Shown piece after piece: positions 1-25,693 of a DNA stretch of 25,693 nucleotides. The stretch's first letter is position 1. The number at the start of each line of letters is the position of its first letter. The position numbers were made by a program, and so were the translations under genes. The stretch comes from a virus, in the IMG/VR virus record IMGVR_UViG_3300010885_020865, positions 1 through 25,693 of that record. One strand, written 5' to 3'. The notes under the pieces were generated by a model. It was given only the letters and a program-made list of their open reading frames with translations. It was not told where the DNA came from and searched no databases.

Positions 1-59
1 AGAATTTCGTTGGCCATTTTGAGAAGTTCGAGACGGATCTCGTAAGGTGTTTTGCTCAT
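1..59 (-). CDS. Small hypothetical protein, 5' end only
   Basis: The first 19 codons of a gene running leftward out of the window, reading MSKTPYEIRLELLKMANEI. The ATG is the complement of 57-59 and has a good Shine-Dalgarno sequence (AGGAGA) a few bases upstream. A perfect late-promoter octamer lies 59 bases upstream at 118-125, so it is probably its own late transcription unit just beyond the gp23 terminator. The visible part is amphipathic and helical-looking. I do not recognise the family securely, and no function is assigned. Confidence 0.7.
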   Translation of the reverse strand, partial: MSKTPYEIRLELLKMANEI

Positions 60-117
60 ATTTTTCTCCTTTGTGTGTATGTGTGTCTAACACGAGCTGT
101 AGCTGTTGCTACACGAA

Positions 118-125
118 TATTTATA
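118..125 (-). promoter_or_regulatory. T4-type late promoter (-10 element)
   Basis: The minus strand reads TATAAATA here, identical to the T4 late-promoter consensus recognised by the gp55 sigma factor. It sits between the gp23 terminator (146-168) and the start codon at 57-59, in the right orientation for the small partial gene. A gp55 homologue is encoded in this window. Confidence 0.75.
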
Positions 126-145
126 CTCTAGATCGTACCGCCAAC

Positions 146-168
146 AAAAAAGGGCCTCTCGGCCCTTT
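146..168 (-). terminator. Intrinsic terminator of the capsid operon
   Basis: An 8-bp perfect stem (149-156 with 161-168, GC-rich core GGGCC/GGCCC) closes a four-base loop. On the minus strand it is followed directly by a run of six T (146-151). It lies about 47 bases downstream of the gp23 stop codon, so it most likely ends the leftward capsid transcript. Confidence 0.9.
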
Positions 169-215
169 GATGTAAACTTCCCATCCCGTTGAGAATAAAA
201 GTTTTGTTTACTAGA

Positions 216-1379
216 TTACTGGAAGCTCAAGTTAGCTACTGTAATGCTTTCTAGGTAGTCGGCAGCGTTACCCAAGCTAGATGCTGTGTTTGACAACTCA
301 ACATAGCCGTAACGTGTCATGAAGCCAACTACTGGTTCGAATGTTGCTGGATCAAGAACAACACCAGAACTCATTAGAGGAATATATGGGCAATAGAAAG
401 CGGCTGCATCAGCTTCGCTTGTACCCTTATAACCAACTAATACGTTAGTTGAATCGCTTGCATAGCTGTCAACGTAAATACGCATTGCGCCATTCAATGT
501 ACCAACAAACTTGGTGTTTGTAGGAGCTTCAAATGTGCCTTCTGTAGTACGTGCAAATGCGCTAGTTGTAGCACTTTGCAATACTGTCAATGCGGCTGGT
601 GATACAACTGCCCAGTTACCTGCGCCACGACGTGTACGTTGTGCGATCAAGTTAGCGGCACGGTTAATAACAACTGCCAAAGCGGCGTGTTCGTCACCAA
701 CGAATGTTGCTGTACCAGATACGGTAGCTTGGTTGTATGCATATGTTTGACCGCTTAGAGCACGTAGTGAACCAAGAATTTCTTGGTCGATTTCAACTGT
801 GATCTCTTGAGCCAAAGCTGCCATGATTTCAGCTTCTACGTCCAAACCGTGCATTGCTTGTGCATCTTGCGCGGCTTCAAATGTCCAACGAGCAGACAAT
901 TTACGTGTTTTAGCTTCAACAACTTGTTTCAAGATTTGAACGTTGATACGACGTCCTGGTACGCCTTCTAGGCTAGCTGTAGAAACAGCTTTACCATTGG
1001 GATCTGAACCAGTACCAGAGTAGCTAGTAGCAATCTTGAATGGGCTCAATGCCTCGTCACCAGCAGTTACGATGTCTGCGCTATCTGCATAACGTACACG
1101 TAATGTGTGGATTTGGCTAACTGGGCCAGTCATTGGCTGTACGCCAACGATTTCGTTAGCGATAACTGTAGGCATAACACGACGGATAACTGGTAGAATC
1201 ACACGGTTAAGTGTAGAGATGTTACCAGCTGTTGTGCCACCTGCAGTTGCACTTTCAGCCAAGTGCTTGCGTGTGTTTTCTAAGATTACACTCATTGAAG
1301 TGCGCTTAGAACCTTGTAAGCCTTCTAACAGGGCGTCTTTCGTCTCGCCCCAACGGCTTTCTAATAATGCTTGTGTCAT
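216..1379 (-). CDS. 23: Major capsid protein, gp23 family
   Basis: The protein is 387 residues and would form the hexameric lattice of the T4-like head. It is shorter than T4 gp23 (521 residues). The segment from about residue 50 on (NRVILPVIRRVMPTVIANEI) and the C-terminal part (FMTRYGYVELSNT) match the conserved gp23 core. A probable maturation cut for the gp21 protease follows LAE at residue 42 (hydrophobic-x-Glu rule), which would leave about 345 residues; this site is inferred. It is the last gene of the leftward run gp20, 81-aa, gp67-like, gp21, gp22, gp23, the T4 head order. A purine-rich ribosome site (AAGGAAA) precedes the ATG, and an intrinsic terminator follows the stop. Confidence 0.95.
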   Translation of the reverse strand: MTQALLESRWGETKDALLEGLQGSKRTSMSVILENTRKHLAESATAGGTTAGNISTLNRVILPVIRRVMPTVIANEIVGVQPMTGPVSQIHTLRVRYADSADIVTAGDEALSPFKIATSYSGTGSDPNGKAVSTASLEGVPGRRINVQILKQVVEAKTRKLSARWTFEAAQDAQAMHGLDVEAEIMAALAQEITVEIDQEILGSLRALSGQTYAYNQATVSGTATFVGDEHAALAVVINRAANLIAQRTRRGAGNWAVVSPAALTVLQSATTSAFARTTEGTFEAPTNTKFVGTLNGAMRIYVDSYASDSTNVLVGYKGTSEADAAAFYCPYIPLMSSGVVLDPATFEPVVGFMTRYGYVELSNTASSLGNAADYLESITVANLSFQ

Positions 1380-1409
1380 TTTAATTTCCTTTTTCCTTTT
1401 AGGGTTTGG

Positions 1410-2513
1410 TTACTTTAGCCCTGCTAAACGCTTTAGTTCAACCACGTTGGTATCTGATTGTTCTTTTGCGACAGTTTTAGCAGTTTTATCTCCAGTTACT
1501 TCACTACGGCTTTCTGTTAACGCAACCTTTTGAGTTGCAACTTTAACAGTACCATTGTTCAATACTGCTGGAAGATACTTTTCATATGCACTCTGCAATT
1601 TTGCAGTTTGCACAGATTCTAACAAGTCAGCCATCACAGCTGCCTTTTCCTTGTTCAATGGCTTCAACATACTGTCAAGTACTTGCTTGCGTTCTGTTGA
1701 TTCCTTGATAACACGGATTTCTCTTTCTTTCGACTCAACAATTGCTTCTTTTTCTTGGGCTACCTGAACTGCTTCAGCTAACTTACGATTTGTTTCGACA
1801 ACTTGTGCTTGCAACTTGCGAACTTCTTTGTTCTCATTTAAGTGAGTAACAGCAAATTCACTTGCAAAGGCTTCGAATAAACGACGTCCAAACATGTTCT
1901 CACGAGCTGTGTGGATATCTTCTTTCAATTGAGTCAATTCAGACTCTAGGTTTGTAGCCACAGACTCTTTTACAGCTTGGCTTGCACGAGTAATGAACGT
2001 TTGTTGTAGGTCAGCTAATTTAGATTTAGCTTCGGCAACCAAACGAACCTTAGTTTCTACTACGGCACGTTTGTCTTGTTCAAACTCTTTGATTTCTTCA
2101 GCAAGAGCGCCGATCACAAATGACTCAAGTTTAGCAATGCTATTCTCGTATGTTTTGCGATCTGCACGTAATTCTTTGATTTCTTCGGCTAGTTTGCTAA
2201 CCATGAAACCATTGAATTTTTTAGCACTTTCGTTCATGTGTACATTGAAACGTACACGGTCTTCTGCAAGTGCTTTCTTTTCTGCTTGGAACTCTGCAAG
2301 TTCGGCGGTTAGAGATTCTGTAACCATTTTATCTAGAGCTTCAACCATTACTTGTTTGTCATGTTCGTAGCGGCCAGCGAATTCTTCACGAAGCTCTGCA
2401 CGTACTTGTTCACGTGCTTCGGTCAGCTTGGTTTCCCAAGCTTCATTGATAGCTTCTTGAGTACTTTCGTTAATAATGCCACTGTCTAACAATGGTTTGA
2501 TAGCATCTAACAT
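1410..2513 (-). CDS. 22: Prohead core scaffold protein, gp22-like
   Basis: A 367-residue, highly charged, almost entirely helical protein (long runs such as EELRADRKTYENS, and many Glu, Lys and Ala heptads), as expected of the internal scaffold around which gp23 assembles. It is longer than T4 gp22 (269 residues). It lies between gp21 and gp23, exactly where T4 gene 22 lies, 30 bases upstream of gp23 and 19 bases downstream of gp21. Many hydrophobic-x-Glu sites would allow gp21 to shred it during head maturation (inference). The assignment rests on position and composition more than on sequence motifs. Confidence 0.85.
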   Translation of the reverse strand: MLDAIKPLLDSGIINESTQEAINEAWETKLTEAREQVRAELREEFAGRYEHDKQVMVEALDKMVTESLTAELAEFQAEKKALAEDRVRFNVHMNESAKKFNGFMVSKLAEEIKELRADRKTYENSIAKLESFVIGALAEEIKEFEQDKRAVVETKVRLVAEAKSKLADLQQTFITRASQAVKESVATNLESELTQLKEDIHTARENMFGRRLFEAFASEFAVTHLNENKEVRKLQAQVVETNRKLAEAVQVAQEKEAIVESKEREIRVIKESTERKQVLDSMLKPLNKEKAAVMADLLESVQTAKLQSAYEKYLPAVLNNGTVKVATQKVALTESRSEVTGDKTAKTVAKEQSDTNVVELKRLAGLK

Positions 2514-2532
2514 TCGGTTCTCTCCTGTTTAA

Positions 2533-3165
2533 TTAGACTTTTAAGTCTTTGATTAGCTTTGTTACAGCTTCTTTCAGGTACTTTTGTACTTTTTGATCTT
2601 GAGTGGCGTCACGTGCCATCTCGAATATCTGAGCTCCCCCACGCATGTTCATCAAACCTTCATAAATTACTTTAGGATAGGCATGTGGTGCGCTGGGTTG
2701 TGCTACAATGTCCACAGTAATGATTTCAAAATCACTAACGTGTCCACTTCCTTCATTTACTTGACCCGATCCGCGGCTGCTAACGCCCAGCTTGACACCA
2801 CTTGTTAACATGGCTCTAACAAGCTCGCCCATCGGAGTTGGTAAAATCTTTAGTTTGCCCATGCCGTAATTGCCTTCCATCCACATGTGTGAAATCATAT
2901 GGCTTACACGGTCTAGGTTAATTTTCAAATCATCGGGATGGTCTAGTTCGCCTAATACGCTATAACCATCCTTTAATTGGTTGTTGATTGCAGAAACAGC
3001 TTGTTCAATTTCGCTAACTGGGTATACACGTTGATTGTGGTTCTTGACGCCACCTTCAATGAATATACCCTTCATGTACCAGTGTTTACCCGACCCGTCA
3101 CTGGACTCCTCGTTAATAACTTGGATTCCAGCACGATCAAATGATAAGTTTTCTCTTAGGTACAT
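2533..3165 (-). CDS. 21: Prohead maturation protease, gp21 family
   Basis: A 210-residue serine protease of the T4 gp21 (herpesvirus-assemblin-like) fold that cleaves scaffold and capsid proteins inside the prohead. Visible motifs are the His motif GELDHPDD (His76), the serine motif GVSSRGSG (Ser129/130), and VDIVAQPSAPHAYP at 151-164, which follows the nucleophile in this family. Length is close to T4 gp21 (212). It follows the gp67-like gene by 11 bases and precedes gp22 by 19 bases, so it is co-transcribed. No strong Shine-Dalgarno is seen before the ATG; a GAG at about 8 bases may serve. Confidence 0.93.
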   Translation of the reverse strand: MYLRENLSFDRAGIQVINEESSDGSGKHWYMKGIFIEGGVKNHNQRVYPVSEIEQAVSAINNQLKDGYSVLGELDHPDDLKINLDRVSHMISHMWMEGNYGMGKLKILPTPMGELVRAMLTSGVKLGVSSRGSGQVNEGSGHVSDFEIITVDIVAQPSAPHAYPKVIYEGLMNMRGGAQIFEMARDATQDQKVQKYLKEAVTKLIKDLKV

Positions 3166-3176
3166 TTATAGCTCAA

Positions 3177-4151
3177 TTAAATTTTCTTGCCAGTATTCTG
3201 TGTTTGTACAGCTTTGGTGGCAACTTTTACTTTGCCATCGGTTGTTTGACCTTCGGCGCCTTTTTCAGACTCCCAGTTCTTACCAACTGGAGTTGTCTTC
3301 TTGCTACCGCCTGGTGCGTTTTGGAACTTCTCTTTAGAGAACTTGCCTTCGCCTTTGCTGTATTCGTTGTTGGGCTTTGGAATAGCTTTGCCGTCTGCGG
3401 CTTGTTCGTTACCACCACGAGCAATGTTCTTGCTTGTGCCACCAAAGTCTGGACCAGACTCTAGGCTAACACTCTTGGTGTTGCGCTCGCCTTGCTTTTC
3501 GCTCTTGGCACCGGTACCGGCCATATGACCGTTAGGGCCTTTGGCTGGCTCTTGATCGTAAACTTGACCAATTGTGTCAACATATTCACGCATCAATTGT
3601 GCAACAGACTTGCTTTCTTTGACTTCTTTTTTGTCTTCTTTAGATTCGTCTTCTTCTTCATCGTCAGACTCTTCTTCAGCTTCTTCCATCATCGGGGCTT
3701 CAGCAAAGGCTTCTTCGCCTTCGTCTTCTTCGCCGTCCATGTCGCCGCCGATTTCTTCGTCGCCGTCCATGTCGCTACCGCCTACATCAGCAAGCAATTG
3801 GTCGATCTTGTCTTTGATGTCTTCCAAGTCGGCTTTGATATCGCTGTGTTCGTGATCGTCACCGATTTCACCGCCCATTTCGTCGTCTTCGCCTGGCTCG
3901 TCACCTAAAGAAAACTCTTCGCCTTCTTCGTCGTCTTCACCAAGACCAGTTTCGTCTACGTGGTCAGTAACGTCGTCGATCATTTCGCCAGCTGGATCAG
4001 CTGAGCCGAAATTTTCTTCTACTTGCTCTTCGTCCATCAAACTTTCGTAGATGTCGCGGCTTTTTTCTACTACAATCTCATGAAATAATTCACGAGCTTT
4101 TTGTTCGTTATCATTGATGATGTATTCAATCAATTTTTCATACTTGTTCAT
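3177..4151 (-). CDS. 67: Large acidic prohead core protein, gp67-like
   Basis: A 324-residue protein with three visible zones. Residues 1-40 are a helical head (LIEYIINDNEQKARELFHEI) resembling the N-terminus of T4 gp67, as I recall it. Residues 40-175 are extremely Asp/Glu-rich with few hydrophobics. Residues 205-324 are Lys/Gly/Asn-rich and basic. T4 gp67 has only a short head plus an acidic tail (about 80 residues), so this version is roughly four times longer and charge-bipolar. Position between the portal and gp21 fits the T4 67/68 slot. It would be an internal core component, probably cleaved by gp21. A strong Shine-Dalgarno (AAGGAGT) precedes the ATG. The opposite strand contains long open frames only because of the skewed composition. 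Confidence 0.7.
   Translation of the reverse strand: MNKYEKLIEYIINDNEQKARELFHEIVVEKSRDIYESLMDEEQVEENFGSADPAGEMIDDVTDHVDETGLGEDDEEGEEFSLGDEPGEDDEMGGEIGDDHEHSDIKADLEDIKDKIDQLLADVGGSDMDGDEEIGGDMDGEEDEGEEAFAEAPMMEEAEEESDDEEEDESKEDKKEVKESKSVAQLMREYVDTIGQVYDQEPAKGPNGHMAGTGAKSEKQGERNTKSVSLESGPDFGGTSKNIARGGNEQAADGKAIPKPNNEYSKGEGKFSKEKFQNAPGGSKKTTPVGKNWESEKGAEGQTTDGKVKVATKAVQTQNTGKKI
3730..3775. repeat. Short direct repeat in the acidic tract
   Basis: TCGCCGTCCATGTCGC occurs at 3730-3745 and again at 3760-3775, a 30-base period inside the gp67-like gene. It encodes two tandem GGxDMDG(D/E)E(D/E)-type units (residues about 124-143). This suggests slippage or duplication built the acidic tract. Confidence 0.75.
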
Positions 4152-4178
4152 AAGAACTCCTTTGTCAAGTGGCTTTGT

Positions 4179-4198
4179 GTAGTTATTTACTTAACTAC
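4179..4198 (-). promoter_or_regulatory. Weak late-promoter candidate in a hairpin
   Basis: A 7-bp inverted repeat (GTAGTTA at 4179-4185, TAACTAC at 4192-4198) surrounds an AGTAAATA octamer on the minus strand (4184-4191; 6 of 8 to the late consensus). It lies about 33 bases upstream of the gp67-like start, a plausible promoter distance. The adjacent gap at 4199-4255 also holds a tandem CGATTTTTT repeat of unclear role. Weak evidence. Confidence 0.3.
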
Positions 4199-4255
4199 GC
4201 ATATTTCTAATAATAATCGGCGATTTTTTACGATTTTTTGACAATTATAATGGTG

Positions 4256-4501
4256 TTAAACACCCATTGCCCCGCCGGCAGCTGGTTCTGCGGCAGCTTT
4301 GTACTGTTTAGCGACAGATTTTAGTTTCTTCTCGTGTTCAAATTTACGCACATCATGTGCAATACGTAAACGATTTAGGTGTGCCAACGTCAAGCGAGAA
4401 GACTTGCGAATGTCCGATAGTTTCATTACACTACCGTCATCTTTTTCGTTTTGGTGTCCTGTATAGTCAGGATTCACTAGACCTAATTCAAATAAATGCA
4501 T
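4256..4501 (-). CDS. Small basic head-operon protein
   Basis: An 81-residue, Lys/Arg-rich protein. Its core (LSDIRKSSRLTLAHLNRLRI, then a helix of Lys/Ala/Glu) resembles small uncharacterised proteins encoded next to gp20 in other T4-like phages. It lies in the slot between portal and protease where T4 has genes 67 and 68, so a prohead core role like gp68 is possible, but no sequence motif proves it. It ends in an Ala/Gly-rich tail. The gene follows the portal by 27 bases. Confidence 0.7.
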   Translation of the reverse strand: MHLFELGLVNPDYTGHQNEKDDGSVMKLSDIRKSSRLTLAHLNRLRIAHDVRKFEHEKKLKSVAKQYKAAAEPAAGGAMGV

Positions 4502-4528
4502 ACAGTTATTTACCCAAATCAGCGGTAA

Positions 4529-6214
4529 TTAAGCTGGTGCTCCACCAGCTGGGGCCGGTGCTGCCGCTTCGCCACCCTCGGGTGCAGGAGCTTCTTCACC
4601 ACCGCCGGCAGTTTCCAAGTCGGCTTCTATACCGCCGGGACTTACACCCATGCTACGTAGATTTGGACTTTCGACTGGTGCTGATTCAACATCGCCCTGT
4701 TCTTCGCTCCACATGGTTTCGTTCTCGCTCATTTCCATTTCACTCATGCCCAAATAACGCTTCATTAGGAAACGCTTTGAAAAATAAGCATACTGTTCTA
4801 ACTGTGTAAATGTGTTGATACGTGCTGTATCAATGTCGGCTTGACGATAACTGGCAAAGTTTTGTGGCTCTTCAAAACGCAAATCAAACAGGGAACTGTC
4901 AATGTTGATGCCTCTCCAGCGCATAAACATCTTGAATTCTTGGTCCAATTTGTCCACAATCATGGCCTGTAGACGCTTGCAGTACTGTGTAAAACGCCAC
5001 TCTTGGATCAGTGCTGTTCCAGTTTTACCGTCGCTATAACTCTGTGTTCCGTCATCCACACCAGTGGGCAAATAACTACTAGGGATACGCAGACCACGAA
5101 ACAACTTGTTGGTAAAGAATCGCAAGTCTGTGATTTCGCCTAGGTTTTGACCGCCGGCTAGCGTGGATACATCGCTACCACGACCATCAGCCGTAACTGG
5201 GAAAAAGTAGTCTTCGTTGGTGCTTAATGGATTGTATGTGGCATCCATCATGTTTACACCGCCACCGGTTTGTGTGGGTATTCTACGCTGATGTATTTCG
5301 TTTTTGATGCGTTCTACAAACGCCATGGCCATGTGTGGCACCATGTTGCCCACGTCAATCTTGAAGATTCTACGCTCTGGCGCACGTTGTACACGATATA
5401 TAATGATCGAATCTTCTAGCAGTTCTTTCTGTTTGAATACTTTAAAAACGTTTTCTAACACACTATTACCAAAAGGCCAGAAAGCATCTAGTCCTTCAGT
5501 CAAGCTCAGGTGCACCACGTGTTCGGCATTGATAACTGCTTCGTTGCGTTGATGACTAAAACGTCCGCCGCTGGTACTGGGGCCATTGGGGCTGATGTAA
5601 CTGCCCTGTGGGCCACCAATCTGTGGACTGTTACTGAACGAGTCACTGGTGGTAACTGCTGTAACTGTCAAATTCTGAAAGTTGGGATTCAAATCACGAA
5701 CAATGTACTGTTCAGGCTCTTTGCCTTTGTTTTCGTTCACAATCACCTTTGTGACTTTGCTCATTTCGGTCCAGTACAGTTTGAAGTTCTCTGGATCACG
5801 AATAAACACTTGATCACCGTACTTGATGGTGTTGCGTACAATCTTGAAGATACGACGATTTAAATCATTCAGTTTGACCCACTGCTGTAATTGCTCTTTG
5901 ATAATTTTAACTTCGTTGTCTGTGGGTTTGTCTTTGAAATCAATTTCAAATGCTGTGCCGTTTTCGGCGTTCTTCTGTGTGGTAAATTCAGCCAGGATAT
6001 CTAGGGCCGCATTGATTTCTGAATCCATGTCCATTTGTTCGTATTGATTGTAACGTTCAATACGATTTGGGTGTCCAACATACACTTCCGGTAGGGTGCT
6101 TTGATAGTTACGATAGCCCGGATCAGCTTTCTGACCACTTACTGCGGTGCTACCACTAATGGGACTGCCCAATTGCATTGGGCTGGTTTTAAAATACTTT
6201 TTCCATGTGGCCAT
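4529..6214 (-). CDS. 20: Portal vertex protein, gp20 family
   Basis: A 561-residue protein forming the dodecameric portal through which DNA enters the head and to which the tail joins. Family-typical stretches are YNQYEQMDMDSEINAALDIL (about residue 55), EDSIIIYRVQRAPERRIFKIDVGNMV in the middle, and GRGSDVSTLAGGQNLGEITD followed by IPSSYLPTGVDDG. Length matches T4 gp20 (524) apart from a C-terminal Ala/Pro/Gly/Glu-rich low-complexity tail after about residue 515. The gene follows the tape measure gene by 34 bases. A weak GAGA ribosome site precedes the ATG. Confidence 0.95.
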   Translation of the reverse strand: MATWKKYFKTSPMQLGSPISGSTAVSGQKADPGYRNYQSTLPEVYVGHPNRIERYNQYEQMDMDSEINAALDILAEFTTQKNAENGTAFEIDFKDKPTDNEVKIIKEQLQQWVKLNDLNRRIFKIVRNTIKYGDQVFIRDPENFKLYWTEMSKVTKVIVNENKGKEPEQYIVRDLNPNFQNLTVTAVTTSDSFSNSPQIGGPQGSYISPNGPSTSGGRFSHQRNEAVINAEHVVHLSLTEGLDAFWPFGNSVLENVFKVFKQKELLEDSIIIYRVQRAPERRIFKIDVGNMVPHMAMAFVERIKNEIHQRRIPTQTGGGVNMMDATYNPLSTNEDYFFPVTADGRGSDVSTLAGGQNLGEITDLRFFTNKLFRGLRIPSSYLPTGVDDGTQSYSDGKTGTALIQEWRFTQYCKRLQAMIVDKLDQEFKMFMRWRGINIDSSLFDLRFEEPQNFASYRQADIDTARINTFTQLEQYAYFSKRFLMKRYLGMSEMEMSENETMWSEEQGDVESAPVESPNLRSMGVSPGGIEADLETAGGGEEAPAPEGGEAAAPAPAGGAPA

Positions 6215-6233
6215 AAATTATCTCGTAATGCAA

Positions 6234-6241
6234 TATTTACC
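6234..6241 (-). promoter_or_regulatory. Weak late-promoter candidate before gp20
   Basis: The minus strand reads GGTAAATA (6 of 8 to TATAAATA) in the 34-base gap between tape measure and portal, about 19 bases before the portal ATG. The same octamer occurs on the minus strand at 4507-4514 but only five bases from a start codon, too close to act as a promoter there. Treat as tentative. Confidence 0.25.
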
Positions 6242-6248
6242 GCATTTA

Positions 6249-8648
6249 TTAAATGATATTATTTAAGATTCCGTTTAAGTTGTCTTTGCTGTCAGCTAGT
6301 GTACGCTTCATTATTTCGTGTGCATCCAACTGTTTTAGCGCAGTATCTTTCAATTCGGCCATGTGCGAAGTCAATTCACTCATGATGCCGCCACCGCTTG
6401 AGCTTTGTGATTCAATCTTGGCACCCAGCATATCCAATTTGGTTCCAAGTTCTTTTATAGTATCAGCAAATGCTTTTTGTTGTTCATCGTTATTTTGAGT
6501 TTGAAAATCGGCCATGCTACGAATAGCACTGTCAAAATTGCCACTCATCAATGTGGCCATGTCAGCTGACATCAAGCCCTGTGTATTCATTTTGACTGGT
6601 ATAGATTTTCCATCCGGCAACGGTACCGCTGCCTCGGGTCCTGCTTCGCCAAATATGTTCAACATGCCCGGTGTTGCTATGCCACCCTCGGCGTGTTTTG
6701 CCATCTTTTCACCAAAGAATCCAGCCAGTCCGCCAGCAATGCCTCCCAGGCCAGCACCAATGGCTGTCCCAATACCTGGAGCAATAAAGGTACCAATTGT
6801 GGCGCCTAGCTCAGCGCCGGCCCAAGCGCCTGCACCAGTGGCCAACAAACTGGTGGTTTTATCTACATCAACACCCTCTTCCTCGGCTTTGCGTTTGGCA
6901 TAGTTGCCCACGCCTTCACGAATAATACCAATGGCTTCGGTCATTAGGCCCATGGTTTGTTTTGCATTTTCAGTCAGCAAGTTGGCATAGGCTGGCAAAT
7001 TATCAGTAGCAAACTTTTCCATCTCCTGTCCAAAATCATTCATTTGTTTGGTAAGATCTTGGTATCCGGTTGTCAGTGCATCTTGTGCTGTGCTTTGACG
7101 ATCAGCGGCATCAGCTGAACGTTCAGCCGCATCGGCTGCCATGGTAAAGCCACCCAGTTTGTTGCTTACATCAGCAAAACCTTTGACCACACCGCCCATG
7201 TTGTTGCCCAATAGTACTGCGGTGTCGGCTGCATTGCCTTCAACTGCTGTGCGTCTGCGTGTGGCTTCGGCGGCCTCGCTCATGGCCGCAGTGGTTTCGC
7301 TCACGATGTTTTTGTTACCAGACTGTACTTCTGAAGCCACCTTTTGAATCATGTCCATGGCTTCTTTGTTGCCGGCAATCATGGGATCGGTCACTGTGCC
7401 ACCGGCCAGCATCTGCATCAAGGCATTTTGAAATTCTGGTCCCATGGCGGCCATTGTGCTGTGTGCGCCTTTAAACGCTTCTTTTTGTTCAGCAGTTAAT
7501 TTGGCCATTAACGATCCGCGCATACTTTCTTGTCGCGCTTTCTCCATTAACTTTTTAGCATCTTGACCTGTAATATCACTGATCACTTTCAAGTTCTTGG
7601 CATAGTCTTTTACCTGAGTGGCCAATTCAGCTGGTGCAATGTTTCTAATGTCTTTGCCGCTGGCTTTCATTTGTGCACCGTACTGGGCAACAATTTCGCC
7701 CTGTTCTTCATAAGTGTAGCCCATGGCCAACAACTCATCACGCACCGATTTGCCACTTGTACCAATTTGATTCTTTAGGGTGCTCATGCCATGTGCCACA
7801 GCCATCATACCATCAGCTTGATTTACACCCATGTTACGAATATCCGAGCCTGCGGCTTTAACAATGGCCGAAAACTGATCCATCATTAAGCCACTGGCAT
7901 GTGCAGTATTACGCATTTCGGTCATGCCGCCCGCAAAGCTGGCACCAGCTTTGGTAAAGTCGTGCAACATGGCAGCCGACTTCTTGAATTCCTGTGCAAA
8001 TACCTGGTTGGCAACTTTTAATACTGTGGTAGCAAAGTCAATTGCGGCCTTGGCAGCCGCGCTCAGTGCATCGCTTGCTCCGGTAATTGCCCCGCTAAAC
8101 GGACCCAAGAATCCGGCCACCGCGTGAACGCCGGCATTGAGCACATCGACCCCGGCCTTGGCTGTCATGCCCACTATGTCAATGTTGGTGGCCATCATGG
8201 TGGCGGCTGCCCCGATTGGGTCTTTGGCCATTTGTTCATAGCTGGTGGCAAACGATGTTGCCACAGCGGCCGCAGTTGCTAATAGTGTTTTACCAAAATT
8301 ACCAATGGCGGTTTTACCCATGCTGAAGCCTTCTTTCATGCCGCCCCAGGCACCTTTAAGGTAGTTGCCAAAAGCCGATGAAGTCTTGTTGGTGTTGTCT
8401 TGTTCCTTGCCCTGCTTCTTGCTGTCTTCGGTATTCTTCTTGATCTGTTTGCCTTCTTCTTCGCGGGCTTTCTTTAGATCTTTTTCTTCCTTGCTACTAC
8501 CGGGCTTGGTACCAGCCATTTGGCCACCGCCAGTGGCTCCACCGGCCCTTTGTATGGCCGCAAGAATTTTCAATGCAGTTTCTTCGCTGGCGGCATTTTC
8601 AGCAACCACGTTGCCAATGTTGGGTATGTTAATTGTTACGGCGGCCAT
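6249..8648 (-). CDS. Tail tape measure protein
   Basis: A 799-residue protein expected to lie in the tail tube and set tail length. Residues 1-30 contain an (I/V)xIPxIGxVxAENAASE-type head. Residues 45-85 are charged coiled coil. Residues 120-210 and 600-645 are Ala/Gly-rich hydrophobic segments, the latter a glycine-zipper. GEAGPEAAVPL at 667-677 is a signature common in tape measure proteins of siphoviruses and non-T4 myoviruses, so the call does not rest on T4 gp29 similarity. If mostly helical at 1.5 A per residue, a tail near 120 nm is implied (inference). It heads the leftward head operon and is divergent from the gp26-like gene across a shared palindromic promoter. No clear Shine-Dalgarno. 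Confidence 0.8.
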   Translation of the reverse strand: MAAVTINIPNIGNVVAENAASEETALKILAAIQRAGGATGGGQMAGTKPGSSKEEKDLKKAREEEGKQIKKNTEDSKKQGKEQDNTNKTSSAFGNYLKGAWGGMKEGFSMGKTAIGNFGKTLLATAAAVATSFATSYEQMAKDPIGAAATMMATNIDIVGMTAKAGVDVLNAGVHAVAGFLGPFSGAITGASDALSAAAKAAIDFATTVLKVANQVFAQEFKKSAAMLHDFTKAGASFAGGMTEMRNTAHASGLMMDQFSAIVKAAGSDIRNMGVNQADGMMAVAHGMSTLKNQIGTSGKSVRDELLAMGYTYEEQGEIVAQYGAQMKASGKDIRNIAPAELATQVKDYAKNLKVISDITGQDAKKLMEKARQESMRGSLMAKLTAEQKEAFKGAHSTMAAMGPEFQNALMQMLAGGTVTDPMIAGNKEAMDMIQKVASEVQSGNKNIVSETTAAMSEAAEATRRRTAVEGNAADTAVLLGNNMGGVVKGFADVSNKLGGFTMAADAAERSADAADRQSTAQDALTTGYQDLTKQMNDFGQEMEKFATDNLPAYANLLTENAKQTMGLMTEAIGIIREGVGNYAKRKAEEEGVDVDKTTSLLATGAGAWAGAELGATIGTFIAPGIGTAIGAGLGGIAGGLAGFFGEKMAKHAEGGIATPGMLNIFGEAGPEAAVPLPDGKSIPVKMNTQGLMSADMATLMSGNFDSAIRSMADFQTQNNDEQQKAFADTIKELGTKLDMLGAKIESQSSSGGGIMSELTSHMAELKDTALKQLDAHEIMKRTLADSKDNLNGILNNII

Positions 8649-8658
8649 GTTTTTTCGC

Positions 8659-8686
8659 GATAAATAGAATTATACATCTATTTATG
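8659..8686. promoter_or_regulatory. Palindromic two-way late promoter
   Basis: ATAAATAG at 8660-8667 and CTATTTAT at 8678-8685 form a perfect 8-bp inverted repeat with a 10-base centre. The plus strand reads GATAAATA (8659-8666) and the minus strand CATAAATA (8686-8679), each 7 of 8 to the T4 late consensus. Each element points across the centre to its own gene: gp26-like at 8699 rightward, tape measure at 8648 leftward. Predicted start points for both would fall near 8672. Confidence 0.65.
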
Positions 8687-8698
8687 GAGATCAAAACC

Positions 8699-9550
8699 AT
8701 GGCGAATCCAGCTGAGAATCCGCTGTTCAAACACTTTAGACAACCTGCGGTCTATTTGAAACTACCGTCCCAAGGACAATATTACCCCACTGGTGCATTG
8801 GACTTGCCCACTACTGGGCAGATTCCGGTCTACCCAATGACTGTCAAAGACGAGCTGACCCTGCGTACCCCGGATGCGCTATTGAACGGCTCGGGCATGA
8901 TCGAAGTAATTCGCAGTTGTTGCCCCAATATCATTGACCCCTGGAGTATGCCAGCAGTTGATGTGGATCCGGTGTTTGTGGCCATACGCTTGGCCAGCTA
9001 TGGTGTTGAAATGGATCTAGATACCACTTGCCCAAGTTGCAATGCCGAAAACAATCACTCGTTGGATTTACGCACCATTTTGGATCGTTACAAAGAAATT
9101 GACTACTCGCGCCCGGCTTTTATCGAAAAACTCAAGTTCAAGTTTAAACCACAAACGTACCGAGACATCAACACAGTCAGTTTGATCAATTACGAAGAAC
9201 AGCGTCTGATCACCAGTGTGGTCAACAACGATGATTTAAGTGAAGAAGAAAAAACTGTAAAATTTGCCGAGAGTTTTAACAAACTCAAAAAAATGAACAT
9301 TGATATTATTGCCACCTGTATAGAAAGCATCACTACCGAAGACGATGTTGAAGTAAGCGACAGTAAATTCATTTACGAGTTTATAGAAAACTCCAGCCGC
9401 GAAGTGTTTAACGAACTCAAAGACCGAATCAACAAGTTGGTCGAAAACAACAAAACTCAGCCAATTCCCATAAGCTGTGGCGAATGCACCAAAGAGTACA
9501 CCACCACTCTAGAGTTTAATCAATCAAATTTTTTCGGCAACGGCTCTTGA
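8699..9550 (+). CDS. 26: Baseplate hub assembly protein, gp26-like
   Basis: Start chosen at 8699 (MANPAENPLF), giving 283 residues, because GGAGA lies 8 bases upstream; earlier in-frame ATGs at 8633 and 8684 would overlap the promoter and the Shine-Dalgarno. The protein resembles the T4 gp26/gp51 baseplate family: N-terminal FKHFRQPAVYLKLPSQGQYY, then PMTVKDELTLRTPDALLNG. Four cysteines in two CxxC pairs (C111/C114 in CPSC, C260/C263 in CGEC) look like a split zinc site. In T4 these proteins help build the baseplate hub. Here the gene sits beside the tape measure gene and overlaps a small -1 ORF, like tail-assembly chaperone gene pairs of other phages, so a chaperone role is an alternative. 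Confidence 0.75.
   Translation: MANPAENPLFKHFRQPAVYLKLPSQGQYYPTGALDLPTTGQIPVYPMTVKDELTLRTPDALLNGSGMIEVIRSCCPNIIDPWSMPAVDVDPVFVAIRLASYGVEMDLDTTCPSCNAENNHSLDLRTILDRYKEIDYSRPAFIEKLKFKFKPQTYRDINTVSLINYEEQRLITSVVNNDDLSEEEKTVKFAESFNKLKKMNIDIIATCIESITTEDDVEVSDSKFIYEFIENSSREVFNELKDRINKLVENNKTQPIPISCGECTKEYTTTLEFNQSNFFGNGS
9526..9532 (+). other. Putative -1 ribosomal frameshift site
   Basis: The heptamer A AAT TTT in the gp26-like reading frame fits the X XXY YYZ slippery rule and runs into six T. After a -1 slip the new frame (AAA TTT TTT CGG CAA CGG CTC TTG) is open straight into the 72-residue ORF. The normal frame stops at 9548-9550. A stop in the -1 frame at 9517-9519 limits any shift to the 30 bases that contain this heptamer. 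A short hairpin (9560-9564 with 9573-9577) follows at a longer distance than usual. Confidence 0.5.
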
Positions 9551-9765
9551 CACTGACCAACGAGGAAATCATCTCGTGGTTGGATAGAATGGATCGAGAA
9601 TCAAGAGCCCTGAAAGAAGATCTACTGACACTGTGTTGGTACATGCGTGGTGGAATCACATACGACGATGCCATGTTGTTGAGTCATAACGAGCGTAAAC
9701 TCATCGGCAAACTCATTGACAAGAATTTAGAAACTACCAAGAAGACCGGAATGCCGTTTTTCTAA
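9547..9765 (+). CDS. 72-aa tail/baseplate accessory ORF
   Basis: A 72-residue helical protein containing CWYMRGGITYDDAMLLSHNE, a central segment I have seen in small proteins encoded next to gp26-like genes in T4-like phages. Its only early start is a TTG overlapping the gp26-like stop codon (TTGA), with no Shine-Dalgarno before it; the first ATG is at residue 15. It may be made by translational coupling, or as the C-terminal part of a longer protein through a -1 frameshift at 9526-9532. Beside the tape measure gene, it would then correspond to the 'T' part of a G/GT-type tail chaperone. Function unproven. Confidence 0.65.
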   Translation: MTLTNEEIISWLDRMDRESRALKEDLLTLCWYMRGGITYDDAMLLSHNERKLIGKLIDKNLETTKKTGMPFF

Positions 9766-9793
9766 GACATTTAAAGATGTCTTACAGACATCT
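9763..9793 (+). other. Two mutually exclusive hairpins at stop codon
   Basis: TAAGACAT (9763-9770) can pair with ATGTCTTA (9777-9784), loop six bases. AGATGTCT (9775-9782) can instead pair with AGACATCT (9786-9793), loop three bases. The central arm is shared, so only one can form. The first includes the stop codon of the 72-residue ORF. No T run follows, so it is not a simple terminator; an RNA processing or stability role is possible. Confidence 0.5.
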
Positions 9794-9799
9794 GTTGTT

Positions 9800-9892
9800 T
9801 CGCTTGCGCTCACAACATTTATTTCTAACAAATCAAATTAGTTAACTAAAGATAATTAACTAGTTTCATTTGTTTTGTTAAGAGCGAAGCGA
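9800..9892 (+). terminator. Long nested hairpin, candidate terminator or ncRNA
   Basis: Outer stem: 9800-9811 pairs with 9882-9892 over 11 base pairs with one bulged G. Inner stem: 9829-9845 pairs with 9856-9872, 15 of 17, loop of ten. The inner stem is followed by TTTTGTT (9873-9879), so it may terminate the rightward gp26-like transcript. The 93-base size is larger than a usual intrinsic terminator, and a structured noncoding RNA is an alternative. Confidence 0.5.
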
Positions 9893-10081
9893 TTATAGTT
9901 TCATCTAGATTAATCGGTCACACTTTGCCCGCACAGGGCAAAGAAAATGAATTTAACTTCATCTGAGTAGCACAGCCACACTAGCGTTACAACATTACAG
10001 AGGCGGTTGTCCGGTACCTCGAGTTGCGTCTTTATCACAACGGCAGCCAATACAATATACGCTAACATACTGTACCGACCT

Positions 10082-10105
10082 GTACGATCACTCGTACGTC
10101 TTTTT
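10082..10105 (+). terminator. Rightward intrinsic terminator
   Basis: GTACGA (10082-10087), loop TCAC, TCGTAC (10092-10097), then GTC and five T (10101-10105). This is a compact stem and U-tract, pointing rightward, that would keep gp26-side transcripts from entering the opposing operon. There is no gene directly before it, so it may be a second-line terminator or the end of a small RNA. Confidence 0.55.
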
Positions 10106-10260
10106 AGCTTTTAAAATTTCTTCAAACAATCAAACCACAGCAATTAGTGATCCGCGTCCGGTCAAGGATAGTGATTGAGTGCTCTGTACGGCGCAGAGTC
10201 TTCCGTCCCTCTTTTTATCGAGTTGTCGCTAGGCACACGTTTTTAGACTTGTGCGAGTCG

Positions 10261-10692
10261 TTAACCGTTTAATTTCTTTATGTGGGAGCCATGGACACGG
10301 ACAGAGATTTGTCCGTTGTAGTATTCTTGTGATTCTAGCACTCGGTGTGTAAATTGTTCTCTTGCTTCGATATAACTACATTCGGCTTTGGAGCGACAGT
10401 AGTACATGATTTCTCTTGTAAACTGTTCTGCGCCCAGAGCCGCAACATCTTTATTCAATTCATCGTTTGAGCCATAATATGTTTGCCAGTCGCTGTCTAT
10501 TTTGCTTCTGATCTTCTTTTTCTTTTTTGTGCCGTTTTTTAGTTTTACTACTTTGTATGTGGTTTTTGCGAATTTCGCTAGTTTTTTACCTATGTATTTG
10601 CGCCCTGATACACGATTCGTGATGAGATAGACGAAGCCTACACAATCTTCGGGAAGTTCCTGAATCGGGGAGCCTTGATACGTCCATGTCAT
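10261..10692 (-). CDS. GIY-YIG family endonuclease
   Basis: A 143-residue protein with the GIY-YIG fold signature in variant form: GFVYLI at 19-24 and KYIGK at 32-36, then a conserved Glu helix (ECSYIEAREQF, 104-114) and the terminal Asn motif (EYYNGQI, Asn126). An insert of six near-consecutive Lys/Arg (about 56-62, KKKKKIR) suggests DNA contact. Similar single-domain nucleases occur in many T4-like phages; some are homing enzymes, others may be repair or host-DNA nucleases. No separate DNA-binding domain is visible. It is the last gene of the gp55-gp47-gp46 operon, 40 bases after the radical SAM gene. Confidence 0.8.
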   Translation of the reverse strand: MTWTYQGSPIQELPEDCVGFVYLITNRVSGRKYIGKKLAKFAKTTYKVVKLKNGTKKKKKIRSKIDSDWQTYYGSNDELNKDVAALGAEQFTREIMYYCRSKAECSYIEAREQFTHRVLESQEYYNGQISVRVHGSHIKKLNG

Positions 10693-10732
10693 GCTTTATA
10701 ATTATGCCTTGATTTGCCATGATAAAATATTA

Positions 10733-11596
10733 TTAAAATTCTGTTACACGTTGCCACTGTGTAGCAAAATTGGTAACCAAATTGGTTGAACTACAGATTT
10801 CTGCACAGGTTTTGTGCGGATGGTCTGTGGCCCAGCTGGCTTGAACCTGATCAAAATCTGCTGTTGGGTCAGCCTCACCTAGCCAACAACAGGGACTGAT
10901 CTGGCCCTTTGCACTCAAAAACAATCCTTTATCGGCCAAGGCCTGACATTGGATTGCGCCTTGCGCTACAGGACGATGCCATGTGACTGGATGTTCTGTA
11001 CCGCCTAAAAAATTTCGTTTACTGACCTTGGCTCTAAACCACTTGAATCCCATGTCTCGGGCCAGTTGTTCACAAGCGTCAACTTGATGTTCGTTGTGCC
11101 GAAACACCAGCATGTCCCAGTGTGCTGAGCCACCGGCACGAATAAAAGTTTCTGCATTTTGCATCACACGACTCCAGTTAACACCACGACGATATATGTG
11201 ATTGGTGTCTTCAAGTCCGTCGATGCTGAACACCACATAGTCCTGGGGTTTGTGTAACACATTGGCCAAATTGGCCCACCAATAACTGCCCTGTAAGCCA
11301 CCATTGGTATTCATGCCCAACACCGTGCTACTGTTGATGGATCTAACATAACTGAATATGGACTTTGATACTTCGTTTGCTGCCGGATCACCGTAGTTAC
11401 CGCACATGAACAACTTGTCCAATCGATATATCAGTCGCTCGGGCACAGTCTGTTGAAAACTTTGCAGGCTGTGTGAGTTATGTACTCGCTTGTCAAAGTT
11501 CACGTCGGTTTCACGAGCACAAGCCGGACATGAGGCCTGACACACGTCAGTAGACTCAACATGTAATACTCTGGCAGTTTCAAGCAATTTCAACAT
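10733..11596 (-). CDS. Radical SAM enzyme A with Cys-rich C-terminus
   Basis: A 287-residue protein with the radical SAM [4Fe-4S] motif CX3CX2C (C19, C23, C26; CQASCPAC), a MCGNYGDP loop (64-71) in the position of the family's Gly-rich SAM-binding region, and FSIDGLEDT (123-131). The C-terminus carries C217-X18-CC(236,237)-X26-C264-X3-C268, a SPASM/Twitch-like auxiliary cluster domain found in enzymes that modify peptides or proteins. It is a paralogue of the gene at 13365-14240: same Cys spacing and shared WW, DGLxDTxxxYRxG and HNEHQ motifs. Its start overlaps the gp46 stop by 17 bases, so translation is coupled. Substrate unknown. Confidence 0.85.
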   Translation of the reverse strand: MLKLLETARVLHVESTDVCQASCPACARETDVNFDKRVHNSHSLQSFQQTVPERLIYRLDKLFMCGNYGDPAANEVSKSIFSYVRSINSSTVLGMNTNGGLQGSYWWANLANVLHKPQDYVVFSIDGLEDTNHIYRRGVNWSRVMQNAETFIRAGGSAHWDMLVFRHNEHQVDACEQLARDMGFKWFRAKVSKRNFLGGTEHPVTWHRPVAQGAIQCQALADKGLFLSAKGQISPCCWLGEADPTADFDQVQASWATDHPHKTCAEICSSTNLVTNFATQWQRVTEF

Positions 11597-13349
11597 CGGT
11601 ATTGTAAGTTGTAAATCCGTTTTCTTTCACCACATGGAGTGTGTTGTTTACACGTCCAGCCAGTTCATCCTTGTGGCTCACTAGCCAAATGCTCTTGTTG
11701 GATTCACGTGCCATCTTCTTTAAGATAGCCAAACTGTTTTCAACTCCCGAACTGTCCATGCCCGAGTCCACAAGTTCGTCGATAAACAACAAGTTAATGG
11801 GTTGATATAGACTTTCCCACACATCGCGGAACGCCCATGACAAACTCAATATGAGCCTATTACGTTCACCACGACTCAAGTTGTCAAAGTCCAGATCCCG
11901 GCCCAGTTCACTGATGGCCACAGTCAAGTCGTTGTTGAATTTAACAGTATGCGGCAAGCCAATACGATCCAAATATTGTCCTAGTCGTGCGTTCAAGTAC
12001 GATAAGTTCTGATCAATGATGCGTTTACGAATAAAACTATCTTTGTTGGTCAACAGTTTTAACAAGAAATCTTGGTGTTCCTTAAGATTGGCCAGGTCAT
12101 TCATGACCACATAATCAATTTCTTCCAAGGCCTGTTCTTGCATTTCTTGGATTTGTTCCACATACGGATCTGCTTCGGCTTCTTTGGCAGTCAGTTGTGC
12201 CAACACAGCACCCATACTACTACGATGTTCAAATGCATCTGATTCGTTATCGTAAAATACCTGCGGTGGAGTTCCCAACTCACCCAATAATTGAAGTGCA
12301 TCGGTGTGTTCTATCCACTGTGTGTTTGTTGCCAGTGCTTGTAATGCGGCTTCCTGTAGTGCCTGGCGTTTTTCCTCTAGCAAGGTTTCTTGTTTGTCAT
12401 CGTGGAATGCTTGTCCACAACTATGACAAGTGTGATTTTCTAAACTGGCAATATCGGCTCGGAGCTTGTCTATGGTTTTCTGCTCTCTAGCCTCGTCTAG
12501 TTCACAACGCCGGATCCAATTGGTTAATTCTTTAATCTGTTTTGATTTTTCATTATACACAGTAAGTGCATGATGTGCAGATAATTCGGCTTCGATATCT
12601 ATCTTGGCCAGTTGATCGTAAGCGGCCTGCAATGCTGCCACATCCTCAGATTTTTTTCTATTCCATATTGTTTGACGTCTAAGCAGTGCGTCAATTTGAT
12701 CTTGTATGCGTCGATTAGCATCACCCACTGCTTTGATACGGAATTCTTCTTGTGTAATTGCGTCTTTGGTGGCTTTGCTTAACTCTTTGAGTCGCTCGGC
12801 TTTTTCACTTAATAGGGTAATGCCCAACAACTGTTCAATAATAGCACGTTGATCGTTGGCCTTCAATGCCAAAAACGGTTCAGTATAGGTGTTAAGTGCC
12901 ACAATGTGTTTGAACATGTCATGGCTCATGCCCAACATGCGCTCAATATCGGCCTGTGTTTCTCTTGAATCGCCTTGTGCATCGTCTGTGATTTCACGTT
13001 CGGTGCCCGACACAAAAAACTTCATTGTGTTGGGTTTACGACCACGTTCAATTCTATAGTCGGTGCCGTCTTTTTCAAAGTCGATAGTGACCAACATGTT
13101 TTTACCGTTGGTCTTGTTGATCAAGTTGTCTTTCTTGATGTTGGTTAGAGCGTTGCCGTAAAGCGCATAAGATAACGCATTTATGATCGTGGTCTTGCCA
13201 GTGCCGTTACGAGCTCCTGAGTCGTCGCCCCCAAGATCCAAGTTCTCGCCCAGCACCAAGGTCAAGTCCCTGCGATTAAAGTTAACAGCCTGTGTAGAGT
13301 TACCCACACTCATAAAATTCTTTACCGCGATATCTTTAATTTTAAACAT
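11580..13349 (-). CDS. 46: Recombination nuclease subunit, gp46 (Rad50/SbcC-like)
   Basis: A 589-residue ABC-type ATPase that with gp47 resects DNA ends for recombination-dependent replication and host DNA breakdown. Visible in order: Walker A GARNGTGKTT (45-54, Lys52), coiled coil from about 180, zinc hook CHSC (C308, C311), second coiled coil to about 430, ABC signature LSRGER (491-496), Walker B LLFIDE (520-525) and switch His559 in VSHKDE. Length is near T4 gp46 (560). It is flanked on both sides by radical SAM genes, which separates it from gp47. In T4 the two subunit genes are close neighbours. Gap to the upstream gene is 15 bases; no clear Shine-Dalgarno. Confidence 0.96.
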   Translation of the reverse strand: MFKIKDIAVKNFMSVGNSTQAVNFNRRDLTLVLGENLDLGGDDSGARNGTGKTTIINALSYALYGNALTNIKKDNLINKTNGKNMLVTIDFEKDGTDYRIERGRKPNTMKFFVSGTEREITDDAQGDSRETQADIERMLGMSHDMFKHIVALNTYTEPFLALKANDQRAIIEQLLGITLLSEKAERLKELSKATKDAITQEEFRIKAVGDANRRIQDQIDALLRRQTIWNRKKSEDVAALQAAYDQLAKIDIEAELSAHHALTVYNEKSKQIKELTNWIRRCELDEAREQKTIDKLRADIASLENHTCHSCGQAFHDDKQETLLEEKRQALQEAALQALATNTQWIEHTDALQLLGELGTPPQVFYDNESDAFEHRSSMGAVLAQLTAKEAEADPYVEQIQEMQEQALEEIDYVVMNDLANLKEHQDFLLKLLTNKDSFIRKRIIDQNLSYLNARLGQYLDRIGLPHTVKFNNDLTVAISELGRDLDFDNLSRGERNRLILSLSWAFRDVWESLYQPINLLFIDELVDSGMDSSGVENSLAILKKMARESNKSIWLVSHKDELAGRVNNTLHVVKENGFTTYNTDVEIA

Positions 13350-13364
13350 ATTTTGTATTGTAAC

Positions 13365-14240
13365 TTATTGTTCCGTGGTGCCGCAATGGTTTTTACATAC
13401 TTGTGGCGCCAAATTTTGGTTAGCCAATTTGGTTGGTATATCCATGAGCTTGTCAATATCATTGTCTGCGTGTGCCTGATTAAAGAAACAACATACATTT
13501 AGTTTGCCACTGGCATTCAAGTACATGCTGGGCAATCGTAGATGCATACAGTTCTCTTCGTCAACGCGATGTTTAACAAAGGTCAAGGGATTCATTTTTT
13601 GATCCATACTCCACGGTTGAATTTCGTATGGGTCTCCTGTTACATAATCACGAGCATTGAAATTTGATCTAACACTTCGAACCAATTCAAATCGTTTAAA
13701 CTTTAATTCTTGACTTAACTTTATGCAGTCTTTGATTTGATGCTCGTTGTGCGCCCAGGGAATGAATTGCCAAACAGCAGTACCACCGGCACTAATAAAT
13801 GTTGTTGCATTTTTGATAATTTTATCAAAGTCAGTACCTTGTCGGTACATGCTGTGCGTATCTGCCAACCCATCTAAACAAAACCAAACTTCGTGACTGT
13901 GGCCTTTTAGCAGATTGGCAAACTGTGTCCACCATACTATGTCTCTAAGACTACCGTTGGTGCGTATAAGAATTTTTTTAGAATACTGTTTGGCCAAATC
14001 AATAAGGGATTTTATATTGTGTGCCGCCACTGCATCGCCAAACGTGCCACAAAAATCCACAGTTTCCAAATTGGGAAACATACGCAGAACGTCTTCAAAC
14101 CGCTCATTGTTTAAATCCTCAATGACAAGCCCATCAGCCAGCTCATAGCCGTTTTTATTTCTACTACAGCCCGGGCACCATGCATTGCATTTACTGGTAG
14201 CCTCAACTTGTAGCCATTTGACTGTGGCTGGGTCAATCAT
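13365..14240 (-). CDS. Radical SAM enzyme B with Cys-rich C-terminus
   Basis: A 291-residue protein with CX3CX2C at C18, C22, C25 (CNAWCPGC), FCGTFGDA (63-70) in the position of the Gly-rich SAM-binding region, and CLDGLADT (121-128). Its C-terminal cysteines C231-X18-CC(250,251)-X30-C282-X3-C286 mirror those of the paralogue at 10733-11596, so both should bind an auxiliary Fe-S cluster. The start codon overlaps the gp47 stop by four bases (ATGA), a sign of coupled translation. Because both paralogues keep every cluster cysteine, both should be active; they may act as a pair or on two substrates. No precursor peptide is obvious nearby. Substrate unknown. Confidence 0.85.
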   Translation of the reverse strand: MIDPATVKWLQVEATSKCNAWCPGCSRNKNGYELADGLVIEDLNNERFEDVLRMFPNLETVDFCGTFGDAVAAHNIKSLIDLAKQYSKKILIRTNGSLRDIVWWTQFANLLKGHSHEVWFCLDGLADTHSMYRQGTDFDKIIKNATTFISAGGTAVWQFIPWAHNEHQIKDCIKLSQELKFKRFELVRSVRSNFNARDYVTGDPYEIQPWSMDQKMNPLTFVKHRVDEENCMHLRLPSMYLNASGKLNVCCFFNQAHADNDIDKLMDIPTKLANQNLAPQVCKNHCGTTEQ

Positions 14241-15253
14241 AGATGACGGTAAATGTCCAGTAGCAATGCTCGATTGAATTTGTCACTTTCGATGCTGTTG
14301 AGTTGCCCAGCAACAATTTGATCCACACTTTCAAATGCAATGTTGCCCTGTATTTCGTATTCGGTCAAGTCTGTGACCTTGGCCGGTATCAGTGTGATCT
14401 CACGTAAACGATAAGTATCAATAAATGTCTCTTTGATAAACGTGGCTTCTTCGTAACTGATATCAATATCCAAGTTGACACGACAATGCATACCGGGTTG
14501 CAACATGGCTTCGGTATGATTGATAACATCACTCAAATTAAACACACGATAGCGTGGTTGGTCAGGCCACGCATGATACTCGGGCTCTTTGCCCCATTCG
14601 AGAATGGTCAGGCCACGATCATCGTCGCCGGCATCGGCGTAGTTGTGCGGAAAGCAGTTGCCAATGTATGTGATATTCTTTTGTGTTTGGCGTTTGTGAA
14701 AGTGTCCAGTAAACACATGATCAAAGCCGCCAAAATGTTCTCTACTGACATCGCCATGTTCGGGCATGGCTACCATGGCATTCATGAGATATCCGGGCAG
14801 TTCAAAGTGCCCAAACATGTACTTGCCTGACAACTTGGGTATGCGTTTATGGTCGTCGCCTACAAGCCATGGTGCAATAACCACGTCGCCGCTACTATAC
14901 CAATCATTGCATATCGTAATGTTCGGGAGACGTCGCGCCCATTCAACGCTCTGCACATCGCGCTTGTCGCGATAATAAAGATCGTGATTGCCAGGAATAA
15001 AGAATACTTGACTAAAATTGTCATTCAAATGTTCCAGTGCCCGAAGACTGTAATTAAGTGTTATAATATTTATAGATGCACGGTTATTGTGCCAGTCACC
15101 CAGGAACATTGCGGTTTCGCAACCTTCTTCTCGAGCTTTGGCAGTTACCCATTTAACAAAGTTTAAACAATCGTCATTGTGAAGTTGGCTGTTGCTCTTT
15201 AGTCCAAAATGTATGTCCGTAAAGAGCGCGGCCTTTTTAAAAAGGTTACTCAT
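14237..15253 (-). CDS. 47: Recombination nuclease subunit, gp47 (Mre11/SbcD-like)
   Basis: A 338-residue metallophosphoesterase, partner of gp46. The five phosphoesterase motifs are present: DIH (13-15), GDWH (52-55), GNHD (88-91), GHFE (148-151) and GHFHKRQ (183-189). These ligate two metal ions for 3'-5' exonuclease and endonuclease action. Length equals T4 gp47 (339). It follows gp55 by 43 bases without a clear Shine-Dalgarno and overlaps radical SAM gene B by four bases. Confidence 0.96.
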   Translation of the reverse strand: MSNLFKKAALFTDIHFGLKSNSQLHNDDCLNFVKWVTAKAREEGCETAMFLGDWHNNRASINIITLNYSLRALEHLNDNFSQVFFIPGNHDLYYRDKRDVQSVEWARRLPNITICNDWYSSGDVVIAPWLVGDDHKRIPKLSGKYMFGHFELPGYLMNAMVAMPEHGDVSREHFGGFDHVFTGHFHKRQTQKNITYIGNCFPHNYADAGDDDRGLTILEWGKEPEYHAWPDQPRYRVFNLSDVINHTEAMLQPGMHCRVNLDIDISYEEATFIKETFIDTYRLREITLIPAKVTDLTEYEIQGNIAFESVDQIVAGQLNSIESDKFNRALLLDIYRHL

Positions 15254-15296
15254 GAGTATAGTTTAACAGAAGTTGATCAAGAACTCAAATACTAAT

Positions 15297-16217
15297 TTAA
15301 TCATCTGAGTCGTAACCACCACCACCACCACCACCATAACTACCACCGCCTTGTCCTTGGCGTGTGTAACTTGGTGTAAGCCCATTCATTTCTAGTATAT
15401 CATCACGTAGATTTTGACTACGTTTTTCGATGTTTAAGACACGAGTAAAGCTATTAGTGATAGCGGCAGTATAATACGCAAAAGGGTTCTGCGATTTTGA
15501 TTCATCGAACTGGAGTCCGATTTGGCTGAGTTGCAACAAGGCTTGGCTTCGCATTTCGTCATTGTAAGTATATCCTCTCCAATTTGATCTAGTGGCATAA
15601 CGCTCACATAACTTTATAAACATGTGTGCCAAAGTGCGGGTCATTTGTCCATGATCCTTGCTGAACTCTCCAGTGATTAAATCACCCTTCCAGTGGCTCT
15701 TGCCCACCAACATGGTAACGCCTTCGTCATCAACTTTGAAATGTTGAAACGGTGGGAAGTTACATTTGGTGTACTTTGTGGGTGCTTTGATCAATTCAGG
15801 ATCATCGTATTCGGTCAAAACCTCATTGGTTTCTTCAATAATTGGTGCACCCTTCTTAGGTTTGGCTTCTACCATGGGCACATGTTCCCAAGTCATGACC
15901 CTAAATACCACATCAGTTTGTGCAATATCTTTGAGTTTAACTTCAAAATCTTCCAATTTCTTCTTGTTTGCTTTGGCTGAACCATCAGCATTGGCCGCAT
16001 CAAACGCCAGTTTTGTTAGTCGTTCTGCACGATTTCTACGTGCTTGCAGTATGCTCTTTTTGTTGACTTTGTCGATACTGGGCAGAATCATGTCGTAGTC
16101 GGCGTCACCGGGTGACAAATATGTGCAGTATGTTGTTTTGCTTTTATGAATTTCTTTTAAGATATCTTTGTTATTGAGATAATTCTTAACTTTGGGTGGT
16201 GCAATTAATGTGGTCAC
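15297..16217 (-). CDS. 55: Late-transcription sigma factor, gp55 family
   Basis: A 306-residue homologue of the T4 late sigma factor, which directs host RNA polymerase to TATAAATA elements. The recognisable core is residues 195-275 (NWRGYTYNDEMRSQALLQLS, then FAYYTAAITNSFTRVLNIEK), a sigma region-2-like fold. The N-terminus (KNYLNNKDILKEIHKSK) is also gp55-like. It is much longer than T4 gp55 (185) because of an insert at about 75-170 and a Gly-rich linker at 287-301 ending in an acidic YDSDD. In T4 the C-terminus binds the sliding clamp; the same role here is inferred. The start is GTG (complement of 16215-16217) with AGGAT ten bases upstream. A host-type promoter precedes it. Confidence 0.92.
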   Translation of the reverse strand: MTTLIAPPKVKNYLNNKDILKEIHKSKTTYCTYLSPGDADYDMILPSIDKVNKKSILQARRNRAERLTKLAFDAANADGSAKANKKKLEDFEVKLKDIAQTDVVFRVMTWEHVPMVEAKPKKGAPIIEETNEVLTEYDDPELIKAPTKYTKCNFPPFQHFKVDDEGVTMLVGKSHWKGDLITGEFSKDHGQMTRTLAHMFIKLCERYATRSNWRGYTYNDEMRSQALLQLSQIGLQFDESKSQNPFAYYTAAITNSFTRVLNIEKRSQNLRDDILEMNGLTPSYTRQGQGGGSYGGGGGGGYDSDD

Positions 16218-16242
16218 GATAATACAATCCTATTATGCATGT

Positions 16243-16272
16243 AGTATAATATATTTAAATCCCGCTTGTCAA
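16243..16272 (-). promoter_or_regulatory. Host sigma70-type promoter for gp55 operon
   Basis: On the minus strand a perfect -35 TTGACA (16272-16267) is followed after 18 bases by TATACT (16248-16243, 5 of 6 to consensus). A transcript would begin about 16236, leaving a short leader with AGGAT before the gp55 GTG. It fits early or middle expression by host polymerase of gp55 and the recombination genes behind it. Confidence 0.75.
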
Positions 16273-16314
16273 CCTATTTTTAAAAATTCTTTATGTTAGC
16301 CTATATTGAAAAAC

Positions 16315-16322
16315 CATAAATA
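16315..16322 (+). promoter_or_regulatory. Late promoter for baseplate operon
   Basis: CATAAATA, 7 of 8 to the T4 late consensus, lies 20 bases before the start of the gp48/54-like gene, with AGGA at 16331-16334 as the ribosome site. It is back-to-back with the host-type promoter of the gp55 operon. Confidence 0.6.
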
Positions 16323-16342
16323 TTTAAAATAGGATACCGACC

Positions 16343-17356
16343 ATGGGATTATTAGACGGAACACTGAGTAGCGCAGCCAGCTCGGCATTGGGTAGCGCGG
16401 CCAGCGCCATTGGTGCAGATCCAAGCGCGGCACGATTGGCAGTTGCTGGTCTGGTTCCCGGCGGGAGCCTTGGATTCAGCATTGGCGGAGCCAAAGTAAA
16501 TGTCAACCTTAGCGGTGGGCTACCAGACTGGCGTGTTCGTATAGCTCTGGCCGAGTCAGCAAAATATTTTTACAATTCACAGAGTGTGGCTGACCGTGGC
16601 ATAATGAGCCCGCTGTTCAGTAGCCCAACACAAAATGGTGTTATATTTCCATATACTCCACAAGTGCAGGTCACACACACAGCAAACTACAGTCAACAAA
16701 AACTCACACACAGCAACTATCCCGGCTACTTCTATGAAAATAGCGAAGTGGCCGCAATATCAATCAACGGAGAATTCACTGTACAAAATGTCATTGAAGG
16801 GCAGTACCTGCTGGCAGTGATTACATTTTTGCGCTCGGCCACCAAAATGTGGTTTGGTTCTAGCAAGAACAATGCCATGAACGGCTACCCTCCTCCCATG
16901 GTGTTCTTAAGCGGATATGGCGCAAATTATTTGCCAAACGTTCCGTGTGTGGTCACCAGTTTTAGCCATACCATGCCCGGTGACTGTGATTATATTGATG
17001 TACCTGGAGTTATACCCGGCAGCGTTGGCGCCGCCGGAATTGGCGGAGCAGTGACTCAAGGCATTACCGGGGCCATGAACGGTGACGGTAACGCACTAAG
17101 TGGTGCATTGGGCGCAGGCGTAAACAGCGTGTTGGGCTCCACAATGGGTGCCGCAGGCGGTGGTATCAATCAGCTGATTGGACAATTGAGTGGCGGAAAA
17201 TTTGGTGCTGGACCCAGTACACGTATGCCAACAGTGAGTAGTGTATCAGTTACGCTACAACCGATCTACAGTAGACAAGCAGTTAGTAAATTTAACCTTG
17301 ATGATTTTGCCTCAGGCAAGATGGTGGTTGCTGGCAGCAAAGGAGGATTCATCTAA
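16343..17356 (+). CDS. Baseplate tail-tube cap protein, gp48/gp54-like
   Basis: A 337-residue protein expected at the junction of baseplate hub and tail tube. The N-terminal 50 residues are Ala/Ser/Gly-rich. The core, 55-220, contains PDWRVRIALAESAKYFY, IFPYTPQVQVTHTANYS and EFTVQNVIEGQYLLAVITFL, followed by PCVVTSFSHTMPGDCDYI. This matches the tube-like core of T4 gp48 and gp54, which are paralogues. After it come a Gly/Ala-rich linker (222-290) and a short C-terminal segment. Only one such gene is in the window, so whether it replaces gp48 or gp54 cannot be decided. It opens the rightward baseplate operon; its stop overlaps the gp53 start (TAATG). Confidence 0.75.
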   Translation: MGLLDGTLSSAASSALGSAASAIGADPSAARLAVAGLVPGGSLGFSIGGAKVNVNLSGGLPDWRVRIALAESAKYFYNSQSVADRGIMSPLFSSPTQNGVIFPYTPQVQVTHTANYSQQKLTHSNYPGYFYENSEVAAISINGEFTVQNVIEGQYLLAVITFLRSATKMWFGSSKNNAMNGYPPPMVFLSGYGANYLPNVPCVVTSFSHTMPGDCDYIDVPGVIPGSVGAAGIGGAVTQGITGAMNGDGNALSGALGAGVNSVLGSTMGAAGGGINQLIGQLSGGKFGAGPSTRMPTVSSVSVTLQPIYSRQAVSKFNLDDFASGKMVVAGSKGGFI

Positions 17357-17658
17357 TGTCCTCAACATATTCAAAGACAAGCCCGTACTACGGAACACCC
17401 AAGTGGGGCAATTTTTTAGATATCATGGTTGATAGAAAAATCACAGCCAAGGCCAGTGATGTGTTATACAAAATAGACAAGGTGTACGAATATCGTCCTG
17501 ACCTGTTGGCACACGACTTGTATAACGATAGTTCGTTGTGGTGGGTATTTGCACAACGAAATCCCAATACTATACAAGACCCCATACAAGACTTCCGCGC
17601 CGGACGTAGCATTTATATTCCTACTCAAACTCAGCTGGTTCAAGACCTAGGACTTTAA
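17356..17658 (+). CDS. 53: Baseplate wedge protein, gp53 family
   Basis: A 100-residue protein with the gp53 core: YRPDLLAHDLYNDSSLWWVF, then RNPNTIQDPIQDFRAGRSIY, a LysM-like fold that links wedges to the hub in T4. It is shorter than T4 gp53 (196), keeping only the conserved part. A perfect AGGAGG lies nine bases before the ATG, inside the end of the preceding gene, and the start shares one base with that gene's stop codon. Confidence 0.9.
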   Translation: MSSTYSKTSPYYGTPKWGNFLDIMVDRKITAKASDVLYKIDKVYEYRPDLLAHDLYNDSSLWWVFAQRNPNTIQDPIQDFRAGRSIYIPTQTQLVQDLGL

Positions 17659-17661
17659 TCC

Positions 17662-20517
17662 ATGGCAATGGCATTAGAACATCAACTTTCGTTTTATGAA
17701 CAGGGCTTGGCTCTCGATAAAGCTAAACTAGACAAACTTATTAAACAGCGTAATCAAATTGCGGCCCTTGGTGAGCCCACTGACTATTACGACGCAGAAA
17801 TACAATCAGCACAGGAAGACGTTGATGCTGGCATACAGGATGTACTGGACACACAGCAAAAAATATCCGATCAAATGGATGCCGAAAAAGCCGACACTGC
17901 CGAGAACAGCATCAACAATAGCGATACAGATTCTGAATCCGATGACTTAACAGATGATGAAAAATCACAAGTAGATGAAAATTCTGGCGGCGCCGATGAC
18001 CCATATGCCAATATTGGGGACAGTGATTTGTTACCAAAAGCCGAACCTGCACCAGTTGAAGTACAAGAAATTGTCATAACAGCAAAAAGACTGCCCAAAG
18101 AAGAAAAGAAAGAAATTGATCCTGCGCCCACAAGAATTACTAGACCAAATCCGTTACATCAATTTGCAACTTATACCTATAGTATAGCTTTGTTTATATT
18201 ATCAAAAGAAGATATAAATTTGTTAACAACGGATCCTGAAAATTGGATGCCCGGAGCCGCTGGAAATAACTGTTTAATTGCCAGTGGAGGTAAAAACTCT
18301 GGGGCATATAAACGTAATGATCATTTCAAAGAAGACTTCTATTTTGACAACTTGCAAATGACCACAGTGATTGGTCTTAATAGTCGTAGCAAAGCAACTA
18401 ACGCAATTGATCTAAGTTTTAACATAACTGAACCATATGGCATGAGCCTACTAGATCGAATCATGGCCGCCGCAGATCAGATCAAAGCTCCCAACTTCAA
18501 AGCCATGCCATACTTGTTGGAAGTCGATTTCTATGGCTACGACGACAACGGTGCAGTACTCAAACTGTCTGGACAGAGAAAACGTTTTCCTATACAGATT
18601 ATTGAGATCAAAATAAAAATGAATACCAAGGGTGCCGAGTATGCGGTTAAAGCAATACCGTGGAACCACCAGGCTCTGAGTCAAAGTGCATCAACTACCC
18701 CTATCAATATCGAAGTATCGGCCGCAACTGTTGGAGAATTTTTTGCCACCAATGAAGAAGATTTTCAATCGGTTACAAAACAAGATCTTGCAAAAATGAA
18801 TGCGTCTGAATCCAATGGGCGTATAGAAAAAAATACCCAAGAAGTCAAAGAAGAAGCTGATGGCAGCACCAGCCCAACTGCACCAGACAAATCTGCACGT
18901 ACCCCTGAACAAACAAAAACACTCAAAGAGAATCAAGCAATATTGGCCAAGGCATATGCAGTAAAAAGTTTTTGCGGCGGAGTCAATGGTTGGTCCAATG
19001 ATTTACTTGCAAAAAGATTAAGAGCCAAGCCCGACGCAATTTATGTAGAGTTTCACGGGAATGATATAATTCCAGTTGAAAAAATACGTGATGCCAAGAT
19101 AACAGTACCTGCACGTAAGGACATTAGCCGTAGTGCAACAACTGATGCCCCGCCCAAGGCCGCGGCAGCCGCCTCAGCAAACCCCACAAACAAAACATTC
19201 AGCGATGCTGGTGCTTTCCCGGTATCTGCAGGTACCAGTATACCGCACGTGATTGACATGGTGATGCGTAACAGCTCTTACATAACAGATCAAATATCTG
19301 ATCCCAAAGACACCAAGCCTGAAGAAATTGCTCAAAAGTTAGAAAAACCTTTGTATTGGTACAAAATTATTCCCTCTATCAAGACCAATGATTATGATTT
19401 CTCGGTCAACAAGTTTGCGACTCAAATAACATATCATATAGTTCCATATATTGTGTACGACAGCAAACACCCCAATGGACCAGTGCTGGCACCCCAGGGA
19501 TCAGTCAAAGAATATTCATATTCTTATACTGGTAAAAATATAGACATACTTGATTTACAAATTGATTTTGACACAATGTTCTATACTGCGGTTACTGCAG
19601 GATCGGCCAAGTGGCAAGCCGATCAATTGCAAAAAGCAAAAGAACAATTGGATTCCGCACAGAATGCCGCAAAGTCCAGTAGTGATTCTGCAAGAGAATT
19701 GGTTAATAGACAGTTGCGATTGGTATCTTCGCAACCGCAACAGCAAGGTCTAGCTGGCCAACAGGGCTCTGCCGAACAGGTGTTGGCCGGAGATATACAA
19801 AAGAGTCAATACAGTAACAGTCGTGGCGACATGTTGAATCTAAAGTTAAAAATTGTGGGAGATCCCGAACTAATCAAACAGGATGACATTTATACCAATC
19901 CTGCACAAGGTGGCTATGCTGAACAAATGGCCAATGACATCATGCCACAGAACGGTAGCATACCCATGGACGACGGTGAAGTTGTTGCACAGGTCAATTT
20001 CCGTACCATTGTAGACATGGACGAAACTACTGGATTACCAAGACAGGGTGTAATGGCCGACAGTAGTGTATTCTCTGGAAAATACCGTATGCTAACAGTA
20101 TCAAACGTATTTCAAAATGGAAAGTTTGAACAGACAGTTGACATGGTGCGAGTACCAGAACCACCACCCAAGAAAACCGAAAAAACTCCGCCGACCAAAG
20201 AAGAAACAAACAGCGACACAGATCAAGGGCACGGGTCAAGAAGCGTTGAATCAGGCACAGCCGGTGATGACCTGTCATCGTTCTATGACTATGGAGAACC
20301 GGCAGCAGAGGAAAATCCAGCACCGGTATTCCCGCCCGAAGACTCACAAGACGGCATCACCGACGAGCCGGAACAAAATCAACAAGAACAAGATTTAGAA
20401 ACAGTTGATGAAGATGCAGACGAAGTCACAATTGATGACTGGTATGACTCAGGCGAATCGCCTGCATTAACACCTGCACAGACTGATGTAATCAATATCG
20501 ATGAAAATTTTGCATAA
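17662..20517 (+). CDS. Large baseplate hub-like protein (gp27-like role)
   Basis: A 951-residue protein between gp53 and the gp5-like gene. Residues 1-80 are coiled coil, 80-130 acidic linker, 165-335 a first folded domain (TYTYSIALFILSKEDINLL; PYLLEVDFYGYDDNG; IQIIEIKIKMNTKGAEYAVKAIPW split by charged residues), 370-430 and 485-515 low-complexity linkers, 560-835 a second folded domain with LNLKLKIVGDPELIKQDDIY and YRMLTVSNVFQNGKFEQTVD, patterns typical of hub proteins, and 836-951 a very acidic tail. T4 gp27 (391) is the trimeric hub partner of gp5; adjacency to gp5 and the absence of another gp27 candidate support that role, but similarity is too weak for a symbol. ATG at 17662 or at 17668 (AGGA at 17649). 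Confidence 0.6.
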   Translation: MAMALEHQLSFYEQGLALDKAKLDKLIKQRNQIAALGEPTDYYDAEIQSAQEDVDAGIQDVLDTQQKISDQMDAEKADTAENSINNSDTDSESDDLTDDEKSQVDENSGGADDPYANIGDSDLLPKAEPAPVEVQEIVITAKRLPKEEKKEIDPAPTRITRPNPLHQFATYTYSIALFILSKEDINLLTTDPENWMPGAAGNNCLIASGGKNSGAYKRNDHFKEDFYFDNLQMTTVIGLNSRSKATNAIDLSFNITEPYGMSLLDRIMAAADQIKAPNFKAMPYLLEVDFYGYDDNGAVLKLSGQRKRFPIQIIEIKIKMNTKGAEYAVKAIPWNHQALSQSASTTPINIEVSAATVGEFFATNEEDFQSVTKQDLAKMNASESNGRIEKNTQEVKEEADGSTSPTAPDKSARTPEQTKTLKENQAILAKAYAVKSFCGGVNGWSNDLLAKRLRAKPDAIYVEFHGNDIIPVEKIRDAKITVPARKDISRSATTDAPPKAAAAASANPTNKTFSDAGAFPVSAGTSIPHVIDMVMRNSSYITDQISDPKDTKPEEIAQKLEKPLYWYKIIPSIKTNDYDFSVNKFATQITYHIVPYIVYDSKHPNGPVLAPQGSVKEYSYSYTGKNIDILDLQIDFDTMFYTAVTAGSAKWQADQLQKAKEQLDSAQNAAKSSSDSARELVNRQLRLVSSQPQQQGLAGQQGSAEQVLAGDIQKSQYSNSRGDMLNLKLKIVGDPELIKQDDIYTNPAQGGYAEQMANDIMPQNGSIPMDDGEVVAQVNFRTIVDMDETTGLPRQGVMADSSVFSGKYRMLTVSNVFQNGKFEQTVDMVRVPEPPPKKTEKTPPTKEETNSDTDQGHGSRSVESGTAGDDLSSFYDYGEPAAEENPAPVFPPEDSQDGITDEPEQNQQEQDLETVDEDADEVTIDDWYDSGESPALTPAQTDVINIDENFA

Positions 20518-20526
20518 GGAATTTCA

Positions 20527-23500
20527 ATGGCAACCGACAATAGACAAGGCGTAAAATTACCAGACTGGGCAGACCAGAACAAAGCCTACGGAATGAAATT
20601 CACTCCCGCTACTCAAAGCGGGATAGTCAAGCAAAACGTTGACCCGTTGCGTATGGGGCGACTACAGGTATGGATCCCAGATTTTGGTGGTGCAGAAGAT
20701 GATGATAACAATTGGAAGTGGGTCACTTATGCCAGTCCATTTTACGGGGCCACATACAACCCCAATAGGAACACGGACAACACTGACCAACAGTCGGAAC
20801 ACACATACGGAATGTGGCTGGTACCACCCGACATAGGTAACACAGTACTATGTACATTTGTTAACGGCGACCCTGGGCGCGGATATTGGTTTGCAGTTGC
20901 CACAGATAAAAGATTAAGCCATAATATGGTTCCCGGGGTTTCATCTAGATTTGCCGACAGGACCGACAAGTCCAGTGCCGGTGGGCTGGTAGAAGCCAGT
21001 TTGTCAAGAGTAGATGCCAAGTCGTATTTGCCACTGAGTGAGTTTAACGAAAGTCGTGAAAGCAATATTAGCGGCACATTTCCGGCAAATAAATTGCCAG
21101 TACATCAATATCAAGCTGAAATCATAATCAATCAAGGACTTGATACCGATCCCATCCGCGGGGCAACCACATCGAGCAGTTTACGTGAAGCACCTAGTAG
21201 TGTATTTGGTTTTAGCACACCTGGGCGACCATCAGAAGAAAACAGTGTGACTCCAACTATACGTCGTGGTGGACACAGTTTTGTCATGGACGATGGCGCC
21301 AGTGACGGAACTGACCAGGCCATTAGAATACGCAGTGCCGGTGGACATCAGATCTTGATGAACGACAAAGAACAAGTTCTTTACATTGCAAACTCGGCTG
21401 GCACCTCCTGGTTGGAATTTGACAGTGGCGGTGGAATCCAAATGTACAGCACAAACGGGTTCGCACTACGCACACAGGGCGCAATGAATTTGCATAGTGA
21501 TGCAACAGTTAATATTCAAGGTGCCTCGGTCAATATTAAATCTATTGGTGGAATGAAAATTGCCACACAAACACTAGATGTGCGTAGCAGTGGCAACATG
21601 AATTTGTTTGGAGCACGAGTAGGTATTGGTTCAGGTGGATCAACTTCGTTGACCAGTGGTGGTACTGTGGGTGTGGGTGCCAATGGCACACTATTATTGC
21701 AAGGCGCCGCCATAAAGTTAAATGACGGAGATGTTGCACAGATTACTGATCCGGGCGATATACCCAGTAACCTACATCAAGATGCAAACAAAACTGAAAT
21801 TGGATTATGGGAAGCGGCGGCCGGTACCCTGACCAGTATTGTGTCCAAAGCACCGTCACACGAGCCTTACAATAGAACTTCACCAGTGGTTCCGGCTTCT
21901 GATGTTTCGTTAACCGCGGTCAAAAACGTGTGTACGGATCAAGCAGGTCCAACAACACCAGCCGGGCAAGTGAGTCCAGGTGGTGCAGGCCCATTTGGCG
22001 ACTATATTGCCAGCAACGAAAGTGGTACAGCCGGATACAATGCATTTAATCGTGGATCAAGCCCGCCAGCTGGTACCGGTAGCCCACGTGAATCGCTCAA
22101 TCTCGAAAACATGACCATCGACACAATATTTGCAATGATGGCAAACACAGATCCAAAACAACGACTATTTGCAGTTGGTAGATATCAAGTTATTCCTGAC
22201 ACACTCAAAGCCGCTTGCAAGAAATTAAATGTTCCCACAACTGCTAAATTTACCCGAGACATACAAGACAACATCTTTATCAACTACCTGTGCAAATCTA
22301 AACAGCCCAAGATTGGTACATATCTAAACGGCAATGATGTCAATAACGAAGCGGCATTATTAAATGCCTGTAGTGCCACAGCCGGCGAATGGGCCAGTGT
22401 AGAAGACCCACAACTAACACCTCCACGAGGTCGTTACGACGGGCAAGGCACCAACAAGGCGCATGGCAAGACCGCGGCCACCAAGGCAGCACTCAAGGCA
22501 CAGTGGGATTTCTTACATAAACAAGGTGGCGGTGTTGTAACAACTGGAAGCGGTGCAGTATTAACTGATGGATCGGGCAACGCTGTTAAATCTGGATCAG
22601 GTACCGAAATTGAAGCAGGCATACAAGCGGCATCGGGACAAAATGTCACCAAGCAGGCCCCTGCAGAACTCATGAGAAGAAGCAATGCACCCAATACCGG
22701 CGCCATGGTTGACGCAATTGGCACATATGGTAAAGATGGCTATATTGCCGGATTTATTGCACCGCAAGTGACAGCATTGTTGACACAAATTGCCTACAGC
22801 GAAAGCGACTTTTCGTCCAGTTACAATGGCGGAGAAAACATTGGTCGCTACGGAGTAAATGCTGTGGTATTGGCCGAGTATGGTTATATAAAACCCGACT
22901 ACTTGACAAAATATCAAACACGAGCAATCGTTGACGCCAATGCATGGACCGGCAAAGACAATGTTGCCAGTATCAAGGACTTTTTGAATTCTGTAGCGGC
23001 ACAAGATTCGGTCATGGTCAGCTTTGTTAAAGATGCATACAAAGCATTGAGCAAATCTAGACCCACTGGTATCAAGAGCGGAGATAGCATCTGTACCATA
23101 GCCGGTATGATATACGTAACATACCTGTTTAGAAATGCAGTTGCTAAAAATGTTGGCAGTAATATAGATGCCATGGTAGAAGCAGCCGCTATCTGGAGAA
23201 AGAGCAACAGTGGTGCCGCACATCACGGAAAAACCCCAATTGAAGTATACAACCAAGCTCGCTACGCAATTGATGTACTGAGTGTAACCGGCATAGGACG
23301 CAGTGAGACTGCCCCTAGTACAACCGGAATCGCCCCAGACGATGTATTGGCGTTTGGTACCGGAAATGCCAGCAAAGAAAATTTTGCATTGTTATCTACT
23401 AGTTTCAAGAATGCATTACTAACAGCGGCACAGGCATATAAAACAGTATCCGGCAAAAAAATCACAGTGGTCAGTTTATACCGCCCAGACTCAGAACAAG

Positions 23501-23784
23501 AGCGTCTGTACAGCACTTGGAAAGCCGCAGGTGGTGGCCCCGGTAAACCCACAGCCGGGGGCATAACAACACCTGCACTACCGGTCAGCATGGGCGGCAA
23601 ACTTAATGCACACGGATCAGGTGTGGCCATTGACTGCGGACAACAAGCGGCCGAGGTTGCTAAAACCATTGACTTGTCCAAATACGGTCTACGTTGGGGC
23701 GGCACATTCATTACGCCGGATCCAGTGCATATTCAAATGGCCAGCTGGCTACCCAGCGGAAAATCCCCGGCAAACGCTGAATAA
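20527..23784 (+). CDS. 5: Needle/hub lysozyme gp5-like, three cell-wall domains
   Basis: A 1085-residue cell-puncturing protein at the tip of the tail. Domains: OB-fold about 30-130 (GRLQVWIPDF; MWLVPPDIGNTVLCTFVNGD; GYWFAVATD), as in T4 gp5 and VgrG; beta-helix needle about 245-400 with short repeats (GGIQMYS, GAMNLHSDATVNI, GGMKIAT); lysozyme/transglycosylase-like domain 490-620 (NESG with Glu498; FAVGRYQVIPDTL); a second lysozyme-like domain 735-915 (YSESDFS with Glu759; GRYGVNAV); and an M15-type zinc peptidase 945-1075 (SLYRPDSEQ; His1029 and Asp1036 in HGSGVAID; His1068 in DPVHIQM). T4 gp5 (575) has one lysozyme placed before the needle; here all enzymes follow it. AAGGA lies six bases before the ATG. 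Confidence 0.9.
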   Translation: MATDNRQGVKLPDWADQNKAYGMKFTPATQSGIVKQNVDPLRMGRLQVWIPDFGGAEDDDNNWKWVTYASPFYGATYNPNRNTDNTDQQSEHTYGMWLVPPDIGNTVLCTFVNGDPGRGYWFAVATDKRLSHNMVPGVSSRFADRTDKSSAGGLVEASLSRVDAKSYLPLSEFNESRESNISGTFPANKLPVHQYQAEIIINQGLDTDPIRGATTSSSLREAPSSVFGFSTPGRPSEENSVTPTIRRGGHSFVMDDGASDGTDQAIRIRSAGGHQILMNDKEQVLYIANSAGTSWLEFDSGGGIQMYSTNGFALRTQGAMNLHSDATVNIQGASVNIKSIGGMKIATQTLDVRSSGNMNLFGARVGIGSGGSTSLTSGGTVGVGANGTLLLQGAAIKLNDGDVAQITDPGDIPSNLHQDANKTEIGLWEAAAGTLTSIVSKAPSHEPYNRTSPVVPASDVSLTAVKNVCTDQAGPTTPAGQVSPGGAGPFGDYIASNESGTAGYNAFNRGSSPPAGTGSPRESLNLENMTIDTIFAMMANTDPKQRLFAVGRYQVIPDTLKAACKKLNVPTTAKFTRDIQDNIFINYLCKSKQPKIGTYLNGNDVNNEAALLNACSATAGEWASVEDPQLTPPRGRYDGQGTNKAHGKTAATKAALKAQWDFLHKQGGGVVTTGSGAVLTDGSGNAVKSGSGTEIEAGIQAASGQNVTKQAPAELMRRSNAPNTGAMVDAIGTYGKDGYIAGFIAPQVTALLTQIAYSESDFSSSYNGGENIGRYGVNAVVLAEYGYIKPDYLTKYQTRAIVDANAWTGKDNVASIKDFLNSVAAQDSVMVSFVKDAYKALSKSRPTGIKSGDSICTIAGMIYVTYLFRNAVAKNVGSNIDAMVEAAAIWRKSNSGAAHHGKTPIEVYNQARYAIDVLSVTGIGRSETAPSTTGIAPDDVLAFGTGNASKENFALLSTSFKNALLTAAQAYKTVSGKKITVVSLYRPDSEQERLYSTWKAAGGGPGKPTAGGITTPALPVSMGGKLNAHGSGVAIDCGQQAAEVAKTIDLSKYGLRWGGTFITPDPVHIQMASWLPSGKSPANAE

Positions 23785-23787
23785 ATA
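23780..23787 (+). promoter_or_regulatory. Late-promoter-like octamer over the gp5 stop
   Basis: AATAAATA (7 of 8) overlaps the gp5 stop codon. The gp25 ATG is only five bases further on, so a transcript starting here would lack a normal leader; gp25 also has no clear Shine-Dalgarno. It may be chance or a leaderless start. Confidence 0.2.
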
Positions 23788-23792
23788 CAAGT

Positions 23793-24167
23793 ATGAGTAC
23801 ATATCGCGGTTTTAGCACTATCAACGCTGCCAAACGTTTTAAAATTACCGATGCCGATCTAATCAAACAGGATCTGATCAATAATTTTAATATACGCAAA
23901 GGTGAAAAACTCATGCAACCAAATTTTGGTACAATTATCTGGGGCCTGCTGTTTGAGCCGTTGACAAACGATTTAAAAAATGCAGTAGTTGCCGATATAA
24001 CACAAATTATAAATTATGACCCTCGAGTCAATGTCAATAACGTTGATGTTATACAGCAAGAGCATGGATTACAAATTTTGGTATCCTTGACATATTCAAA
24101 TACAAACCAATCAGATACGCTGTTTTTAAATTTCAACGGCAACTCGCAAAAACTCACCTACGCATAA
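23793..24167 (+). CDS. 25: Baseplate wedge protein, gp25 family
   Basis: A 124-residue protein of the GPW/gp25 family, the sheath-initiating wedge component conserved in contractile tails. The hallmark region is DLINNFNIRKGEKLMQPNFG followed by TIIWGLLFEP (residues 27-56), and the length is close to T4 gp25 (132). It lies eight bases after gp5 and 47 bases before gp6; the gp25-gp6 adjacency is widespread among contractile tails. No strong Shine-Dalgarno. Confidence 0.95.
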   Translation: MSTYRGFSTINAAKRFKITDADLIKQDLINNFNIRKGEKLMQPNFGTIIWGLLFEPLTNDLKNAVVADITQIINYDPRVNVNNVDVIQQEHGLQILVSLTYSNTNQSDTLFLNFNGNSQKLTYA

Positions 24168-24188
24168 TATAAGCCGTTTTTGTACTGT

Positions 24189-24196
24189 TATAAATA
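24189..24196 (+). promoter_or_regulatory. T4-type late promoter before gp6
   Basis: A perfect TATAAATA lies 18 bases before the gp6 ATG in the 47-base gp25-gp6 gap, with AAGG (24204-24207) as the ribosome site. Confidence 0.75.
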
Positions 24197-24214
24197 CTAC
24201 AACAAGGTACAGAT

Positions 24215-25693
24215 ATGGCTTTAACCACTCGTCAAACTAGTCTTTTGATCCAGCAGGACTGGACAAAAATTTATCAGACTTTCCAGTCGGCTGATTTTAC
24301 CAGCTACGATTTTGAAACCTTACGCAAGACCATGATCGACTACTTGCGTACAAATTACCCCGAAGATTTTAACGATTTCACTGACTCAAGTGAATACATT
24401 GCCCTGATTGATCTTATTGCATTCATGGGGCAGAGCATTGCCTTCCGTAGCGATTTAAATGCTCGCGAAAACTTTATTGACACAGCACAGCGTCAGGACA
24501 GCGTTTTTAAATTAAGTCGTCTAGTGGGCTACAGCCCAAAACGCAATGTTGGTGCCAACGGCTTATTAAAAATCGATAATGTCAGTACCACTGAGACTAT
24601 CTATGACAGCAACGGTACAGATTTGACCAACGTTGTTGTTAATTGGAACGATGTTGGCAATGATAATTGGCAAGAACAAATGAATGCAATTTTAAATGCA
24701 ACATTTGTTAACACACAAGTAGTTGGCAAGCCCGCAAGCCAAACCACAATTAATAATATAGCGACCGACACCTATAGCATCAGCATTGTTCCAGGGCAAA
24801 CTCCAGTTTATAGTTTTACAGCCACAGTGGAAAACAAAACCATGTCGTTTGAGGCAGTAAGCTCGTCAACTACGAATTCAAGCACAATCGTTGAACCACC
24901 GCCTATCCCACGTAGTATTTTTACTATTTTATATCGTAACGATAGCTTGGGAAACGGTAGTAATAACACTGGATTCTTTATTCAATTCAAACAAGGTACA
25001 CTAAACAAGATTGATTTTTCATTGAATGAAAGCATTCCTAATCGTACTGTGGCAATTAATTTTAATAATATTAATAATGACGATACTTGGCTATACGGAC
25101 TTAATTCAAAGAATACCGCATCAACTGCTTGGACAAAAGTTAATGCAGTTTCGGGGGTCAACGTAACATATAACCAAAGTACCAATAGAAACATCTATCA
25201 GGTCAATACTAGAGCCGGCGACCAAGTTGATTTAATATTTGGAGACGGAGTATTTGCCAATATTCCACAAGGTAACCATCGTTTTATCTATCGCCAGAGC
25301 AACGGACTAAACTACAAAATCACCCCTAGTGAAATTACACGAGTAAGTATTCCTATTGCCTACGTTAGTCGCGGTGGCCGTGTTGAGACCTTGACGGTAA
25401 CTGCCAGTTTAAATTATACAGTTTCTAATAGTTCTAGTGCAGAAACCTTAACATCGGTTAGAGCCAATGCACCACAAACATATTATACACAAAATCGAAT
25501 GATCACCGGCGAAGACTATAATACGTTGCCGTTTAGTTTGTTTAATAGTGTAGTTAAAGTTAAAGCAGTGAATCGAACCAGTTCAGGTGTAAGTCGTTTC
25601 CTAGATGTGCTAGACGTGACAGGAAAATACTCTAGTACAAATATTTTCTGCGACGATGGATACTTATATAGAGATAGTGGTGCCGGAGATCAG
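24215..25693 (+). CDS. 6: Baseplate wedge protein, gp6 family (3' end missing)
   Basis: An open frame of 493 codons from ATG 24215 to the window edge without a stop, so the C-terminus is cut off. T4 gp6 is 660 residues and forms the inner ring of the baseplate with gp25 and gp53. Seen here: an N-terminal segment (FETLRKTMIDYLRTNYPEDF; YIALIDLIAFMGQSIAFRSD; FKLSRLVGYSPKRN) typical of gp6, a variable Asn/Thr/Ser-rich middle (about 120-330), then a gpJ-like core with VDLIFGDGVFANIPQG and MITGEDYNTLP. AAGG lies seven bases before the ATG, and a perfect late promoter precedes it. Confidence 0.93.
   Translation, partial: MALTTRQTSLLIQQDWTKIYQTFQSADFTSYDFETLRKTMIDYLRTNYPEDFNDFTDSSEYIALIDLIAFMGQSIAFRSDLNARENFIDTAQRQDSVFKLSRLVGYSPKRNVGANGLLKIDNVSTTETIYDSNGTDLTNVVVNWNDVGNDNWQEQMNAILNATFVNTQVVGKPASQTTINNIATDTYSISIVPGQTPVYSFTATVENKTMSFEAVSSSTTNSSTIVEPPPIPRSIFTILYRNDSLGNGSNNTGFFIQFKQGTLNKIDFSLNESIPNRTVAINFNNINNDDTWLYGLNSKNTASTAWTKVNAVSGVNVTYNQSTNRNIYQVNTRAGDQVDLIFGDGVFANIPQGNHRFIYRQSNGLNYKITPSEITRVSIPIAYVSRGGRVETLTVTASLNYTVSNSSSAETLTSVRANAPQTYYTQNRMITGEDYNTLPFSLFNSVVKVKAVNRTSSGVSRFLDVLDVTGKYSSTNIFCDDGYLYRDSGAGDQ

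Follow-up and report, generated by a model that had tools for sequence, protein, structure and literature searches.

T4-like phages are already known to carry exchangeable radical SAM modules. The T4-like Campylobacter phages CP220 and CPt10 carry an interchangeable radical SAM module with a putative amidinotransferase (PMC2853527), while pelagimyophages carry radical SAM cassettes within a glycosyltransferase-rich host-recognition island (PMC7029224). A T4-like marine genome with 12 radical SAM genes has also been described, the count being tied to iron-sulfur assembly genes, and the passage on it describes no slot structure (PMC5332604). Our literature search for radical SAM genes together with gp46/gp47 returned nothing relevant.

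Here, we considered a window (the whole stretch of DNA analyzed, 25,693 nucleotides) from a freshwater, T4-like phage, with an operon of T4-like (jumbo-type) phages. In CP220 and CPt10 several radical SAM genes form a replaceable module, and in our case two such genes, A and B, are replaceable slot by slot across contigs. The Campylobacter phage module is, however, one central block, whereas A and B lie in slots among gp55, gp47, gp46 and SegE. The pelagimyophage cassettes similarly represent variable radical SAM genes in T4-like phages, but are found in a large hypervariable island adjoining the tail fibres (PMC7029224). The CP220 module comprises radical SAM genes, an amidinotransferase and two NDP-sugar-transferase-like genes; three of its genes match the model of clade C and also the A/B model built from the cargo described below, and the cargo models for small radical SAMs and for amidinotransferases match one gene each. 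CP220 nonetheless has no near copy of either clade A or clade B, and the window lacks an amidinotransferase, amidinotransferase-like cargo being found in slot 2 of three other contigs. With A as the tblastn query, none of 50,697 phage records matched, while B matched three Campylobacter phage records only, with CP220 at 24%. Position-fixed slots within the gp55-gp47-gp46-SegE operon look new.

Cargo slots in a conserved operon

All operon genes lie on the minus strand, and the identities of gp46, gp47, gp55 and SegE were confirmed with PHROGs and Pfam. The features, by position in the window, are:

15297-16217, minus strand: late sigma factor gp55, first backbone gene on the upstream side (phrog_12791, E 3.4e-82)
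15254-15296, minus strand: cargo slot 1 (gp55/gp47), empty here, a gap of 43 bases
14237-15253, minus strand: gp47, SbcD-like nuclease subunit (phrog_100, E 1.6e-58)
13365-14240, minus strand: radical SAM B, 291 aa, predicted twitch type, in cargo slot 2 (gp47/gp46), from motifs, AlphaFold model, PDB matches and slot analysis
11580-13349, minus strand: gp46, SbcC/Rad50-like ATPase subunit (phrog_77, E 3e-101)
10733-11596, minus strand: radical SAM A, 287 aa, predicted twitch type, in cargo slot 3 (gp46/SegE), from motifs, AlphaFold model, PDB matches and slot analysis
10261-10692, minus strand: SegE-type GIY-YIG nuclease, conserved, last backbone gene on the downstream side (PF19835, E 1.9e-34)
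10124-10259, minus strand: Polynucleobacter-1 RNA (RF01718), right behind the SegE stop codon (Rfam, 79.5 bits, E 1.3e-15)

The gene order, positions and overlaps given in an earlier note on this DNA agree with these coordinates: gp47 and B overlap by 4 bases and gp46 and A by 17, while B and gp46 are separated by a gap of 15 bases and A and SegE by 40 bases. Co-expression with the recombination operon, also proposed there, is supported in that the genes, being on the same strand and overlapping, are probably co-transcribed.

Our slot census was based on 132 contigs picked by gp46 or gp47 alone. In these, cargo is found at three slots along the backbone gp55-gp47-gp46-SegE, with slot 1 occupied in 32 of 106 contigs, slot 2 in 66 of 116 and slot 3 in 74 of 106. 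All three were empty in 6 of 51 and in 5 of 47 contigs. Radical SAM enzymes are the commonest cargo (138 of 295 cargo genes). A and B represent two of five or more clades of small twitch-type radical SAM enzymes with fixed positions, the others being C, E and F, the last of which is SDR-linked; some family copies sit elsewhere in larger genomes. The co-cargo looks metabolic (SDR, SGNH/DUF6071-like, AMP-binding and amidinotransferase-like), and a dCMP-deaminase-like gene can be seen among the cargo from its sequence. It should be considered that most co-cargo families had no match in Pfam or PHROGs, and names such as sulfotransferase-like or glycosyltransferase-like are therefore sequence guesses that were not used as evidence. 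Among cultured relatives, the slots of PA5oct and CBB are empty or near-empty, and in Phosso the gap from the presumed gp55 to gp47 contains a gene annotated as a glycosyltransferase.

Comparison of the contigs shows A and B to be cargo genes in slots between gp55, gp47, gp46 and SegE. As the same three gaps are empty in some relatives and hold other enzymes in others, A and B probably do a separate chemical job, and we are highly confident that the cargo has no special tie to the gp46/gp47 nuclease. The opposite idea, that A and B act jointly on, or in concert with, this nuclease and gp55, draws on their operon position, on the two overlaps and on the purifying selection described below. We consider it highly improbable, since cargo-free gp46/gp47 operons are common, and usual in the cultured relatives inspected, since A and B are found singly, and since the correlation with gp46 divergence is lower for the cargo (r 0.50 for A and 0.66 for B) than for gp47 of those contigs (0.65 and 0.89, respectively). 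The overlaps, moreover, are generic. The earlier proposal that they reflect linked function or dosage with gp46/gp47 is not supported, as most empty gp47-gp46 junctions show an overlap too, of 4 bases at 48 loci or of 1 base at 26, and 4- or 1-base overlaps are also seen with unrelated cargo. Overlap with core replication genes in these phages is thus no evidence of functional linkage, and the conserved late-sigma/recombination operon also serves as a three-slot cargo carrier.

Association, turnover and ancestry

For the association test, loci chosen by A or B were left out because they had been selected by these very genes. In the remaining gp46/gp47-chosen contigs, both genes were present in 4, A only in 25, B only in 2 and neither in 64, which is no significant association (Fisher p 0.068), and phylogenetic pairs gave a median p of 0.69. 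Of the 95 contigs for which the contents of slots 2 and 3 are known, 29 have A and 6 have B, such that neither co-occurs constantly with gp46/gp47, and L003, the contig nearest in gp46, has B and lacks A. The view of A and B as a pair is thus not borne out, as each occurs alone. The converse scenario raised in the earlier note, in which the two genes occur independently and at random sites, holds for independence and not for the sites, as A sits in slot 3 and B nearly always in slot 2.

Both clades turn over quickly. On the gp46 tree, A (69 of 147 contigs) required at least 38 changes, as compared to 49.4 ± 3.1 when shuffled, and B (23 contigs) 13 changes, as compared to 21.6 ± 1.1, with these counts taking in loci chosen by A or B. 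The core genes flanking the slots may provide homologous arms for the swapping of whole cassettes between phages, and such exchange would account for the fixed position, the short overlaps and the fast gain and loss. Many natural near-pairs of phages, one cassette apart, are now to hand, and the slots offer a comparative handle on the abundance of radical SAM enzymes in T4-like phages, a question open since the 2010 Campylobacter phage genomes.

A and B are intact and under purifying selection (median dN/dS 0.073 over 93 pairs and 0.095 over 21 pairs, respectively) and all iron-sulfur cysteines are kept, in agreement with the earlier proposal of two enzymes under selection. That note had also called them paralogous. 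Homology is indeed clear (E 5.9e-37, 31% identity), but a recent A/B duplication within the phage is disfavoured, as the two form separate clades in our tree with bacterial lineages in between, at weak backbone support.

Twitch motifs and predicted folds

As described earlier, A contains CX3CX2C (VCQASCPAC) followed by C-X18-CC-X26-CX3C, and B contains CX3CX2C (KCNAWCPGC) followed by C-X18-CC-X30-CX3C. CX3CX2C is kept in all 204 family members of at least 230 aa, and when 25 sequences of clades A and B and of the two sister clades E and F are aligned, C18, C22, C25, C231, C250, C282 and C286 (B numbering) are invariant, while C251, the second cysteine of 'CC', is not. With such conservation in both sets, the motif match is more than chance.

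Twitch domains are truncated SPASM domains, in which CX9-15GX4C and two closely spaced cysteines bind one auxiliary cluster. SPASM domains hold seven cysteines, CX9-15GX4C-gap-CX2CX5CX3C-gap-C, and two auxiliary clusters, with CX9-15GX4C as the half-motif of SPASM/twitch domains (PMC6231123). The C-terminal motif of both A and B opens with CX13GX4C, matching this half-motif, and continues with CX3C as the second pair, the four cysteines being invariant in A, B, E and F. Of the class named earlier, SPASM/twitch, the twitch part thus stands, while for SPASM, which takes seven, the C-terminal part offers four conserved ligand cysteines and a fifth that is not conserved. Neither A (25.7 bits) nor B (17.1 bits) reaches the PF04055 gathering score of 29.5 bits, which the relatives C and F exceed (37.1 and 50.7 bits); this score is, however, a profile cut-off and not a structural feature, and membership among radical SAM enzymes is decided by motif and fold. 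Both also remain below the curated cut-off of NF033640 (N_Twi_rSAM), at 33.3 bits for A and 25.8 for B against 170.

As profile search against PDB sequences gave weak partial matches only, fold comparison was needed. The AlphaFold models (pLDDT 93.6 for A and 92.4 for B) match radical SAM/twitch enzymes along nearly their whole length, and their radical SAM barrel aligns with radical SAM structures of the PDB at Z 17-18.7 over ~240 residues. BlsE is the top Foldseek match for both models, and their structural neighbours are BlsE, SuiB (Z 18.2-18.7), SkfB (17.8-18.4), MoaA, anSME (~17) and BtrN, with viperin-like enzymes at ~15; the models align along BtrN, SkfB and MoaA. BtrN and BlsE (sugar/nucleoside antibiotics), SkfB (sactipeptide) and MoaA (cofactor) share with A and B a radical SAM core and a one-cluster C-terminal motif, but sequence identity in structural alignments with twitch enzymes is 10-17% and substrates are not transferable. 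Indeed, VIA-align ties the sugar enzymes (BlsE, BtrN) with the peptide enzymes (SuiB, SkfB, anSME), and the fold therefore picks no substrate class.

Motif and model together show in A and in B a SAM-binding [4Fe-4S] motif and twitch cysteines predicted to suffice for one fully ligated auxiliary cluster, and both are very probably active twitch radical SAM enzymes. The SAM cluster would generate a 5'-deoxyadenosyl radical for the abstraction of a hydrogen from the substrate. The auxiliary cluster may accept or relay an electron, as in BtrN or anSME.

Candidate substrates and bacterial homologues

It is possible, if doubtful, that A and B act on a protein or peptide, of the phage or of its host, in the manner of anSME, SuiB or SkfB, for example in the virion or so as to disable a host protein. 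The tie of these enzymes with sugar enzymes among the PDB neighbours is in line with this, as are the nearest curated profiles, among them W_rSAM_matur and rSAM_Geo_metal, whose descriptions name metalloenzyme maturases. Against it, A and B have no RRE domain, which sactisynthases have (PMC6231123), both models beginning at the first barrel strand with no domain before it. The slots of the window also hold no precursor-like gene; as noted earlier, no precursor peptide is visible among window ORFs of 45 aa or longer, and the 4-base overlap and the 15-base gap on the two sides of B leave no space for its gene there. The metabolic look of the co-cargo points the same way. Enzymes of the anSME type, which lack an RRE domain, stay compatible with the models.

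Some phage radical SAM enzymes serve the synthesis of modified DNA bases or nucleotides, and viperin-like enzymes and MoaA act on nucleotides. That A and B belong to such synthesis is in keeping with viperin-like enzymes and MoaA among the structural neighbours and with the dCMP-deaminase-like cargo gene, but appears quite unlikely, as no DNA-hypermodification genes were recognised in the window, the cargo varies and does not make up a constant pathway, and the viperin-like Z lies below those of BlsE and SuiB.

Our best guess for the role of A and B, tentatively held, is the tailoring of sugars or other metabolites. The substrate, the least certain step, may be a sugar or other metabolite, with surface-glycan or similar tailoring in the infected cell, rather than gp46/gp47. 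In its favour, an F-like bacterial homologue sits in a DegT/Gfo-Idh-MocA/hexapeptide-acyltransferase/SDR cluster and another homologue adjoins a UDP-glucose-dehydrogenase-like gene and a GT2 gene, the CP220 module includes NDP-sugar-transferase-like genes, and the pelagimyophage cassettes lie in a glycosyltransferase-rich island. The lack of any glycan gene in the window counts against this reading, as do the tied structural matches and the absence of a Pfam match for most co-cargo families. Recognisable glycan clusters, moreover, accompany only a minority of bacterial homologues, and not those of Microcoleus or many gammaproteobacterial ones. Taken as a whole, exchangeable slot cargo with twitch chemistry and a sugar/metabolite substrate is the explanation towards which we slightly lean.

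In Bdellovibrionota chromosomes, the phage cargo families are found clustered around A/B homologues. Radical SAM genes of the A/B-like, C-like, N-terminal-twitch (D), B12-binding and small types adjoin one another there, together with an SDR, and all belong to families that are also phage cargo; the bacterial clusters differ in being chromosomal, in having up to ten or so genes and in their 30-38% identity to A/B. They represent a bacterial gene set in which the chemistry is open to study. A speculative extension, which we consider less probable than its contrary, is that the slots carry interchangeable steps of one multi-radical-SAM pathway, also present as whole clusters in Bdellovibrionota chromosomes, such that phages would swap single enzymes through cassettes of fixed position and, while infecting, re-write a chemical modification that perhaps concerns the host envelope.

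As to signals and RNAs around the operon, the T4-type late promoter TATAAATA has one copy on the operon strand (15067-15074, inside gp47) and is not above chance, as the window holds 3 where 0.9 are expected and 3 were reached in 7 of 100 shuffles. No tRNA was found in the window. The operon is closed by Polynucleobacter-1, an orphan RNA that is found at the same position in 12 of 12 near relatives.

Cargo slots in the gp55-gp47-gp46-SegE operon

In the window, the core genes gp55, gp47, gp46 and SegE lie on the minus strand, with radical SAM gene B (13365-14240, minus strand) between gp47 and gp46 and radical SAM gene A (10733-11596, minus strand) between gp46 and SegE. The positions, overlaps and cysteine patterns reported for this region in the earlier note were all confirmed in the sequence, to which we add gaps of 15 bases from B to gp46 and 40 bases from A to SegE. 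To examine the arrangement elsewhere, contigs were retrieved by gp46 alone or by gp47 alone (the nearest 80 per query) and the two sets were merged into 132 different contigs, all of which should be considered as fragments. The core gene order recurs across these related viral contigs, and genes are inserted at three sites, called with thresholds of 150 bases and 110 amino acids. Occupancy in this merged set, which should be read bearing in mind that the core genes recombine as well, was as follows:

Slot 1, gp55/gp47: occupied in 32 of 106
Slot 2, gp47/gp46 (B in the window): 66 of 116
Slot 3, gp46/SegE (A in the window): 74 of 106

At least one radical SAM gene was found in 54 of the 80 merged-set contigs with three readable slots, and such genes make up 138 of the 295 cargo genes. 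Where slot 2 is empty, gp47 and gp46 join directly, with an overlap of 4 bases in 48 loci and of 1 base in 26. The overlaps, previously taken as a sign of a special tie between the radical SAM and nuclease genes, are thus the normal state of the operon. L003, the contig closest to the window by gp46, has B but nothing in slot 3, with 52 bases between gp46 and SegE; the AT-rich stretch ahead of SegE resembles that following A in the window. Among cultured relatives, PA5oct and CBB keep the gp55-gp47-gp46 order without cargo, Atu_ph07 holds one small gene in slot 2, and in Phosso a gene annotated as a glycosyltransferase lies with a small gene between the presumed gp55 and gp47, with two small genes ahead of gp46. 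These four records carry no close A or B.

Slot fidelity and probable exchange of the radical SAM clades

Cargo clusters were defined by BLAST/Louvain grouping, and five clades were distinguished among the small radical SAM proteins, each with a preferred position:

Clade A: slot 3 in 86 of 86 placed copies
Clade B: slot 2 in 23 copies, slot 1 in 1
Clade C: slot 3, 68 copies
Clade E: slot 2, 6 copies
Clade F: slot 3, 16 copies, with an SDR fused or following

Further copies from these families occur away from the operon in larger records, so the slots are preferred rather than exclusive sites. The earlier note had proposed A and B as a pair; they occur separately, with both in 4 contigs of the merged set, A alone in 25, B alone in 2 and neither in 64 (Fisher p 0.068). 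The two single sets gave p 0.14 and 0.32, and phylogenetically independent pairs a median p of 0.69; a weak positive association may exist. Mapped onto a tree of gp46 from 147 contigs, some of them loci retrieved through A or B, A (present in 69) requires at least 38 changes, as compared to 49.4 ± 3.1 with shuffled labels, and B (23 contigs) 13, as compared to 21.6 ± 1.1. Both show some inheritance and much turnover. Protein distances of A correlate with those of gp46 at r 0.50, less closely than the distances of gp47 do with gp46 in the same contigs (0.65); for B the values are 0.66 and 0.89.

Fixed slot position combined with rapid gain and loss of clades is consistent with an exchange of cassettes among phages, which would take place through recombination within the core genes on either side. 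The SegE-type nuclease, fixed beside slot 3, could help to drive this exchange. Mobile genes also enter the slots, as HNH- or GIY-YIG-like homing-endonuclease candidates occupy slot 1 or 2 in some contigs:

L043, 607-1200
L168, 4187-4951
L256, 2405-3016

The top PHROG of the window's SegE-type GIY-YIG nuclease (10261-10692, minus strand) is phrog_447, labelled 'NAD synthetase' as against Pfam PF19835, and this label looks like a misannotation.

Differences in radical SAM modules among T4-like phages are known from CP220/CPt10 (PMC2853527), pelagimyophages carry radical SAM genes as cassettes (PMC7029224), and a marine T4-like genome has 12 radical SAM genes (PMC5332604). Among the genes of the CP220 module are radical SAMs, an amidinotransferase and two whose annotation gives nucleotide-diphospho-sugar transferase domains. 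Good matches to the cargo profiles were obtained for five module genes, three of these to C. Searches of the open-access literature turned up neither a description of fixed-position slots within gp55-gp47-gp46-SegE nor one of the gene set shared with Bdellovibrionota that is described below.

Motifs, bacterial homologues and possible substrates

A (287 aa) and B (291 aa) are 31% identical, and the motifs of both are intact: across alignments of 45 A-type, 26 B/E-type and 25 sequences from four clades, seven cysteines are invariant, three in CX3CX2C and four C-terminal (C231, C250, C282 and C286 in B). Clade F has N in place of the second cysteine of the 'CC' pair, and this cysteine is thus unlikely, judging from the alignment, to be a cluster ligand. 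As SPASM requires seven cysteines and twitch is its truncation to one cluster (PMC6231123), the four in CX13GX4C...CX3C make this a twitch motif; of the earlier SPASM/Twitch assignment, only the latter holds. By analogy with BtrN, four cysteines would be enough to ligate one cluster fully. Both proteins score under the gathering cut-off of Pfam PF04055 and far under that of NF033640. They are under strong purifying selection, with a median Nei-Gojobori dN/dS of 0.073 for A (93 pairs) and 0.095 for B (21 pairs).

The fold is also intact (AlphaFold mean pLDDT 93.6 for A and 92.4 for B), and the best solved-structure matches are BlsE, SuiB, SkfB, MoaA and anSME (Z about 17-18.7, about 240 residues). 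As these mostly lie within 1-2 Z units of each other, the fold gives no guide to the class of substrate. Modification of a peptide or protein, the main rival to a sugar or metabolite, is in our opinion plausible and only somewhat less likely; the AlphaFold models of A and B lack an N-terminal RRE domain. From established radical SAM chemistry, SAM would be cleaved to a 5'-deoxyadenosyl radical that takes a hydrogen from the substrate, while the auxiliary cluster would accept or relay an electron. From genomic context, we would guess at a sugar or metabolite in an envelope-tailoring pathway.

That context includes further cargo: radical SAMs of the N-terminal-twitch (D) and B12-binding types, SDRs, proteins that are DUF6071/SGNH-like or AMP-binding-like, and numerous families for which Pfam gave no match. 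Scanning bacterial genomes with the A/B alignments yielded 203 related stretches, and phage cargo-family profiles were run against the genes around 72 bacterial homologues of A/B. Of 21 Bdellovibrionota-type loci, 16 had D-type radical SAMs, 12 small radical SAMs, 8 further A/B-like genes, 7 SDRs, 4 C-like genes and 3 B12-type radical SAMs. The profiles found no cargo family in 15 Microcoleus-type loci, and matches in the 36 others were essentially limited to two (L299 and L329). Because loci were picked by A/B alone, this co-clustering is independent evidence for a real functional gene set from which the phage cargo is drawn. In the bacterial contigs L272, L275, L282 and L299, as many as about ten different radical SAM genes are packed together on the chromosome; by eye, L272 and L299 also hold a PP-loop/asparagine-synthetase-like gene.

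Phage A, B, E and F form separate clades with bacterial ones interleaved, although the backbone is weak for the origin of A/B; on this tree, L343 and L303 are nearest to clade F. Clade F radical SAM and SDR are a conserved enzyme pair:

L082, 6863-8557: phage radical SAM-SDR fusion
L024, 10476-12194: phage radical SAM-SDR fusion
L343 (Bacteriovoracales contig), 9923-12199: radical SAM and, as a gene of its own two positions further downstream, the corresponding SDR

In L303, the radical SAM gene adjoins SDR, Gfo/Idh/MocA, hexapeptide acyltransferase and DegT aminotransferase genes, a cluster that is, by its predicted content, of nucleotide-sugar type. The homologue in L328 neighbours UDP-glucose/GDP-mannose dehydrogenase-like and GT2 genes.

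The operon end and the source phage

A structured RNA directly follows the SegE stop codon:

10124-10259, minus strand: Polynucleobacter-1 RNA (RF01718)

This orphan RNA was described in 2010 from Burkholderiales and fresh water/estuary data (PMC2864571). It was not found in the inspected stretches of cultured jumbo relatives. Because its position is kept in 12/12 near and 3/5 more distant relatives, it looks like a phage RNA that terminates the gp55-gp47-gp46-SegE operon.

The window, an entire contig record of 25,693 bases, carries T4-type genes (gp23, portal, SegE-type nuclease, gp46, gp47, gp55 and baseplate genes). Among phage records, the best matches to its capsid protein come from jumbo T4-like phages (Vibrio phage 2.275.O, 72% identity; Sinorhizobium phage Phosso, 70%; Serratia BF and Pectobacterium CBB, 67%). 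As related contigs also reach 260-374 kb, the window probably represents part of a very large genome. The gp5-like baseplate protein (20527-23784, plus strand, 1085 aa) weakly matches M15/VanY-type peptidases at its C-terminal end, and its lytic domain may thus not be a T4-type lysozyme.

Follow-up and report, generated by a model that had tools for sequence, protein, structure and literature searches.

A gp5-like baseplate spike with three predicted wall-enzyme modules beyond the needle in a T4-like, jumbo-type myophage

The spike gene and its baseplate neighbourhood

The stretch of DNA analysed here, referred to as the window, is a 25.7-kb viral fragment (25,693 nucleotides; IMG/VR record IMGVR_UViG_3300010885_020865). 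On its plus strand, positions 20527-23784 form one uninterrupted open reading frame of 1085 residues, which encodes a gp5-like baseplate spike protein. The PHROG profile phrog_13211, annotated as "baseplate hub subunit and tail lysozyme", covers residues 24-401 (E 3e-23), and the top isolate matches of the spike are the gp5 proteins of Atu_ph07 and of PA5oct-like phages. The gene is part of a T4-like baseplate cluster on the same strand, which reads, in order, a gp53-like wedge (17356-17658; phrog_7145, E 3e-29; Pfam Phage_gp53 below cut-off), a virion structural protein of 951 residues immediately 5' of the spike (17662-20517; phrog_11190, E 2e-35), the spike itself, the gp25 wedge immediately 3' of it (23793-24167; Pfam PF04965, 44.6 bits), and the gp6 wedge, which is open at the end of the window (24215-25693; phrog_10646, E 3e-175). 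Gene order alone suggests a hub role for the 951-residue protein. The genes for gp23, the prohead protease and gp20 lie on the minus strand. For both the spike and gp6, the nearest isolated relatives are jumbo phages, among them Atu_ph07, PA5oct-like Pseudomonas phages, Phosso and Salicola phage SCTP-2. The spike belongs to a T4-like, jumbo-type phage. The host with thick or unusual peptidoglycan envisaged in the original prediction found nothing in its support, and a search of genome_contigs for a host-linked relative of the spike returned none.

The minus strand carries a further group of genes between 10261 and 15253. Two radical-SAM-like genes (10733-11596 and 13365-14240) flank an SMC/AAA ATPase gene (11580-13349) and are interleaved with a calcineurin-like phosphoesterase gene (14237-15253), and a gene for a SegE-type GIY-YIG endonuclease (10261-10692) adjoins them.

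The spike begins as T4-type gp5 proteins do, with an N-terminal OB fold (residues 31 to about 126, the C-terminal edge being approximate; 20617-20904), matched by Pfam PF04717, Phage_base_V (30.5 bits; cut-off 23.8). A predicted needle of beta-helix repeats follows at residues of about 250-402 (21274-21732), which phrog_13211 also covers. When the whole protein was compared with the PDB by phmmer, residues 257-345 gave a weak match to the Anabaena eCIS spike 7b5h (E 0.03) and no other match was obtained; Gp5_trimer_C was absent from the Pfam results for the spike. About 35 residues past the needle repeats stands a conserved motif, TSIVSKAPSHEPY (residues 436-448; 21832-21870), which ends in P-x-HEP[WYF] (FEPC in Paride). 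Of 56 unique spikes, 50 contain it, and the six without it are four of one type (L099-L102) together with L005 and L055. In a sister clade with no enzyme in the spike gene, the spike mostly stops 3-35 residues past HEP[WYF]; going by this sequence pattern, we take the needle unit to end naturally at the motif and everything past it to be an addition to that unit. The motif may also correspond to a needle-tip structure.

Past the needle, the chain continues for about 685 residues and comprises three distinct modules, all of which begin beyond residue 480, the needle ending at about 402. T4 gp5 has its OB fold at residues 1-129, its lysozyme at 174-339 and its beta-helix at 389-575 (PMC4576200), limits that agree with the earlier description of it as carrying a single lysozyme ahead of the needle. 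The spike of the window has no lysozyme between OB fold and needle; its three modules are C-terminal to the needle in chain order, as had been foreseen.

Three hydrolase folds beyond the needle

From the letters alone, the original prediction had read three cell-wall hydrolases in this C-terminal region, and its reading of the sequence was confirmed: Glu498, the FAVGRYQVIP region, Glu759, GRYGVN, His1029, Asp1036 and His1068 are all in place, and the region holds two glycan-directed folds and one peptide-directed fold. The outcome that had been set against it beforehand, a single enzymatic fold, did not occur, since the three folds are distinct. Profile searches against the PDB matched module 1 to lambda lysozyme, gave a weak match for module 3 and nothing credible for module 2; the predicted structures of modules 2 and 3 resemble enzymatic folds, lytic-transglycosylase-like and M15-like, respectively.

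Module 1 (residues 483-660; 21973-22506) is a lambda-endolysin-like glycosidase according to its profiles. It matches phrog_30077 (E 8e-25) and phrog_90, an endolysin family (E 4e-9), and a profile built from 34 sequences retrieved lambda lysozyme from the PDB (3d3d/1am7, E 2.5e-5); Glu498 (codon 22018-22020) aligns with the catalytic Glu19 of that enzyme. The Glu occupies the same column in 28 of the 34 relatives, and in the other six it belongs to a GEG motif displaced to a neighbouring position, apparently by a gap in the alignment. GRYQ (22177-22188; GRYQVI from residue 551) is retained in nearly all 34. Profile similarity, catalytic Glu and GRYQ together place the module in the lambda-endolysin family; Pfam applied to module 1 alone returned no family. 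Judged by sequence, it is the best supported glycosidase of the spike, and probably a lytic transglycosylase. A T4-type lysozyme was matched by none of the three modules in the searches made. Relatives of module 1 are also found within tape-measure proteins of the Burkholderia phages BgManors32 and Magia, and as short proteins of 276-296 residues (hits H67 and H77 and loci L140-L149). A Gly/Ser-rich linker, GGGVVTTGSGAVLTDGSGNAVKSGSG (residues of about 662-700; 22510-22626), separates module 1 from module 2.

Module 3 (residues 940-1077; 23344-23757) is assigned as an M15-type zinc peptidase mainly on its fold and on residue conservation, because its Pfam scores fall below the cut-off (PF13539 18.8 bits and VanY 17.6, against 25) and the PDB yields no more than a weak profile match. 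The PHROG profile phrog_2649, an endolysin family, matches it with E 3.7e-9. In the VIA comparison of its model (pLDDT 86.7), the phage endolysins LysB4 (Z 9.1) and Ply500 (Z 8.7) ranked first, followed by VanXY/VanY and other M15 entries, with the related Hedgehog fold lower; Foldseek likewise returned Ply500 (2vo9, E 4.5e-4, probability 1.00). His1029 (23611-23613), Asp1036 (23632-23634), Asp1065 (23719-23721) and His1068 (23728-23730) are invariant in 16 relatives, as are Arg986 and Gln991, down to 33% identity. The two His and two Asp residues fit the M15 pattern of zinc ligands, H-x6-D and a further His, with an acidic residue three positions before that last His (D-x-x-H). A tblastn search of isolated phages with the M15 module gave no match. 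The module is probably an L-Ala-D-Glu or similar stem-peptide endopeptidase, a bond suggested by the closest folds.

Module 2 (residues 720-920; 22684-23286) matches phrog_27932, a baseplate hub/tail lysozyme family (E 2e-10); Pfam applied to it alone gave no family, and its profile search against the PDB gave no credible match, so that structure prediction was needed. Its AlphaFold2 model (pLDDT 92.8) has the overall fold of Slt/goose-lysozyme-type lytic transglycosylases. The closest VIA match was Cj0843 (6cf8; Z 11.8, 142 aligned residues, rmsd 3.1), with MltE (Z 10.8), MltC (10.5), Slt70 (10.0) and phiKZ gp144 (8.8) further down, and all 50 matches listed are lytic transglycosylases, goose-type lysozymes or lysozyme-fold chitinases. 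The Foldseek E values are weak (best 0.19), yet the same families rank first. Glu759 (codon 22801-22803) and Ser760 are residues 57-58 of the model, where they close the first core helix (43-58) as an E-S motif, the position where Slt-type enzymes bear their catalytic Glu. In place of the G-x-x-Q motif, the module has GRYG (22843-22854; GRYGVN from residue 773), without the Gln of the GRYQ in relatives, a detail that the original prediction had missed.

Recurrence, exchange and the second module

Architectures were surveyed with local profiles over all fetched loci, unique forms being counted. The order needle, module 1, module 2, M15 is found in 11 unique proteins, namely the spike of the window and 10 other metagenomic spikes. 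Twenty unique proteins have needle and module 2, one of them (L030) with a GH19 domain between; two have needle, module 2 and M15 (L031, and L029 with GH19 between). In 15 sequences of the sister clade, spike and module 2 are two adjacent genes, the module-2 gene directly 3' of the spike. Atu_ph07 and Phosso have needle, module 1 and a trypsin-like domain, and four spikes (L099-L102) have Gp5_OB, module 1 and needle with an M15-like motif at the end, a motif read by eye in a region that had no Pfam match. A frameshift or broken gene was considered for the split pairs and rejected, the two adjacent open reading frames being complete in all 15 sequences.

One reading of these data is that the C-terminal modules are endolysin genes joined to the spike by accident or by mis-assembly, and relatives of module 1 and of the M15 module do also stand alone as endolysins or lie in tape-measure proteins. 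Nevertheless, the fusion is one open reading frame in 11 unique contigs, with the same junctions in independent contigs, and non-synonymous divergence is low in every module and along the whole length (0.085-0.205 per site) against near-saturated synonymous sites, dN/dS being computable for part of the pairs because those sites are saturated in many. Recurrence of the whole order in ten other unique proteins, together with this low divergence, indicates that the arrangement is not due to chance; recurrence already contradicts accidental fusion, which we regard as extremely improbable. Computation gives, for a set of related spikes, the order of the modules, their folds, their conserved catalytic residues and their recurrence.

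The first position after the needle is swappable. The GH19 domains of L029 and L030 (PF00182, above the Pfam cut-off) occupy the slot that module 1 fills in the window, and L091, which carries module 1, falls within the GH19-bearing rows of the module-2 tree (L030 outside, L028 and L029 inside), which implies that the occupant of slot 1 has been replaced more than once.

The second position shows a different pattern. Where module 2 is fused to the needle with no other glycosidase, both Glu and Gln are retained (20 of 20). Where it is fused along with module 1 or GH19, as in the clade of the window, Glu is kept in all 15 and Gln in none (G in 9, K in 4, A in 2). Where it is a separate gene, Gln is kept in 15 of 15 and Glu in 2 of 15, with A, S, L, Q, K or H elsewhere; L007 and L009 have kept both Glu and GRYQ, and the genes without Glu but with GRYQ intact are those of L006, L008, L011, L039, L040, L043, L065, L069, L072, L076, L080, L082 and L083. 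The idea that this tail tip could cut both glycan strands and peptide stems therefore stands as far as hydrolase folds for both are present, but the case for all three modules being active is weakened by the absence of Gln from the window's clade (0/15) and the loss of Glu in the sister clade (13/15).

It is conceivable, though in our estimate somewhat unlikely, that module 2 is no longer an enzyme, having become a peptidoglycan-binding or structural part once insertion of a second glycosidase (module 1 or GH19) had separated it from the needle, so that the spike would be a two-enzyme one. The clade pattern speaks for this, with both residues intact when module 2 is alone, Gln replaced throughout when a second glycosidase is present and Glu replaced in 13 of 15 members of the split-gene clade, and so does the non-synonymous divergence of module 2, which exceeds that of the other modules in five of the six pairs compared. 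On the other hand, Slt-family enzymes depend on one catalytic Glu, and the presence of Glu759 in every one of the 15 members of the window's clade speaks for retained catalysis. Moreover, in the module-2 tree the Gln-loss group and the split-gene group each lie on one branch, apart from one truncated row in each, so each pattern may reflect one ancestral change followed by drift; the loss of Gln counts as one event, and we claim no statistical link between it and the filling of slot 1. Because Glu759 is unchanged throughout the clade, we keep both readings of module 2, as active or as glycan-holding. Its activity is doubtful, and one of the three spike enzymes may be losing its activity.

Proposed action at the tail tip and known systems

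Taken together, we consider it likely that the protein is the gp5 spike of a T4-like, jumbo-type myophage, in which OB fold and needle are followed by three tethered wall-enzyme modules that open the wall on contraction. Three chains would each contribute an OB fold and a needle strand and, past the needle-end motif, would carry the three modules strung on flexible linkers. Sheath contraction would drive the needle through the outer membrane and deliver as many as nine enzyme domains to the periplasm, where the tethered modules would open the wall around the needle, module 1 cutting glycan and module 3 stem peptides, and the Slt-like module 2 contributing weaker or altered glycan cleavage, or mainly glycan binding. 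From the sequence and models we infer the trimer, the position of the modules relative to the needle tip, cleavage, activity, bond specificity and timing.

Alternatively, cleavage during assembly or penetration might detach the enzymes from the needle, leaving them to work as free subunits or as subunits held non-covalently, in the way that T4 gp5 is cut between lysozyme and needle (work cited in PMC4576200). In addition to this precedent, a trypsin-like domain occupies the last position in the spikes of Atu_ph07 and Phosso, and the sister clade has module 2 as its own gene directly after the spike, so that covalent linkage is dispensable there. Against this, the fused order is retained in 11 unique proteins, and no cleavage motif was identified in the spike; nothing was found to support the release on penetration raised in the original prediction. 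We hold cleavage to be unlikely and retain the tethered arrangement.

More tentatively still than the loss of catalysis in module 2, one may picture the protein as a standard OB-needle plug, closed by the conserved end motif, that bears a swappable series of enzymes at its end, in which slot 1 holds a lambda-type lysozyme or GH19, slot 2 the Slt-like module, and slot 3 M15 or nothing, slot 2 having turned from catalyst to glycan-holding part in the window's clade and, separately, in the split-gene clade.

Enzymes past the needle are less exceptional than had been implied, being found also in Atu_ph07, Phosso, pf16, Cr30 and BUCT-ZZ01. T4 gp5 shares with our spike the OB fold and (here predicted) needle in one chain, an attached wall hydrolase and the type of baseplate gene neighbourhood, but has one lysozyme before the needle rather than three hydrolase folds after it. 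The spikes of Agrobacterium phage Atu_ph07 (L014:5908-8505) and Sinorhizobium phage Phosso (L016:5908-9042) have OB fold, needle and a module-1 homologue followed by a peptidase-fold domain, which is trypsin-like and not M15, and they are without module 2; in Phosso a very long Gly/Ser linker precedes the trypsin-like domain. The T4-like isolates Cr30, pf16 and Synechococcus phage BUCT-ZZ01 end their spikes in an M15-type motif or Pfam M15_3 (below cut-off), but Cr30 and BUCT-ZZ01 have their glycosidase (Phage_lysozyme2 or GH19) ahead of the needle, and pf16 has none. Among uncultured phages, spikes of needle and module 2 (for example L005; BFVD A0A6J5L6V6, 742 aa) have the same OB-needle unit with module 2 past it, but this is their single enzyme, with GRYQ intact in those fetched, and they are without module 1 and M15.

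Evolved VgrG proteins of type VI secretion are gp5-like spikes with a C-terminal enzyme extension, from which our spike differs as part of a phage virion with three wall hydrolase folds in series. The hub gp15 of Anabaena myophage A-1(L) has lysozyme, endoglucanase and peptidase domains, of which the endoglucanase and peptidase were shown to lyse host cells (PMC10966104), so that a single baseplate protein can carry more than one working wall enzyme. This likeness, which includes a peptidase, is limited by the placing of those enzymes on the hub, the separate spike gp25 having no described enzyme domain (PMC10966104). Together with Cr30, pf16, BUCT-ZZ01 and Deifobo (see below), A-1(L) makes clear that contractile tail tips with more than one wall enzyme are already known; our search of the open-access literature found no described spike with several wall enzymes past the needle, and what is new here is the stacked, partly swappable enzyme set beyond it.

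If the proposal holds, wall enzymes can be stacked and exchanged on phage spikes past the needle, much as on enzyme-bearing VgrG spikes, and the relatives (both residues intact in 20, Gln lost in 15, Glu lost in 13 of 15) would form a natural series in which to ask at what point a virion lysozyme ceases to be a catalyst. The individual domains of the spike are also candidate peptidoglycan hydrolases for laboratory use.

A last observation concerns the tip itself. A PAAR tip gene was found neither in the window record nor in 13 related records, all of them short, so that absence is not implied. Jumbo-phage PAAR proteins have been described in a survey as standing alone (PMC7824862), whereas in PA5oct-like phage Deifobo (L172:946-1968) and in vB_PpuM-SKa-4 (L173:2976-3983) we observed an M15-like domain joined behind the PAAR tip domain.
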